From positions 124,001 through 188,000 of the forward strand of contig JABLUY010000025.1 in the NCBI GenBank assembly GCA_013306675.1: a DNA stretch of 64,000 nt, given 5' to 3'. The notes under the pieces were generated by a model that saw nothing but the letters and a program-made list of their open reading frames with translations, had not been told where the DNA came from and ran no database searches. The stretch comes from Thraustochytrium sp. TN22 (taxonomy: Eukaryota > Sar > Bigyra > Thraustochytrida > Thraustochytriidae). Both the position numbers and the translations under genes were made by a program. Of the stretch, positions 1-64,000 are shown piece after piece. Numbering within the stretch: position 1 is the stretch's first letter; each line of letters begins with the position of its first letter.

Positions 1-36
1 GCCAGCTGCGCTTGCTTGGCCGTATCTACCTCGCTT

Positions 37-1338
37 TCAGCCATCTTGGCCCTCGGTGAGATCGACAGTCTCAAAGCCATCCTGGGGTTGCACTTTGGTG
101 ACCCCGTCACCCACGTCGTGTTGCTTGGACGCACGGCCGTCGCACTCACACGTCCCGCGGAGGCCGTTGCACTCGCAGTCACACGTCTCGCGGAGGCCGT
201 TGCACTCACACCTCTCGCGGAGGCAACGTAGCCCCAGCGCGATGAGGTCAACGTGATCCCTGTCAAAGCCTGTCTTGCCGACGAGCGCCGACACGTCGGT
301 CTCGGCCAGCACGTCCAAATCCAGCGAGTCGACCTTTCCCGAGGCGAGGAAGAGCCCAACGCCAGCGAGAAGACCGCCCTTTGCCGTCTTCATCTGCAAG
401 CAGACTTCCTCCTTCAGCGCCCGGGGCCAACCCATGTGCGCGATGAGCTTGCCGGCGAGCTTCTCGGGCTTGAGCCACTCCGTTACGTCCACCTGCTCAT
501 CAAGAAGCTTGTCGAGGACGCGGAGCGCCGTCAAAGGCCCAACGCCCCTGATGTCGTGGTAGTCAGTCTTGACGAGCAGTGCGTACGCCAAGCACACGGC
601 AGCCGCCGCAACCTGGGGCTCGCAGTCTTTCTCATCTGCGAGCTCGTCGATGATGTGTCCAAGGTCACGTTGACACGCTTCCCCGGACTCTTCGTCCAGA
701 GGCGCTGTAGGTCCGGCAGGCTCGAAGAGGGTTCCCATGCCGGCATGCCAGTCTCCAGAAGGTACGACGAGGAGGTTGCCTCCTTCGTGCACGAGCATGT
801 CCGAGTCGACCGAGATGATGTATTGAATGGTCTGTTCGCGAAGCATCGCCACGAGAGTGTGGTCTGCCTCGTAAGGCGCCACCACGTACGCGAATCCACC
901 CTCGCGCAGCCGCCGAATGACAGCATAGACGAGCTCACGCGAGACGCCGGCGTTGACCTTGGAGAGCTTCTCCAAAAGATCGGGAGGAGGCTCTTCACCC
1001 TTTGCAGCGTGCTCCTGAAGCTGACTTGCTAGGGCGTCGGCCTTGTCCTTGCGCTTCTTGCTTCTCGCCGAGTTTGTACGACACTTCATCGGAGTTGGCG
1101 CCCCATCAAAGGCAACGATGGGCCTCGCACCCATTCTTTTGAGCTCCGTGAGCCGACTGACAAAGCTCTCCACGGTCTTGGTGAAGTTCTTCTTCGTGAT
1201 GTCCTCGTGCATGACACTCACGTACATGTGGAGCCAGACAGAGGCGTCCACGCCGACGTCCTTGTCGGACAAGAGCTCGCAGAGCTTGACCTCGCGCGAC
1301 TTGGATGCCAGAAGCCGCCGAAGGCCAGTAACGCCCAT
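37..1338 (-). CDS. XPG/FEN1/EXO1-family structure-specific nuclease
   Basis: A 433-residue protein starting MGVTGLRRLL, the usual N-terminus of XPG-family nucleases, where the start Met and Gly are part of the active-site region. The N-terminal XPG domain shows Asp31 (GVDASVWLHM) and Asp78 (VAFDGAP). The internal XPG-I domain shows APYEADH with Glu157 and Asp159, then SVDSD with Asp178 and Asp180. A helix-hairpin-helix segment (TDYHDIRGVGPLTALRVL, about 258-275) should bind duplex DNA. The metal-ligand set therefore looks complete. The family cuts 5' flaps or acts as a 5' exonuclease in replication and repair. It lacks an obvious PCNA-binding QxxLxxFF tail; the last 60 residues are instead Cys-rich repeats. 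The family is certain. The choice between FEN1, EXO1 and a divergent paralogue is open, though the APYEAD spacing and single H3TH recall EXO1/FEN1 more than GEN1. No intron is needed. Confidence 0.88.
   Translation of the reverse strand: MGVTGLRRLLASKSREVKLCELLSDKDVGVDASVWLHMYVSVMHEDITKKNFTKTVESFVSRLTELKRMGARPIVAFDGAPTPMKCRTNSARSKKRKDKADALASQLQEHAAKGEEPPPDLLEKLSKVNAGVSRELVYAVIRRLREGGFAYVVAPYEADHTLVAMLREQTIQYIISVDSDMLVHEGGNLLVVPSGDWHAGMGTLFEPAGPTAPLDEESGEACQRDLGHIIDELADEKDCEPQVAAAAVCLAYALLVKTDYHDIRGVGPLTALRVLDKLLDEQVDVTEWLKPEKLAGKLIAHMGWPRALKEEVCLQMKTAKGGLLAGVGLFLASGKVDSLDLDVLAETDVSALVGKTGFDRDHVDLIALGLRCLRERCECNGLRETCDCECNGLRGTCECDGRASKQHDVGDGVTKVQPQDGFETVDLTEGQDG
136..222 (-). repeat. 27-bp tandem repeat encoding a Cys-rich tail
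   Basis: Three copies of a roughly 27-bp unit (the second enlarged by 6 bp) lie in frame near the 3' end of the nuclease gene. They encode repeated ECNGLRxTC-like segments, so the tail contains about nine closely spaced cysteines. This looks like a recent in-frame expansion. Confidence 0.75.
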
Positions 1339-1619
1339 CCTGGCTGAGAAGCAAGAGGCGCGAACGCAGGCGCGCTGCCCAGCTCTCCCGGCCCACCCCT
1401 GCCGCGCTGCCGCCTTGCTCCGCGCCTCCGCGTCAGCGTCCGCCGCGGCGACTCGAGGCTACAGTTATGTTGGCTCGCGCGTCGCTCGCGCTGCTCAGAG
1501 CCTGAAGCGCCACGCGAGAGGTGAACAAAAAAAGGAAAATGCGTTGCGGAAGCCGCAAAGGGGTAGCGGACGAGTCTCCTCGGCGCTCCCTCCTTGGCGC
1601 GGAGGGCGGCGCATCTCAT

Positions 1620-3772
1620 CTATTCAGTCATGAGCTCCCAGAACCAAACGATGACGGGGTGGCGGTCCTTCTTGGAGGCGTACTCGCCGCGGTATTCGGT
1701 GTTATCGCGCCAGTCCTGTACGTCGATGGTGGGCAGGCCGCAGATGAGGAGCTCGATCTCCTGGTAGTCAAAGACGGAGATGAGGTGAGCCGGAATGACC
1801 TCGTAGAAGCCCCGGAGAAACTGCGAGAGCTGCATCGAGATGCGGTCGAACAGAATGAACTTGACGAGCAAGTGAATGTACTGCTCGCGGTTCTCGTTGG
1901 TAAGAGGGATGTCGGCGCCGCCAGGCTTGAGCTCGACGGTCTGCGTCTCGCCAAAGACGTAGGTTGCCGTGGTGAAGTCGAGGTAGAGGTACTCGACATC
2001 GTCGAGCTCCTTCATGTCGATGAGCGACTTGTAGACGACGGGATCGACGAACTCAATGTCCTTCTCCGTGATGGGGAAGCCAAGCAGATGCTTGTACATG
2101 GGCCGCGTGAGGTGCGCGGGCATGATGTGACCGTCGAAGAGCGCCTTGCCCATGATGCGGCCGAGGAAGTAAAAGTAGCGCATGTGCAGCTCGTTGGCGA
2201 TGCCCGAGTTCGGGTTGATGGTGTAGCAAATGTTGTCGACGCCGGAAAAGTCAAAGAGGCCAAAGTCCACGTTGAAGATGGAGTCCGAGATGAGCTCGAA
2301 GAACTCGCGTGCCACGCCGCCCGCGTCGAGGCCCTTCTCGCCGATGAACTCGAAGCGAAAGAACCGCCGCATGTCGTCAGCGCTCAGCTTTTCGATGTTG
2401 GTAAAGGCGTCGCGGAGAAGCTCGTGGCGACGGACCTTGACCTGCACGTGGCCGTTCTCCCAGGGCGTCTTCATGTCCTTGAGCTGCGAACGGAACCAGC
2501 TCATCTTCTCGTTGAAGGGCTGGTTCGAGATGTGCTCCAGCGTGACGGCCGCGATGGGCCGCGGCGGCAGGTTGGGGTCGAGCTTGAAGCGGCTCGCCGG
2601 GATCCAGTCCAGCGAGAAATCCGGGAGCACCTCCCGGACGTACCCATCATCATAGAGACCATCATACCAGACCGCCGTGATGAGGCGGTCCGCGTACTCT
2701 TCGGGGCTCACCAGGCCGTCATGGCTCACGCCCAGCGCATCGAGTCGACCGCACAGCTCGTCCGACGGGAGCTGCAGGAGGAGCTCCTTGGAGTGCAGCA
2801 GCTTCTCGCGCAGGTCCTTGAGGTCGTCGCAGTCTTCCGTGCTCAGATGCAGCGCCTCCAGCTTCGCGCAGATCTCTTCCTCGGATAGCTCCTCCACCTT
2901 GGCCGGCAGCTCTGCCAGGCACTTTTCCTCCAGCATCAGCTTGCGTCGCTCCTCCTCGTCCGAGAGCAGGTTGCGCCAGACCAAGCTCGAGCCGTCGGAT
3001 CCCACTTGACGCAGCCACTGCTGCTCGCTGCGCACCTCCACGGTGGAGGCCACCATATCGTCGCCGCCTCGCGCCACGCGCCGCTCCACCTCCTGCCGCT
3101 GCTCCACGGGCAGGCGGGAGTTGTTCCGGCCCACGTCGGGAGGAATCAACGCGCGCTGTGATGGTTGCGATAGTGAATTTGGCGCCCGTAGCGTGCTTCC
3201 GCATGGACAGCGAAAGATCGGTGCACCTGGCGGGACGCTGAGTGTGGTTGAGCACTGCGGGCAGCGGACGTACTGGCCCGGCGCGTCCTGTCGCGGCGGC
3301 TGCTGCAGCGGCGGCCGCTGGCTCGCGCTCGACGGCGCCGGCGCCGCGCCCGCGCTTGACGGCTGCTGACCGCCGCTCTGCGCCAGGTTCGGGGGCAGCT
3401 GGAGCACCTGGTTGCACCCAGGGCACATGAACTGTGGCGTGCCGACCGGAACCGAAATCAAAATCGTCAGTGCAAGTGCTCTGCGACGAGCGTAAAAAAG
3501 GGGGGTGAAACGAAACGTACACGGTTGGCACCCGGGGGCACGGCGAGAAGCCGGCGGCACGAGGCGCACCTCACGGTTGTAGGCTGCTGCTGCGCAGCGT
3601 CCGCGCCGGCGCGGCGCGCGGAGGCTTGGTTCTGCCTCGCGTTCTGGCCGCGCCTCATGACGGCCGACGTCGACGCCGTCGCGGAGCTCTGCGCCCCCTG
3701 AGCACCGCCCCCGCGCAGGCTCACGCTGCGCGACGAGGGCCGGCTCCCGCCGCTCGAGCTCTTGTTGCCCAT
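1620..3772 (-). CDS. LSD1-zinc-finger / HECT N-lobe protein, C-lobe absent
   Basis: Spliced gene: exon 1 3772-3521, intron 3520-3432, exon 2 3431-1620, giving 687 residues. It begins MGNKSS, a good N-myristoylation signal (Gly2, Ser6). Two LSD1-type zinc fingers follow: residues 68-98 (CASC...CPGC, rebuilt exactly by the splice) and 139-168 (CPQC...CPCG). The C-terminal 290 residues are a clear NEDD4-like HECT N-lobe (VAREFFELIS, MRYFYFLGRIMGKAL, FYEVIPAHLI, ICGLPTIDVQDW). The protein stops at VIVWFWELMTE, exactly at the N/C-lobe hinge. The C-lobe with the catalytic Cys (usually in a HTCFN motif) is missing, and only 281 bp separate the stop from the next gene. HECT enzymes form a ubiquitin thioester on that Cys, so this product should bind E2 but not transfer ubiquitin by itself. 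It could be a dominant regulator or a decaying gene. Confidence 0.85.
3432..3520 (-). other. Spliceosomal intron in the HECT-like gene (89 nt)
   Basis: On the minus strand the intron starts GTACGT and ends CCACAG. It is phase 0. Its removal joins PPGANR to FMCPGC and restores a perfect LSD1-type zinc finger, which neither reading frame encodes alone. Confidence 0.85.
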
Positions 3773-4988
3773 GCTGCCGCCTCGCCTGGTTCCCCTCCTC
3801 GTACCTCCTCGCGCCGCCTCGCCCCGGCGCCTCTCCGCCGCCGCTCGGGCCTGCGCTCCCGCTCCTCTTCGCCGCCTGCCTCCCTCGCCGCGCCCGCGCC
3901 TCCCGCGCGCGCCCGCGCCCGCGCCCGCGCCCGCGCCGCGCGCGCGCTCCCTCCTCGCTCTGCCTCGCTGCGCCTTGCCTTGCCTTTTTGAACCGAGAGG
4001 AGTCGGCCGCTCCGCCCCGCGCCGCCCCGCCGCGCGCCGCCCCGCGCCGCGCCGCGCCGCGCCGCGCCGCGCCGCCGCTGCCGCCGCGCCGCGCGCCGCC
4101 GCCGCCGCGCGCCGCGCCGCGCACCCGCCGCCGCCGCCGCCGCGCCGCGCCGCCGCCGCGCGCGCGCGCCCTCTCCGCTCTGCCGCTCTGCCGCGCGCCG
4201 CCGCGCTCCCCTCCCTTTGCTGCGCCTGCGCGAGTGGCGGCAAGTCGGGCTTCTGTCGTAGGCCGACTTTCGCCCGCGAGCGCCACTGCGCTCGAGGCAG
4301 CCGGCCCGCGGCCACTGCGCCGCGGCCGCTTTGCTCGACTGTGCCGGGCGCCCGCAAGTGCAGCGCCCGCGCCGCGCCAGTGGGCCTCGGCTGCTCGCAA
4401 GTCGAAGCTGCTGCGGCGCCCGCGCCGCGCGCGCGCGCCCGCGCCCCGGCCCCGGCGAGCGAGCGAGGCTGTGGCCGCGGCCGCGCTGCGCCGCGCCGCG
4501 CCGCGCCGCGAGCTGCCTGCGAGCGCCGAGCGGCGGAGGCGCTGATCGCAACTCGAACTAAGTTAGAACTCGAACTCGAACTCGGACACGGACTTGGACT
4601 CGGACAGGGAGGAGTGCACACACGTGCGGCGACGACGAGCTCGAAGCGGTACAACTTGAAGCCCCCAAAAAAAGTTCAGGGCAATTGAAGTTGTTTTTCT
4701 TGTTTTTCGAGGTTCGCAGGTTCGAAGCAGGGGCGGTTCGGCTCGGGCTCTGGGGCGCTGGCGCCGAGGGTGCGACTCCGGTGTAACCAGTGCCACAGTG
4801 CGGCGAGGTGCGTACGAGTGAATGCGCAGTCGCGAGACAAGCTTGGCGGCTTCGGCCGCACAGGCAGGCAGGCGGGTGTGAGATCACTTTGATGCATGCA
4901 CGCGCTTGCTGACGGGAGCGAGCTTGAGCTCGCCATCGATTTGCGCGGCGCTTGTTGATCTCGACTCATCCTCATCGCTCTATTGTAC
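3773..4988. other. 1.2-kb intergenic stretch with extreme CG low complexity
   Basis: This is the 5' flank of the HECT-like gene and the 3' flank of the EF-hand gene. About 3,780-4,550 is nearly pure C and G, with CCGCG runs densest at 4,015-4,180, so all frames stay open without meaning. From 4,550 to 4,620 there are short GAACTC and GGACTT-type repeats. No gene is recognised. Confidence 0.6.
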
Positions 4989-5012
4989 TCAATCACTATC
5001 ATCCTCCTCGCT

Positions 5013-5048
<36 letters not shown>

Positions 5049-6236
5049 CTCTTCTTCACTCTCCTCGTCTTCTTCCTCGCTGTCATTTTCGTCGTCTTCG
5101 TCATCGTCGTCTGCTCCGCCATCTGCGTCCTTGCCCTCGTTCAAGCCTTCGGCCTGGCGCGCCCTCATCTCTCGCTCTGCCTTGATGCGCTCGAGGTTCG
5201 CGGTGGCACTCTGCGCGACAAGAAAGAGAGTGAGCGCGGGCTGCCAAAACTGAGGGCTGACCTGGAGGGCGATCTCGGCCTGTTGGGCTGCCGCTGCGAA
5301 GCGGTAGGCGTGCAGGAGCCTGTTGGCGAGCGCGAGCCGGTAGACCTTGTCGTTGGGGAGGATGTCGACGCTGAGCTCGAGGAGCTTGAGCGCCTCCTCG
5401 TCTGATTTAGCGTGCGCGCTCATCTCGGCAAAGGTCTCGGCGTGCGGCAGGGCTGCTCTTCGCTTCGCGGCGTCGTGCTGAGCGTCTTCGCGCGAGAGCT
5501 CGTCGAGGCGGATGCGGAGGGCGTGCGCCGCAATGCACCGAAAGTCAAGCTCGTCCACGGCGGGAATCTCGGATCTGGTATCGGCGCGGTACGCCTGGAT
5601 GGCGCGGAAGACGGTGAGTGGCTTGAGCAAGAAGCAGGCCGGTGTGGAGCACAGCCGCGGCTCCACGCCTGCGTCGCGCTCCTCGACCCACCGAGCCTCC
5701 TTGTTGCGCAGGTACGAGAGAGCCTTTTCGCAGCGCAACAGCGTGTGGGCCACGTCTTCATAGAACAGAGGGTCGCTCTCGGCGCGGTCCTCTTGGATGA
5801 TCAAGTAGACCTCGAGCGCTTGCTCGTCGAGCCTCTGCCGCTGCCAGACGGCGCTGCAAAACTCCTCAAACTCCTGCAGCGAAACCTCCCCGTCGTGGTC
5901 GGCGTCCATCTGCGCCACGGCGTCGTGGAAGAGCCTCGGTTCCAGCAGCGCCTGCAGGCCGGGCGTCTTGCTCACAAACTTGACCACCTTCTTGTTGCGC
6001 TTCAGCGCCCTGCGTATCTCCTGGATCGACAGCGACCCGGACTTGTCCGTGTCCATCATCGCGAAGACGGCCCTCATCTCCTCCGCAGCGGGCGCCAGCG
6101 CCGCCGCGGCCTCCTCGGCGCTGGCGGCTCCCGCCGCAGCCGCGTCGCCGGCTGCGTCCTCGGGCTGCGCCGCCGCGCCGCCCTCCTCCGCGGCCTCCTC
6201 CGCGGCCTCCTCCGCGGCCTCCTCCCTCTGGCCCAT
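4989..6236 (-). CDS. EF-hand calcium-binding protein with acidic tail
   Basis: I chose the Met at 6236 (MGQREE), giving 415 residues. The frame is open further upstream to 6434 but only through low-complexity sequence. After an Ala/Glu-rich leader there are two EF-hand loops, residues 62-73 (DTDKSGSLSIQE) and 111-122 (DADHDGEVSLQE). Both carry acidic residues at positions 1, 3 and 12 and Gly at 6, so both should bind calcium. The middle (about 130-350) is helical and lacks a motif I know; a segment near DILPNDKVYRLALANRLL has TPR-like spacing. The last 45 residues are almost all Asp/Glu, encoded by a GAG/GAC-rich tract at 4,990-5,110. It is a soluble calcium-responsive adaptor in all likelihood; the partner is unknown. 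It is transcribed away from the thiolase-like gene. Confidence 0.8.
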
Positions 6237-6710
6237 GCCGCCGCCCGCCGCGGCCTGGGACTCGCGCTCGGGTTCTGCTTCGGGTTCTGGGTCACGGCCT
6301 GGGACTCGGCCTCGAACCCGGCCACGGGCGGCGTAGCGGACACATGGTTCCTGCTCTCTACTAAATAAGTAGCAGCAAGCACACGAGCTCGCGCGCGCGC
6401 GCGCGAGCGAGCGAGCAGGCAAGCAAACAAGCAAGTAGAGAAGCGTGCATCGCCAGAGACGGCGGCCTCGGAGGCCTGCGGTCTCGCCTCACCTCGCCTC
6501 GCCTCGAGCGGTCCTTGTGCCGGTGGTGAGAGGAGGGGCCGAAGCAGGATGTCTTGACTCGCTCGCTCACCCACGAACCCTGGCTGCGAGCAAGCAGGGC
6601 CAGAGCTCTGACCTCTGCGCGCCCCGCGGTCGCGGTCCGAGGCGCGGTCGCGCTCCGGCGGTCGCTCGACAGGGAGCCGCGCGCGGAAAAAAAGGCGCGC
6701 AGCGGCAGCG
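6237..6710. promoter_or_regulatory. Divergent intergenic region, EF-hand gene / thiolase-like gene
   Basis: 474 bp separate two divergently transcribed starts, so both promoters should lie here. A CG-alternating run with GAGC/AAGC repeats occupies about 6,388-6,440. No defined promoter motif was recognised. Confidence 0.4.
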
Positions 6711-7946
6711 ATGCCGCGCCTCGCGCAGACCGTGCGCGTGGTCGGGTGCGGCATGACGAAGCTGGGCAAGCACGGGCGCCCGGCGAGCGACCTCATGGCG
6801 GAGGCGCTGCAGGGCGCGCTGTCGTCCGCGCGCCTGGAACTGCCGGACCTGGATGGGCTCATCGCGGTGCCCAGCCTGAGCGACCCGCACCTCATGGAGG
6901 CGCACCACCTGGCGACCAAGGTCGGCCTGCTGCCGCGCAAGAACTTCTTGGTCAGGACGCTGGACACCGGCGGCGCCGGCCCCGTCACGGCGCTGCTCGA
7001 GGCGCGCCGCATGATCGAGAACGAAAACTGCCAGGCGGTCGCGGTCGCCGCGGGCGACTCGGTCTCCTCCATGCCCTCCGACGAGTTCCTGCGCCGTGCC
7101 GACGGCGGCATCGACTCCGATCGCCTGCCCTCGCCCTCCATCCCGCACGGCTACGGGCTCATCACGGCCTGGCACGCCAAGACCTACGGCGTCACGCGAG
7201 AGCAGCTCGCCAAGGTCGCCTGCCTCATGTCGCACCAGGCCTCCAAGCACCCGGCCGCCATCACGCGCCGCCGCTACACGCTCGACGAGGTCCTCGAGTC
7301 GCCGCGCATCACGCCCGAGCTCAACCTGCTTGAGTGCGCTCGCCGCATGGACGGCGCCGGCGCCATCATCGTCGCATCCTCGCGCTTCCTTGAGAAGCGC
7401 GGTCTGCTCGACCGCGGCAACCATGGCAGCGGCGACGTCGTCATCCTCTCCGGCGGCGAGGCTTCCGGCCCGCTCGTGCCCCCCGTCGTCATCGACGAGA
7501 CCATGTTCAGCTGCGAGCAGGCCGCGCAGTCCGCCTACTACGAAGCTCAGGTCCACCCGGATGAGATCGACTTCTTCGGCCTCTACGACTGCTTCCCCAT
7601 TTGCTTCCTTCGCGCCATCGAGGCCGTCGGCCTCTGCCCCAAGGGCGCTGGCGGCCAGTGGATCGACGAGCAGTACGACCGCATCTTGCAGGACGACGAC
7701 TACGTGCTGCCGGTCAACACCCACGGCGGCTTGCTTTCCTTTGGCGCGCCCTGGGAGGCCCCTGCCATCTTTGCCGTCATCGAGTCCATCCGCCAGCTCA
7801 CAGGCCGCGCGGGTCGTCAGCAAGTTCCGGGCGACTGCCGCCGCGCGCTCGTCTACGGTAACGGAGGCATTTTCTCTTCCTCCGCCGTCGCCATTCTCTC
7901 CAAGCCCGTCTCCTTTGTCGGCACCAATCTCAATAGCAAATACTGA
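6711..7946 (+). CDS. Thiolase-fold protein, SCP2-thiolase/Ltp2-like, without thiolase catalytic residues
   Basis: 411 residues, intronless. The overall fold is that of thiolases: VVGCGMTKLGKHG near the start, the dimer/active-site loop RTLDTGGAGPVTALLEA, a DGAGAIIVAS segment and NTHGGLLSFGAP near the end. The three classical catalytic residues are replaced: the nucleophilic Cys position reads DTGGAG, the GHP His position reads FGAP, and the final CGGG Cys position reads YGNGG. The LYDCFPICFL and EAVGLCPKGAGGQW segments resemble the Ltp2-like aldolase/SCP2-type branch, in which a Tyr in the LYD motif acts in retro-aldol cleavage. A CoA-thioester aldolase or lipid-handling role is therefore more likely than thiolysis. 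The branch is mainly bacterial, so transfer from bacteria is possible. No peroxisomal SKL ending is seen; the protein ends NSKY. Confidence 0.8.
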   Translation: MPRLAQTVRVVGCGMTKLGKHGRPASDLMAEALQGALSSARLELPDLDGLIAVPSLSDPHLMEAHHLATKVGLLPRKNFLVRTLDTGGAGPVTALLEARRMIENENCQAVAVAAGDSVSSMPSDEFLRRADGGIDSDRLPSPSIPHGYGLITAWHAKTYGVTREQLAKVACLMSHQASKHPAAITRRRYTLDEVLESPRITPELNLLECARRMDGAGAIIVASSRFLEKRGLLDRGNHGSGDVVILSGGEASGPLVPPVVIDETMFSCEQAAQSAYYEAQVHPDEIDFFGLYDCFPICFLRAIEAVGLCPKGAGGQWIDEQYDRILQDDDYVLPVNTHGGLLSFGAPWEAPAIFAVIESIRQLTGRAGRQQVPGDCRRALVYGNGGIFSSSAVAILSKPVSFVGTNLNSKY

Positions 7947-8422
7947 ATTTTGATCTCGTGCGGTTTGCGCCTCATGCGTCACGCCTCATGCCTCTTGCCT
8001 CAGGCCTCACAGGCCTCAGGCCTCAGGCCATGCCCTCTCGTTAGTTTCCTATGCTTGGCCCAGTGCAGTGGCTTGGCCAAATGCGGCGAGCTGGAATGGC
8101 GATAGTCCCACAGTCGAAGAATTGCCCGGCGCGGCTTCCGCACTGGCACGGCGACAACTTTGTCGGCACCAATCACAAGAGCAAGAACAGAATCTTGATC
8201 ACATGCGACGCCTCAGGCGTCATCATTGCGATGCGATTGTACTCGGACTCTTGCTTCTTGATTCATGGCGCCCTTGTGCTCTGCAGCGGCTCTCATCTCG
8301 TGGACTCGTCGCTTTTTGCGACTTCCAAGCAACCCACGGCTTGCCCATTCTTCGAGGCGCGTAATCACCATGGCGGCACACATCGCGCTGCCTTGCCGTT
8401 GTCAGGATTGCATTCTTACATT
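7947..8422. other. Convergent intergenic region with GCCTCAGG repeats
   Basis: 476 bp between the 3' ends of the thiolase-like and NYN-KH genes. About 7,975-8,030 is built of GCCTCATG/GCCTCAGG-like direct repeats. From about 8,155 onward it holds diverged copies of both flanking gene ends (listed separately). No coding function is proposed. Confidence 0.6.
8155..8335. repeat. Diverged copies of the flanking gene ends
   Basis: About 8,158-8,215 resembles the end of the thiolase-like gene at about 7,913-7,970: both share TTTGTCGGCACCAATC, then an interrupted match through AGCAA and TTGATC. About 8,269-8,330 resembles the start-distal part of the NYN-KH gene at about 8,569-8,620: both share GGCGCCCTTG and GCTCTCATCTCG. 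The copies are in the same order and orientation as the real genes, which suggests an old local duplication of the gene junction. Confidence 0.6.
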
Positions 8423-9577
8423 TCACAAAAGGTCATCCTCGTCTGCCATGGCGTGGTCCTCGGACGGTCGCCGAGCGGTGGTGGGAGCAGCAAAGCCCAT
8501 ACCGACCGGGTCTGCCTTGGCCATTCTGGGCGCCTCGTTGGCCGGCGGCGGTCCGGCGGCGCCCTTGCGCTCGGCGGCAGCTCTCATCTCGAGAACCGCC
8601 CGCTTTGCGACCTCGCGCGCGTGAGGAGCCCCCCGGATCTCCACGCAAACGTTGCCTTCGCTGTCCACGACGCCCTCGCGGATCTCGACAGCGGCGCCGG
8701 ACTCGCTTCGGATCTCCGTGATGCGTGCGCCCCTCTTGCCGATGAGCATCCCGAGCCCGGACTTGGGAAACGGGACAGTCTCGGTCGCCGTCATGCTCGT
8801 GTCCTCCATCATGACCGCTGGCGCCGCTGGCGGTGGCGGGGGGGGCAGGAGATCGCTGTGGAGCTGTGCGTTGGGATGGGGGCCAACGACCTTGCCGGTC
8901 TGCCTGCAGAACTCCTCGACCCGAAGCAAGTGCTCAGGGTTGGGCAAAAAGGTGTCGCGGACGAACATGAAGCCAATGCGGCGCGCCTCGATCCACTCTG
9001 GGTCCAGGTTGCGCTCGCGGCGGTGGTCCCTGAACTTGTCGTTGGAGACCAGGAAGCCGTCAGTTCGAAAACAGTAGTCCAAAATGTACAGGTCGTCGTG
9101 CTCCCCAGCCGGCGACGAGTACAGCATGCCCTCCTGCTGAATTGCCTGGAGCCGAGCATAGTCCTGCGCCTCCCAGGCAGGATTGCCCCAGATGCCCTGC
9201 TCATGCGTCCTCATCCACCACGTTGGGCAGATCGCCACGGGCGTTACGCCATAGCTCCTAAAGAACTCGATGCACAGCACGAGGCCGGACACCGGTGGTC
9301 GCTGCGCACGCGCGTATGAGGTAGGTCGGTCGGTCAGTATGCCGCTCGCTCCCCCGCTCACCTCGCTCCGCCTGCCCGTCTTTGCTTTGCTTTGCTATGC
9401 CAAAGTCTCACGTACGATGCCGCCGCCTGCGCTGACGTGTGCCCAGCCCGGGTGCGCCTTGACGAAGGCCCAGCTCAGGTTGGCGGCGTCCAGCACGATC
9501 GAGAGCGGCGCGCCGGCGCCTGCCGCCGCCGCCGCGCCGGGCGCCGGCCCCGCGCCGCCCGCGCCGCCCGGGAGCAT
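8423..9577 (-). CDS. NYN/Zc3h12a-type ribonuclease with C-terminal KH domain
   Basis: Spliced gene: exon 1 9577-9416, intron 9415-9302, exon 2 9301-8423, giving 346 residues. The NYN (PIN-like) domain spans the splice: SIVLDAANLSW (Asp30) in exon 1, then SGLVLCIEFFRSYG, YILDYCF and DGFLVSNDKFRDH (Asn141, Asp142, Asp146) in exon 2. This matches the Zc3h12a/N4BP1/KHNYN nuclease group, whose clustered Asp residues bind metal and cut single-stranded RNA. After a Pro-rich linker a KH domain (about 229-295) carries a canonical GKRG loop at 242-245 (LGMLIGKRGARITEI) for RNA binding. Animal KHNYN has its KH-like module on the N-terminal side; here it follows the nuclease. The likely role is RNA decay or defence against foreign RNA. 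Its start lies 132 bp from the RNase Z start on the other strand. Confidence 0.85.
9302..9415 (-). other. Spliceosomal intron in the NYN-KH gene (114 nt)
   Basis: On the minus strand it starts GTACGTGAG and ends TGCGCAG, phase 0. Removing it joins the first NYN strand (LDAANLSW side) to SGLVLCIEFF, as the domain requires. Its donor hexamer GTACGT is the same as that of the intron at 3432-3520. Confidence 0.85.
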
Positions 9578-9709
9578 GTGCGGCTCGTTCTCGTCTCCCG
9601 TGGTTGGAGTTCTGCCGACTTGCCAGTGCAGCGCAGCCGCAGCGGCCTGGCAGACCACGAACTGGACGCCTGCGGCAGGCGCGGGCTGAAGCGCGCGCAC
9701 GCCGGCAGC
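9578..9709. promoter_or_regulatory. Short bidirectional promoter shared by two RNase genes
   Basis: Only 132 bp separate the NYN-KH start (9577, minus) from the RNase Z start (9710, plus). Both promoters and both 5' leaders must fit here or overlap the genes, so coordinated expression is likely. No specific factor site is recognised. Confidence 0.5.
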
Positions 9710-11887
9710 ATGGACTTCTCGCTCGAGGTGGTGAGCGCGGTGCTGGCGGATGGCCATGCGGCGCCCTCGCTTGTGCTCACGCACGGCCAGGACCGCGTCC
9801 TGGTGAACGCGCCGGACGGCTGCCAGCGCATGTGCAACGAGAACAAGGTGCGGCTGGCCAACGTCAACCACCTGCTGATCACGCGCGTGCACGAGGACAC
9901 GCTCGTCGGCCTCGGTGGTCTGCTGCTCACGCTCGCCGGCGTCAACGACTTCTCGGGGGATTCCACGCCCTTTGAGCGCGAGCTCATTGGCCCGCCCGGC
10001 CTGGCGCGCTACGTGCACGCACTGCACCACGTCTACCGCCAGCCGTCCTCCAGCCTCACCGTGCACGAGGTCGGCGGCTCCCCAGGCGACCATGTCCTGC
10101 CCAGCGGCCTCCGCATCCTCCCCGTGGCGCTGCGCCTCGAAAAGGACGCGACCCAAGACGAGGCCGACGGAGCACCGCCGGCCAAGCGCCGTGCGCTCGA
10201 CACCACCAGCAACGCCGAGGACGATGACGCGGACTCCTTCGCCACGCCGCCCCGGTTTGGCAAGTTCACCGCGCACGTCGCTGACCGCGGGGCAGCCAGC
10301 TGCTGCTACCTGCTCACAGCGCCGCCCAAGCGCGGCAAGTTCATGCCTGCCAAGGCGCTCCAGCTTGGAGTGCCCAAGGGCCCGGACTTTGGTCGCCTCA
10401 CGCGCGGCGAGACCGTCACCACGCCCGGGGGCGTCTGCGTGCGTCCCGAGGACTGCATGGCCGAGGCCGAGCCGCCGCAGCACATGATCCTCGTCGCCTG
10501 CCCCTCGCTCGACCTCGTGCCCGCACTGGAGCGCGAGCCGGCCTTCGAGGCGCTCTACGCGGACGCCGGCGTGCGCTTCGTGGTCCACATCACGCCTGAC
10601 GACGTTCTGGGCTCCGAGGCGTACCAGACTTGGATGAAGCGCTTCCAGGCCGCCGAGCTCGAGCACGTTCTGCTGACGCAGCGCCTGAGCAAGCCCAAGC
10701 ACGTCGTCTTTCGCTCGAGCGCACTCATCCTCGCTGAACTGCACTCCAAGGTCAACAAGCGCTGCTTCAATCCCGATATCTCCGTCCAGGCCGGTACAGA
10801 GCCCGACGTCTCGCTGGACAATATCGTCGTCGACGCCGACCTACGTGCACGATGCAAAGTGGCCACTGCGGGCAGCACGTGCATTGTGCACCCGAGCTCG
10901 CGACGCGGGACGCACCTCGAGCCGCAGGGCCTGGCGCCGGCCTTGCCGGAAGGCCTCGTTCCGGCCAAGGCGCACGAGCCGGCCGAGGGCAGCTGGACGC
11001 TCACCACGCTCGGGACGGGCTCGGCTGTCCCGTCCAAGTACCGCAACGTCACGAGCAATTTGTTGCGCACGTCCAGTGGCGCCATCCTGCTCGACGTCGG
11101 TGAGGGCACCTGTTCGCAGCTCGCGCGCCTGCTCGGCCCGGCCGGCGCGCGCGATCTCGTCGAAAAGGACCTCAAGTGCGTTTTCATCTCGCACCTCCAC
11201 GCCGACCACATGCTCGGCTTGCTCAACGTCTTGGCTTGGCGCCAACGCGCGGGCTCGCCGCGGCTCACGATTGTCGGCCCTGCCAAAGCCGGGCATTTCC
11301 TCGCGGACACGCTGCGCGCTTTCCGCCACTGGCCCACGCCAACGTATGAATACATTGACCTTGATCCGGCACGCGGCGCCGCCATGCCGGGCCATGAGGT
11401 CCCGCTTGCGCACGTCGTCCCGGGCGTCACCAAACTCGTCGCGGTTCGTGTTCCGCATTGCTACGACGCCTACGCGACCGTCCTCACGCTCTCCTGTGGC
11501 ACAGCCATCGCCTACTCGGGCGACTGCGAGCCCAATGATATCTTTGTCGACGCCGGCAAGGGAGCTCACCTCCTCTTGCACGAGGCCACCTTTGAAGACG
11601 ACAAGCGCGACCAGGCACGGGCCAAGCGGCACTCCACCACTGGTGAGGCCATCGCCTGCGGCCAGCGCATGGGCGTTCGCTACACCGTCCTCACACACTT
11701 TAGCCAGCGCTACCCGAAGATCTCGCCCCAGCTAGAGAAGGAGACCGCGGACGACAAAGTCGACCTTCCGAAGGTTGCATTAGCGTCTGACCTCATGACG
11801 CTCAGCCCAGAAACCTTGGACGAGGCCTGCGGTCTCGGCCCAGCTGTGCAGTCCATCATTGAGGCTCTCGAGGCCGTTGCGGCTTGA
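9710..11887 (+). CDS. ELAC2: Long-form tRNase Z (ELAC2/Trz1), tRNA 3' processing endonuclease
   Basis: I chose MDFSLEVV at 9710, giving 725 residues; the frame is open upstream but overlaps the divergent gene. The N-terminal half is the degenerate metallo-beta-lactamase half typical of long RNase Z (HLLITRVHEDTLVGLGGLL, with the HxHxDH motif lost). The C-terminal half holds the intact active site: GTGSAVPSKYRNVT, then the HxHxDH motif in ISHLHADHMLG (His495, His497, Asp499, His500), AYSGDCEPND, HEATFEDD and the closing HFSQRYPK motif. The enzyme removes the 3' trailer from pre-tRNA in nucleus and/or mitochondria. A cleavable targeting peptide is not evident from this start. The length fits the family (about 700-830 residues). 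Confidence 0.93.
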   Translation: MDFSLEVVSAVLADGHAAPSLVLTHGQDRVLVNAPDGCQRMCNENKVRLANVNHLLITRVHEDTLVGLGGLLLTLAGVNDFSGDSTPFERELIGPPGLARYVHALHHVYRQPSSSLTVHEVGGSPGDHVLPSGLRILPVALRLEKDATQDEADGAPPAKRRALDTTSNAEDDDADSFATPPRFGKFTAHVADRGAASCCYLLTAPPKRGKFMPAKALQLGVPKGPDFGRLTRGETVTTPGGVCVRPEDCMAEAEPPQHMILVACPSLDLVPALEREPAFEALYADAGVRFVVHITPDDVLGSEAYQTWMKRFQAAELEHVLLTQRLSKPKHVVFRSSALILAELHSKVNKRCFNPDISVQAGTEPDVSLDNIVVDADLRARCKVATAGSTCIVHPSSRRGTHLEPQGLAPALPEGLVPAKAHEPAEGSWTLTTLGTGSAVPSKYRNVTSNLLRTSSGAILLDVGEGTCSQLARLLGPAGARDLVEKDLKCVFISHLHADHMLGLLNVLAWRQRAGSPRLTIVGPAKAGHFLADTLRAFRHWPTPTYEYIDLDPARGAAMPGHEVPLAHVVPGVTKLVAVRVPHCYDAYATVLTLSCGTAIAYSGDCEPNDIFVDAGKGAHLLLHEATFEDDKRDQARAKRHSTTGEAIACGQRMGVRYTVLTHFSQRYPKISPQLEKETADDKVDLPKVALASDLMTLSPETLDEACGLGPAVQSIIEALEAVAA

Positions 11888-12002
11888 TCGCGAGAGTGCA
11901 CGAGCGAGAGAAGAGTCCGAGACGGCTCGTCCAAGAGCACGCGTGCAGTAGGTGACACATACATGCGTACAACAAAACAAAGTGCTTCCTGCATTGGTTA
12001 GG

Positions 12003-12701
12003 TCAGGTCATCCACCACTCTCGAAAGGCGGCGAAGGGAATATGTTCCGCCTGGCCGAAGGGAACGAGGGCCTCGGCCAGCTCATCGTCGTCCAAGTCCA
12101 GGTCCAGCGCCCGCAAGAGGTCGGCAAAGTCCTCGCGGCGTACCTGGCCGGTCTTGTCGCTCTTGGCCTCGTACACGTAGCGCAAGGAGGCGTCCACGTC
12201 GACGAGGCGGTCGCCGATGCGCACGAAGAAGGGCTCATGCGCTACGAGGTCCAGGTCGCTGGCGCCGGGGTGGCCGTCACGCGACGCGAGGCTGCTGCGC
12301 TCGCCTGTCCCGGGCCGTGTGATGGACTCGGCGAAGCCCATGTCCAGCCTCTGCAGCTCCGTGATGGGCAGCTCCGGCTTCATCTTGACGGCCTCGCGCA
12401 TGCTCTTGCGCTCCGCGGGCGTGCCGTGGCGCATCCAGCCACCCACGAGCCGGAAGAGGCTCCCGCCGGGCGACGTCGGGCCGTCCGCGTCCTGCTGCCG
12501 GCGTGTGTCGACAAACCAGTACGCTCCGGCCATCTCGTCTGGGTCCTCCTGATCGCCGAAGGGGATCTTGAGGCTGCCAGGCGGCTGCTCGCCAAAGAAG
12601 ACTTCGTCTGCGGCCATCGGGTCGAGCCGCTCCTCGGCTGCGGCAGCGGCGGCGGCGGCCGCCGCCGCTACCTGCGACTTGCGGTGCCTCGGGTCGCCCA
12701 T
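12003..12701 (-). CDS. EF-hand-like protein of unknown function
   Basis: From MGDPRHRKSQ at 12701 the product is 232 residues; an in-frame upstream Met at 12932 would add a Gly-rich, Cys-containing leader that looks like 5' flank. A poly-Ala stretch near residues 12-21 precedes acidic, charged sequence (AAERKSMREAVKMKPELP). The last 75 residues resemble a pair of EF-hands: DVDASLRYVYEAKSDKTGQVRREDF has a plausible loop, while the second half (LDDDELAEALVPFGQ...FAAFREWW) has the helices but no good loop. It could therefore be a calmodulin-related sensor with one working site. It converges with RNase Z, 115 bp apart. Function unknown. Confidence 0.65.
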   Translation of the reverse strand: MGDPRHRKSQVAAAAAAAAAAAEERLDPMAADEVFFGEQPPGSLKIPFGDQEDPDEMAGAYWFVDTRRQQDADGPTSPGGSLFRLVGGWMRHGTPAERKSMREAVKMKPELPITELQRLDMGFAESITRPGTGERSSLASRDGHPGASDLDLVAHEPFFVRIGDRLVDVDASLRYVYEAKSDKTGQVRREDFADLLRALDLDLDDDELAEALVPFGQAEHIPFAAFREWWMT

Positions 12702-13091
12702 GTTCGCTGCTGATGCGGCTCTGGTGTCTTGACGATTGATTCCCACGCGCCGGTCAACGCCGCCACCGCCAGCGTTGCCGTCGCCGCCGCCGCCGCACGT
12801 GCGCGCGCACACCACACCATGAATGATGTGAGCGCCACTGGCAGTGCTGTTGCCCGATGTCCGTGATTTTTCCCTTGGGTCAGTCACATTCATGGTGGCT
12901 CGCAAAACGGTACTGTGTGCGCTCTCATACACACTGGCGCTGCACGGCAGGCGCCGCCCGTCGGCGACCAGCGCAGGCGCCGCTGTCGCCGCCGCTCAGC
13001 TCAGCTCAGCTCAGGCTGGCAGCGGGCGTGAGCCAGCGAGCAGTCAGAGAGGTTGCGTGCCCTTGCGCGCACCTGCCCGACGCGGGCAGCG
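12702..13091. promoter_or_regulatory. Divergent intergenic region
   Basis: 390 bp between the divergent starts of the EF-hand-like gene and the CCDC24-like gene. About 12,995-13,015 contains CAGCT-type direct repeats (cagctcagctcagctcag). No other feature is recognised. Confidence 0.35.
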
Positions 13092-14270
13092 ATGGAGGTG
13101 GCCGGCGTCGTGCTGCCAGCGCGCAGACTGACCATTTGGGAACGCATCAGCGAACAGGTGCCAGCGGCGGAGCGCGATGAGGTGCGCGACATCATCGGCG
13201 CGCGCCTGCTTGACAAGAGCGAGGAGCTCTGCGCAGAGCTCGACGCGTTGAGAGAGATCCTCGTCGAGTTCCAGCAGCAGAACCGCGAATTCAGGGACCG
13301 CCTGCGCAGCCGCCCGGCACTGCCCGAGCTGCCCGCGCGTGCGCTGTTGGAACAGCAGATCCTGCTGCTGCTCAACTCAATCCGCAAGAGCGGCAGCAAA
13401 CATGCGCAGGCGCTACTGGAACCCAGCGCACGCGCGGACAAGGAAGTGCGCAACTACGTGCTCAATCGTCAGGAGCGCAAGGCGCGAGGAGACTTGTCGG
13501 CGCGCCCGGGCACCAGCTGCGGCACCTCGCGCAGCGACCGCTACGCAGTCCTACAGCGCCCCGGCACGGCCAGCTCGACTCGATCAGGCGCGTCTTTTGC
13601 CTCGGCGCCGGTCGAGGTGCTCGACCCGCTCGACCGCAACGACCTGAGCGTCTTTGCCATCAACAAGGTCGTCAAGGACATCCGCGCTGCCTTGGAGGCA
13701 GAGGCGGCCGAGCTCCTCGACGACATCGCCGAGGTCCAGTCGCTGCTGGACATGGAGCACCAGGACATTACCGAGGAAAAGATGGAGGCCATGCGGCCGC
13801 CGCCCAAGCTCGACGACATGCGCGAGTACAGCGCCAAGCTGGAGCGAACCTGGCTCATGGAAGACTTGGAGTCCTCCGCGAATGTGCCCGCCTTTTTGGT
13901 TGCCAAGCGTCAAGAGATGACGCTCGCCAGCGCCGAAAACCTCGAGCCCAAGCCCAAGACACCTTCTCGCCGCAGCAGTAAGGCAGAGTTGCAGCAGCGT
14001 GAGCAGGCAACCTTCTCGTCGTCTTCGTCGTCTTCGTCGTCGTCTCCGTCGTCGTCAACGACCGTTTCGTTATCCACGCGATCGTCGTCAACACCTTCGT
14101 CGTCGGCATCATCGCGCACCGTCCGCCGCCTGCACCTTGCCGTGCATTCCAATCGCCAGCACCTGGCAGCCGACCGTCGCGAGCCTGGATCTTGCACTTC
14201 TTGTCCAGCCCCCTGGTCCACTCCATCCCCATGTTCAGCTGACGCGGTGCGTTCGGCAGCCGCACCATGA
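13092..14270 (+). CDS. CCDC24: CCDC24-like coiled-coil protein
   Basis: 392 residues from MEVAGVV; a Met 39 bp upstream is also in frame. The N-terminal 65 residues (WERISEQVPAAERDEVRDII followed by a Leu/Glu-rich helix ending LREILVEFQQQ) match the start of animal CCDC24, whose human form has WELVEEHVP and a charged ER-rich helix in the same register. A second conserved block, DLSVFAINKVVKDIRAALEAE then a heptad helix (EVQSLLDMEHQD), matches the later CCDC24 helix. In between is a Leu-rich segment (LEQQILLLLNSI). The C-terminal third is Ser-rich (TCG/TCT tract at 14,020-14,060) and probably disordered. CCDC24 has no settled function; its spread in flagellated eukaryotes would be worth checking. 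Confidence 0.68.
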   Translation: MEVAGVVLPARRLTIWERISEQVPAAERDEVRDIIGARLLDKSEELCAELDALREILVEFQQQNREFRDRLRSRPALPELPARALLEQQILLLLNSIRKSGSKHAQALLEPSARADKEVRNYVLNRQERKARGDLSARPGTSCGTSRSDRYAVLQRPGTASSTRSGASFASAPVEVLDPLDRNDLSVFAINKVVKDIRAALEAEAAELLDDIAEVQSLLDMEHQDITEEKMEAMRPPPKLDDMREYSAKLERTWLMEDLESSANVPAFLVAKRQEMTLASAENLEPKPKTPSRRSSKAELQQREQATFSSSSSSSSSSPSSSTTVSLSTRSSSTPSSSASSRTVRRLHLAVHSNRQHLAADRREPGSCTSCPAPWSTPSPCSADAVRSAAAP

Positions 14271-14911
14271 CAAGAAACGAAGCCATGCGCCTGACAGTAT
14301 GACCAAAAGGAAGGAACTTGTGTCAGAGAGAAAGAACTCGAATCTATCGCTCCGCCTCCCGTAGCGCACATCACAGTCAGGCAGCCTGAACTCGCCAGCG
14401 AGTGCCGTTGCGCGGCGTACTCGCCTCCGCGCGCAACTTCCAGCCAACCGTGGCCTTGACCTTTCATTGAGCCTTTCTTTGCGCCCTAAGCCTCGGCCTG
14501 GAGCTGCACGCCAAGTTCTCCGCTGGGCCGCGCTGGACCTCCGCTGCCACGTGCAGCGCGGCGACGTCCTCATGAGCAGCTCACATCATCGCCGGGAGGC
14601 TGCTCCATGCCATGCATCATGATGTGCATACCAGTTTCTTTCGCCTTCAAGTTGGCCTTGTTGGCCTTGGCCTTGGCTTTAGGCTAACACCTTAGCGGCC
14701 TAAGAAGCGGCCTGACGGGAAACGGCGCGAAGCTTCGTCGGCTTGGGTCGCTCGGTCTCGCGCGCGCGCGCGGGCGGCAGAGCGCGGCGGCGGCGGCGGC
14801 GGCGCGCGGCGGGCTCGGCGGCGGCGGCGCGGGCGGTCCTGGCGGCAGGGCGGTCGCTCGCTCGGTCTGTCGGTCGGTCGGTCCGTCTGTCGGTCGGCGA
14901 GTCGCGGCGCG
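14271..14911. other. Intergenic region upstream of Rpt6
   Basis: 640 bp. The last 170 bp are a CG-rich leader with GGTCGGTCGGTC-type repeats (about 14,867-14,895) and a GGCGGCGG run. About 14,650-14,685 holds TTGGCCTTGGCCTTGGC repeats. No gene is recognised. Confidence 0.5.
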
Positions 14912-16117
14912 ATGGCGCCCTCGGCCAAGATGGCGGGGGAGAGCGGCGACGGCGTGGGCACCTTCTTCAGGAGCAAGATCGAGCGGCTGGAGGCGCAGCT
15001 GCGCGACAAGACGGCGAACCTGCGGCGGCTGCAGGCGCAGCGCAACGAGCTCAACACGCAGGTGCGCATGCTTCGCGACGAGCTGCAGGTGCTGCAGGAG
15101 CCCGGGTCGTACGTGGGCGAGGTGGTCAAGCCCATGGGGAAGAAGAAGGTGCTGGTCAAGGTGAACCCGGAGGGCAAGTACGTGGTGGACGTGGACCCGA
15201 AGATCGACATCGCCAAGTGCACGCCCAACACGCGCGTGGCGCTGCGCAACGACAGCTACACGCTGCACAAGATCCTGCCGTCCAAGGTGGACCCGCTCGT
15301 CTCGCTCATGAAGGTGGAGAAGGTGCCGGACTCAACATACGACATGGTGGGTGGTCTGGCGAAGCAGATCCGCGAGATCAAGGAGGTGATCGAGCTGCCC
15401 ATCAAGCACCCGGAGCTCTTCGAGAGTCTCGGTGTGGCGCAGCCCAAGGGTGTGCTGCTCTACGGCCCGCCCGGTACCGGCAAGACGCTGCTGGCGCGCG
15501 CCGTCGCGCACCACACGGACTGCACCTTTATCCGCGTCTCTGGTGCGGAGCTTGTGCAAAAGTACATCGGCGAGGGCTCGCGCATGGTTCGCGAGCTCTT
15601 CGTGATGGCGCGCGAGGCTGCGCCCTCCATCATTTTCATGGACGAGATTGACTCTATCGGTAGCGCCCGCTCCGAGAGCGGCGGTGGCGGCGACGCCGAG
15701 GTGCAGCGCACCATGCTTGAGCTGCTCAACCAGCTGGACGGCTTCGAGCCCAGCAACAAGATCAAGGTCATCATGGCCACCAACCGTATCGACATTCTCG
15801 ACCCTGCGCTGCTGCGCCCGGGCCGCATTGACCGCAAGATCGAGTTCCCGAACCCGGGTGTCGAGTCGCGCGAGAGCATCCTCAAGATCCACTCGCGCAA
15901 GATGAACCTCATGCGCGGCATTGACCTCACGCTCGTCGCCAACAAGCTCTCCGGCGCGTCCGGCGCCGAGTGCAAGGCCACCTGCACGGAGGCCGGCATG
16001 TTTGCGCTCCGCGAGCGCCGCATCCACGTCACCCAGGAGGACTTTGAAATGGCCGTTGCCAAGGTCATGAAGAAGGACTCTGATCAGAACATGTCTCTGC
16101 GCAAGCTCTGGAAGTAA
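14912..16117 (+). CDS. PSMC5: 26S proteasome regulatory ATPase Rpt6 (PSMC5/SUG1)
   Basis: 401 residues, intronless. The N-terminal coiled coil ([20 protein letters not shown]) is followed by the OB domain and an AAA+ domain. Walker A is GPPGTGKT at about 184-191, Walker B is IIFMDEID at about 241-248, and the arginine-finger region reads [12 protein letters not shown]. The identity as Rpt6 rather than another Rpt rests on [40 protein letters not shown] and the C-terminus [14 protein letters not shown]. Six Rpt subunits form the base ring that unfolds substrates and opens the 20S gate. Sequence is highly conserved through its full length, so the chosen start is good to within a few residues (a second Met lies at codon 7). 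Confidence 0.97.
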
Positions 16118-16210
16118 GTAGCCTACCAATTCACACCCACCCACCCACCCCCCCCCCCCCCCCAAAAAAACATCAATGTGCAAACACCGTGACTCTTTCT
16201 CAGCTATTGG

Positions 16211-17908
16211 TCAGTCGAATAGGCGCAAGACGGCTTCCAGACGTGCGATCCGGGCCGCGATGCGCGCGCCCTGCTCGCCGCTGTCCACGGCCCACCGCCG
16301 CTCTCGCCCTGAAGCACACAGACACCCAGCGTCGGCCGCGCTACACGGCGTGCAGGCCAGCTGGGCGCATCCGGAGCACCTCGAGAGCTGGGTCTGGCTG
16401 GCCCCGCAGGACGAGCAAGACGGCACGAGCGCGCGCTCCGTGTCAAGCGCCTCTTGAAGCTGCTCGCGCGCCTCCGAGACGGCCCGCACGGTCAATTGCT
16501 GCTGTGCCAGCTTGCGCTCCAGGTCGATGCACAGCTGCCGGTCGCGTGCCGCACGCCGGCACAGGTCCTTGTGCGTCCGCTCCAGCGCCTCGTACTGCCG
16601 CGCGAGCGCCTCGTGCGCCGCCTTGGACGCATCTTGCGAGAGCGTCTGCACGCGGTCCTCGGCGGCTGCCAACGCCTGGCGCAGCTTGACCGAGTCCGCA
16701 CGCAGAAGCTGCGCCTCCGCCGCCTGCTGCCGGCTCGCAAACGCCGCGGCATCCTCGCGGACCTTGCTGTCGCGCCGCACCTGCGTCAACTCCGCCTGCA
16801 GCTTTTCCAGCGGGACCGCGCCCGCGGTCTGCGCGGTCGCCTGCGCTTGCAGCTTGTGCTGCAGGAGACCCACCTGCTCACGCAACGAAGCGGCGTCCCG
16901 CTCCAGATCCGCCGCGCGCTCCGCTTCACGACCTCTTGCGCGCTGCGCGTCCTTGGTCTCCATCTCCGCGGCGCGCAGCCTGCCGTGAAGGGCCTGCTCC
17001 GTCTGCCTCTGGTCCGCGTTGGCTTGCATCAGCTGCTTTCGCAGAACCACCACTTCGCCCTTGGCGGTCGCCAGCTCGCCCAGCACCTTGACGTTCTCGC
17101 GCCGCAGCACGAAGAGGTCCGCCTGCGCCACCTTCTCCGCCTCGGCACGCACGCGGGTCTCCACCTCCGCCACGCGCGCTTCTGCTTGTCGCTTGGCCTC
17201 CTCGGCCGCGCTTCGGGCCTCCTGCGCGGCTCGGGCCGCCTCCTCCAGCGCCACAGTCCTCTGGACCGCGCCTTGCGCGCTCTCGCGTAGCTGGCCCACC
17301 TCGGCAGTCAGGTGTTTGCAGCGGCTCTGCGCCTCGCGCAGCATCGTCTGCAGCTGCAGCTCGCGGGCGGACCCGCGTGGGCTGCTCTGGCTCTGCGTGA
17401 ATAGGGACGGCGTCGCCTCCGCCTCCACGGCCTTGACTTCGACCTCGACCTTGGGCTCCTCGCTCGGGCAAGCCAGGGACTGCCGCGCAGGGGTCTCCAC
17501 CTTTCCGTGTGTCTGCTTCTGCAGAGCGCTGGTCAGCGCGGCCACGTTCCGCTGCAGGCCCTTGATGAGGCGGTCCTTCTCCCAGAGCCTGCGCAGGAGC
17601 GCGCCGTCGCGCTCCTGCTCCTCATGTTGTTCATGATGATGTTCGTCCTGCAGCGGATCCCGCTCCGAAGGCTCAACGTCTGCCGTTTCTGGTTCCCGCG
17701 TCCACCGCCCCGCTCCGCGCGCGACCCCGGGCACCCCGCCCTTGTCGTGCTGCGCCTGGGGCGGCCGCGGCAGCTTGTGCTGCATCTTGCGCACCCACTC
17801 CTCCCGGTGCTGCTGCATGCGCAGCGCTGCGGCAGAGGACGCCGACGTCGCTGCGGCCGAGGACGCCGGCGTCGCCGTGGCGGACGTCATCGCCGTGGCG
17901 GACGACAT
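16211..17908 (-). CDS. Long coiled-coil protein with C-terminal Cys cluster
   Basis: From the Met at 17908 (MSSATAM) the product is 565 residues; the frame is open to a Met at 18112, but that extension is compositionally poor. After an Ala/Ser/Thr-rich leader comes a His/Glu-rich region, then LWEKDRLIKGLQRNVAAL and about 320 residues of continuous heptad coiled coil (Arg/Ala/Glu/Gln-rich). The end carries eight cysteines in CSSC-x8-CSGC-x4-CTPC-x6-CLC spacing, which looks like a small zinc-binding module (RING- or B-box-like, but not matching a named consensus), followed by a basic helix. The layout suggests a scaffold or centrosome/flagellum protein. It converges with Rpt6, 93 bp away, across a C-rich run at about 16,148-16,163. 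Function unknown. Confidence 0.7.
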   Translation of the reverse strand: MSSATAMTSATATPASSAAATSASSAAALRMQQHREEWVRKMQHKLPRPPQAQHDKGGVPGVARGAGRWTREPETADVEPSERDPLQDEHHHEQHEEQERDGALLRRLWEKDRLIKGLQRNVAALTSALQKQTHGKVETPARQSLACPSEEPKVEVEVKAVEAEATPSLFTQSQSSPRGSARELQLQTMLREAQSRCKHLTAEVGQLRESAQGAVQRTVALEEAARAAQEARSAAEEAKRQAEARVAEVETRVRAEAEKVAQADLFVLRRENVKVLGELATAKGEVVVLRKQLMQANADQRQTEQALHGRLRAAEMETKDAQRARGREAERAADLERDAASLREQVGLLQHKLQAQATAQTAGAVPLEKLQAELTQVRRDSKVREDAAAFASRQQAAEAQLLRADSVKLRQALAAAEDRVQTLSQDASKAAHEALARQYEALERTHKDLCRRAARDRQLCIDLERKLAQQQLTVRAVSEAREQLQEALDTERALVPSCSSCGASQTQLSRCSGCAQLACTPCSAADAGCLCASGRERRWAVDSGEQGARIAARIARLEAVLRLFD

Positions 17909-18914
17909 CGCCGTGCCGCCGCCGCCGTGCGCGCGTGCAGGACCCGCTTCTGCGTCTACTTGGATGCATTTTCCGAGCCACCGAGGCTGCCACGGACACT
18001 GGCAGTCCGAGTTGCAGAGTTGCGCAGAGTTAGTCGTTGGTTCGTTCAACTTGCTCCAAGTCGGCAGGGTGTGCGCATCGTGAAGCTGACGAGAGCCGCC
18101 ATCGGGCGCCATCGGGCGCCATCGAATCCGGACGTTGCTGAGGACTCGAGGGCTCGAACTTGAGAGGACTGGAGGACTGGAGGAAGTTGAGTAAAGTACG
18201 AAGGCTCACCAAAATCTGCGCAGCCCGCGCCGCGCCATTCGTTGACATTCTCTAGCTCTAGCTAGGTCGCATCGCTCGCCGTGCTGTACAACCTCCATCT
18301 TGGTCTCCGCCGGCAGCAGGCTTTCTGCCGTCGCGAGGGCCGGAAGCGGTTCTCCGCGCCGCGGCCGTGCGCATCGTTGAGAGGCGGTTCCCTACGCAGC
18401 CAGCGGCCGTACAAGTTCTTCTTCAAGTTCCTCTTCTCCTTCACGGCCAAGTTCTTCTTCTTCCAGGTCTTGCAGTCCTTCAAGCGATTCGTGGCCGGGC
18501 CGGGCGCCTTCCCGGCGCAGCGGTGGCGCGTTGCGCTCGGTGGCCTCCTCGTGCGGCGCGGCAAGCGGTCTAAAAGAAGGGGTCCAGTTGGCGCGTTCTG
18601 GTCATCGTCTTCTTCAACTTCTTCTCCTTCGCCAACCGCAGAGCGCGATCCCCGGGGGCTCCCAGGCGGCGCGCGGCACGGGCGCGGGCGCGGGTGGCGG
18701 CGCGGCGACGGGAGCGCGCGGCAGTCGCGCTTCGCTCGGCCTCGCTCCACGCTCCGTGCAGCGCGGGTCGCGGCGGTTCGAGCAGGCGGGCGGCGAGCGC
18801 GGCGGCGGCGGGCCTCTCCTTCTTCGGTGAGTCCTCTCTCCTCTTCCTCAGCTGCAACAACAACTCAGCGAGCGCGGGCACGCACGGGACGACGACGCCG
18901 CGGCGGACAGCACC
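17909..18914. other. Divergent intergenic region with one doubtful small ORF
   Basis: About 1 kb between the coiled-coil gene (minus) and the ILRUN-like gene (plus). It includes three short GGGCGCCATC repeats near 18,098-18,122. A stretch at 18,410-18,520 is A/T-richer and has codon-like GC3 periodicity; see the separate low-confidence entry. Confidence 0.4.
18262..18750 (-). CDS. Doubtful small basic ORF
   Basis: 162 codons open on the minus strand between two divergent genes. The product would be basic; its centre (WKKKNLAVKEKRNLKKNLYG) reads like a charged amphipathic helix and its codons end mostly in G or C. The opposite strand is equally open and would be Phe-rich, which is what an antisense frame of a Lys-rich gene gives. 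No family is recognised and the start is arbitrary. It could be a small gene or only the leader of its neighbour. Confidence 0.2.
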   Translation of the reverse strand: MERGRAKRDCRALPSPRRHPRPRPCRAPPGSPRGSRSAVGEGEEVEEDDDQNAPTGPLLLDRLPRRTRRPPSATRHRCAGKAPGPATNRLKDCKTWKKKNLAVKEKRNLKKNLYGRWLRREPPLNDAHGRGAENRFRPSRRQKACCRRRPRWRLYSTASDAT

Positions 18915-19649
18915 ATGGCGGACGACCTGATCGCGCTCTTTGGCAAGATCACGACGGACGACCGCGAGTCGCTGGTGCAGAAGTTCTCGCAGGTGCTGCA
19001 GGTGGACGGCCAGGTGGCGGAGTTCTACCTGGAGGCCTCGTCGTGGAACGTGGAGCTGGCGGTGCAGAACTATCTGGCAAGCATGAGCTCGCAGCAGCAG
19101 CAGCACTACCGGCATGGCGGCGGCGGCGGCGGCGGCGGTGGGATGATGAGCGTGCAGCCGCTGACGTCGCCGCCGCAGGCGCAGTTCGTGGGGGACCTGT
19201 CGCCGTGGCAGTCGAGACCCTTTCAGCCCGGCACGCACCTGCCCATCCGCCTGCGCTTCCAAAACACGGGCCAGACGGCGTGGCCGCCAGAGACGCGCCT
19301 CGTCTTCGTGGACGGCGAGCAGATGAACGGCCCTCTCGAGACACCCCTTACGGCCGACCCTGGCGAGATGGTGGAGACCGTCGTAGTGCTGGAGACGCCG
19401 CCCAGGGAAGGCAACTACATGGGCTCCTGGCGCCTCGCGTGCATCCACGGCTACTTTGGTGACCCCATTTATCTTATTGTCTCCTCGCACTCTCAGGCGC
19501 CGCCTGTCAGCTTCCCGACCTCCGAGTTCCAGAATGCGGGCCGCACGCTGCGTCAGAACGTCTCGCCGCAGATTGACCAGCTCGTCGGCGACTTCAACGC
19601 AAAGCTCGCGTCCGGAGCCTCTCAGGGTTCTGGTGGCATGGACTTGTGA
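18915..19649 (+). CDS. ILRUN: ILRUN/C6orf106-like protein (UBA-like + NBR1-type Ig domain)
   Basis: 244 residues. Residues 1-58 form a UBA-like helical domain (ESLVQKFSQVLQVDG...FYLEASSWNVELAVQNYL), matching the domain of human ILRUN. A Gln/His/Gly-rich linker follows. Residues about 85-190 form an FW/NBR1-type immunoglobulin-like domain: FQPGTHLPIRLRFQNTGQTAWPP, PGEMVETVVVLETPPREGNY, GSWRLACIHGYFGDPIYL. Animal ILRUN modulates p300/IRF3-dependent transcription; in protists the role is unknown, but the UBA-like plus FW pairing also recalls selective-autophagy receptors. The C-terminus is short and lacks an obvious LIR or NLS. The gene is intronless. Confidence 0.85.
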   Translation: MADDLIALFGKITTDDRESLVQKFSQVLQVDGQVAEFYLEASSWNVELAVQNYLASMSSQQQQHYRHGGGGGGGGGMMSVQPLTSPPQAQFVGDLSPWQSRPFQPGTHLPIRLRFQNTGQTAWPPETRLVFVDGEQMNGPLETPLTADPGEMVETVVVLETPPREGNYMGSWRLACIHGYFGDPIYLIVSSHSQAPPVSFPTSEFQNAGRTLRQNVSPQIDQLVGDFNAKLASGASQGSGGMDL

Positions 19650-19682
19650 AAAACAGCCAGCGAACGATGAGGGAATGAGTTC

Positions 19683-19683
<1 letters not shown>

Positions 19684-19719
<36 letters not shown>

Positions 19720-19720
19720 T
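19684..19720. repeat. (GCGT)n microsatellite
   Basis: About nine perfect GCGT units, 30 bp after the ILRUN-like stop codon. Confidence 0.9.
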
Positions 19721-20260
19721 ACTGCCGACGCCGACGCCGGAGAGGAGTGGAGACATGCCTGGGCCGCGACTGCCTCGCGCCTCAGCAAATGAGCCTCCAT
19801 GGCCAATGTAGTTTGTTCAAAGGAACCGAAACAGCGAATGCAATGATTTCCTTGGATGGTTGTGCTCAATCCTGCGAAAGAAGATGTGGCGCAATGTGGC
19901 TGTGGGAAAGTGGTCCGTGCGAAGATTGCAGCAAAGTCCCACTACAAGCACGGGAGCTTACGTGTCCTTGTCCTCGTGCTTGTGGCTGCGACGGCGGCTG
20001 GATGCGACGGCGGCGTGGCTTTTTTTGTTTTGAGAAAATTGTGCTGCCGTGCCAGCCGAGATGGCAGCTCAACTCGCTGACGCTGCAACGTGTTGCCTTG
20101 GGACTGTGCCCGACCAGCGGCTATGTTGCCGCGCCAGCCTTGAGGACTGCTTCAATAGCTGCCGCTCCAACGTATCGAATTCGTAAAGGTTAGATTCGGC
20201 TGCCTCCACCAGACACTTTGAGAATCAAGAGCAGAACCCAAAGCAGAACCAAAAGAAAGT

Positions 20261-20429
20261 AAAGAGGATTGATTGCTTTCAGCAAAGAGGGATTGATTGC
20301 TTTCAGCAAAGAGGGATTGATTGCTTTCAGCAAAAAGGGATTTTAATTGCTTTCAGCAAAGAGGGATGAATTGCTTTCAGCAATGAGGGATTGATTGGCT
20401 TTCAGCAAAGAGGGATGGATTGCTTTCAG
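20261..20429. repeat. 24-bp minisatellite, about seven copies
   Basis: Direct repeats of roughly AAAGAGGGATTGATTGCTTT plus CAGC, most 24 bp apart with a few substitutions and small length changes. Flanks on both sides repeat AGAATCAA and AGCA-rich words. It lies about 110 bp beyond the kelch gene's stop codon, in its 3' flank. Confidence 0.9.
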
Positions 20430-20538
20430 AATCAAAAGAGAGCAAAGTGGGACTGATTGGCTCCGCTCTTTGCGTGAGGACCTCCGCGCACGCCTGACGC
20501 ATGGCTACGACATCTCCTATTGGACACGACCAGGGCCG

Positions 20539-21966
20539 TCAGAGCATGCGGTAGCCGTGGCTCGTGGGCCGGAGTCGGTAGAAACGATGCATGACAAAGA
20601 TGCCGCCCGTAACAAAGACCACGAGCGATAGAACAATGGCAAAACGCGACGCCGGCGTCACGCACTGCGACTGCACGACTTCCTTCCATACGCCGGTGTC
20701 AAGATTAAAGGTCCAGGCGTCATTGCGTCGCTGAGAAGAAGCGTCCTGGCCTGCGACGACCGCCATGAACTTGGAGCCGTGCACCAGCACGGCGCAGTGC
20801 TCCATGCGGCCCGGGCTGCCGGTGCCCGGCGTGATCGGGTCGACCTGCGTCCACTGCGCGCGCACCACGTCAAAGGCCCAGAGGTCGTCGTGCACTTTGT
20901 AGGAGCTGTGCGAAGAGCGCCCGCCAAAGACGAGCATGATGTTGTCGCGCAGCACGGCCGAGTGGTGATTGCGGCGCTCCGGCCGCACGAGGTCGCCGTC
21001 CTTGGTGCGCGCCGCGCCGCCGGCTTCAAGCCGCACCCAGCCGCGGCGGTTCCCGCCCTTGGCGCTCCACGCGAACGCCCATACGTCGTTCATGTACGTG
21101 TGACCGTTCTCGCGCCCGCCAAAGACGACCATGCTCGGCTGATTCGCGTACTTGTCCCAGACTGGCGCCCACGCCGCATTGGCCGGCGTGAAGCTCGCCG
21201 AGAACACGCAAGCCGAGTGGCCCTTTCGCGGCTCCGAGGGGAAGTCCGGCAGCGCCTCGAAGCTGCGGCTTGCCAGGTCGTACGCCCACAAATCGCGGAG
21301 CGTCTCACCGCGCGGCCCGCGCCCGCCGAACACGACGAGGCGGCCGCCCAGCGCCACGGCCGAGTGCGCGCGGCGCGCCACCGGCCAGGCGCCCTCCTTG
21401 GCCAGCTCCTCCTTGGATGGCCCCAGGCGCTCCCAGCGCGCTGTCGACTGCGTCGCATCCAGCGCCCACAGGTCGTCGAACACCGTGCCGGCCTCCGCGC
21501 CGGTCCACGTCGCGTCGCTCGTCGACCCGGCGAAGAGCAGGATACGCGCCTCGTCCGCGCTGGGGCCGTCCACGGTCGTCAGGGACGCCTTCCAGCGCCG
21601 CGCCGGGCCTTCGCCCGCCGCGGCCTCCAACAGCCGCCACGGACTGCCCGCGTCCTCGCCATGCTCCAGGTCCAGCAGCCACGTGTCGTTGCGCGCGTCG
21701 CGCCGGGTCACCTCGCCGCCGAAGATCACCACGCCCTTGCCGCGCTTGGCGCCGCCCAGCTCTGCGCACGCGATGCCCTTGGAGCACGGCGGGTACGCGT
21801 CCTCCGTCATGACGCGCATGTTCGCCTCCGCCTCCGCGCCGCCCGCGCCGGCGGCCCTCGTCAGCTCGCCCTGCTGCAGGCCGCGCGGCGCCAGCGCCAG
21901 CGTCTGCGCCGCGGCGAGCGCCGCCAGCGCCAGCGCCGCCAGCGCGCGTGCTGCGGGCCGCGCCAT
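20539..21966 (-). CDS. Secreted/type I membrane kelch-repeat protein
   Basis: From MARPAARALA at 21966 the product is 475 residues and starts with a clear signal peptide (Ala/Leu-rich core, likely cut after the AAAQT region). About five or six kelch blades follow: VVIFGGEVTRRDARNDTWLLD, ILLFAGSTSDAT...DDLWALD, AHSAVALGGRLVVFGGRGPRG...DLWAYD, MVVFGGRENGHTYMNDVWAF, IMLVFGGRSSHSSY...DDLWAFD. Near the C-terminus a single membrane segment (FAIVLSLVVFVTGGIFV) precedes a short tail (YRLRPTSHGYRML). A longer in-frame reading to 22476 would bury the signal peptide, so I reject it. The ectodomain should form a beta-propeller for protein or sugar binding. A similar architecture recurs at 61947-63830. 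Confidence 0.83.
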   Translation of the reverse strand: MARPAARALAALALAALAAAQTLALAPRGLQQGELTRAAGAGGAEAEANMRVMTEDAYPPCSKGIACAELGGAKRGKGVVIFGGEVTRRDARNDTWLLDLEHGEDAGSPWRLLEAAAGEGPARRWKASLTTVDGPSADEARILLFAGSTSDATWTGAEAGTVFDDLWALDATQSTARWERLGPSKEELAKEGAWPVARRAHSAVALGGRLVVFGGRGPRGETLRDLWAYDLASRSFEALPDFPSEPRKGHSACVFSASFTPANAAWAPVWDKYANQPSMVVFGGRENGHTYMNDVWAFAWSAKGGNRRGWVRLEAGGAARTKDGDLVRPERRNHHSAVLRDNIMLVFGGRSSHSSYKVHDDLWAFDVVRAQWTQVDPITPGTGSPGRMEHCAVLVHGSKFMAVVAGQDASSQRRNDAWTFNLDTGVWKEVVQSQCVTPASRFAIVLSLVVFVTGGIFVMHRFYRLRPTSHGYRML

Positions 21967-23470
21967 CGCTCCTGCGCGCCGCTCTCCTCTCTCCCGGCGC
22001 GGACCCGCGCCCGCCGCCGCCTGTGCCGCCGCCCGCCGCGCCGCCTCGCCGCGAGCGCGGTTTGCAGCAGGGCGCGCCCCTGCGCCATCCATCCATCCAT
22101 CCCTTCCGCGCATCCTCGCGGCGCTGCCCGGCGCCGAGGACGGGACGCGCGGACGCTGGGGCGCGAGCGGGCGGCGCGAGCAGGCGGCGGCGCGGCTGCT
22201 CGCCGCCGTCTCGGAGTCCCTGGCCGCGCCCATCTCGCCGTCGTTGCCGTCCTTCGCGGAATCGGTATCAGTATCATCAACCATGCGGGACACTCCGCAT
22301 CCTCGTGTGGCCGGCCCGGGTATCATCTTGTTCAAGTTGGCCACGACCTTGACCAAGATTGACAAGATTGACACGAGAGACTCGGACTCCGCGCGGCGCC
22401 GGCGGGCCGCCCGCGCCGCGCTTTCATCTTGCGGGCGGCGGGCGCGCCACGTCACGGCGGCCGCCGAATTCGACAAGATGCAAAACCGTGCGCGGGGGGG
22501 AAGGCACGGTCGGCCGGCGGCGTCGAGCGAGTGAGTTGAGTTACTCGCCCTCGCAAGTGGTGCACAGGTGCCACAGCCGCTGCCAGCTGCGCCGCCGGGT
22601 GCATTGCCAGTACCGAGTGGGAGCTGGGAGCTGGGAGCTGGCTCGGCCTGGGTCGGCGGCGGCGACGGCTCAGGCAGGTGCGGCAGTGTTGTGCAACTTG
22701 TGCCAGTTGCCCTGGTTGGTCAGTAGTCCCGCATCAGGGCCGATCTCCCGCGCACACCGCTCGCCCGCGACCGACCGCGCTCGGCGGCGAGGGGCCGCGC
22801 CCGCGCGCTCGCCCGCGCAGGGCGGCCGGCAGGCCGCGCGCGCGCGCGCCCTGGCCGCGGCAGGCGGCAGGCGGCGCAGGCGGGCCAGCGGAGTCCAGGC
22901 GGCCGGGCGGCAGGCAGGCAGGCAGGCAGGCAGGCAGCGGCCGCGCGCACCTGGTACCCGGCGCGCTCGCAGGCGAGGCAGGTAGGCGGGCAAGCACTGG
23001 AGCAGCCAGCCCTGCCCGGCGCTCCCTCCGTCTCCGCGCCCAGCCAGCGAGCCCGGCGCGGCGCGGCGCGGCCAGCCGCCCCCCGCCCCCCGCCGGCGCG
23101 CGCCCGCCAGCGGCCGGCGCCGCCCTCGCGCCCGCCGGAGACGAGACGCGCGGCGGCGTCCTTGTGCACGCGCCGCGCGCCAAGGCCCGCGCAAGGAAGG
23201 ACAAGGGCAAGGACGAGGGCAGGGACGGGGAGGAAAACGTGGACGAGGACGCGGACGCGCGCAAGAAGCAGCGCGGGGCCATAGGGCCCGGGCGGGCCGG
23301 CCTCCGGCGAGCCCCGCGCGCAGTGCCACGCAGAAGGGCCAGCGAAGTACCCAAGGGCGACGCCCGGAAGTACGAGCAGGAGGTGCTCGTCGCGCGCGCC
23401 CGGCGAGACGGGACGGGACGGGACCAGGGGCTCGTCACTCACTACGGGCAAGACGGCGTTTGCGAACAAG
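21967..23470. other. 1.5-kb divergent intergenic region
   Basis: Between the kelch gene (minus) and the EDR2_C gene (plus). It contains CCATCCAT repeats (22,088-22,102), GGCAGGCA repeats (22,910-22,940) and GC-only stretches. About 23,150-23,470 on the plus strand has codon-like composition in a frame other than that of the downstream gene (KDKGKDEGRDGEENVDEDAD), so an unrecognised 5' exon of that gene is possible, but I found no convincing splice pair. Confidence 0.45.
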
Positions 23471-25420
23471 ATGATGCTGGCCATGTGCAGGTTAGACCCC
23501 GGCCGAGCGCGGAAGCGGCGCGAGGAACTGGCGCTCAAGGAGCAGGCGGAGGCCGGCGGCGCGTTGGCCGCCCAGGCGCAGGCGGCGGCGGAGGCCGGCG
23601 CGCCGCAGGCGCCGTGGACGCTGAGCGGACGGCCGCTGTTCCAGCTGCCTAGGAGCGAGGACGAGGACGAGGCGCGCGCGCTGGCAGGCAACAACGCGTA
23701 CGGGTCGCCGCCGGCCACCGACGCGGATGCGTCCAGTCTGTATGAGGTGTGCGGTGCCGCTGCCGTGCAGAGCGCACGCACACTGAGCCACGCCGCGCAG
23801 ACGCTGCAGTCGCTGCGCGAGTATATCGCAGAGGAGGAGGACGAGGCGGAGCTGCCGCGCTTCCTCGTGCTCGTGTGGCAGTACCAACTGTACTTTGGCA
23901 GTGATAACATCGCGGTGGTGCAGGTCTTCCGACGCAACGACGAGGCCGTGGAGGCACTTGACGACGCGGAGCGCGAGGCCGCTGCCCGGCTCACGCGCCA
24001 GGGCGATCTGGGCGCGCTCGAGATGCAGGCGTCGCTGCGCGAGGCCTCGGGCGCGCTGCAGGCCGCCGCCTACGCGCTGGGCGCCGAGCAGCCCGTCGCT
24101 ATCGCGTCACGCCTGCGGTCCTCCGTGCATTGCGGTCCGGGCTACGCCGAGGTGGACTTTGACATCGGCACCAGTACGCTTGCCTCGCTCGTTCGTAGCA
24201 CCATCGTGTCGGCCGCCTCCAACGCCATCGTCGACGTGGCCTGGCGCCTCGCCGAGCCCGCGCTGCCGCTTGCTGTCGTGCGCTGGACCTACGTGGACAT
24301 TACCGACATTGTGGTGGAGCTCGACGGCGACATGTGCCCGCGCGGGCCGCGCTGGGGCGTCGCGGCGGCTGCCGCCGCCGCCGCATCCGCTGCCTCAGAG
24401 GCCGGCGACGCCGTCGGCGCGGGCGCGGAACGCACCTACGTGCCGGTGCCCGCCGATCTGCCCAGCGACGCTTGGAACGTGCAGGCGCCTAGCTTCTACG
24501 ACGTGAAGACTGCCGTGGCGCCTGTCGCCGCCGTCGACGCCGACGCCGACGTCGACAGCGCCGCTGACGCCGCTGACGCCGCTGACGCCGCTGACGCAAA
24601 CGCCGAGCCTGAGGACCCGGCTATGGCAGACCCGACCATTACGGCGGCCGCGAAAAACTCCTACAGCGAGCCCGACGTGTCGAGCTTTGCCGTGCGCGGG
24701 CCGGGGTACATGAGCGGGGCGGAGGTTGTAGACCGCAAGCTCAAGGTGGGCTCCGAGGCGCCCTTTTACAAGATCGTTGGCGCACACGTGTACCGGTGCA
24801 AGGTGCCCATCACGCACGCGGCCGACAAGGTCGGCTCGCTGCGAAACTTTCTAAAGCAGTACTCGGAGGCGCCCGGGACCTCTGAGTTTCCGCAGTTCAT
24901 GCTCGTTTGCTGGACATTCAAGTCTGCGTGGACCGGTGAGCACACGGCCGTCGTGCACCTCTTCCGCCGTGACGATGCCGTCGTGAACGCACTCAGTCCG
25001 GGCATTCGCAGCGCCTTTGCATCTTTTGTCCAGGGAAACGAGCGCATGCGAACCGACCGTCTCAAGCTCATCGCCAAAGTGCGCGACGCTAGCCCGTCTG
25101 TACGCAAGACGCTCAGCGCGCTCCGTATGGAGAGGCCCGTCATGATCGCTCAAAAGCTCAAGACGCGCTTCTTCGAGGGCGCCAACTACCTCGAGTTCGA
25201 CCAGGATGTCGCCAGCAGCAGCACGGCGTCCATGCTCAATGGCACCGTCTACAAGGCCAGCGCCAGCCTGGTTGTCGACACTGCCTGGCTCGTTGAGGCC
25301 AAGCACGAGAGCGAGCTGCCCGAGCGCCTCTTCTGTGCCGTGCGCTGGAATTACATTGCCATCAACAAGTGCATCATCACGCTCGACAAGGACTTTGAGC
25401 CCATCGCCGAGGCGCTCTGA
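23471..25420 (+). CDS. Protein with two EDR2_C (DUF1336) domains
   Basis: 649 residues from MMLAMCR; upstream coding through an unseen exon cannot be excluded. The second half (about 405-640) is a good EDR2 C-terminal domain: SSFAVRGPGYMSGAEVVDRKLKV, EFPQFMLVCWTFK, NYLEFDQDVASSS, VDTAWLVEAKHESELPERLFCAVRW. The first half (about 85-310) aligns with it motif by motif (RFLVLVWQYQ, YAEVDFDIGTSTLASLVRS, VDVAWRLAEP, AVVRWTYVDI) but lacks the opening VRGxxY strand. The two halves are joined by an Ala/Asp-rich linker with a GCTGACGCC repeat (about 24,535-24,600). In plants EDR2 combines PH, START and this domain and acts in lipid-linked defence signalling; here only the DUF1336 part is present, in tandem. 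No membrane segment. Confidence 0.8.
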   Translation: MMLAMCRLDPGRARKRREELALKEQAEAGGALAAQAQAAAEAGAPQAPWTLSGRPLFQLPRSEDEDEARALAGNNAYGSPPATDADASSLYEVCGAAAVQSARTLSHAAQTLQSLREYIAEEEDEAELPRFLVLVWQYQLYFGSDNIAVVQVFRRNDEAVEALDDAEREAAARLTRQGDLGALEMQASLREASGALQAAAYALGAEQPVAIASRLRSSVHCGPGYAEVDFDIGTSTLASLVRSTIVSAASNAIVDVAWRLAEPALPLAVVRWTYVDITDIVVELDGDMCPRGPRWGVAAAAAAAASAASEAGDAVGAGAERTYVPVPADLPSDAWNVQAPSFYDVKTAVAPVAAVDADADVDSAADAADAADAADANAEPEDPAMADPTITAAAKNSYSEPDVSSFAVRGPGYMSGAEVVDRKLKVGSEAPFYKIVGAHVYRCKVPITHAADKVGSLRNFLKQYSEAPGTSEFPQFMLVCWTFKSAWTGEHTAVVHLFRRDDAVVNALSPGIRSAFASFVQGNERMRTDRLKLIAKVRDASPSVRKTLSALRMERPVMIAQKLKTRFFEGANYLEFDQDVASSSTASMLNGTVYKASASLVVDTAWLVEAKHESELPERLFCAVRWNYIAINKCIITLDKDFEPIAEAL

Positions 25421-26311
25421 TCATTAGAAGTTGAATTCTAAGCCCGAAGAGTAGTCTTTTCCGATAGAATGCCTCCGATTCGCGTGGGTGGGACAGTGCG
25501 ACGGATAGATGGAAGCACGCCTTTCCCGCGCCGGGACACTCGCTGCTCACCAGCATGCCTTCGTGACTGTTGCATGCCCGGAATTCTTTGATGGTCGGTC
25601 AATAGCGAGAGATAGAACCAGCTCTCGCTCTCTCTTGAGTGCTTCCCGGTACCTCGGTCTCTCTCTCGCTCTTCTCTTTCTCTCTGTGCTTGCTTCTTGG
25701 TCTGTCTGCCGCTCTCCCTCTCCCTTTCTCTTTCTCACACAGCCAGGCTGGCAGATTGGTATGCATGCGTACACGTCGCGCGACCACCCCTGTGATTGCC
25801 GCGTGAACACCGCGACAGACCCCGCGGACTCGGACGTCGCGAACTAGACTTTCAGTAAAAAAAATGAAACGGCGCCACGGTGACTCGGACGGACTGCTTG
25901 TGCACAAAAAAGGCGAACCACGCCCGCCGGTGACCCCGCGCAAGCCCAGCTCTTAGCTCCAGTGCGCTGGGCCGAGCCGCAACATGGCGCGGCGGGTTTA
26001 TGGCAGTGACGCCGCCGCTCGGATGCGCGCCTGCGGACGTTTCGTGTTGTCATGGCGCGCCGACATGTCCTCGGCCAGTGCCCGTGTCGCACTCATTGTG
26101 GCGCCGGGAGGCGGACCATTCTGGAGCGGCCCACACCTGGAGCTCGCAGCTCCTAGGGAGCTGGCGCACTGCTAGGCGCGCGGCTAGACGAGCGATCGTC
26201 GGCTAGCTTCCTGAATCGTGATGCGGCGCCCTACGGGACGAGCTGCTGGTCTCAGGCTCACCATGTCCCGCCTGCGGCCTCTAGCGCCTCCGCGCACGCG
26301 TTGAGACGAAG
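25421..26311. other. Intergenic region with long pyrimidine tract
   Basis: 890 bp between two plus-strand genes. About 25,618-25,740 is a CT-rich run (CTCTCTCTCGCTCTTCTC-like) ending CACACAG. It could be the end of a leader intron of the next gene, but no donor was settled on. No gene is recognised. Confidence 0.45.
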
Positions 26312-28360
26312 GTGGAGCAGACCAGACCGGGTCAGACCAAACTCGAAAGCGCGCCGGGAATGCTTATCGCGGACGAGGACTCCGCCGTCGCCCCCGTTGC
26401 CGCCGCCCCAGCAGCAGCCCCAGCCGCAGCAGCCCCGAGCAGCATGCTGCTGCAACAGGAACAGCGCTTCACCGGCCAGGTCATCGATGGCGTGGCCTAC
26501 ATCAGCAGGACTGGCGGCTCCAAGAAGAGCGGCGCCGCGAGCAAGGGCCGCAACGCCGAGGCGGCCGCCGTGGCCGGCTCCAAGCGACGACCCAAGCGCA
26601 AGATGCTGCGCACCATCGCCGGCATCCGCACCTTCGCCACGCTCTGGATCGTGCTGGGCCACTTCCAAGACACCAACTTTCGCTTTCAACACGACACGAG
26701 TTTTTTGCTAGTCCTCAGCCGCGGCTTTATTCCCGTCGGCATTTACATCGTGCTCAGTGGCTTCATGACGCACTATGCGTACCAGAACCGCCGCTATAGC
26801 AACTGGCGCGCCTACGTTTCTTTCTACCTGCGCCGCGTCGGCCGCGTGCTCTTCACCTACGAGGTGTCTTGCCTGCTCGGTCTCGTTGACCCACTCTTCA
26901 CGCGTCACGACGCCTTCATCACAGACCACCCCACGCAGGTGATCTCCACGGTCGCGCTCGTCCAGGCGTGGTTCGAATTCCCCTGGATCGAGGGCTTCGC
27001 GCGCGACTTCCCCAACTCGCCGAATCCGGGCGGCTGGACCATCTCCACGCTGCTCTTCGCCTGGCTGCTCTACCCGGTTATGAACAGCGCCATGCGCGTC
27101 TTCAACCGCCTCACGAACCGCTCCGTGGCCGCCAAGCTCGTGCTTGCGCTGCTCTTTTACGTGTTCAGCATGGCGCCTTGCGCCGCATTTTTCCTTCTTC
27201 AGGACGGCGTCGTCACCAACCAGCAGTTCGAGTTCCTCTACAAGTTTCCCGTGCTGCGTCTCGCGGACTTTGCCATCGGTCTCATCGTCGCTGAGCTCGT
27301 CAACGACGCGCGCGTCGTCGCCTGGAAGCGCCTCTGGCGCGTGCTGCCGGACCTGGTCAGCCTGCTCTTCATCCTCTTCGTGTGCCTCGTCCCGCTCACC
27401 GACTCGCCGCTCGAGGGCCAGCCGGAGGGCGTCGAGCAGCCGCTCATCCGCGAGAACGCCGAGGCCTTCCTCATCTCTGGCCTGTGCCCGGTGGCGGCGC
27501 TCCTCTTGCTGGGCTACGGCATCAACTCGGGCAACCCCGACATTGGCGGCTTCTCGCTCACAGGCCTGCTCGAGCACCCCGTCATCGAGAAGATTGGCGG
27601 TTTCTCCTTCACCGTCTACTGCTTTCAGTTCACCTTTTTCTTCATTGTCGAGCAGTGGCAGTTTGCCAACACGGGCATCGAGTCTGTCGCCATCATCCCG
27701 CACCTCGGCGACGGCTACGTCCCGGTCCCGGCGCGCCTCGTCGCGGGCTATCTCATGCCGTTTCTGCTCGTGCTCTACCTCTTCGCTGCGACCTGGACGT
27801 ACTGGGCAGAGCAGCCCGTCGCGCGCCGCCTCGCGGACTTCTCCAAGCGCTACATCGAGTCGGGCGCCGGCCCCGCTGCCAGCCCGGCCGTCGTGGCCAC
27901 CGACGACCATAACTCGCGGCCCGCCGCAGGCGACATCGAGGCGCCGCCCAGTTCCCCGCCCAAGGCCGTCGTCGAGGCGTACCGCCGTCAGTCGCTCGTC
28001 GCGCAGGTTCCGATCCGCATCGGCGCTCGGTCTGCCGGCGCGCCCACGCCAGAGGGCAACGCAGATGACGCGCGCGGCGAGGAAGACGATGAAGACGCCG
28101 ACGACGAGGACGAGGATGAGGACGAGGACGAGGACGATGGCTTCGCGGGCAGCGACGACGGCGAAGACGACGATGAGGATGACGACGACGGCTTCCTCAG
28201 CTTCCAGACGCTCGTGCAGGACTCCACTCGGGATCTGGGCTCCCAGCGCACGCGGTATACCACGTCCACAATGACGACTGACGAGGAGGACCAAGACAGC
28301 GCCAACGAGAGCGAGAGCGCTGCGCAGCAGCAGCCCTGGACCTTTTCCAGCTGTGCATGA
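26312..28360 (+). CDS. Acyltransferase-3 (OafA/YrhL-type) membrane O-acyltransferase
   Basis: 682 residues from MEQTRPGQ; a second Met at codon 17 is possible. After about 90 disordered residues, KMLRTIAGIRTFATLWIVLGHFQD starts the acyltransferase-3 domain, with the conserved His in LGHF. IPVGIYIVLSGFMTHY matches the family's FFxxSGF segment. About ten membrane helices follow (for example LVLALLFYVFSMAPCAAFFLL, LVSLLFILFVCLVPL, PFLLVLYLFAATWTY), with the family's closing WAEQPVARR. Such enzymes move acyl groups onto sugars, lipids or proteins across the ER/plasma membrane. From about residue 525 the protein becomes a soluble tail with a very acidic DED run (about 590-630), unusual for bacterial members. 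It converges with the 2TM gene, leaving 26 bp between stops. Confidence 0.85.
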   Translation: MEQTRPGQTKLESAPGMLIADEDSAVAPVAAAPAAAPAAAAPSSMLLQQEQRFTGQVIDGVAYISRTGGSKKSGAASKGRNAEAAAVAGSKRRPKRKMLRTIAGIRTFATLWIVLGHFQDTNFRFQHDTSFLLVLSRGFIPVGIYIVLSGFMTHYAYQNRRYSNWRAYVSFYLRRVGRVLFTYEVSCLLGLVDPLFTRHDAFITDHPTQVISTVALVQAWFEFPWIEGFARDFPNSPNPGGWTISTLLFAWLLYPVMNSAMRVFNRLTNRSVAAKLVLALLFYVFSMAPCAAFFLLQDGVVTNQQFEFLYKFPVLRLADFAIGLIVAELVNDARVVAWKRLWRVLPDLVSLLFILFVCLVPLTDSPLEGQPEGVEQPLIRENAEAFLISGLCPVAALLLLGYGINSGNPDIGGFSLTGLLEHPVIEKIGGFSFTVYCFQFTFFFIVEQWQFANTGIESVAIIPHLGDGYVPVPARLVAGYLMPFLLVLYLFAATWTYWAEQPVARRLADFSKRYIESGAGPAASPAVVATDDHNSRPAAGDIEAPPSSPPKAVVEAYRRQSLVAQVPIRIGARSAGAPTPEGNADDARGEEDDEDADDEDEDEDEDEDDGFAGSDDGEDDDEDDDDGFLSFQTLVQDSTRDLGSQRTRYTTSTMTTDEEDQDSANESESAAQQQPWTFSSCA

Positions 28361-28386
28361 TAATTAGTTATGGTCATCCATACTGT

Positions 28387-29070
28387 TCAATCATCGTCCG
28401 TGGACAGAAAAAAGTCCACAATCTTGGCCGCGCGCGAGTTGTCCGGAAACGGGTTGAAGCCCTCCACGTACATCTTCACGAGCGACTGGACAAGATCGCG
28501 CACCGTGACGAAGGCGGCGATGAAGATGTCGTCCATCTCCTTGGTGCTGGCGCCGGCCGCGCGCAGCAGGGCCCAGGTCAGCCCAAAGTGCATACCGAAA
28601 AGCATAAACCAGATCGCCGCCGGAAACGCCGACCACAGGAACTTGTGCCGCGTCAGGGCCGCGGTGATGAGGTTGATGCTCACCATGATCCCCACAATGG
28701 ACAGGTACACCACGCCATGGATGATGAGCCCAAGGTACGCGCCCCGCTTGCCAGGGCTCCAGTTCACCGACGACGGCGGCAACACGTCCAGGTCGCCGCT
28801 CAGGACCGCGGTCGCCGTGCGCTGCAGCGACTTGCGCGTCGAGCTGCGCCGCGACCCGGACTTGCGCCGGCTCAGCCTGCGCTGCTCGCCCTCGCCCGCC
28901 ACGTCCACGTCCTTCACCTCCTTCGCCATGGCCACGCCATCGGGGTCCTCCTCCCCCGCCGCCGCCGCCGCCGCCGCCGCCGGTACCTTCCCCTCGCCTC
29001 GCTGCGCCCTCCTCGCCAGCCGCCTGGAGTGCCTCTCCTCCCGCTCTCCGCGAGTGGACCTCCTCGTCAT
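28387..29070 (-). CDS. 2TM-domain membrane protein
   Basis: 227 residues; a second Met (MAKEVKDVDV) at 28929 would give 180 residues and may be the true start, since the first 47 residues are Arg/Ala low complexity. After a Ser/Arg-rich basic segment come two membrane helices joined by a short polar loop: GLIIHGVVYLSIVGIMVSI and SAFPAAIWFMLFGMHFGL. The hairpin with a WFMLFGMHFG second helix fits the 2TM domain family found in bacteria and some fungi/protists, whose function is not settled. The C-terminal 50 residues (EMDDIFIAAFVTVRDLVQSL, then FNPFPDNS) are helical and cytosolic. Its 3' end nearly abuts the acyltransferase gene, so the two transcripts probably overlap. Confidence 0.68.
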   Translation of the reverse strand: MTRRSTRGEREERHSRRLARRAQRGEGKVPAAAAAAAAGEEDPDGVAMAKEVKDVDVAGEGEQRRLSRRKSGSRRSSTRKSLQRTATAVLSGDLDVLPPSSVNWSPGKRGAYLGLIIHGVVYLSIVGIMVSINLITAALTRHKFLWSAFPAAIWFMLFGMHFGLTWALLRAAGASTKEMDDIFIAAFVTVRDLVQSLVKMYVEGFNPFPDNSRAAKIVDFFLSTDDD

Positions 29071-29885
29071 GCTCTCCTCCGCGTCCTATTCCCCTCCTTC
29101 CGCCGCGGCCTCCTCGTGGCCTCCGCGCTCGTACCTGGCGTCGCTCTCCGCCTTTTGCGCGCGCTGCGCTGCGCTGCCAGGCGCTGCCAGGCGCTCCTCG
29201 TCGCAGCTGCCGCGACCCGGTCGCCAGTTGCGCTTCGCCCGCGCTGCGCTGCCTGGCTGCCTGGCTGCCTGCCTGGCCGAGCTCGGCGCCGCCGAAGAGG
29301 GTCTGCCCGCCGTGGTCGTCGATCATCGTTGATCTTGGGCTGCAAGTTGGGCAGGCCTTGGCTCGCGCGCGCGTGCCGCGCCAGGGACGCGCGCCGCCGG
29401 TCCCGGGCGCGTGCGCGGCCAGCCCGCTCGCGCGACTCTGCGCAAACCAAGGACTCGGACTCGGGCTCGGCGGGCGCGGCGCGGCGCGCGGCGCGGCTCG
29501 CGGCGCGGCTCGCGGCGCGGGCCCGCGCGGGCCCGCGCGGGCCCGGCCCGGGGCGCGCCGGCGCGCCGCGCATGGCGGCGCCGGCGTGAAGGCAGGCAGG
29601 CAGGCCGGTTTGACGAGCGCGCTGCCGCAGAGCGACGGCGGCGGAGCGCGCGGCGGCGGCGCGCGCGAGGGCGCGCGCGGCGCGCGCGAGCGCGGCCAGG
29701 AGACGCGCCCGCGCGCGCGGCGCGCCCGCGCGCGCAGGGCGCGCCGCGATGGCGGGATGAGGAGGGGATGAGGGGGATGAGCAGACGATGAGCAGCAGGC
29801 AGCAGGCAGCGGCGGCGCGGCGGAGGACGACCGCGCGGCAGAGCGAGAAGGCGCGCGCGCGAGAGGGAGGGAGCGCGCGGGAGGG
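29071..29885. promoter_or_regulatory. Divergent intergenic region, 2TM gene / CCDC93
   Basis: 815 bp containing the promoters of two divergent genes. About 29,480-29,560 and 29,650-29,750 are GCGCGGC-type low-complexity blocks with several short direct repeats. No gene or motif is recognised. Confidence 0.4.
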
Positions 29886-31658
29886 ATGGACGCGGCGGCG
29901 GGAGGCGAGCCGGAGGAGGCCGAGCGCGCGCAGGGCGCGGAGGAGGAAGCGGCGACGGCGAGCACGGCGGCGGCGGCGGCGCGCGATGGCGAGGGCCGCG
30001 GCGAGGGGGAGGAAGAGGCGCGCGGGCGCGCGCTGCTGACGGCGCTGGCGGAGGCGGGCTACCCGCGAGCGCGGCTGGCCGGGCTAGCGGCATTTGACCG
30101 CGTGCTGGGCGGCCTGTGCTGGGCGATTCGCGCGAGCGGCGAGGAGGTGGACGTGGCGGCGGCCGACACGGGCGACGCGCTGTCCGTGGGGCAGCGAATC
30201 CGGCTCGCGGAGCACGTGGTGCGCGCGCTGAGGGCCATGGAGTGCCCGCACGAGCTGCAGGCGCACCAGGTGCACGGGTTCGACCTGGCGGGGCTGCGGC
30301 CCGTCGTAGAGTGGCTCTGCGGTCGCGTGCGGTCCTCGCGCAGCGCAAGGGGTCGCGCGCTGCAGCTCTCGGCGCAGCACGAGCACCTGGCGACCTCGGC
30401 GCGCCTTGCGCCGCCCTCGCCGCCGGCCGTGGGCGTCTCGGCGTCCACGCTGGAGGACAGTCTGCGACCGGAGCGCAAGTTCTGCATTGCGGACCGCCAG
30501 CCGGCCGACGACCGCGACGCCCTCGCGTGGGCGCGCGCTGTCCTGCTCGAGTTCGGCGAGCGCGTGGAGGCGCCCGACGTCGCGCTGCGCTCCGTGGACG
30601 CGGCAGACGACGACTTCGGCGTTCGCTACGCCGCAGCGGCCCAGGAGGCCGCGCGCCAGAATGACGAGGAGAACGCGCGCGCCAAGCGGCGCGAGGAGGA
30701 CCTGCTCACGCGCGCCGCACCGCCGCCGCGCCCCGCGCGCCGGCCCGAGCCGCGCAGCGCTCAGGCCGGCACGGAGCGGCACCAGCTCGAGCTGCGCCTG
30801 CAGGAGGCCGAGCAGGCCCTCGCGCGCACGCTCGCGCGCAAGGAGGCCGCGGCCGCACGCTGCGCCGCCGCCGAGGACGAGCGCGCGCAGCGGCGCGAAA
30901 ACGTCCACGCCGCGCACGCAGTCAAGCGCGAGCTGGCGCGCGACGTCAAGGCCGAGGCGCCGGACCGCACCGCGCTCCTGGAGCTCTCGGAGCTGCTCGG
31001 CGAGGTCCACCTTGTGCAGGCCGAGTCCGAGGCGGAGCGCGCTCGCCAGTCGCAGCGCTCGCGCGAGCTGCGCGACGCCCTGCAGCGCGCCACCCCCGCG
31101 GCGCCGGAGGAGCCCGCGCGCGCGGAGCCCGAGGAGGACAGTGAATTGGCGGCCACGCACGCCGCCCTCGCCCGCGAGCTCGCGCACGTGAGCCAGGAGA
31201 CCGACCGCCTCTCGCGCGAGGTCGACGCGGTGCCCACGCAGGTGGAGCTCATGCAATACGAGCGGCGCATCTTCGAGCTCTACGAGCAGCTCGCCAGCAA
31301 GCTCGAGGAGAACCGCCGCCACGTGAACACCTACAACACGCTGGAGACCATTCACGAGCTCCTGCGCAAGCAGACGTCCCTCGTGCAATCCGTCAACGAC
31401 GGCTTCCGGCTCTCGCTCAAGTCGCGCGCCGGCCGCGAAGCGCTCGTCGAGCAGCTACGCAACATTCTCCAGGGCCTGCTCTCGCAGCGCGAGCACATGC
31501 AGACCAAGCTCGACGCGGCCGTCACCGCGCAGTCCGTGAGCGAGCGCGCCTACCAGGACCTGGTGCGCCAGCAGCGGCTGTACTACAGCGCGGTGCGCGA
31601 CTTTCAGCTCGAGTGCGAGCGCCACGCGAGCCTTTCTGCGGCCGATCATGTACAATAA
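29886..31658 (+). CDS. CCDC93: CCDC93, Commander/CCC complex subunit
   Basis: 590 residues. The N-terminal calponin-like domain matches human CCDC93 closely: LLTALAEAGYPRARLAGL followed by FDRVLGGLCWAI, then SVGQRIRLAEHVVRAL, MECPHELQAHQVHGFD and PVVEWLCGRV. Human CCDC93 reads GYFRARIKGL, FDKVVGGMTWCI and CPHQLEPHQIQGMD there. The middle is Ala/Arg-rich coiled coil. The C-terminal domain is also conserved: VDAVPTQVELMQYERRIFELYEQ, YNTLETIHELL and QRLYYSAVRDFQLE. The CCC complex (CCDC22, CCDC93, COMMDs) works with retriever in endosome-to-surface recycling; its presence implies a Commander complex here. The stop codon overlaps an AATAAA word (31,655-31,660), a possible polyadenylation signal. 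Confidence 0.93.
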   Translation: MDAAAGGEPEEAERAQGAEEEAATASTAAAAARDGEGRGEGEEEARGRALLTALAEAGYPRARLAGLAAFDRVLGGLCWAIRASGEEVDVAAADTGDALSVGQRIRLAEHVVRALRAMECPHELQAHQVHGFDLAGLRPVVEWLCGRVRSSRSARGRALQLSAQHEHLATSARLAPPSPPAVGVSASTLEDSLRPERKFCIADRQPADDRDALAWARAVLLEFGERVEAPDVALRSVDAADDDFGVRYAAAAQEAARQNDEENARAKRREEDLLTRAAPPPRPARRPEPRSAQAGTERHQLELRLQEAEQALARTLARKEAAAARCAAAEDERAQRRENVHAAHAVKRELARDVKAEAPDRTALLELSELLGEVHLVQAESEAERARQSQRSRELRDALQRATPAAPEEPARAEPEEDSELAATHAALARELAHVSQETDRLSREVDAVPTQVELMQYERRIFELYEQLASKLEENRRHVNTYNTLETIHELLRKQTSLVQSVNDGFRLSLKSRAGREALVEQLRNILQGLLSQREHMQTKLDAAVTAQSVSERAYQDLVRQQRLYYSAVRDFQLECERHASLSAADHVQ

Positions 31659-31813
31659 AAGCAAGAAGATAGTTTTTCCATTCTTGAGCGTGCGGTTGCT
31701 TGTTTGGTTTGCTTGTTTGAATGTTTTTTTTTTGTTTTCGTGCCCATGTCCGAGTCCCGGCCCCGGCCGGGATCCATCCCGCCACGTTTTGGATGATCTT
31801 GCGCCACGCGTTG

Positions 31814-33460
31814 TCAAGAGTAGACGATCTTGTGCTCGACGGAGGTCATAGCAAGCTGCATCGCCTGCAGCGGGGAGAACGGGTAGCGAACGTCCAGCGA
31901 GAAGTGCGAGATGCCCGTCACGGGGGAGGCCGCGGCGCTGCGGCCAAACTGCACGATGGGTCGACGCGCGTGGATCTCGCGCGTTGACCCAAAGAGGCGA
32001 GCGTCCTCGTCGTCCTCCGCCTCGTAGTCAATGAAGGTATGGTCGACAGCCTCGCAAGAAGGGTCGAGCTGGAAGTTCTTCACGGACGGGTGCGTGACGC
32101 GGCCGCCAAAGTCCAAAATGTGCGTCTCCAGCTCCTCGTCCCACAAGGGCTTGCGGTTGTGAAAACACAGGCAGGTGTCCAGATCAAAGTCCGCAGACGC
32201 CGTGGCAAGCCGCTTCTCGCTCGCGTGCTCGTGCGCAGGCACGACCTGGCACCCAAGGTCCATGTCGGGCGACGGCGGGATTTCGTTCTGCCACAGCCCC
32301 GCCGACTCCTCCACGTCGCGCTCGCGCCCTGTCGACGGGTCCGTGTCCGGGCCGCGCCCGTCGGCGCGCGCCTCCGCGGCGTCCGAGAGCCTCGGAATGG
32401 CCACCAGCAGCTGCCGCGGGTTGCCCACCGTGCAGTCGTACTTGATGTGAAAGCACTCCCTCTTGATCGGGATGGCGTACTGCCGCGCCTTGAGGTTCTC
32501 CGACAGGTCAAATCCGGTGTACTCCGTGCCCCACACGTTATCGCCCTCCAGCTTGCCCACCAGATGGCTCGCCTTTTGCACGATGCGCTGGTGGTACTGG
32601 CTGCAGTCCGCCATGGTAAAGATGAAGCTTGACGACTTGTGCACAAAGCCGCGCGTGCGCTTCTCGGCGATCACCACGAGCCGATTCTTGCGCAGGTCCG
32701 TCACCTGCGGGCCGTCGCTCGCGAAGCCGGCCCCGGTCGCGTCCGGCACGTTTGTAAAGGTCGCCACGCCCTCGTACTGCACGCGCGGGTCCGTGATGCG
32801 CAGCTCCCACACCTCGGTTGGCGACGCGAAGAGCCCCTCGCCCTGGACCTTGTAGTTGGTTAGCGAGCACTCCAGCGTGCCGAGCGCCTTGGACACGGGC
32901 GATGTCACAAAGTCCTTCACGTTGTGCACCACCTCGCGGTGCGTGCGCAGCGCCATGTCCGTCGGCTCGCTGCGGTCCTCCATCAGCGGTCGCGGCGACG
33001 CCAGCGTCGCCTGCTCTTGCTGCAGCGTCGCCGCCAGCAGTTTGCCGTCCTGCTCGCCCTCGCCCTCCTCCTCTTGGTTGCTGCTCTTGACTCTCCCCTG
33101 CAGCTCGCGCGAAGGCGTGTGGACGCGCAGGCCGGGCCCCGCACCGGCGGCCCTGTGGCGCGAGGCCTCTGGCGTGCCCCGCGGCGTCCATGGGCTGCCG
33201 CGCTGGCCCTTGCGCGGCGTGTTTCGCGGCGACACGGGCGCTGACGTCTCCGTCTGCTGCACCTGCGCGATCTTGAGATCTCGCTGTTTCGCGCCCTCCA
33301 TCTCCTTGGCCTGCCGCAGCGTGCGCCTGGGCGAGTCGCTCACGTTGCGCGCCATCGCCAGGTTCTCCTCATCCCGCCACGCCACCGCTGGGCCCAGCCG
33401 CTGCGGCTTCTTCGCGCTCTCCACGCGCGGGTCCTCCGCGCGGCCGTCGTCGCCCTGCAT
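31814..33460 (-). CDS. Tubby-like (TULP-family) protein
   Basis: I chose MQGDDGRAED at 33460, giving 548 residues; the frame is open to 33742 through basic low complexity. The N-terminal half is disordered and has many SPR/TPR sites (SPRNTPRKG, SPWTPRGTP), possible proline-directed phosphorylation sites. The C-terminal Tubby domain carries LWDEELETHILDFGGRVTH, then SVKNFQL, then QFGR and SLDVRYPFSPLQAMQLAM, matching the FxGRVxxxSVKNFQL and DxRYPxSxxQAFxIxL signatures. Tubby domains bind PI(4,5)P2; animal TULP3 carries receptors into cilia. There is a long divergent insertion between the first strands and the conserved end (DGRGPDTDPSTGRERDVEES). Lack of an F-box separates it from plant TLPs. 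It converges with CCDC93, 155 bp away. Confidence 0.83.
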   Translation of the reverse strand: MQGDDGRAEDPRVESAKKPQRLGPAVAWRDEENLAMARNVSDSPRRTLRQAKEMEGAKQRDLKIAQVQQTETSAPVSPRNTPRKGQRGSPWTPRGTPEASRHRAAGAGPGLRVHTPSRELQGRVKSSNQEEEGEGEQDGKLLAATLQQEQATLASPRPLMEDRSEPTDMALRTHREVVHNVKDFVTSPVSKALGTLECSLTNYKVQGEGLFASPTEVWELRITDPRVQYEGVATFTNVPDATGAGFASDGPQVTDLRKNRLVVIAEKRTRGFVHKSSSFIFTMADCSQYHQRIVQKASHLVGKLEGDNVWGTEYTGFDLSENLKARQYAIPIKRECFHIKYDCTVGNPRQLLVAIPRLSDAAEARADGRGPDTDPSTGRERDVEESAGLWQNEIPPSPDMDLGCQVVPAHEHASEKRLATASADFDLDTCLCFHNRKPLWDEELETHILDFGGRVTHPSVKNFQLDPSCEAVDHTFIDYEAEDDEDARLFGSTREIHARRPIVQFGRSAAASPVTGISHFSLDVRYPFSPLQAMQLAMTSVEHKIVYS

Positions 33461-34190
33461 GTCTGTCGCCGTGCCGCCCGGCGCGCTCCTGCGCTGCCAG
33501 CGCGGGGGCAGCTGCGCGAGGACGCGGCGCGGCTGCGGCGCTCCCGCCCGCGCGAGTCTGCCCGCGCCGCGCGCCGCCGCCCGCCCTCCCGCCCGCGCCG
33601 CGCCTCGGTTCTGCCGGGCCGGGCCTCGTGCAGACCGTTGGGCGCGCGGGACTCGCCTCCTGCTGGGCCAGACTGGGACGCGCGTCCCACCATGACCACC
33701 GACCTTGGGCCAGTCGAGCCTTGGCTTGCCTGCCTCTGGCACTGCAGCGGGTCTGCCGGCCAGACGGCTCGCTCGCTTCGATGGGCCAGCTCTTGGTTAG
33801 CTAACTATGTCGCTCCGCCACGACGAACTCGAGCCCGTGCAGTAGTGGTGGCGTTCGCGACGCGCTCTTCGACGAGCACGCGCATATGAGAACGTCTCTG
33901 CTCGAGCTCTCTGGTAGCCTGACTTCTGGCTAGATTGTCCACATCATCTTGGTGTGCTCAAGCTGCTCCCTGCGACGTCCTGGCTGCGGCTGGCGATCTT
34001 GGCTGGCGCGGCCGGCAAGCGGCCGTGGTAGGTGCTGGTAGAAAAACTTCTGCTCTAAGTTGACTATCCCTGGCCAGAGCTTTCTTCTCTGTAGCTACAT
34101 TGAGCCGGACTGCGCCGCCGCCGTTGCTGAAGCTTCCTCTGCGACGTCGCCCCGCGGCCTGCGGCACGGGCCCGCACCAGTTGCGCGCAA
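33461..34190. promoter_or_regulatory. Divergent intergenic region, Tubby-like / TMEM260-like
   Basis: About 730 bp between divergent starts. The Tubby-like half is GC-only; about 33,790-34,120 is more balanced in base content and probably holds the core promoters. No gene is recognised. Confidence 0.4.
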
Positions 34191-36485
34191 GTGGCGCACG
34201 TGAACGGTGGCTCGCGGTGGCTCGAAGCGGACCGCGACTCGCCCGGCCTTGCCAGTGCCCACCAGAACTCCAACGGCGCGGCGGCGATGCGGGCCGCGGC
34301 GGTGGCGACGCAGGCGGCGCTGGCCGGCCTGAGCGCAGCCCACGCGTGGACCGTGCCGGCGGAGGTGGGCGGCGGCGACAGCGGCGAGCTGGCGGCATGC
34401 GCATGCAGCCTGGGCGTGGCGCACCCGCCGGGCTACCCGCTGCTCGTGGTCCTGGGCCACGCGTGGCTGCGCCTCACGGCGCCGCTGGCGGGGAGGACCA
34501 CGCCTGCGATGAGGCTGCATGTGCTCAACGTGCTCATGGCGCACGCCGCGTGCCAGGTCGTGGCGCGCACGATTGGAATGGTTGTGCGGACGAGGTCCAA
34601 GGCCGACGAGTGGAGCGTGGCCGCGGCGTCCGTCGTAGGCACAGCGCTCTTCGCGCTCTCGCCAGTGGTCTGGGAGTTCTCCAGCACCTTTGAGGTCTTT
34701 GCGCTCAACAACCTGCTCTGCGCGGGCCTGCTGCACCTGACGGCGCGTGTGCTCTTGCTCTCGCCTGGCGATGCGCGCGTGTACACCTTGCTGTGCGCCG
34801 GGGCTGCCGTCAGCGGCCTCGCGCTCGCGAATCAACACACGGCGGTGCTCTTCGAGGGCCCGCTCGTGGCCGTCGTGCTCGCAGAGCGCTGGCTGCCGCG
34901 CCTCTTGCGCCGTGAGACCCGGAAGCCCGCCGTCGCCGACGCGCTGCGCTTCACGGGGTACTTTTTCGCCGGCCTTGCGGTGTACGCACAGGCGGTGTTG
35001 AGTGGCCTGTTTGTGCGCGCGCGTGGTTCCTGGGGCGACCCGACCTCGGTCTCCGGCCTGCTCTGGCACTTTACGCGCTCCGACTATGGCTCCTTCCAGC
35101 TCTTCCCCGGCGGCGGCGTTCTGGGCGCAAGCGCGGACGTGGGCGGCAACCTCGGCTGGTTCGAGCGCACGCAGCTCTACCTAAGCGCGCTCGTGTCTGA
35201 ATGCCTGCCCGGGGCCTGGGCGCTGGCGCTGGCGGCCGCGGGCGTCTACAGCATGTCGCGGTCACCGCACCGGGCCGTGCGGGTCATCGCGGGCGCCTGG
35301 CTCTTTGCGTACGTCTTCGCGCTCAACGTCTTTCATGCGCTCTCGAACATGCCCATACTCGCGGCACAGCCGCACCTCGCGGAGATCCGCAAGCGCTTCT
35401 GGCAGCAACCACAACTCATTGTGGCGCTCTTTGCGGGCATCGGCACCGCCGAGGCCGTGCGTGTCGCGCGCTCGCGCACGTCCTGGGGTCGCGGCGCCGT
35501 GTTGACGGCAACCGGAGCGCTCGTGCTCGCTCTTGGTGCGCCTTGGGCGCTGCAGTCGGGCGCCGCGCTGCGAGAGCGCGCCCAGTCAAACGTGGTAGGC
35601 ACCTACGCGCGTGCGCTTCTGACCGAGATGCCTGCGGGCAGCGTGCTCATGACGCACGGCGACATGGACTGGACTGGCGTCCAGTACCTGCAGCAATGCG
35701 CCGGGCTCCGTACGGACGTGACTGTGGTGAGCACAGAGTTCATGCGCATGCCGTGGTACGAAAGCCACCTGGACCGCTACCCAGGGCCAGCGCACGCAGG
35801 GGACCTGGCGCAAGCCCTGGTTCGTAGCAACACTTCCTTTGCGTACTCTGGCCGCCTCGACGACTGGGCCGCGCTAGCGGCCGCTAGCGATGGGTCTGGA
35901 GCGCCGCGCCTTGTGCCCGACGGCCTGGTCTACACGCATCGCCCGTCCGAGCCGCTGTGGTACTGGACGGACGAGCGCGTTGACGCGGCGCGCAGCCTCG
36001 TGGCGAGGTTTGCGCGCCCGGGCGACACGCGCTTTCTCGGGACCTGGGAGTGGATGAGTGCGCTGCGCGTCTTCATCCGCGCCAAGAAGTACTTTGAGCT
36101 GCAGGCGGCGCGTGTGCAGACGGGTGAGCTGGTCTTTGCGAGTGCAGACGCCACCGCGCAGCACATGTTGCGCTGCGCGCGCGGTCTGCAGCGTCTGCTG
36201 GCCGACGGTCTCACGAACTGGCACGAGGTGAGCGACAAGGACGAGGTCGCGGTGAGCGACCTGAACGCCGGCATCATGCTCCTCCGCGCGGGCGAGCTGC
36301 GCAGAGATGCGCAGCTCGTGGCCGAGGCCACACACCTCTTCGCCAGCGCGCTACGCGAGGCAAACGCGGGCCGAGCCCCTCGCGTCTCGGACCACGCGGC
36401 GCGCAGGGGCGCGGCGGCCATCCTCGCCGCCCAGGACCTGCGAGCGGGCCGGGCTTACCTGGACGAGATGGCCTCCTCCACGTGA
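34191..36485 (+). CDS. TMEM260: TMEM260-type (DUF2723) protein O-mannosyltransferase
   Basis: 764 residues; a Met at 34287 (MRAAAVATQ) just before the first membrane helix is an alternative. The diagnostic DUF2723 motif GGGDSGELAACACSLGVAHP, then PGYPL, stands right after helix 1, as in human TMEM260 ([20 protein letters not shown]). About ten membrane helices follow to residue 460, including WEFSSTFEVFALNNLL and ALANQHTAVLFEGPLVAVVL. A lumenal C-terminal domain of about 300 residues comes next, with MTHGDMDWTGVQYLQQCAGLRTDV and WYWTDERVD. Human TMEM260 mannosylates IPT domains of plexins and MET-type receptors in the ER; the protist substrate is unknown. The family is also bacterial. It converges with the NEK gene 105 bp away. 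Confidence 0.88.
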   Translation: MAHVNGGSRWLEADRDSPGLASAHQNSNGAAAMRAAAVATQAALAGLSAAHAWTVPAEVGGGDSGELAACACSLGVAHPPGYPLLVVLGHAWLRLTAPLAGRTTPAMRLHVLNVLMAHAACQVVARTIGMVVRTRSKADEWSVAAASVVGTALFALSPVVWEFSSTFEVFALNNLLCAGLLHLTARVLLLSPGDARVYTLLCAGAAVSGLALANQHTAVLFEGPLVAVVLAERWLPRLLRRETRKPAVADALRFTGYFFAGLAVYAQAVLSGLFVRARGSWGDPTSVSGLLWHFTRSDYGSFQLFPGGGVLGASADVGGNLGWFERTQLYLSALVSECLPGAWALALAAAGVYSMSRSPHRAVRVIAGAWLFAYVFALNVFHALSNMPILAAQPHLAEIRKRFWQQPQLIVALFAGIGTAEAVRVARSRTSWGRGAVLTATGALVLALGAPWALQSGAALRERAQSNVVGTYARALLTEMPAGSVLMTHGDMDWTGVQYLQQCAGLRTDVTVVSTEFMRMPWYESHLDRYPGPAHAGDLAQALVRSNTSFAYSGRLDDWAALAAASDGSGAPRLVPDGLVYTHRPSEPLWYWTDERVDAARSLVARFARPGDTRFLGTWEWMSALRVFIRAKKYFELQAARVQTGELVFASADATAQHMLRCARGLQRLLADGLTNWHEVSDKDEVAVSDLNAGIMLLRAGELRRDAQLVAEATHLFASALREANAGRAPRVSDHAARRGAAAILAAQDLRAGRAYLDEMASST

Positions 36486-36590
36486 CGCGGGCCATGCCAC
36501 CCGCATGTCTCGGAAAGCATTGCAGCAAGAACTACTTGAAGACCTTTTCTCTGTCATGGAAATTTTACAGAAACGAAGAGCAGGGTTGGT

Positions 36591-39062
36591 TTACATCTCG
36601 TCTGGGGGCGTGGCCACGCTCTCGTTGACGTGAAGGAAGGAGGACGGCACGCGGCGCGCCGGTCCCAGGCCGCGTAGAGCGCTCGCCGTGTTGCCGGGCG
36701 TCACGGCCGCCTCGGGCCTTGACTTGGGCTGGACCTTGGACGAGGTCCAGGAGCGGCGGCGGTTCTCCTTGTTTTGCGTCACGGGCGTGGTCTCGAGCAG
36801 CTTGCGCCGGAGCACGTGGTCGGGCCGCGCCTTGGCGACGTCGGCCTGGGCAGCCGCCGGCTTGCGCGGGCGCAGGCGTTTCTGGTCCGGGTCCGCCGAC
36901 ATGGCGTCCACGCCCGCGTACGAGAGTGTGCGGCCGGGCTTGGCGGCCAGCACGGTTCTTGGCGTAGCCATGGCCGCCGGAGACGGCCGGGCGCTGCGCG
37001 TGGGGCGGCGGCCCGCTGTCGTCGGCGCGGCTCCGTGTGGCGTCTTCGAGCTGGAGGCGGGCATGGACGTGCGGCGCGACGCCGTGCGGCGTGCGCGCCC
37101 ATCCTCGTCGCGTTGGCGGCGCTGCACCGGCGCCGGTGTCTTGTGCGCCGCGGTTGCGGCGGCGTCCGCGCCCTCGGACTGCGCCGTGAGCAGCTCGACC
37201 TGGGCCTGCAGCTCGCAGGCTCGCTCGTTGGCGGCCTGCTCCGCGGCGCGAGCCTGCGCGATGAGGTAGTCGTAGCTGGAGCGCATCTCGCGCATCTCCG
37301 TTTCGCAGGCCGAGAGCTTCTTCTCGAGGAGCGCGACCTTTGCCGCCATCTCGCGCTCGCGTTGCGTGTGCTTGGAGGCGAGCTGCTTCTCGCGCAAGTC
37401 GAGCTGTGCCTGCATGACGCGGATCCGCACCGGGCCGTAGGCGAGGATCTGCTTGGCGTCCGGCCGCCGCTGCGGGTCCTTCTCGAGCATCTTGTTGAGC
37501 AGAAAGTGCAGGTCGCTCGTGTAGGTGGCTGGGATGGGTTTGGCAGGCTCGCTGACGATCTTCTTGGCGAGAGCGAGCTGGTTCGACGCAAGGAAGGGCG
37601 GGCGCAGCGCCGCCATCTGGTACACGAGGCAGCCGAGCGCCCAAATGTCGCTGCGCTCGTCGTAGAGCGCCTCCTCGCAGAGCTCCGGGCTAAAGTAGAG
37701 CGGCGTGCCGACCGTGCTGTGCGCAAACTTGGACTGTGAGCTCAAGAGTCGCCCGAGCCCGAGATCGCCCACCTTGACCTGGTCATGTTCGTCCAAGAAG
37801 ATGTTCTCCGGCTTGATGTCGCGATGCAGGATGCGGTGCTCGTGCAGGTGCTCGAGCGCTGCGCAGACTTGGATGAGGACCTGCCAGATGAAGGCCTCGT
37901 CGAAGCGCGTCTTGTTGGCGCGCCGCTCCTTGATGCGCTTCGACAGGTCCCCATGACCGCAGTACTCCATCACCATGTTGAGACAGCCGCCCTCGATGAA
38001 GGACTCATGGTGCCGAACGATGTTTGCGTGGTCGCGGATGGCTAGCATGAACTGCGCCTCGCGAATCGTCTCGTCGCGCTCCTCCTGGGACAGGCCGTCG
38101 AGGGCCACCTGCTTGAGCACGTACAGAGGGCCGGCGCGTTCCGTGCTGCGGACCACCTTGTACACCTGCCCGTAGGTCCCGCTTCCGATCTTCTCCAGGA
38201 CTTCGAGTCCTTGCACCGGCACGGACCGCTCCACGAGGACGCTGCCCGAGGCGCGCGACGGAGACCGCTCGGGCACGGGCGCCTCCTGCGCCTCCTCGTC
38301 GCACTCCACCTCGTACGAGCCCGTGTCGGAATCATGCACCTCCTCCCCGTCGTCCTCTTCGTCTTCCTCCTCCTCCTCCTCCCGCCGTTGATGCCGCTGC
38401 TGCCGCTGCAGCAAATGCTGCTGGTCTCCCTCTTTTTCCTCGGGATCGCCGGTCGAAAGAAGATCTTCGTCGCGGAGCGGGCCCGGGCTGCCCTCGTCGG
38501 TCTCAGGCGAGGCCGCGCCTAGAAAAAGGAGGTCCAAATCGTCGTCACTCTGGCGACGCACGTCGTCCTGCGGCACGTCTGCGAGAGCGCGGCGCTCGGC
38601 GCGCTCCGCAGGGTGCTGCGGCAGCGTCGGGCTGTCGACGGGCGCAGCGTTCTCCTTGCCGCTCTGCCCTAGCGTCTGGTCCGCGGAGAAGGCGCGCAGC
38701 GGCGACTCGAGCATGCCCAGGCGCGCCTGCGCGGCGTCCAGAGCCGCGTACAGCGCGTCATTCTCCTCGTCCTCGTCCTGCGTCACGAGGTGCAGCTCGT
38801 CCAGGAGCACTTCGTTGCCGCGGCTCTCACGCGAGTCGGCCGACGGCGACCGAGCGCGCCATCGCGACGCGCGCGGGGCAGACCCGAGCATGAAGGGGGG
38901 GAGAAGGTTTGTCGCCGATCTTTTGTCTCCCTCCCTGTGCAGTCGAGCGCAGAGCTCGGCCACGACGGACGAGAGGGGCGAGCTCCCCGCCTTCTGCGGT
39001 CGGATGCCGGCCGCCACCGCGCTGCGCGACTGGCCGCAGCACGGCGCGGGGTGCAGGGTCAA
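36591..39062 (-). CDS. NEK6/7-type NIMA-related kinase with N- and C-terminal extensions
   Basis: 823 residues from the first Met; MLGSAPRAS at 38891 is an alternative start. Residues 1-280 are disordered and acidic. The kinase domain runs about 286-550: glycine loop GSGTYGQV (293-300), VAIK-type Lys317 (YVLKQV), HRDIKPEN, and VGDLGLGRLLSSQS with AHSTVGTPLYFSPE. The DLG instead of DFG, and the whole GDLGLGR block, match animal NEK6/NEK7. SDIWALGCLVYQMAALRPPF is typical NEK. A coiled coil (QLDLREKQLASKHTQREREMAAK) and a basic Ser/Thr/Pro tail follow. KEN tripeptides occur at 136-138 (GKENAAP) and near the end (QNKENRR), with an RRAL D-box-like motif at 157-160, so cell-cycle destruction by APC/C is likely. 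NEK6/7 act at mitotic spindles. Confidence 0.88.
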   Translation of the reverse strand: MTLHPAPCCGQSRSAVAAGIRPQKAGSSPLSSVVAELCARLHREGDKRSATNLLPPFMLGSAPRASRWRARSPSADSRESRGNEVLLDELHLVTQDEDEENDALYAALDAAQARLGMLESPLRAFSADQTLGQSGKENAAPVDSPTLPQHPAERAERRALADVPQDDVRRQSDDDLDLLFLGAASPETDEGSPGPLRDEDLLSTGDPEEKEGDQQHLLQRQQRHQRREEEEEEDEEDDGEEVHDSDTGSYEVECDEEAQEAPVPERSPSRASGSVLVERSVPVQGLEVLEKIGSGTYGQVYKVVRSTERAGPLYVLKQVALDGLSQEERDETIREAQFMLAIRDHANIVRHHESFIEGGCLNMVMEYCGHGDLSKRIKERRANKTRFDEAFIWQVLIQVCAALEHLHEHRILHRDIKPENIFLDEHDQVKVGDLGLGRLLSSQSKFAHSTVGTPLYFSPELCEEALYDERSDIWALGCLVYQMAALRPPFLASNQLALAKKIVSEPAKPIPATYTSDLHFLLNKMLEKDPQRRPDAKQILAYGPVRIRVMQAQLDLREKQLASKHTQREREMAAKVALLEKKLSACETEMREMRSSYDYLIAQARAAEQAANERACELQAQVELLTAQSEGADAAATAAHKTPAPVQRRQRDEDGRARRTASRRTSMPASSSKTPHGAAPTTAGRRPTRSARPSPAAMATPRTVLAAKPGRTLSYAGVDAMSADPDQKRLRPRKPAAAQADVAKARPDHVLRRKLLETTPVTQNKENRRRSWTSSKVQPKSRPEAAVTPGNTASALRGLGPARRVPSSFLHVNESVATPPDEM

Positions 39063-39512
39063 GTGCAGCGCGGCGCAGCGCGGCAGAGTGGGCGCCGCGC
39101 GCCGCGCTCGCCTTGCCTCCTCGCGAAGCGTTTGCCTGCCCCCGCCGGGCCCACTGCAGCAGAGCGGAGACTGTCAGACTGCGCTGGGCTCGCTTCTGCT
39201 TTGGCCGTTTCACCAACTGGGGTGCCAACGACGAGGGCGGCGCCGGCGCCGTGGACGAGGACGACAAGACGAAGACGAACAGGCGAACAAAGACGAAGAC
39301 GAAAAGACGAACAACGACGAGGATAGGAGACAAGTGAGGTAAGGAGACACGTAGACGCACGAGGAGACGCAAAGACGGGAAGACGAGGACATGCAAGCAC
39401 GTGTGCAGCAGAGCCTTCAGCGCCAAGATCGGCAGGAGCGACACACAACAGAGGAGCTTGGCTTCACCTTCGTGTTCCCTTTCCTCCCCGAGGCGCTCTC
39501 ATTTTCTCTCCT
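39063..39512. other. Intergenic region with GACGAA-rich repeats
   Basis: 450 bp upstream of the NEK gene and downstream of the next minus-strand gene. About 39,250-39,390 is a purine-rich run of ACGAAGACGAACAAAGACG-like units. No gene is recognised. Confidence 0.5.
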
Positions 39513-41657
39513 TCATCCGAACATAGTGGGCGCTGGACATGTGGATCCCCTGGGAAAATGTTTGCGGGGGGGGGGAGAAGGCCCGTGCTCGTGAAGATAC
39601 GGCTCCTCGTGAGGGCGCGGCTCCTCGGAGGACCCATCCGACGAGAGAGAGAGGGACGAAAGGTACAGAGACGAGCGCAGAGGCAGACCGTAGCCCTGGA
39701 AGCCCTGGAGGGGACGCGGTCTATAGCGTAGGGAGCTGCAGTCATGACACGATGGTAGTGTGCACTGCGGCTCGTCCTGGGGCTCGTCCACAATGGACCA
39801 TGGCCCCCCTTCATCATCTGTGACAGACTGCGAGGGCGAGAGGACTGCGTCTACGTCGAAGCTGGAGTCCACCTCGTCGTCTGATATGTGCGGCACTCTT
39901 GGCGCTGCAGACGTGCTCACGGTACGTGCTGCCTGGGCTACATGCACCACGGCAGTCGTGGGCACTTCGGCGTGCGGGCGCTGGCGCGCCTGAGGCTGCA
40001 GAGCGCAAGGCGCGTTGCCGCTGCTGTCCTGGTCCGGTTTTTCTGCCACGTGACGATGAGCAAGAAGCCAGGAGAAGGCTTGGTGGAGTGTCCAGAAGAA
40101 CAGAAAGACAATCGGGAGCCCGCCCCAGGCAAGGACCCACGCGAGAGCATCGAGCGCCCAGTCGTGCTCAAATTGCTCACCAAATTGCTCACCGGACCGG
40201 CGTGCATGAGGCGGTGGAGAACCCGAGAGCAGTCCGCGATTGGAGGAGTTTCGAGATGGTCTTGCGGACTGGGTCGAAGGCACGTGCTTGGCCGGGCGCT
40301 GCGCGTCGGTCGATGGGGCGCCAGGGGGGAGCCCGCGCTTGAGGCCCCGAGACGGCCTTGAAGATGAGTACGAGGACGCGGAAGGATGGCTCGAAGACGC
40401 CGCCGACCCAGCGTCGCCACCAGCACCGTCGTCATTAGGCGACGGCTTCTCCTTCTTGGGCAACTTCTCGAAGAGGCGGGCCACGTTGCCGCCCACGCCG
40501 AGGTAGAGGACACCGGCAAACCAATTCTTGAGAACGCCAAGCCGCTCGCCGCGGGAGTCTCTGGCGGCGGTGAGCCTACCCAGAGCGCTCGTGATCGGGA
40601 TGTATGCAGTTGCAAAGGGCTTTCGCGCAGCGAGAATGAGCGCCAGGGCATCGAGCTGGGCGACGACGTTCAGGTCATGGGAAGCGGGTTCTACGGGAAG
40701 TTGTGTGCCGCCGCCGCTCGCGATTGGGGCACCTGGCTCAAGAACGTCGAAGCATAGGTCCAAGAGCGTCCTCAGCGCCGCGACCGGGTTGGTGTCTCTG
40801 GGAAACTCCCGGTCAACGGGAATGCCGAGCCGCGTCACTGCGCGGAGCGCGTCGTCCTCGCTCCGAAAAGCGCGGCAGCGCTCGAGGACATTTTCGCACC
40901 ACGGCGCGCGTCTCTTGGGCCCACTGCCTCCACGCAGCTTGCTCGTGGTGACGACGAGCAGCTCGACCATTGTGTAGACCGCGCCCACACCTTGGTCTCC
41001 GGTCGTATAGGCCATGGGGCTCTGGCCTGCACGGCCAACGACCGTCTCAAAAAAGCTGGCCAGGTTCTCCATGTATGTTCGGCGGAGCCGACCAGACCTG
41101 CTGGCCGTTTGGTCGAGCTGCTGGATCATGGCCATCAGTTGCCCAGTGGACAGGCGCTCAGGCAACGGCCGCGCCAGGAACGCCTCAAGTTCTTCGGCAG
41201 CAGAGCTGGGCCGGGCGAAGATTAGCGGAGTGGGGTGCACCAGTCCGGTGGAGATCGTTTGCGCCGGTCGCGGGGAACCGCGCGGGGGCCACGTTGGCGG
41301 CATCGCCACGCGCAGTCCGCTGGCGACCCGGACGCCCCTCTCCGCGCCGCGGTGAATCTGGCCTTGCAGGTGCGGCACGGGTCTCTGGTAGACTCCGCGC
41401 GCCGCGACGGACCTCTCGTCGTCCCTGTGGTCTGCGAAGTCGAGGTCGCCGTGCGCGCGCGGCACAGGCGGCGTGCTCGGCGCCCTAGGCATCAGCGACG
41501 CCGGCGCCATCCCGTCCGTCTCCATAGGCGGCACGCGCATCTCGTGCTGCCTCGCGTCCGCGTCCGCTCCGAGCCGCCGTCCTTGGCCTCCCGAGCCGCG
41601 CGCGCCGCCGCCCGCCTGCGCCGTGGCGCCGGGCAGCCGCCCGCCGTCGCGCTGCAT
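39513..41657 (-). CDS. Unknown protein with one membrane segment
   Basis: 714 residues from the first Met; METDGMAPAS at 41525 would give 670 and starts after a Gly-rich leader. Residues about 150-400 look like a folded helical domain: EELEAFLARPLPERLSTGQ, LMAMIQQLDQ, VYTMVELLVVTTSKL, VAALRTLLDLCFDVLEPG, WFAGVLYLGVGGNVARLFEKL. Then comes a Ser/Pro-rich region and one strongly hydrophobic segment (WVLAWGGLPIVFLFFWTL) at about 510-530. The last 170 residues are acidic and Ser-rich, with many SLSLSSDGSS-like stretches. It is not a family I recognise. The membrane anchor with long flanking disordered tails suggests a membrane-tethered scaffold. Codon use resembles the neighbours, though GC is slightly lower in the 3' third. 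Confidence 0.6.
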   Translation of the reverse strand: MQRDGGRLPGATAQAGGGARGSGGQGRRLGADADARQHEMRVPPMETDGMAPASLMPRAPSTPPVPRAHGDLDFADHRDDERSVAARGVYQRPVPHLQGQIHRGAERGVRVASGLRVAMPPTWPPRGSPRPAQTISTGLVHPTPLIFARPSSAAEELEAFLARPLPERLSTGQLMAMIQQLDQTASRSGRLRRTYMENLASFFETVVGRAGQSPMAYTTGDQGVGAVYTMVELLVVTTSKLRGGSGPKRRAPWCENVLERCRAFRSEDDALRAVTRLGIPVDREFPRDTNPVAALRTLLDLCFDVLEPGAPIASGGGTQLPVEPASHDLNVVAQLDALALILAARKPFATAYIPITSALGRLTAARDSRGERLGVLKNWFAGVLYLGVGGNVARLFEKLPKKEKPSPNDDGAGGDAGSAASSSHPSASSYSSSRPSRGLKRGLPPGAPSTDAQRPAKHVPSTQSARPSRNSSNRGLLSGSPPPHARRSGEQFGEQFEHDWALDALAWVLAWGGLPIVFLFFWTLHQAFSWLLAHRHVAEKPDQDSSGNAPCALQPQARQRPHAEVPTTAVVHVAQAARTVSTSAAPRVPHISDDEVDSSFDVDAVLSPSQSVTDDEGGPWSIVDEPQDEPQCTLPSCHDCSSLRYRPRPLQGFQGYGLPLRSSLYLSSLSLSSDGSSEEPRPHEEPYLHEHGPSPPPRKHFPRGSTCPAPTMFG

Positions 41658-41959
41658 GCCCGATGCCCGCCAATCTTCGCGGTTCTCCCTGCGGCCACCG
41701 TCCAGCCGCCGGCCCGCGCGGGGCTGCCCGCGCCGCGCGCCGCTGCGGAGCCGCCGCCGCCGCGCCGCCGAGCCCGCGCCGCGCCGCGCCGAGGTCGCGT
41801 TCTGCCGCGCGAGGGCGGCGAGCCCGCGCTCCCGGAGAACGGCGCTCAGGCGTCTCCCGAGACGCGCGGCGCGGCGCTCTCCGCGGGCGCGCCCAGGCGT
41901 GCTCGCGGCCAGCGCGCCGTGGCGGCGGGCGGGGGGGGCCGCCGCAGGACCGGCGCAAC
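41526..41959. other. GC-rich flank between the one-TM gene and broken gene
   Basis: About 430 bp that would hold the promoter of the minus-strand gene. CGCCGCGC low complexity dominates 41,720-41,900. All frames are open but no product is recognisable. Confidence 0.4.
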
Positions 41960-42530
41960 GACCGCGGCAGCTCGCGCGCCGCGGAGCTGGCCTGCACGTG
42001 CCGACGCCTCGTCATCGGCGTCCGCCGCGAGGACGTGCTCAGCGACATGCAAGTGCCCGGCGTGCAGCGCCTGCGCACCATGCTGCAGGCAAGGACGGCA
42101 GGCCTGGAGCATCGCCTTTGAGATGGTGCGCGAGACCTGCGCGGCGCCTGTCGTCGAGGTCTGGAGTGCGCGCCGCCGCCCAGGACCACACCGTCTTCTG
42201 CGCCGGCGTGCTCGAGCCTCTTCGACCACATCACCCACTCGGGCAGGACGCCCCTCGCGGACCACGCCGCGCTCATCCGTCGCTTCTTCGAAGACGACCG
42301 ATAAAGCTTAGCTCAAGCAAGACCCCCGTGGGTCGCGTGATCTCCGCCGAGCTCACCTGGAGCCCGTCGGAGTCGAACCTCTCCAAGTGCGAGGCTCGCA
42401 ACGGCGGCGCAGGCCACCTCGAGTACACCTACCTCATCTGCGCCAGCGCGCTCGACGAGAAAGTCTTTCGCAGGCTCGCCAGCGAGAGCGACCTCACCGC
42501 CGCCGCCGTCGACGACGGCACCGACTAGGC
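41960..42530 (+). pseudogene. Remnant of an unknown gene in several frames
   Basis: Protein-like pieces with good GC-ending codons follow each other on the plus strand but in changing frames: RRLVIGVRREDVLSDMQVPG, then IAFEMVRETCAAPVVEV, then LFDHITHSGRTPLADHAALI ending in a stop, then SAELTWSPSESNLSKCEA and TYLICASALDEKVFRRLASE ending in a second stop. About four frame changes in 570 bp are needed, and no GT-AG introns explain them. I read it as a decayed gene or a run of sequence errors. The family is not recognised. It lies directly upstream of the TPR gene and may once have belonged to the same locus. Confidence 0.5.
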
Positions 42531-42841
42531 GTACGGCGACCTTCGCTTCGGGAAACCACGCTCGGTCTCGCGGCGCTCTTCTCATGATTGGGCTCAAGGC
42601 AAGGCTTCCTCCGCTGTTTTAGGCCTGTTCGGCGCGTGCCACGCGCCGGTCACCGGTGATTGGTGAATCAGATAGTAGACAAGGCGACAGGACCAGCGCC
42701 GTGTGCAGTGCCAGTGCGGTGCAGTGCGTGGAGCGCTGCCGCAGTAGTAGGAGAGCGGCCTCCTCCCCTGCTCGCTCCCTCGCATCCAAAGCATGAAGCT
42801 GCAGCGCCCCCCTCCCGCCCGACCGGCTCAGCGCGCGCGCC

Positions 42842-45102
42842 ATGTCGGACGTCGCCGTCAGCGTGCGCCGCAGCCTGCGCCACAGCCTGCGCCACAGCCT
42901 CGAGAGGCGGCGCACCGCGCGCTACCTCGCGCAGGAGCGCAAGATCATCGACTACCGCAGCGTCAGCATGCGCTTGCTCGAGCGCATGCTCGAGCGCGTG
43001 CTGGACGAGTCGCTCGCGCCGGGAGTCCAGCTCTTCGTCGCGGCGCGCGACATCAACGAGCACGTCAAGGAAGGCGCCACGATCGCGCTCCTCTCACGCG
43101 CCGAGAACAGCACCACCATCCTTGGACGACAGAGTCCGCTTCACGGAGGGCGACGACGCCCGCCCCAAGCCGCGCGAGGAGTGGTTCACCGAGGACATCG
43201 CCGAGCACGTGGTGCTGCCCGCCACGATGCCCCTCCGCACGAACCAGTTCTACATCGACACCATCGCCGAAACGAGCGACATCGGCGAGCCCTTCCAGGG
43301 CCAGCCAGGCCCGCCGCTGCAGCTTCGCAGACCTCGTCGGCGCGCTCCGGGCCAGGTTCGAAGACGTGCCCCAGCAAGAGCAGTTCGTCTGGCTCGATCT
43401 CTTCTGCGCCAACCAGCCGCTCCTCACCAAGCCAGACCAGGATCTTCCCGCGGAGGTCATCGACGCGCGCAACCGCTTCCTGACGCATGGCCTCCACTTT
43501 GCCATCGCGCAGTTCACCCGCGGCACCCTCGTCTTCTTCGACCGCTGGGACGAGCCCGCGCCGCTGAAGCGCGCCTGGTGCGTCTGGGAGTTCTACGGGG
43601 CGCTTCGCGCCGGCGTGCCACTCGACGTCGTCCACGCGCCTGGCCAGGAATGGGCTTTCTTCGACCAGTTGCTCGAGGACTATGGTCAAATCGCGGTCCT
43701 CATGGCCGACAAGATGGACGCGCGCAAAGCTCAGTGCTGGAAGCCCGAGGACAAGGCCATGATCGACGAGGCGGTGGCCAGCCACCTCGCTGGCGGCTAC
43801 ACGGACGTCAACATGGCCATCCAGGGCCGCCAGCGCGCCTGGCTCCTCGAGATGGGGCTGGACATAGTCAATGAGCTGAGGCGAGACGGCGGCGACACGG
43901 AGCCGGCCGATCTTGCAAGAGCGCTCTGCCAGCTCGCCAACTTGCACTATGCGCAGGGCCGCTACGCCGAGGCGCTCCCGCTCTACGAGGAGGCGCTCGA
44001 GATCACCAAGGAAGCCCTCGGGGACCGGCACGCCTCAGTGGCCAGAACGCTCCACGAAATCGCCAATTTGCACGCTGAGCAGGGCCGCTACGCCGAGGCG
44101 CTCCCGCTCTACGAGGAGGCGCTCGAGATCTACAAGGAAGCCCTCGGGGACCGGCACGCCTACGTGGCCGCCACGCTCCACGCGATCGCCATGTTGCACT
44201 ATGAGCAGGGCCGCTACGCCGAGGCGCTCCCGCTCTACGAGGAGGCGCTCGAGATCTACAAGGAAGCCCTCGGGGACCGGCACGCCTACGTGGCCGCCAC
44301 GCTCCACGCGATCGCCATGTTGCACTATGAGCAGGGCCGCTACGCCGAGGCGCTCCCGCTCTACGAGGAGGCGCTCGAGATCTGGAAGGAAGCCCTCGGG
44401 GACCGGCACGCCGACGTGGCCGCCACGCTCCACCAGATCGCCGTCTTGCACGCTGAGCAGGGCCGCTACGCCGAGGCGCTCCCGCTCTACGAGGAGGCGC
44501 TCGAGATCTACAAGGAAGCCCTTGGGGACCGGCACGCTTATGTGGCCACCACGCTCCACCAAATCGCCAACTTGCACGCTGACCAGGGCCGCTACGCCGA
44601 GGCGCTCCCGCTCTGGGAGGAGGCGCTCGAGATCACGAAGGAAGCCCTCGGGGACCGGCACGCCGACGTGGCCACCACGCTCTGCAGTATCGCCAACGTG
44701 CTTTACGTGCAGGGCCGCTACGCCGAGGCGCTCCCGCTCTACGAGGAGGGGCTCGAGATCAGGAAGGAAGCCCTCGGGGACCGGCACGCCTCAGTGGCCA
44801 CCACGCTCCACAACATCGCCAAGTTGCACGCTGCACAGGGCCGCTACGCCGAGGCGCTCCCGCTCTACGAGGAGGCGCTCGAGATCAGGAAGGAAGCCCT
44901 CGGGGACCGGCACGCCGATGTGGCCACCACGCTCCACCAAATCGCCAACTTGCACTTACAGCAGGGCCGCTACGCCGAGGCGCTCCCGCTCTACGAGGAG
45001 GCGTTCGAGATCTACAAGGAAGCCCTTGGACCAGAGCATCCGGACACGCGAACCGCGCAAGAAAATCTGGCGGCTTGCCGCGAAGAACTCGAGGCCGCCT
45101 AG
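42842..45102 (+). CDS. TPR-repeat protein with effector-like N-terminal domain; 5' half changes frame
   Basis: Coding starts at MSDVAVSV (42842). It passes through two further frames near 43,110-43,130 and 43,310-43,325, each shift equal to one surplus base, and stays open from there to 45102. Introns do not fit, so it is either a pseudogene or carries two sequence errors. N-terminal part: a helical segment (MRLLERMLERVLDES), then WFTEDIAEHVVLPATM. The next domain (about 43,330-43,900) has FVWLDLFCANQ, FTRGTLVFFDRWDEPAPLK and RAWCVWEFYGAL, resembling domains linked to repeats in protist and fungal NLR-like proteins; the RAWCVWEF motif recalls a TIR-like EL box. Nine 42-residue kinesin-light-chain-type TPRs follow, sharing GRYAEALPLYEEALEI, then a short cap (PEHPDTRTAQENL). 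It is probably a sensing or scaffolding protein. No nucleotide-binding domain is visible. Confidence 0.7.
43915..45047 (+). repeat. Nine 126-bp tandem repeats (42-residue TPRs)
   Basis: Units share GGCCGCTACGCCGAGGCGCT almost without change. Units at 44,161 and 44,287 are nearly identical over their full length. Variation is confined to a few codons per unit, which points to recent duplication or gene conversion among units. Confidence 0.92.
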
Positions 45103-45537
45103 AGCCTTCGGAAGCCATGAAATGAGCATTGTTTGCCTTGTGATCAGTGCGGCTTGCGAGGTCCTCGTCACTCGTGAACGCATTGCAGTTGACGCTCTTA
45201 CATTCCAATCGATCTGATGCCTCAGCTCCGGCAAGTGCGCGGCCGCGCCTGCTCAGGACGCACGCCGACCGATGGAGACGGGCTCTGATACTTTGTTTGC
45301 CGTGACCCGGCCCAGTAGAAATCATGTTACTGCACAAGAACGAGAAGAGCACGAAGATTGCTTGCATTGCTGCCCCCATGACGTCGCATGACAGTGGTGG
45401 CTGGCTCGCTAGCTCGTCGTGCCCGCTCTGCCGGGGCGGGCTGTGCAGGAACTTGTTGCTGCGCTTCGCGCCTCCTGCCGAGAGAGAAAACATCACAAGA
45501 CAACCAAAACCGCCAGCGGAGCGGCGCCGAAGCCGCC
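45103..45537. promoter_or_regulatory. Intergenic region upstream of the helicase gene
   Basis: 435 bp between two plus-strand genes, less GC-rich than the genes. It should contain the helicase promoter. The frame of the helicase is open for 150 bp upstream of the chosen start but without similarity. Nothing else is seen. Confidence 0.4.
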
Positions 45538-45879
45538 ATGGACGACCTAGCGGCGCTGCGGGAGGCGCTCGAGGCGCAGGAGGAGGGCGCTGCCGCCGCG
45601 CCCGCGCCCGCGCCCGCCCCTGCGCCCGCGCTCCTCGACGCTGACGCTGGCGGCGCGGGCAATGGGCGACACGAGTCCGTGGCCGGCCGCGACCACGACT
45701 CCGCCGAGGTCTCGTCGCTCGACAGCGACGAGGATGAGGGCGAGGACAGCGGGCAGCAGCGCATGCGACTACCTGCCTCTCAAGCCGCGCCTGGTCCGGC
45801 GGCGCGAACGCGAGTGCTCGCGGCGTCTGGCGGCGGTGGCAACGACGACTCCGCAGAAGTCTCCTCGCTGTCAAGTGAG

Positions 45880-45910
<31 letters not shown>

Positions 45911-47556
45911 GGCGGCGCACGAAAGCGCCGGTGGCCGAGACGAAGCCCTCCGGCGACGTCGAGTCCGTCGAAGTCTCCTCGCTCTCCAGTGCTGAGGACG
46001 ATATGCGACTGCCGGCCACCCAGGCTGCGCCCACGCCCGCGGCGCGAAAGGCTGCGCCCGCTGCCGGGGCACGAGCAGGTCGCGAGAGCGAGGCAGGCCT
46101 GGATGCGGCCCCTTCAACGTCGTTTGGGGTGCTTCACGAAGTCTCTGCCAATACGAGTTCGGCGGCCACGACAAAAAAGGCCAAGACGAAGACCTCGGTT
46201 GCCACGGACGGGCTGGACGACGAGAGTGAAATCAAGGTCAAGTTGCGCAGCTATCAGCAGCGGCTGCTGGACAAGGTGGAGCGAGGGGTGAGGACAGGTC
46301 GGCACACGCTCGTGTACCTGCCGACGGGCGGCGGCAAGACGGTGCTGGCGGCGCACCTGGTGCGGCGCTTCGTGCGCGGACGCGAGGCCGGCAGCTCGCA
46401 TGCGCTCTTTGTGGTGAATCGCAACGCGCTCGTGGACCAGACGGCGCGCACGATGGAGGCGTGCGGCCTGGCGCGGACGGATTACGGCTTCGTCAAGGCC
46501 GGGAAGGCGCCGACAGCGGGCGCGGCGCTGCAGATCGCGTCCATCCAGACGCTCTTCAGCCGCAAGCAGATGCGCGAGACGCACAGCTCGCTGGCGTCTG
46601 TTCGACTCGTGGTCGTGGATGAGGCGCACTGTATGCTAGCTGCGCAATACCTGCAGCTGCTAGAGCGCTTCGGGCAGGCTGTGGTTGTGGGCCTGACGGC
46701 CACGCCCTTTCGCATGCGCGAGGAGGAGTCCTTGGAGGAGGTCTTCCCGCGACTCGCGCAGGGGCCCTCGGTGAGCCAGATGATTCGGCGAGGCAGTCTC
46801 GTGCCGCCGGTGTTTTTGGCGCCCTCCACGGCGCCCGGCCGCAAGCTCACGAGCCGCGTCGCGCTGCTCGATAAGACGCTCGACGCGGCCGTCAAGCGCT
46901 GGCAGGACTACTGCCCCGGCGCCTCCACCATTGCCTTTTGCGCCTCCGTCAAGCAGTCGCAGGAGCTGGCCGCCAAATTTCTCGATGCTGGCGTGTCGGC
47001 GCAGCACCTCGACGGGACGACCACGGAAACGCGCCGCCGTGCCATCTTTGAGCTGGCTGCGGCGCGTGAGGTCCTCGTGCTCTGCTCCGTGGGCGTGCTC
47101 TCCGAGGGCTTCGACCTGCCCTGCGTCGAGGCCGTCCTTTTGCTGCGCCCCACCGACTCGCGAGGCCTTTACGTGCAGCAGGTGGGCCGTGGCTTGCGGC
47201 CCTCGCCAGGGAAGGCGCGCTGCCTAGTGCTCGACGAAGTCGGCAACGTCTACCGGCACGGTCCGGTGGACGGGCCGCTCGGTTTCAAGTGGGAGGACCT
47301 GCCCTGCGCGCTGCTCGGGGACGGTGAAGCGGCCAAGCGCCGCGCCGAGGCGCGCATGCAGCGCCTCGTGCGGGACTGCATCTCCGCCTCTTGTCCAGCC
47401 GTCGTCCATGCCCAGGACCCGGAACCGCGCTGCCTGCTTTGCCGTGAGCGACGAGCGGCCGCCAGGGCCAAGAAGGCCTCCGTCGCTGCGGACGATCTCG
47501 CCGACCTCCTCGCCTCGGGGCTGCGCGTTGCGGAGGATGAGACGGCCCGTTCGTAG
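45538..47556 (+). CDS. SF2 helicase, RadD/YejH-like
   Basis: 672 residues from MDDLAALREA. The first 220 residues are disordered: repeated blocks of D-S-AEVSSL-S-S-DEDED (three copies of VSSLxSxED). The helicase core follows: LRSYQQRLLDKVERGVRTG (Q-motif-like), Walker A PTGGGKTVLAAHL, ASIQTL, DEAH box in VVDEAHCML, VGLTATPFRM, then the second RecA domain with IAFCASVKQSQELA, LCSVGVLSEGFDLPCVEAVL and motif VI QQVGRGLRPSPGKARCLVLD. The GFDLP and GRGLRPSPGK motifs and the overall length fit the RadD/YejH group of bacterial DNA-repair helicases. The last 90 residues contain CISASCP and CLLCRERR, a possible zinc site like the one RadD carries. It may be of bacterial origin; the long acidic leader is a eukaryotic addition. 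Confidence 0.82.
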
Positions 47557-47658
47557 TCGTAGAGTCGTAGATCGAGAGAGCAAGACAGCGAGGGAGCGAG
47601 AGACACAGAAAAGGGGAAGGAATAGCAATTTAGTGTACACTACGAGTACTCGGGTTGA

Positions 47659-49575
47659 TCATGGAGTACCACGCGCCACAAGGCGGGACCACGCTTGCCG
47701 AATGCTCTTTCGCGGCGGCAGGACGTTTGGGTCCACGCGCGCAGCAAGGTTGTGAACAGCTTGCCACTGCCCTCGCGTTGCATGCCAGTGCGCCATGGCC
47801 ACCAGCTGCTGCGCGTTCTCGCGTTCGCTCAGCGGAAAACGCATCGCAAAGGCCTGTGCAATGCGCGCATCGAGCGCTGTCCGGTCGTCTCGCGGCAGAT
47901 GCCACATGAGCGCCCAGACCAGCTCGAAGTCGTCGTGCGTGACGTCCAGGAGCGCATACAAACCGTCCGACCCGAGCTTCGCGGCTAGAGCGCGCCGCTC
48001 AGCCGCGTCCATGCCCGTGATCCAGCCCTGCAGACGATCAAAGTCCGTGACTGTGAAGCCCTGCGCCAAGACGGCTTTGACGGCATCCAATGCAGCCGCG
48101 GCCTGCTGCCCGGCGTTGAGGACGTACGCGCTCAGGCCCAGGCCCTGCGTCGGGTCCTCCTGGTGCCACGCTGCAACCGAGCCCACGCGCGCGTCGCAAG
48201 CCCAGAGCGCCCCAAGCGTGTACGGGTCTACGGCGCACGAGATACAGCCGCCCTGTCCGTGGCGATCCAGACCCGGGACACCCGCATGCCACGCCATGAC
48301 GTCCTGCACGGAGTCCTGCATCTTGTCGGCCACGAGTGCAAGGCGTGGCTGCGCGGACCCGTGGCACAGGCGCGCGAGCGCGTCTCCCGCCGCCGCGTTG
48401 ATGAGCACGGGCTGGCCCGTCGGCGCGTCTACCGCGGCGAGCACCGCGCGCGCACGAGCGTCGTCGTCGCGCACTACTTCGAAGTCAAGCTCCACGCTCG
48501 CATGGTTTGGGACAACGGGTGCCGCCTCGCCCGCTGTCACGCGCCGTGGCCAGCTTGTGCAGACGCCGCGCTCGAGGCGGCTGCCGATGCGGAAGACCTC
48601 AGCTGGGAGTGAGTCCAGCACGTAGTTGCAAATGGCCACCACGGGCGATTCGCGCAGATCTACCGTGCGCCCCTTGCCCTCGCCCAGCAGGCGAAAGGCG
48701 CTGTAGTCCACGCTCTCGTCAAGCAGGTCCAGCTGCGCAAAGGCCAAGCGCCCTTCTTCAACAAGGTCGGCCAGGTCCGCGCGCGCGCGCACCTGTTGCA
48801 TGGCGCCCTGGTGGAAGTCCGTCATGACTACACAGACGCGCAGCGCCGCATCCACTTCGCGCAGCGCCCGCGCGAGCCTGAACGCGAATGTGCCGTGACC
48901 CGACCCGAGGTCCAGCACGTAGAGCCGCGTCGTGCCAAGGGACCACGTCTCGCTTAGTCCCGCAACGACCCGCGCGTACTGGTGCGCCAAAAAGCAGCTC
49001 GACGTAATCCCGCACGGCACGTCGTTGGACTCCCACGGGCGCAGGCCCTGCGCCGCGTAGTACTGGGCGCTCATGCGCCATAAACAGCTCTCGGCCAAGG
49101 GCACGCGCTGCTCGAGCGGCCCAAAGTTGAGCCTGTCCTTGTCCTTGCCCTCGCACTCGCCCTCGCACTCGCGCTCGCGCTGCCGCCTGCGCCTGCGTTG
49201 GCGCCCGCTCTGGTCCTGCCTCGGCTCGTGCTTGTCGAGGCGCCTGCGCTTGCCGTCGTCCGCTGCGAGGTCCGCCACGCCCAGCGCTTCGAGCTCCTGC
49301 AGCAGAAAGGCGCGCTCTCGGGGCGTGCTGCACGCCAGCGTGAGCGCCAGCTTGGGCGCCAGCGGCGCCAGCACGCGGCGCGGGCTTACGTGGTGGTGGT
49401 GGCGCTGCTGCTCATCATGCCCGTGCTCGCGGCATGGTCGTCGTTCGTCGCGGTCGAGCCGCAGCAGCAGCAGCGCGAGCCCCAGCGGGAGTCTGCGCGG
49501 CGACCCAAAGGTGGCGAGCGCAGCCTCCTCGAGCGCCGCCAGCAGTCGGCCCTTGCCGCACGCTTCGACCGCCAT
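47659..49575 (-). CDS. SAM-dependent class I methyltransferase
   Basis: From MAVEACGKGR at 49575 the product is 638 residues; an upstream Met at 49668 is also in frame. A basic Arg/Gln/Glu-rich insertion (about 125-150) follows an N-terminal helical region. CLWRMSAQYYAAQGLRPWES leads into a Rossmann methyltransferase domain: SAM motif I LDLGSGHGTFAFRLARAL, motif II VVMTDFHQGAMQQV and motif IV-like VVAICNYVLDSLPAEVFRI. The YVLDSLP phrase recalls bacterial methyltransferases of the MidA-like group, which modify Arg of a respiratory subunit. The C-terminal 200 residues are helical (GWITGMDAAERRALAAKLGS, HLPRDDRTALDARIAQAF), perhaps TPR-like. Substrate unknown. It converges with the helicase gene, with 102 bp between stops. 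Confidence 0.72.
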   Translation of the reverse strand: MAVEACGKGRLLAALEEAALATFGSPRRLPLGLALLLLRLDRDERRPCREHGHDEQQRHHHHVSPRRVLAPLAPKLALTLACSTPRERAFLLQELEALGVADLAADDGKRRRLDKHEPRQDQSGRQRRRRRQRERECEGECEGKDKDRLNFGPLEQRVPLAESCLWRMSAQYYAAQGLRPWESNDVPCGITSSCFLAHQYARVVAGLSETWSLGTTRLYVLDLGSGHGTFAFRLARALREVDAALRVCVVMTDFHQGAMQQVRARADLADLVEEGRLAFAQLDLLDESVDYSAFRLLGEGKGRTVDLRESPVVAICNYVLDSLPAEVFRIGSRLERGVCTSWPRRVTAGEAAPVVPNHASVELDFEVVRDDDARARAVLAAVDAPTGQPVLINAAAGDALARLCHGSAQPRLALVADKMQDSVQDVMAWHAGVPGLDRHGQGGCISCAVDPYTLGALWACDARVGSVAAWHQEDPTQGLGLSAYVLNAGQQAAAALDAVKAVLAQGFTVTDFDRLQGWITGMDAAERRALAAKLGSDGLYALLDVTHDDFELVWALMWHLPRDDRTALDARIAQAFAMRFPLSERENAQQLVAMAHWHATRGQWQAVHNLAARVDPNVLPPRKSIRQAWSRLVARGTP

Positions 49576-49841
49576 GGAGTTTTGCTTGCAAAGCTGGCGC
49601 CACGAGCACGGCACCGAGTGCGAGGCCGGGGACAAAAAGGGCCTGCTGCCGGAATGCCTCTGTAGCAAGCTTTGCTCTTGCTGTGTGTTTGGTGCAAGCT
49701 AGCTAGACAGCGTGAGTTTCCGCACTCAATGTCAGCTCACTGTCAGCCGCGGCCAGCTTCCTGATGAAGAGGTTCATCGCCAGTGACAGGGACAAGGCCA
49801 TGAACAGCTCTCAGTGAGAAAAGTTCTACCTGTAAGTTCAA

Positions 49842-51704
49842 TCAAATGTGCAGGGCCGGGTTGGCAAAGGGCGCGCACGCGAGAATGACAGCGTGCGAGT
49901 AGTACGAGGTGCGGTCGATCTGGCCCATGGTGAGCGTGCCGACGGTGCCGCCCTTTTGCTTTTGGTTGGTGGTCCCGTGCACAATGTCGTCGGCGCGGCC
50001 AAGCTCGATGCCCTTGCGCACGAGCGAGGCGAGCGCTGGCGGGATGTTAAAGGTCGCGGTGCGCGTGCAGTTGACGTCGCCGGCCGGGCTGATGACGGCG
50101 ATCCATGCGAAACACTCCATGACGCCGTCCTTGGTGTTGTCGTGCAGGCCACCCTCGATGCCCACCGCGAAGGCGCCCGGGTGCTTGTCGCGACAGTGCT
50201 CGGCGCGGTTGAGTGCGCCGCGGCGCGTCTCGGCGTCGCCCATGGGCTGGTCGCTGACGCCAGAGGGGGCATCCACGCCGACAAATTCGAAGCGCTTCTC
50301 GAGGCCCTCAAAGGCGCAGAGGAAGCCAGCCTTGGCGGCGTTCAGCTTGACCGGGTTGCGGCTGCCCACCACGACGCGGTCGGCGCGGGGCCGGCCCGGC
50401 TCGCCAAGCGCGCGCCGCAGCTCCAGCACGTGCGAGAAGTAGTTCGTGTAAAAGGCCTCCTCGGAGATCTTGGGCACGAGCAGCGGCTTGAACTTGGTGA
50501 GCGTGTTGTCGAGCGTCTCGGCGCGCACCGCGGCGGCGCGGTCCACCGGGTCCGTGAGGCTGAACGCAAAGCCCTGCGGCGTGTCCGGGTGCCTCGCGCG
50601 GAAGACCGCCAAGTCTACCTTGCCGTTGGGCCGCGTCAGCTGCAGCAGGCGCGTGCGGACCTGGTCCTTCCGCGTCAGCACGGCGCGCCGCCACTCCTTG
50701 GACGCCGGCAGCGCCTTGGCTGCGGTGAAGTCAAACACGCGCAGGTCCTCGGGCAGGGCGAACTTGAGCGGCGCCTCCTCCTCGCTGGCGCGGGTCGGCG
50801 CGCGGCCCTCCATACGGAACTTGTACTCGAGCAATTTGGAAAAGGCGAAGCAAAAGTCCTGCCGGAAGCGGGCCGCGTCCGTGGCGTACAGCTCAATCCA
50901 CGCGCGCTCCCGCGGCAAGCCCTGCTGCTCGCGCGACACCTGGTCGACGAAGAAGGCGTTGTCAAAGGGCTCCTGGCACTCCTGCAGGCAGCGCAGCACA
51001 ACGCGCTCCTGCGTGGAGAAACAGCGCAGGTCCACAAAGGGCAGCTCCTCGGCGCGACCGGGCCGCCAGGCGGCGCGCGGGCCGCCCAGCTCCTCGACGG
51101 CCAGCATGCCGGCCAGCGTGTCCACGTCGGCGCTCGACAGCCCATGCGCCGCGAAGCGCGCGTGCACGGGGTCCAGCAGCGCGCGAGCCTGCTGCGCGCG
51201 CTTCTTGGCGCGCGTCCGCGCCTCCGCCGCCTCCGTGCTGCTCTCCTCGCCCTCCAGCTGCCCGTGCCAGAGCCACATGGCCTGCGCCACCTGCGGCGCG
51301 CACCGCTCCACGCGCAGCAGCGCGCGCAGCGAGATGGCCAGCTCCGCCAGCACCTTTTCGTTCTCCACAAACGCCTCGCTCAGCAGCGCCAGCACGTGCG
51401 AGAAGTAGTTGTAGAAGAACTCCTGCTCGCTGCGCGCTTGCTTCTTGCCCTCCTGTACGCGCGGGTCCAGCACGCTGGCCGCGGCCGCCGCCGACGCGTC
51501 CTGCCCGTTCGCCATGTCGAACGAGAACATCAAGCTCTGGCTCGCCTCATGCGCGCGCGCGAACACCGCCTCGCCGTGATGCGACAGGTCCCTGAGCAGC
51601 TCCACCAGCTTGCTCTTGTCCGCGAGCCCGTCCACCTTGGCGCGCAGCTGCTGCGCCTCCGCTGCGCGGAAGCCAAACACCGCGCGCACCGCCTCCTCCT
51701 CCAT
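49842..51704 (-). CDS. BSD-domain protein fused to DUF84/YjjX-type NTP phosphatase
   Basis: 620 residues, intronless. Two BSD-like hairpins are seen: one ending SEQEFFYNYFSHVLALL (about 92-108) and one ending LVPKISEEAFYTNYFSHVLEL (about 425-445). The usual FW of BSD is FY here. From about residue 455 a complete inosine/xanthosine triphosphatase domain follows: RVVVGSRNPVKLNAAKAGF, VDAPSGVSDQPMGDAETRRG, FAVGIEGGL, ECFAWIAVIS, NQKQKGGTVGTLTMGQIDR, YYSHAVILACAPF. This domain hydrolyses non-canonical purine nucleotides (ITP/XTP) in bacteria and is the C-terminal part of animal PRRC1. BSD domains occur in TFIIH p62 and synapse-associated proteins. The fusion could place nucleotide cleansing on a membrane or transcription platform. 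It starts divergently from RF2. Confidence 0.82.
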   Translation of the reverse strand: MEEEAVRAVFGFRAAEAQQLRAKVDGLADKSKLVELLRDLSHHGEAVFARAHEASQSLMFSFDMANGQDASAAAAASVLDPRVQEGKKQARSEQEFFYNYFSHVLALLSEAFVENEKVLAELAISLRALLRVERCAPQVAQAMWLWHGQLEGEESSTEAAEARTRAKKRAQQARALLDPVHARFAAHGLSSADVDTLAGMLAVEELGGPRAAWRPGRAEELPFVDLRCFSTQERVVLRCLQECQEPFDNAFFVDQVSREQQGLPRERAWIELYATDAARFRQDFCFAFSKLLEYKFRMEGRAPTRASEEEAPLKFALPEDLRVFDFTAAKALPASKEWRRAVLTRKDQVRTRLLQLTRPNGKVDLAVFRARHPDTPQGFAFSLTDPVDRAAAVRAETLDNTLTKFKPLLVPKISEEAFYTNYFSHVLELRRALGEPGRPRADRVVVGSRNPVKLNAAKAGFLCAFEGLEKRFEFVGVDAPSGVSDQPMGDAETRRGALNRAEHCRDKHPGAFAVGIEGGLHDNTKDGVMECFAWIAVISPAGDVNCTRTATFNIPPALASLVRKGIELGRADDIVHGTTNQKQKGGTVGTLTMGQIDRTSYYSHAVILACAPFANPALHI

Positions 51705-52114
51705 CCTCTTCGCCCCGCCCCGCGTCGCCCCGCCCCGCCCCGCCCCGCCCCGCCTCGCCTCGCCTCGCCTCGCTCGTACGGCTCGCCGTCCTCGGCGTCG
51801 TTACCCGCCGCGGGCGCGCCGCGCCAGCCGCGCCGGAGGCCGCAGGGGCACGCGCGCTCGCGGGCTGCGCGTGCGCTCGCGCCGGCCTGCCGCCGCCGCC
51901 GCCGCCGCGCCGCCCAGGTCGCCGCCCGCGCCGCCCGCCGCGCCGCAGCGGCCGCGCGAGGCGTTTCTGCTCTGCCGTGCCGGGCATGGGGGCGGCCATG
52001 GCGCCGGCGCCCGCCGCCGCCGCCGCCGCGCGGCAGAGCGCGAACGGGGCCGCTGCGCGCGGCGGGGCGCAGCGCGGCGGCGGCGGCGGCGGCGGCGGCA
52101 GCGCGCGCGGCAGG

Positions 52115-53500
52115 ATGGCCTGCGCGGCGCTGCGGCGCGGCGGCGGCGCGCGCAGGGCGCTCGCCGCGGCCGCGAGCCCGAGGTGGACGGCCACGAGCGC
52201 GACGCCGTGGAGCGCGCGGGCGACGGCGGCCAGGCCCGGCGCGGAGGGGCTGCGCAGGCCGCGCGTGCAGAGGCAGGGCTGGGCCGCGGCAGGCAGGGTG
52301 CGGTGGCTGAGCGACGAGACGCCCGCGGCGCGCAGCAGCAGCCTGAGCAGCGTGCAGGAGCTGCACAGGGAGGTGACGGGCATGGTGCAGTCGGTGCAGG
52401 CCAAGGTGGAGCGGCGCGGCGTGCGCGAGCGCCTGGCGGAGCTGACCAAGGAGCTGGCGCGAGAGGACTTGTGGGACAACCCGGACCGCGCCGGCCGCCT
52501 GAGCCGCGAGCACGCGGCGCTCGCGGACACGGTCAGCAAGCTCGACGGCTTCTCCACCTCCATCGAGAACGCGCTCGAGATGGCCGCGCTCGCGGACGAG
52601 GAGGGCGAGACGCAGGTCGTGGGCGACTGCCTCGAAGACCTGGAGGAGATTCACAAGCAGCTGCAGCGCTTCCACCTCAGCATGCTCTTGGACCACCCGG
52701 CCGACAAGCTCGGCTGCATGTTCGAGCTTGCCGCCGGCGCCGGCGGCACCGAGTCCTGCGACTGGACCGAGATGCTCCTGGAAATGTACCGCCGCTGGGC
52801 GGAGCAGTCCGGCTACTCGGCCACGGTCGTGGAGACCTCGCCCGGCACCGAGGCCGGCTTGCGCTCCGCCACTTTGCACGTGCGCGGGCTCAACGCGTAT
52901 GGCTGGGCCAAGGCCGAGACCGGCGTGCACCGCATGGTGCGCATCTCCGAGTACGACACCAACGGCCGCCGCCAGACCTGCTTTGCGCAGGTCAGCGTGC
53001 TGCCGCTCATGGAGGAGGACGACGAGGAGAACGCCAAGATGATCGAGATCGACCCGGCCGACCTCAAGATCGACACCTACCGCGCCTCTGGCGCCGGCGG
53101 CCAGCACGTCAACACCACCGAGTCCGCCGTGCGCATCACGCACTTGCCCACTGGCGTCATTGCGCAGTCCCAGGCGGAGCGATCTCAGCACCGCAACAAG
53201 GCCACCGCCATGTCCACGCTGCGCTCGCGCCTGCTCGAGCGCCGCCTGCAGGCCGAGCGCGACGCGCGACGCGCGCAGCGCAGCTCTCTTGGCGACAACG
53301 CCTGGGGCAACCAGATCCGCTCCTACGTGCTGCACCCGTACAAGCTCGTCAAGGACCATCGCACCAACCACGAGACGCCCCAGGCGCTCGCCGTGCTCCG
53401 CGGCGAGCCGGACTTTCTCACCCCCTTTATGGAGGCCTACCTCGCGCAGACGGCCACCGACGACGACGTCGCCGCGCCCGTCGGGTCAGCCGAGCCCTGA
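52115..53500 (+). CDS. Organellar peptide chain release factor 2-type, altered codon-recognition loop
   Basis: From MACAALRRGG at 52115 the product is 461 residues; an upstream Met at 51977 is in frame through GC-only sequence. The Ala/Arg-rich leader to about residue 75 ends VRWLSDE, a plausible mitochondrial processing site. The rest is an RF2-type factor: ELTKELAREDLWDNPDRAGRL, AGAGGTESCDWTEMLLEMY, RMVRISEYDTNGRRQTCF, and the catalytic GGQ in YRASGAGGQHVNTTESAVRI, then RSQHRNKATAMSTLRSRL and WGNQIRSYVLHPYKLVKD. The tripeptide that reads the stop codon in RF2, SPF, is replaced by SEY. Hydrolysis should work but stop-codon choice may differ. No bacterial-type +1 frameshift site is present. 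Mitochondrion is more likely than plastid. Confidence 0.85.
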   Translation: MACAALRRGGGARRALAAAASPRWTATSATPWSARATAARPGAEGLRRPRVQRQGWAAAGRVRWLSDETPAARSSSLSSVQELHREVTGMVQSVQAKVERRGVRERLAELTKELAREDLWDNPDRAGRLSREHAALADTVSKLDGFSTSIENALEMAALADEEGETQVVGDCLEDLEEIHKQLQRFHLSMLLDHPADKLGCMFELAAGAGGTESCDWTEMLLEMYRRWAEQSGYSATVVETSPGTEAGLRSATLHVRGLNAYGWAKAETGVHRMVRISEYDTNGRRQTCFAQVSVLPLMEEDDEENAKMIEIDPADLKIDTYRASGAGGQHVNTTESAVRITHLPTGVIAQSQAERSQHRNKATAMSTLRSRLLERRLQAERDARRAQRSSLGDNAWGNQIRSYVLHPYKLVKDHRTNHETPQALAVLRGEPDFLTPFMEAYLAQTATDDDVAAPVGSAEP

Positions 53501-54023
53501 CCATGATTGACAGTGAGACCCGCCCTGCATGCATGCATGCCTGGCGCTCCCGCTCTGCTCTGCCGATGGTGCAGCGCTGTGGCCGCCTGGGTTCGCTTCG
53601 TAGCGCACGAGGCCTCTAGCTAGCTAGTAGTCATCTCCTGATGTGAGTGCGACCCCTCCGACAGTCACGGACAGCCTTGCATTGCGCTCTCGGAATCGCG
53701 CGCCTCGCAGGTCTTGCAGTCGGTATCCGCGTGATCCCAGCCACACGAGCGCCCAGGGCCTTCTCGGACTTGGTTTCCGTCCCCGCGTCCAGCTCGTTGT
53801 CGGAGCTCTCGCGCGCTCGACCGCCCGGGTTCCCGCTCCTCCGATGGCAGCCCCGCCGCCGACCCGCCGTGGTAGTACCTGCAGTACAGCGAGCCCGGCA
53901 TGACGCGGCGCACGCCGAGGCGCCATACTGGCGGCGGCAGACGTGCAACGCCCGGGCCCAGCCCGCGGCGGTCGCGCGGGGCGCGGCGGCGGCAGCGGCG
54001 GCGGCGGCGGCGGCGGCGGCAGG
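53501..54023. promoter_or_regulatory. Intergenic region upstream of the kinesin gene
   Basis: About 520 bp between two plus-strand genes. Short CATGCATGCATG (53,527-53,542) and CTAGCTAGCTAG (53,614-53,628) repeats follow the RF2 stop. A GGCGGCGG run (53,990-54,020) directly precedes the kinesin start. No gene is recognised. Confidence 0.4.
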
Positions 54024-57000
54024 ATGGCGGCCGCGGAGGAGGGCTCCGCGGAGTACTGGCGGCAGACGGCCGCGCAGCGGCAGGCGGAGCTGGACGAGTT
54101 CATGGAGTCGAGCAAGGAGCTGGAGGAGGCGCTCGAGAGCGAGCTCGCCGCCAGCGAAGAACGCGTGACCAGCCTGCAGCGGGAGGTGGAGCGGCGGAGC
54201 GAGGAGCTGGAGCAGGCGCGCGCCAAGAGCGCGGAGGCAGGACCGCGAATGCTGGCGCTGGAGGAGAAGGCGCGCAAGATGGAGGCCGACCTGGCCGCCG
54301 CGCAGACGCGGGCGCGCACGCTCGAGACCGACAACGACGAGCTCGAGCGCAAGCTGCGCGCTGCCGAGGCCTCTGCTGAGGACATCAAGCACCAACTCGA
54401 GCACCAGATGGAGCAGAACGTCTTCTTGCAGGAGGAGCTCGACCAGGCTGCAGACGCTCAGCAGCGGCTTCGCGCCGAGCTCCAGGAGGCACAATCGGAG
54501 GCCGCCGCCAGCGCCGCCCGCCAGGACGCCGGCCAGGACCAGGCGGCTCGCGATGCCGAGGCTGGCCTCGCCGCCGCGCGTCAGCAGGTCGCGGACCTCG
54601 AGGCGCAGCTTCGCTCCGTGCGCGAAGATCTTGACCTGGAGCGCGCTTCTGCCGCAGCGGCCCGCGACGGCCATGCGCAACAGGCACAGCAGGCGCAGCA
54701 GGCGCAGCAGTCGCAGAGTGAGGGAGTCGAGGGCGTGCGCAAGCAGCTCGCAGAGATGGAGGCCAAGGCGCAGCAGAACACCGAGCTGCTCGCCAAAGCA
54801 CAGCAGGAGGCCGATGCACTGCGCAAGCAGCTCGCAGAGGTGGAAGCCAAGCTACAGGAGCAGGCGCGGCAAGGCGGCGACCGCCTCGCCGAGGCCCAAA
54901 AAGAGGCCGAGGCCCTGCGCAAGCAGCTTGCCGAGGCGAGCGCCGAGCTGCAGGAGCAGGCGCGGCAAGGCGGCGGCCGCCTCGACGAAGCGCAGAAAGA
55001 GGCCGAGGCCCTGCGCAAGCAGCTTGCCGAGGCGAACGCCGAGATGCAGGAGCAGGCGCGGCAAGGCGGTGACCGCCTCGACGAAGCGCAGAAAGAGGCC
55101 GAGGCCCTGCGCAAGCAGCTTGCCGAGGCGAACGCCAAGCTGCAACAGGCCAGACAGGACTCGGAAGCTGCTCAGGGCTCCCAGGGTGAGGTGATCGCCG
55201 AGGCCCGCGAGGAGGCGGAGAGCCTGCGCACTTTGCTCGCCGAAGCCAACTCCAGGCTGCAGAAAGCGCAGCAAGACTCGGAGACCCTGCAAGCGTCCCA
55301 AGGCGAAGTGCTTGCCAAGGCGCAGGAGGAAGTCGAGAGTCTGCGCGCGCAGTTGAACGAGGCGAGTGCCAAGCTGCAGCAGGCCCGGCAGGATTCGGAG
55401 GCCTCACAAAGCTCGCAGGGCGAGGTCCTTGCCAAGGCGCAGCAGGAGGCGGAGAGCTTGCGTGAGCAGCTGGCCGTGGCCGACGGCAAGCTGCAGCAGG
55501 GCCAGCAGGACTCGGAAGCCGCCCAGAGCGTGCTCGCCAAGGCGCAGGAGGAGGCCAGGGAGCTCCAGACCCGGCTCGCCGAGACCGAAGCGGAGCTGCG
55601 ACAGGCGGAGGAGAGGTCTGGGGCCATGGAGAAGCAAATGGTGGACTCCGCCGGGGCCCAGGGCGAGCTGCTGAGCAGCGCTCAAGAGGAGGCCAAGGCG
55701 CTCCGCGAGGAGTTGGCGGCCACGCGGGCCAAGGCGCAGCAGGGTGCCGAGGAGCTGGCGGCCGCGCAGGCCAAGCTAGAGCAGGCGGAGCAGACCGCCG
55801 CGGCGCTGCAGAGGCAGGTTGCGGACGCGGCCGGGGCTCAGGGCGAGCTGCTAAGCAGTGCCCAGGCGGAGGCGAAGCGTCTGCGCGAGGAGCTGGCGGC
55901 CGCGCAGGTCGCAGCGCAGCAGGGCGCAGAGCAGCTGGCCGTCGCGCAAGCCGAGGCCCACGAGGGCACCGAGAAGCTTGCGGCCGCTCAGGCGGAGGCG
56001 CGAGAGAGTGCGGAGAAGCTGGTGGCGGCGCAGGCCAGGGTGGAGGAAGCCTCGCAGGAGGCGCAAAAGGGTGTCGAGGAGCTGGCGGCGACCCGGGCGC
56101 AGCTGCAGTCGTCGCAGCAGGAGGCCGAGACGCGACTGCAGCAGGCGCAGGAGGAGGCAGAGAGCCTGCGGCGGCAGCTGGCCGAGGCCGGCGGCGCGCA
56201 CAACGAGGAGCTGGTCAAGGCCCGCGAGGCGGTGGAGGCTCTGCGCAAGGAGCTTGAGGAGGCGTCAGAGGCGCAGCGCGAGGCCGCGGCGGCGCAGGAG
56301 GAGGCCCGCATGGCGCACGCGTTGGTGGAGGAGCTCAAGCGCGACCTGCAGCACCTGGGCGCGGTGCAGGAGGAGCTGCTGACGGCGAACGACGCGACGG
56401 CGGCGGCCGAGCGGGCCCGCGCCGCGGCGGAGGCGGAGCTGGAGGCGCTGCGCGCGGAGCGCGGCGCGGCCGGCGCCGCGGACCGCGAGATGCAGGCGGA
56501 GCTGGAGCAGGCCCTGCAGGAGGTGGCGCGGCTGCGGACGGAGTCGGCGAACCTGGAGGTGGAGCTGGTGGAGACGCGCGCCGCGGCGGACTCGAGCAAG
56601 GCGGAGGAGAAGGTCTTCGCCGCGGCGCTGGAAGAGGAGCGGCAGCTGGCCGCGACGCAGGTGGAGGAGGCGCGGGCGGGGCTGGAGGCGGCGCGCGAGG
56701 CTCTGGCGCAGGAGCAGCGCACCGTTGCGAGCCTGCGACAGCAGCTGGGCGAGGCCGGCGAGCAGCTCGAGCACGAGCGCGCGTCGCAGCGCGCGCTGCA
56801 GTCGACGTCGGCGCTGCCAGCGGACGTGGAGAGCCTGCGCGCGGCGTACGCGGCGCAGCTGCGCACGAACTCGTCGCTGCTGACGCGCATGCAAAAGATG
56901 CGGGGCAACATCCTGGTGTGCTGCCGCATTCGGCCGGCTCTGGAGCACGAAGGCGCGGGCGCGCGCGCCGCGCCTGCGGTGGCGGCGCTGAGCTCAGAGG

Positions 57001-58772
57001 AGGTGACCTTCCAGAACGAGAAGACCAACACGGTGCGGCCGTTCGCCTTTGACCGCGTGTTCTCGCCGGCGACGACGCAGGCGCAGCTCAACAACGAGAT
57101 CTCGGCGTTGGGCATGGCCGAGTCCGTGGTGGGCGGCACGAACGCATGCATCATGGCGTACGGCCAGACGGGCAGCGGCAAGACGTTCACCATGGACGGG
57201 CCGGAGGACAACCCGGGCGTGAACGCGCGCGCGATCCGGCGCGTCTTCGAGCTGACGCGCATGCTGGAGGGCTCGGGCCAGTCCTCCTACAAGGTGCGGC
57301 TGGCGATGATGGAGATTTACAACGAGGAGGTCCGCGACCTGCTGGCGTCAGGTGTGCCCGAGGCGCAGCTTCGACGAGCGGCGTCGTCGCGGCCCGCCGC
57401 GACCTCGTCGGCCTCAGCGAACGGCGGCGGGGCGCCGCCTTCGCCGGGCGGCGGGGACCTGGACGACTCCGCCTCCGTGGTGTCGACGGCCACCTCGGCG
57501 ACGCTGGCGTCTCGCGTGGGCGGCAGCTCGCGCGTCGGCGGTGCTTCCGGCGTGCGGCGCACGAGGGCGCTGGGGCTGCCCGAGGTGCACTGGGTAACGT
57601 GCACGAGCCCGGAGCGCGTGGACGAGGTGCTGAGCGTGGGCCGTGCGAACCGGTCGACGGCCGCCACGGACCTGAACGAGCACAGCTCGCGGTCGCACCT
57701 CATTATAATCCTGGAGGTGACGGCGCAGTCGGCGGACGAGGTGCAGATGAGCGCGACGGGTCGCCTGTACCTGGTGGACCTGGCCGGGTCGGAGCGCGTG
57801 TCCAAGTCCAAGGTGGAGGGCTCGCGGCTGGACGAGACCAAGCACATTAATCGCTCGCTGGCGGCGCTGGGCGACGTCATGGAGGCGCTCGACAGCAAGG
57901 AGCGCAACCGGCACGTGCCGTACCGCAACTCGAAGCTGACGCACCTGCTGCAGCCCGTGCTGGGCGGCAGCGCGCGCACCATGCTCATCCTCACGGTGCC
58001 GCCGACGCCCAGCAGCGCGCAGGAGACGCTCTTCTCGATGCAGTTCGCGGCGCGCGCGCGGAACATCGAGCTGGGCCCGGCCAAGCGTCGCGTCCAGGTC
58101 AAGGGCGCGCTGGCCGAGCTGCAGGCGCTCAAGGCGCAGGCCGGCGAGCTCAAGGCCGCCAAGCAGCGCGCAGAGGCGAAGATGGCCGACCTTAAGCGCA
58201 AGCTGCACCTCACCGAGCAGGCCATGTCGGCCATCAAGTCGGAGGGTACCAAGAAGGAGGACGCCCTGCGCAAGCGCACCGACCGCGAGGCGCAGCAGGT
58301 CGTCAAGGAGGTCGCCGACCTGCGCACCAAGCTCGCCTCCACGCGCAAGTCCCTCAAGGAGGCCAAGGCGGAGCTCGAAGCCGAGCGCCGCCGCGTCAAG
58401 GCTGAGCACCGCTCCATGTCTCAGGCTAACGTCGCCGCCGAGCGCCGCGTGCAGGAGATGCAGGTCATGCTTGACAAGCAGCGCGCCGAGCTCCTGCGCT
58501 TGCGCTCCACCGTCGCCGAGCGCGAAAATGCATCCTCGGAGCACAATCGCTCCACGCGGCGCCACGCCGAGAACGGCCACGCTCGGGCGCCGCCGGCACC
58601 GCCTGCCCCTGCCGCTGCCGCTGCCCCTGCCGCTGCGGCGCCGCCTCCTGCAGCGGCAAGCGCGGCTGCGACGGGACGCAGCCGCTCGAGCACGAGCAGT
58701 ACCACTAGCGTGTCGACCACCGCTACCGGGAGGTTTAGGTCGATGATTCCGAAACCTTCCTCCTCGCGATAA
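54024..58772 (+). CDS. NudE/NDE1-like coiled coil fused to a kinesin-14-type motor
   Basis: 1,582 residues from MAAAEEGSAE (an upstream Met at 53943 adds only Gly-rich sequence). Residues 1-150 match NDE1/NDEL1: EYWRQTAAQRQAELDEFMES aligns with human [20 protein letters not shown], and TDNDELERKLRAAEASAEDI then QNVFLQEELDQ aligns with ANDDLERAKRATIMSLEDF and RNAFLESELDE. Residues 150-955 are coiled coil with 32-residue repeats. The motor starts at MRGNILVCCRIRP (about 958), with P-loop AYGQTGSGKT (about 1044), switch I NEHSSRSH (about 1217) and switch II LVDLAGSERVSKSK (about 1248). The neck before the motor is kinesin-14-like, so minus-end motion is expected. A roughly 75-residue Ser/Gly insertion (about 1115-1190) sits in the motor. 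Coiled coil and an Ala/Ser tail follow. NDE1 binds LIS1 and dynein. Confidence 0.9.
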   Translation: MAAAEEGSAEYWRQTAAQRQAELDEFMESSKELEEALESELAASEERVTSLQREVERRSEELEQARAKSAEAGPRMLALEEKARKMEADLAAAQTRARTLETDNDELERKLRAAEASAEDIKHQLEHQMEQNVFLQEELDQAADAQQRLRAELQEAQSEAAASAARQDAGQDQAARDAEAGLAAARQQVADLEAQLRSVREDLDLERASAAAARDGHAQQAQQAQQAQQSQSEGVEGVRKQLAEMEAKAQQNTELLAKAQQEADALRKQLAEVEAKLQEQARQGGDRLAEAQKEAEALRKQLAEASAELQEQARQGGGRLDEAQKEAEALRKQLAEANAEMQEQARQGGDRLDEAQKEAEALRKQLAEANAKLQQARQDSEAAQGSQGEVIAEAREEAESLRTLLAEANSRLQKAQQDSETLQASQGEVLAKAQEEVESLRAQLNEASAKLQQARQDSEASQSSQGEVLAKAQQEAESLREQLAVADGKLQQGQQDSEAAQSVLAKAQEEARELQTRLAETEAELRQAEERSGAMEKQMVDSAGAQGELLSSAQEEAKALREELAATRAKAQQGAEELAAAQAKLEQAEQTAAALQRQVADAAGAQGELLSSAQAEAKRLREELAAAQVAAQQGAEQLAVAQAEAHEGTEKLAAAQAEARESAEKLVAAQARVEEASQEAQKGVEELAATRAQLQSSQQEAETRLQQAQEEAESLRRQLAEAGGAHNEELVKAREAVEALRKELEEASEAQREAAAAQEEARMAHALVEELKRDLQHLGAVQEELLTANDATAAAERARAAAEAELEALRAERGAAGAADREMQAELEQALQEVARLRTESANLEVELVETRAAADSSKAEEKVFAAALEEERQLAATQVEEARAGLEAAREALAQEQRTVASLRQQLGEAGEQLEHERASQRALQSTSALPADVESLRAAYAAQLRTNSSLLTRMQKMRGNILVCCRIRPALEHEGAGARAAPAVAALSSEEVTFQNEKTNTVRPFAFDRVFSPATTQAQLNNEISALGMAESVVGGTNACIMAYGQTGSGKTFTMDGPEDNPGVNARAIRRVFELTRMLEGSGQSSYKVRLAMMEIYNEEVRDLLASGVPEAQLRRAASSRPAATSSASANGGGAPPSPGGGDLDDSASVVSTATSATLASRVGGSSRVGGASGVRRTRALGLPEVHWVTCTSPERVDEVLSVGRANRSTAATDLNEHSSRSHLIIILEVTAQSADEVQMSATGRLYLVDLAGSERVSKSKVEGSRLDETKHINRSLAALGDVMEALDSKERNRHVPYRNSKLTHLLQPVLGGSARTMLILTVPPTPSSAQETLFSMQFAARARNIELGPAKRRVQVKGALAELQALKAQAGELKAAKQRAEAKMADLKRKLHLTEQAMSAIKSEGTKKEDALRKRTDREAQQVVKEVADLRTKLASTRKSLKEAKAELEAERRRVKAEHRSMSQANVAAERRVQEMQVMLDKQRAELLRLRSTVAERENASSEHNRSTRRHAENGHARAPPAPPAPAAAAAPAAAAPPPAAASAAATGRSRSSTSSTTSVSTTATGRFRSMIPKPSSSR
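54800..55150 (+). repeat. 96-bp tandem repeats in the kinesin coiled coil
   Basis: Three near-identical 96-bp units encode 32 residues each (ALRKQLAEANAE and QEQARQGGDRL, with EAQKEAE between). Less similar units (QARQDSEA, QGEVLAKAQEEAESL) continue to about 55,560. The in-register heptads keep the rod intact. Confidence 0.85.
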
Positions 58773-59190
58773 AACCTAAAAATCACATCGGTTGTGTCTG
58801 GTGTCTGGTCTGGGTGTGGGCATTGTGCGATGTACAACAAAGAAGATGTCGAGGATAATGAAGGATGACAAGGATGGATGCAACCACGGCAATCACAAAG
58901 CTCAGAGTCCACCCGTGCTGTTCAACTGGGACACAGCGCTCCAGACCAAATCAGGCTTTTCTTCAGGCCAACGCCAACGATTAGAGATTTAGAAACTGGC
59001 AAGATCGCGCGTCTCAGGATGGCTTTCGCCGACCGCCCAGGCTGCGCGACTCGCGCTTTTTGCGGCTGCGCGACTCGCGCTTTTTGCGACGGCCGCGTGC
59101 TTCCTGGGCAAAAGAGCAAAGGCGCAATGCAAGTTCGCACCCCAAAGGGTTTGATTTGAAAGAGCGTCCGCGGGAAATCTAGAGCTCTGT
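58773..59190. other. Convergent intergenic region with 24-bp direct repeat
   Basis: 418 bp between the kinesin and Nudix stops. At 59,041-59,088 a 24-bp unit (GCTGCGCGACTCGCGCTTTT and TGCG) occurs twice in a row without change. The region is less GC-rich elsewhere. No gene is recognised. Confidence 0.7.
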
Positions 59191-60120
59191 CTACAGCTTA
59201 GACTTGGCGCCATACACAGTCATACTTCCAGGCGCAAGGCCAAAGGGCAGGTGCTGACCAGCAAGGCCGCGCGTCTCGCCTTTGGCGACAGCCGCAGCGG
59301 CGCGGAACATGTTGCCAAAGACCGTGTCCTCGCGCTCGTAGTAGCGCGAGTTAAGAAAGGTGTCAAGCGGCACCCACTGGCAGAGCGCGATCTCCTCCTC
59401 CTGCGGCACGATGGGCTGCGACTCGTCCACGGCCTCGAGCACGCAAATGCAGTAGAGGTCGGTGCAGCCCTCCGTGGCCGGACCGGCCTTGTGGTGCACC
59501 TCCTGGATGGCGACGAGCTCCTTGAAGCGCGTCTCCAGGCCGGTCTCCTCACGCACCTCGCGCACGACGGCGTCGCGCAGGTCCTCGTGCGGGTCGACGC
59601 GGCCGCCCGGCAGCTTCCAGAAATCGCGCAGGCGCGCGCTGGGGCCGGACTTCTCGCGGATGCACAGCACCTCGCCCTTGGAGTTGAGCACGAAGCCGGC
59701 CGCGCCCACCATGTGGCCCGGCCCGGCCGGCAGGCGGTCCTCCTGCGTCTCGCCGGCCAGCCAGGCCGACAGCATGACGAAGGTCGGCTCCGCGCGGTGG
59801 AACTTGAAGCCCGCGCGCACCGCGACGGGCACCAGCTCGCTGGCGCCGATGCCCACGCGCAGCCATACGCTCTTGCGCCCGTCCGCGCGCCAGACCTGCA
59901 GCGACTGCCACAGGTCGCGCTCGAAGTCGCGCGGGTCCACGGGCGCCGCCGCCGCCTCGCCGCCCGCCGCCGCGCCGCTCAGCGTGCACGGGTCCGTCAC
60001 CTCCACGCCGTTGTACGAGTTCACCTTGTGCTGCAGCGCAGCCTTGCGCTTGGACCGCGCCATCCTCGCCTCGTCCGGTGGATCGAGCTCTGCCGCGCCG
60101 AGTCCGTCATGGTCCGTCAT
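59191..60120 (-). CDS. NUDT6-like hydrolase (pre-Nudix + Nudix domain)
   Basis: From MTDHDGLGAA at 60120 the product is 309 residues; MARSKRKAAL at 60063 and a Met at 60267 are alternatives. The pre-Nudix domain matches NUDT6: DLWQSLQVWRADGRKSVWLR, GASELVPVAVRAGFKFHRAE. The Nudix domain follows from GHMVGAAGFVLNS, with a perfect Nudix box: GGRVDPHEDLRDAVVREVRE then ETGLE (GX5EX7REUXEEXGU). DLYCICVLEAV and the WVPLDTFLN segment complete the fold. This family includes NUDT6 (FGF2 antisense gene product) in animals and NUDT2/6/7/8-type ADP-ribose or NADH pyrophosphatases in plants. An ADP-ribose or related NDP-X substrate is likely. There is no clear targeting signal from this start. Confidence 0.88.
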   Translation of the reverse strand: MTDHDGLGAAELDPPDEARMARSKRKAALQHKVNSYNGVEVTDPCTLSGAAAGGEAAAAPVDPRDFERDLWQSLQVWRADGRKSVWLRVGIGASELVPVAVRAGFKFHRAEPTFVMLSAWLAGETQEDRLPAGPGHMVGAAGFVLNSKGEVLCIREKSGPSARLRDFWKLPGGRVDPHEDLRDAVVREVREETGLETRFKELVAIQEVHHKAGPATEGCTDLYCICVLEAVDESQPIVPQEEEIALCQWVPLDTFLNSRYYEREDTVFGNMFRAAAAVAKGETRGLAGQHLPFGLAPGSMTVYGAKSKL

Positions 60121-61946
60121 TGCGCTCTTCAAGTTCAAGGCCGCGGCCTTCGTAATTCCGTCAGTCGCGGGTGACGTGTGCGCCTTCACGTGGGGACATC
60201 TCCAGGACACTGCATGCAGCGTTGGAGGACTCGGCCGCGGCTCCGGCCTCCCCGACTCGGACTCCACCGGTCCGGCAGGTTTGCAGTGAGTCTGAAAGTC
60301 TGAGCAATAATGTTACTGGAAGGCGCGCCTTCATTGCATGACGATCAGGCGGCAGGTGCAGTAGGGGACGCTCGCCGACACTTGATCCGCACTTGGTGCA
60401 TACTAGTTCTGCCTCGCGAGGCTCGAGAAAATGACTGACGAAGCCTTGTGCCTTGCGCTCGATGAGCCGTGCGCGACCCTTTACGATGAACAACCGCGTG
60501 GGCTGGCCGCTGGCGGGCTAGCGAACCCGCTGCAAATGCCGCTTGCGCCAGGCATCCTGGGCTGCTCACATGATCTAACAAACAAACAAAAAGTCAGTCA
60601 AGTCAACCTTGACATCGACAACTCCACGCCAACTTCAAGTTGAACTCGGCGGCGTGTGCCACGCTGCCTCTGTGGCCGCACACATTTGCTGTGCACACCT
60701 CCACCTAACTGTAAGTTCTTCGCGTCACTTGGTGGCTTGGTCCGAGTTGGTCGCCGGAGCGCCGACGCCGCAGTGGCTCATGATTTCATCATCGATTCGA
60801 TGTACCAGTGCCAAAGCAACCAGCAAGTAGCAGCAACCCCCGTTCTTCCTGCCCTGCCGCCGCCGTGCCGCGAACCGCTGGAGTTCAGACCGACAATCTG
60901 CCGCGCGCATCGGAAGGTCCTGCGCCGACCAGCAAACATTGCGCCTCCGCCTTGTTGGCCCCCGCGGCTAACATCACGACCAATCACCCAAGCAACACCA
61001 ACACCCATCCACGGTTCCGTTGCGAAAGCACTCAGTCGCGTGGGAGAGGAGGAGCTCGCAGCGAGTCTCGAGCGAGAACAGCCGCCCAAGGTGCGCTTGC
61101 GCTTTGTCTGCGCTTCGAACTTGTGATTGTCCCGCGCGCTCCCACGCACGTCCAGCCCCACCGATGTGCGCAACCCCAACCCCTTTTTTGCGTTGCGCCC
61201 ACGATTGTTTAAGGCGGCTTGGCGCCGCGCCCCGTTCCCCCGGGGGGCGCCCTCTGTGACGCAGCATGGAGCCGCGCGCACCGCCTTACCGCGGCGCCTT
61301 CTTCCACTCGTCAAGTCCCGAGACCGCGCAGTGCGACCGCGCCAGCGGCTCGGCGGAGGCACGGAAACAGCCGCCGCCGCCAGCTGATCTCCGCGCGAGC
61401 GGGCTGCGCCGCGCGCGCGCGCCGCGGGCCTGGCCTGCCGCGCCTGCGGCTGCCTGCGCGGCGGGCCCGCCCTGGGCGCGAAGAGGCTCTGCCCGCAGCT
61501 CGCGGCGCCGCGCCGCCGAGGTTTTCGTACGCCGGACCTGGCGTTTTGAACAGCCACGGGCGGGGCAGGGGCGCCAGACCAAACCCGCTCGGCCGCACGC
61601 GCGCGCGGCGACCTGCCTCGCGCGGGCGAGCGAGCGAGCGAGCGAGCGAGCGGGCGAGCGGGCGAGCGCACGCGAGCGAGCCGCCCCGGGGGCGCGCTGC
61701 AGCGCGCGCGCCGCCGCGGCCGCCGCAGTCGCGCGCTCTCGGCAGCGAGCCGGGCGCGGCGCCCGCGCGCACGCTCGCCCCCGCCCCCGGGCACGCCAGG
61801 CCGCCGCGCCTGCGCGCGCGCGCGCGTGCGCCGCCGCCCCGCGCGGGCCCTCGCGCGCGTCCGCTGCCCCCCCGCCCCGCGCGGGCGCGCGCGGCGCTTC
61901 GGCGCGCGCGGCGCGGCGCGGGGGGGCTGGACGGCCGACGCGGAGG
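60121..61946. promoter_or_regulatory. 1.8-kb divergent intergenic region
   Basis: Between the Nudix gene (minus) and the second kelch gene (plus). About 60,300-61,200 has balanced base composition and several open but unconvincing frames; nothing matches a known protein. About 61,380-61,940 is GC-only, with GAGCGAGCGAGC repeats at 61,628-61,680 and CGCGCG runs. No RNA gene is recognised. Confidence 0.45.
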
Positions 61947-63830
61947 ATGAGCAGCAGCTGCTCGGCGCGCGCGCGGCGGCCGCTGCGGCGCGCGCGCGGG
62001 CGACGGCGGCGCGCGCGCGCGGGCGCGCGCGCGGCGGCGCTGGCGGCGGCGCTGGCGGTGCTGGCGGCGCTGGCAGCGCCGGCGCGCGGCGACGCCGGCT
62101 ACGGGTACGAGCTGGTGGACAGCCGCGAGCTGCGCGGGCTCGAGAAGCGCATCGGCGCCGGCCTGGTGTATTGCGAGAATCTCAAGGCGCTGGCGCTCTT
62201 TGGGGGGTTTTACGGGCCGAACGAAGAGCGCAGCTTCGAGGCGAACATTTCGCTCGTGGACCTGGGCGCCATGGAGAACCTGGGCGACGTCGCGAGCAAC
62301 CTGGACCCGAGCCAGGAACCGCCGCCACGAGCGGGGCATGTTCTGATGAAGCTCGAGGACCTGAACGAGATGGACCCGAACGCGTGCTGGGTGCTGCTGA
62401 CCGGCGGCAACGGCATCGTGCGCTCGTCGAAGCGGCAGCTGCGCGATCAGGGCGCCAGCGTGGCGGATCCGCACCGCCGCGAGCTGCTTTACACTCGCCA
62501 TGGCTCCTCGCGCGACAGCGGCCTGGTGCACGAAGAGGTCTTGGGAGACCTCTGGCTCGCGCGCCTCACTCGCGGCAGCAGCAGTGGCAGCGCCTCAGTG
62601 CAGTGGATCGAGGTCAATACCAAGGATATAAGTAGTGGCACGCGCCCGATGGAGCGTGTCGGCCATGCTGGTGTCGTGCGGTCTGTGACCGAGCCCGGAA
62701 GCCTGTACCAGCGCAAGCGACTGCGCGAGCTTCTCTTTCCCAACCTCCCGCTCGGCCGGGCCCCGCCGCCCGAAGCAGGCATGCGCAGTGTCGAGCTCTC
62801 CCTCTTCGGCGGCGCACGCTACGACGAGACCGGCGTGCCCGTTGAGGCGTTGGACGACCTTGTCACCATCACGTTCGAGCTCCTCTTCACGTCCTTCGGC
62901 AAAGCTGACTCGGTCTATGCGACGGACCTGGTCTCCACGGACACCCTGGATCCGCCGAGCGGAAGTCAGGTGCCGGGGGCGCGATTCGCCATGGCCGCCT
63001 CGCCGCTTTACGAAGATACCGGCAGGGTCAGCGGCATGGTTGTGATGGGCGGGCGCAGCGCGGCGGACTTCACGGACAAGGCCGGATACCGCATCTTTTC
63101 CGACCTCTGGACTGTCGACTTTGCCTCCGGCATGTGGACGCTTGTGGAGCAGCGGCCAGCGCTGCGCCAGGCCATGGCCTGCAGCGCTCCGCTCTATGGC
63201 GGCTTCGTCACTGTCGGCGGCATATCTGAAGAGCGCTTTGGTAACGCGCCTGCCGACCTCTTCCGGTTCGGGCGCCGGGGCGCCACCTATGTTGAGGTCG
63301 CGCCGACGCAGGCCAAGAGGTGTGGCGGACCCGGCTCCAGCTCACATGTCTGCGGCTATGATCTCACGGGCGCCTCCGACTTTCGGATCCCTGGTTGGGC
63401 CTTTGCGTGCGCGGCCATCGCCCAGGACACGATCGTGATTCTCGGCGGCATGGGCGGCCCCGATCCGAGCAAGCAGGAGACTGTGTGGACCTTCCGCCTC
63501 GACCCTGCGCGCCTTGTTCCGAACGGAGACAATGACAGCAGCATGCGATGGAATCTCACCTCTGGATACGAACTCATCGGTCCCAGCGAGGCTTATGTCG
63601 GCGCTGGCCCGGCGGTCTGCATTGCGCTCGCACTCTTTGGGGTCGTAGCTGGCGTCTATGCGCTTTGGCGCCGTCGGCGCCGGACTCGCGGCGCGGGCTC
63701 GATGCAGCGCGCCAGCGGCCCTACCTCTCCGCCCGCTGCGGGCTCGGCTGGGCACGAGCCAAGCTTTCGCTTCCCGTCAGCATCGCCCATCCCGTTCGCC
63801 ACGCGCCACGAGGTCACACAAGAGCCTTAG
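61947..63830 (+). CDS. Second secreted/type I membrane kelch-like protein
   Basis: From MSSSCSARAR at 61947 the product is 627 residues. A strongly basic n-region and an Ala/Leu-rich core ending APARG form a signal peptide. Kelch-like blades follow: LKALALFGGFYGP, CWVLLTGGNGIV...LGDLWLARL, VELSLFGGARYDETG, GMVVMGGRSAADF...SDLWTVDF, GGFVTVGGISEERFG, IVILGGMGGPDPS...VWTFRL. A membrane helix (AVCIALALFGVVAGVYAL) then precedes RRRRRTR and a short Ser/Pro cytoplasmic tail. The blade order, single-pass topology and position of the helix match the kelch gene at 20539-21966, although identity is low. The upstream open frame to 61266 is GC-biased filler. The ligand is unknown. Confidence 0.8.
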   Translation: MSSSCSARARRPLRRARGRRRRARAGARAAALAAALAVLAALAAPARGDAGYGYELVDSRELRGLEKRIGAGLVYCENLKALALFGGFYGPNEERSFEANISLVDLGAMENLGDVASNLDPSQEPPPRAGHVLMKLEDLNEMDPNACWVLLTGGNGIVRSSKRQLRDQGASVADPHRRELLYTRHGSSRDSGLVHEEVLGDLWLARLTRGSSSGSASVQWIEVNTKDISSGTRPMERVGHAGVVRSVTEPGSLYQRKRLRELLFPNLPLGRAPPPEAGMRSVELSLFGGARYDETGVPVEALDDLVTITFELLFTSFGKADSVYATDLVSTDTLDPPSGSQVPGARFAMAASPLYEDTGRVSGMVVMGGRSAADFTDKAGYRIFSDLWTVDFASGMWTLVEQRPALRQAMACSAPLYGGFVTVGGISEERFGNAPADLFRFGRRGATYVEVAPTQAKRCGGPGSSSHVCGYDLTGASDFRIPGWAFACAAIAQDTIVILGGMGGPDPSKQETVWTFRLDPARLVPNGDNDSSMRWNLTSGYELIGPSEAYVGAGPAVCIALALFGVVAGVYALWRRRRRTRGAGSMQRASGPTSPPAAGSAGHEPSFRFPSASPIPFATRHEVTQEP

Positions 63831-63844
63831 CCACCCCAGTGTCT

Positions 63845-63932
63845 GTGGACGGCCTCTTTGTCTGAATGCGGACGTTGATGTGGACGCCGTGGACGGCCGC
63901 TTTGTCTGAATGCGGACGTTGATGTGGACGCC
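63845..63932. repeat. 44-bp direct repeat after the kelch gene
   Basis: Two 44-bp copies with one mismatch start 14 bp after the stop codon; both contain GTCTGAATGCGGACGTTGAT. Partial CCTGTCTGAACG units continue toward the window end. Confidence 0.9.
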
Positions 63933-64000
63933 CTGTCTGAACGACGCCCCCCTGTCTGAACGTGAATGTACTCTCCTTCTCCCCCCCCCTCTCGCCCCTT

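Follow-up and report, generated by a model that had tools for sequence, protein, structure and literature searches.

The window analyzed here, a stretch of 64,000 nucleotides from Thraustochytrium sp. TN22, contains a long gene in which a coiled coil resembling that of the NudE proteins NDE1 and NDEL1 is followed by a long stalk, a kinesin-14-type motor, a basic post-motor region and a tail. The uninterrupted frame runs from 54024 to 58772 and comprises 1582 codons with no internal stop. It is open from 53904, with an in-frame TGA at 53901 as the nearest upstream stop; the first in-frame ATG is at 54024 and the stop codon at 58770-58772. The features of the gene are as follows:

54024-58772, + strand: fusion gene, single open frame of 1582 aa, with a NudE-type coiled coil followed by a long coil, a kinesin-14 motor and a tail
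54024-54503, + strand: NDE1/NDEL1-like N-terminal coiled coil, residues 1-160 (phmmer against the PDB, reverse searches, shuffles, AlphaFold2)
54051-54173, + strand: segment aligned with the dynein intermediate-chain-binding part of NDEL1, residues 10-50, with E34 at the position of NDEL1 E48 (alignment)
54315-54449, + strand: LIS1-binding-type block, residues 98-142, with E101 at the position of E119 and R112 at that of R130 (alignment to NDEL1)
54504-56888, + strand: long coiled-coil stalk, residues 161-955 (translation)
54789-55520, + strand: tandem arrays within the stalk, with 96-bp (32-codon) and 117-bp (39-codon) units (repeat analysis)
56901-58073, + strand: kinesin-14-type motor, residues 960-1350 (Pfam, PDB search, tree)
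56901, 57162, 57675 and 57777, + strand: motor landmarks, i.e. RGN neck junction, P-loop, switch I and switch II, respectively
57345-57578, + strand: Ser/Gly-rich insertion in the motor, about residues 1108-1185, separating the two stretches matched by Pfam kinesin (boundaries set by inspection)
58074-58523, + strand: post-motor basic coiled-coil-like region, residues 1351-1500 (inspection)
58740-58751, + strand: SMIP, a candidate EB1-binding motif of the SxIP type, residues 1573-1576 (sequence)

Of 14 successive 120-codon windows, 13 have a third-position GC of 0.80-0.97 and the last, which is short, has 0.68; the values are high in the NudE-like part, the join and the motor alike. Because third-position GC is high in successive windows, the frame looks coding throughout, and the claim of the first-pass annotation that the coil and the motor share one open frame holds. 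Two genes, one for NudE and one for a kinesin-14, that are separate in the cell could have been misassembled or misread as one, e.g. across the repeats at 54789-55520. Tandem arrays do lie between the NudE-like part and the motor, and the sequence comes from a single assembly. Against this stand the length of the stop-free frame, the third-position GC that stays high through the join, the presence of the NudE match and the motor on one contig and in one frame, and a genome in which no other NudE-like piece was found among the candidates scored (see below). We consider such an artifact very improbable.

Upstream of the fusion gene and in the same orientation, the nearest gene identified, at 51977-53500, encodes a peptide chain release factor (PCRF, 6.2e-49; RF-1, 5.5e-40), which is probably organellar. 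Also on the + strand, the window encodes a CCDC93 homologue with both Pfam domains (29886-31658; 3e-40 and 1.4e-31) and a protein with many TPR repeats (42793-45102; TPR_12, 8.1e-134; nephrocystin-3 TPR, 1.6e-67).

The N-terminal coiled coil

The first-pass annotation had aligned the N-terminus by eye with the coiled coil of NDE1/NDEL1. When residues 1-160 were compared with 177,635 distinct PDB sequences using phmmer, 19 matches were obtained up to E 10. The best is NDEL1 (2v71; E 1.4e-9, over residues 12-156), followed by NDEL1 (2v66; 1.5e-5) and NDE1 (7e1t; 2.7e-5), while the best coil outside the NudE family is the ATP synthase b subunit (1.7e-3), with tropomyosins next.

For reverse searches, the NDEL1 stretch from the PDB alignment served as query. 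Among 1025 open frames of at least 100 aa from the window and 40 loci (HMMER default filters), the fusion gene is the sole match; it appears twice among these frames, once from the window and once from locus L011, which is a copy of the same place. The genome, comprising 37.9 Mb in 453 contigs, was searched with no intron handling and with scoring of the best candidates only. Here, the NDEL1 stretch finds the fusion gene first (3.2e-8) and a runner-up at 0.0078 (8 matches up to E 10 from 14 candidates scored), while residues 1-160 give 10 matches from 58 scored candidates, the best after the self-match having an E of 0.026. Thus, no second NudE-like coil was seen among the genome candidates scored with either query (58 with residues 1-160 and 14 with the NDEL1 stretch). 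The runner-up, locus L055, was considered as a second NudE and rejected because it matches the Pfam family CCDC113_CCDC96_CC at 2.4e-36. A scan of IMG/VR for relatives of residues 1-160 gave 32 pattern matches, 0 of which were confirmed.

The gene could alternatively encode an ordinary kinesin-14 with no link to LIS1 or dynein, in which the stalk is NudE-like merely as an acidic Ala/Glu/Leu-rich coiled coil. In favor of this explanation, identity to NDEL1 over the alignment is 34%, Pfam matches residues 1-160 to 20 weak coil families of which none is over the cut-off, and Pfam and NCBIfam searches with the whole protein return generic coils only for the NudE-like part and nothing over the cut-off except kinesin families. 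The top NCBIfam match, SMC_prok_B, reaches 58.5 bits at a cut-off of 567 and has its best stretch on residues 6-202, so that the NudE-like region also resembles a generic coil; along the stalk, NCBIfam gives SMC/Rad50-type coil matches only, far below cut-off. The Pfam NudE family, NUDE_C, is absent from the matches of the fusion protein up to E 1, and it has no match in the genome in a search in which no control gave a signal either, so that we claim no absence. Because NUDE_C describes what we take to be the C-terminal half of NudE, this family is not applicable as a test of residues 1-160.

Several controls argue against the ordinary stalk. Of 72 windows of 160 aa taken along the protein, six pass the inclusion threshold against NDEL1, all of them starting at residues 1-101, and the remaining 66 fail, with the next at E 0.027. 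In 4000 shuffles, half of them plain and half heptad-preserving (2000 each), the best score is 13.9 bits compared to 38.9 for the real sequence, and the reversed sequence scores -1.0. Moreover, NDEL1 and NDE1 outrank the other coils in the PDB, NDEL1 and the fusion gene are reciprocal best matches, and three residues implicated in partner binding are kept, as described below. We therefore regard an ordinary stalk as rather improbable, and homology of residues 1-160 to the N-terminal coiled coil of NDEL1 is supported by these sequence comparisons, in agreement with the alignment made by eye. AlphaFold2 predicts residues 1-175 to form one helix (3-174; mean pLDDT 90.8); Foldseek finds no match with this model, a result that is uninformative for one helix.

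Identity to NDEL1 is 21 of 45 residues in the block around the E/R pair and 15 of 36 in the first 36 aligned residues. The alignment places E34, E101 and R112 at the positions of NDEL1 E48, E119 and R130; this numbering takes residue 58 as the start of structure 2v66, and the distance between the E and the R of the pair is consistent with it. In the fusion protein, as in the NudE family (NDE1/NDEL1, yeast Ndl1, Aspergillus NudE), an N-terminal coiled coil of ~145 residues thus carries equivalents of all three residues. In NDEL1, LIS1 binding is reported to depend on E119 and R130, and dynein binding on a set of glutamates near the N-terminus (PMC10511499), and the substitution E48A is reported to inhibit binding of the intermediate chain (PMC9041303). 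The LIS1-binding pair is also numbered E116/R127 in the literature, with identical spacing. Unlike NDE1/NDEL1, in which NUDE_C would follow, the fusion protein goes on with an extended stalk and then a kinesin motor.

Motor, stalk and tail

The Pfam kinesin motor family PF00225 matches the fusion protein with E 3.5e-91, the ATPase motifs GQTGSGKT, NEHSSRSH and DLAGSE are intact, and the motor is preceded by a GN neck junction, MRGNILVCCRIRP, the N of which is presumably the counterpart of N340 in Ncd, a residue required for minus-end-directed movement. Against the PDB, the first 18 of the best 60 of 136 matches are KIFC3, Kar3, Ncd and KCBP, which we take to be kinesin-14s, with two of the 18 being engineered Ncd/kinesin-1 chimeras. 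The best match is KIFC3 (243.6 bits), and kinesin-1 enters the ranking at row 19, above KIFC1 (1.1e-51). In a tree of 28 rows, comprising the fusion motor, 25 of the 62 other kinesin matches in the genome, KIFC3 and Kar3, the fusion motor falls into a 10-row clade together with KIFC3, Kar3 and seven genome kinesins with a C-terminal motor (support 100/99); one frame labelled as having a C-terminal motor, L060, lies outside this clade. These data support that the motor is of the kinesin-14 type, and they bear out the earlier description of an intact motor with a kinesin-14-like neck.

The place of the fusion motor among the kinesin-14s has a support of 89/50, and its branch is long (2.1). After EIYNEEVRDLL, the motor contains the Ser/Gly-rich insertion of ~75 residues, the site of which may face the microtubule. 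Because of the long branch, this placement and the insertion, motility of the motor is not assured. The genome holds 64 kinesin-family matches, two of which are the fusion gene; this is a large set for 38 Mb, and many of the motors are whole in one frame. Outside the window, the contig carries a further kinesin-14 with a C-terminal motor (L056, G000:C177:84500-89500).

Within the stalk, the repeat units of 32 and 39 codons are not multiples of seven, and the 32-codon unit contains Gly-Gly; the arrays may interrupt the coil or serve as hinges. At the other end of the protein, the C-terminal tail is proline/alanine-rich, then serine-rich, ending GRFRSMIPKPSSSR. The protein has no [ST]xIP other than SMIP; the surroundings of this motif are basic and serine-rich, without acidic residues, and the last 82 residues have a net charge of +7. 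An [ST]xIP arises by chance in 3.9% of 20,000 shuffles of the tail. An EB1 domain is encoded in the genome (5.5e-10). The kinesin-14 KIFC1 is reported to bind EB1 via SxIP and to interact with dynactin p150 (PMC7737607).

LIS1 and dynein genes in the genome

The genome encodes LIS1 at a locus (L053) of 453 codons including the stop, which aligns over 1-448 with the PAFAH1B subunit in the PDB, presumably LIS1 (3.5e-119), and on which the family LisH_PAC1 scores above its cut-off. The WD-40 repeat protein 2ymu totals higher than LIS1 on this locus when summed over six repeat stretches; the best full-length match is LIS1. The equivalents of LIS1 R316 and W340 are present as R355 and W379. Mutation of R316/W340 is reported to strongly reduce or eliminate complexes with NDEL1, and both residues also serve dynein binding (PMC10511499).

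A survey of dynein heavy chain genes in the genome gave 20 matches from 18 loci. Classification covers two of the 18 loci, i.e. the pair that branches apart from the rest: L036 is cytoplasmic dynein-1 (E 4.2e-251 to DYNC1H1; 839 bits vs 383 to DYNC2H1) and L033 is dynein-2 (847 bits to DYNC2H1). A dynein light intermediate chain (DLIC) is also encoded. For dynactin p150 and for Dynein_IC2 the genome gave no match, in searches in which no control gave a signal, and we claim absence for neither. The presence of dynein-2 together with the 16 heavy chains outside the two classified suggests that the organism builds flagella. Because dynein-1 is encoded in the same genome, with LIS1 and 18 heavy-chain loci in all, the suggestion that the fusion might stand in for reduced dynein is not supported, and substitution for a missing dynein is not the explanation.

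A candidate link between dynein loading and a kinesin-14

Based on these comparisons, we suggest that the gene product is a kinesin-14 that incorporates a LIS1/dynein-recruiting coiled coil of the NudE type, a reading that we consider probable. In this model, the fusion protein would dimerize via its stalk. Binding of its tail to EB1 would bring it to the plus ends of microtubules, the sites of LIS1 and dynein delivery and loading, and the kinesin-14 motor would then step or slide toward the minus end. With a motor in place of the classical C-terminal half of NudE, dynein loading and kinesin-14 activity would be combined in one molecule. While the homologies are read from the sequence itself, binding, direction and coupling are what we infer from them. 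That the protein links the regulation of dynein to a minus-end kinesin, as had been proposed along with the substitution rejected above, is a reasonable suggestion in view of the equivalents of the three contact residues and the presence of LIS1 and dynein-1 genes.

Alternatively, a genuine NudE part may have been reused as a dimerizing or cargo-binding coil with dynein regulation lost, leaving a kinesin-14 that works at the spindle or at plus ends in the manner of KIFC1. The SxIP tail, as in KIFC1, fits this scenario, as does the lack of matches to NUDE_C, p150 and Dynein_IC2, three families for which no control gave a signal. By contrast, the fusion protein keeps E34, E101 and R112, and LIS1 keeps the residues that contact NDEL1; the latter is weak evidence against a reused coil because the same residues serve dynein binding. 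Overall, we find loss of dynein regulation unlikely. If instead the NudE-type coil in the kinesin-14 recruits LIS1 and dynein, a more far-reaching proposal can be made, to which we give somewhat less than even weight: this would be a lineage without a separate NudE, in which the only LIS1/dynein-loading coil sits on an EB1-tracking kinesin-14, tying dynein activation obligatorily to a second minus-end motor at plus ends.

The fusion is best read, at the level of sequence, as a new domain architecture made from known parts. Like other kinesin-14s (KIFC3, KIFC1/HSET, Ncd, Kar3), the protein has the motor, the GN neck junction and a pre-motor stalk, and it has a candidate SxIP motif of the type reported for KIFC1. 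Unlike these proteins, it has a NudE-type N-terminus, for which the best other genome candidate scored only E 0.026, as well as ~230 residues after the motor and a Ser/Gly-rich insertion within it. Its layout is also similar to that of the plant KCH kinesin-14 OsKCH2, which is described as having an N-terminal binding domain and a central motor (PMC5852081); however, the N-terminal domain of OsKCH2 binds actin, while that of the fusion is of the dynein-cofactor type. Moreover, land plants are without cytoplasmic dynein, whereas the fusion-bearing genome has dynein-1.

Among the matches listed in a search of the open-access literature by titles and abstract openings, with most subscription papers outside it, none names a NudE-kinesin fusion. 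A survey of 1624 kinesins reports 105 domain architectures, the majority confined to a single organism (PMC2867816). As a class, odd fusions of kinesins are thus no rarity, and a NudE-kinesin-14 fusion is unusual for what is fused. The same survey is described as relying on Pfam/CDD (PMC2867816), and Pfam at least misses the NudE-type N-terminus of the fusion protein.

How NudE and LIS1 load dynein is an active question, and NDEL1 and dynein are reported to compete for the same surface of LIS1 (PMC10511499). If the loading coil is naturally fused to a kinesin-14, the product would count as a "Rosetta stone" protein, from which dynein activation and kinesin-14 are predicted to be functionally linked. 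Such a link would be directly testable in dynein-bearing organisms, where the interaction between KIFC1 and p150 has already been reported (PMC7737607).
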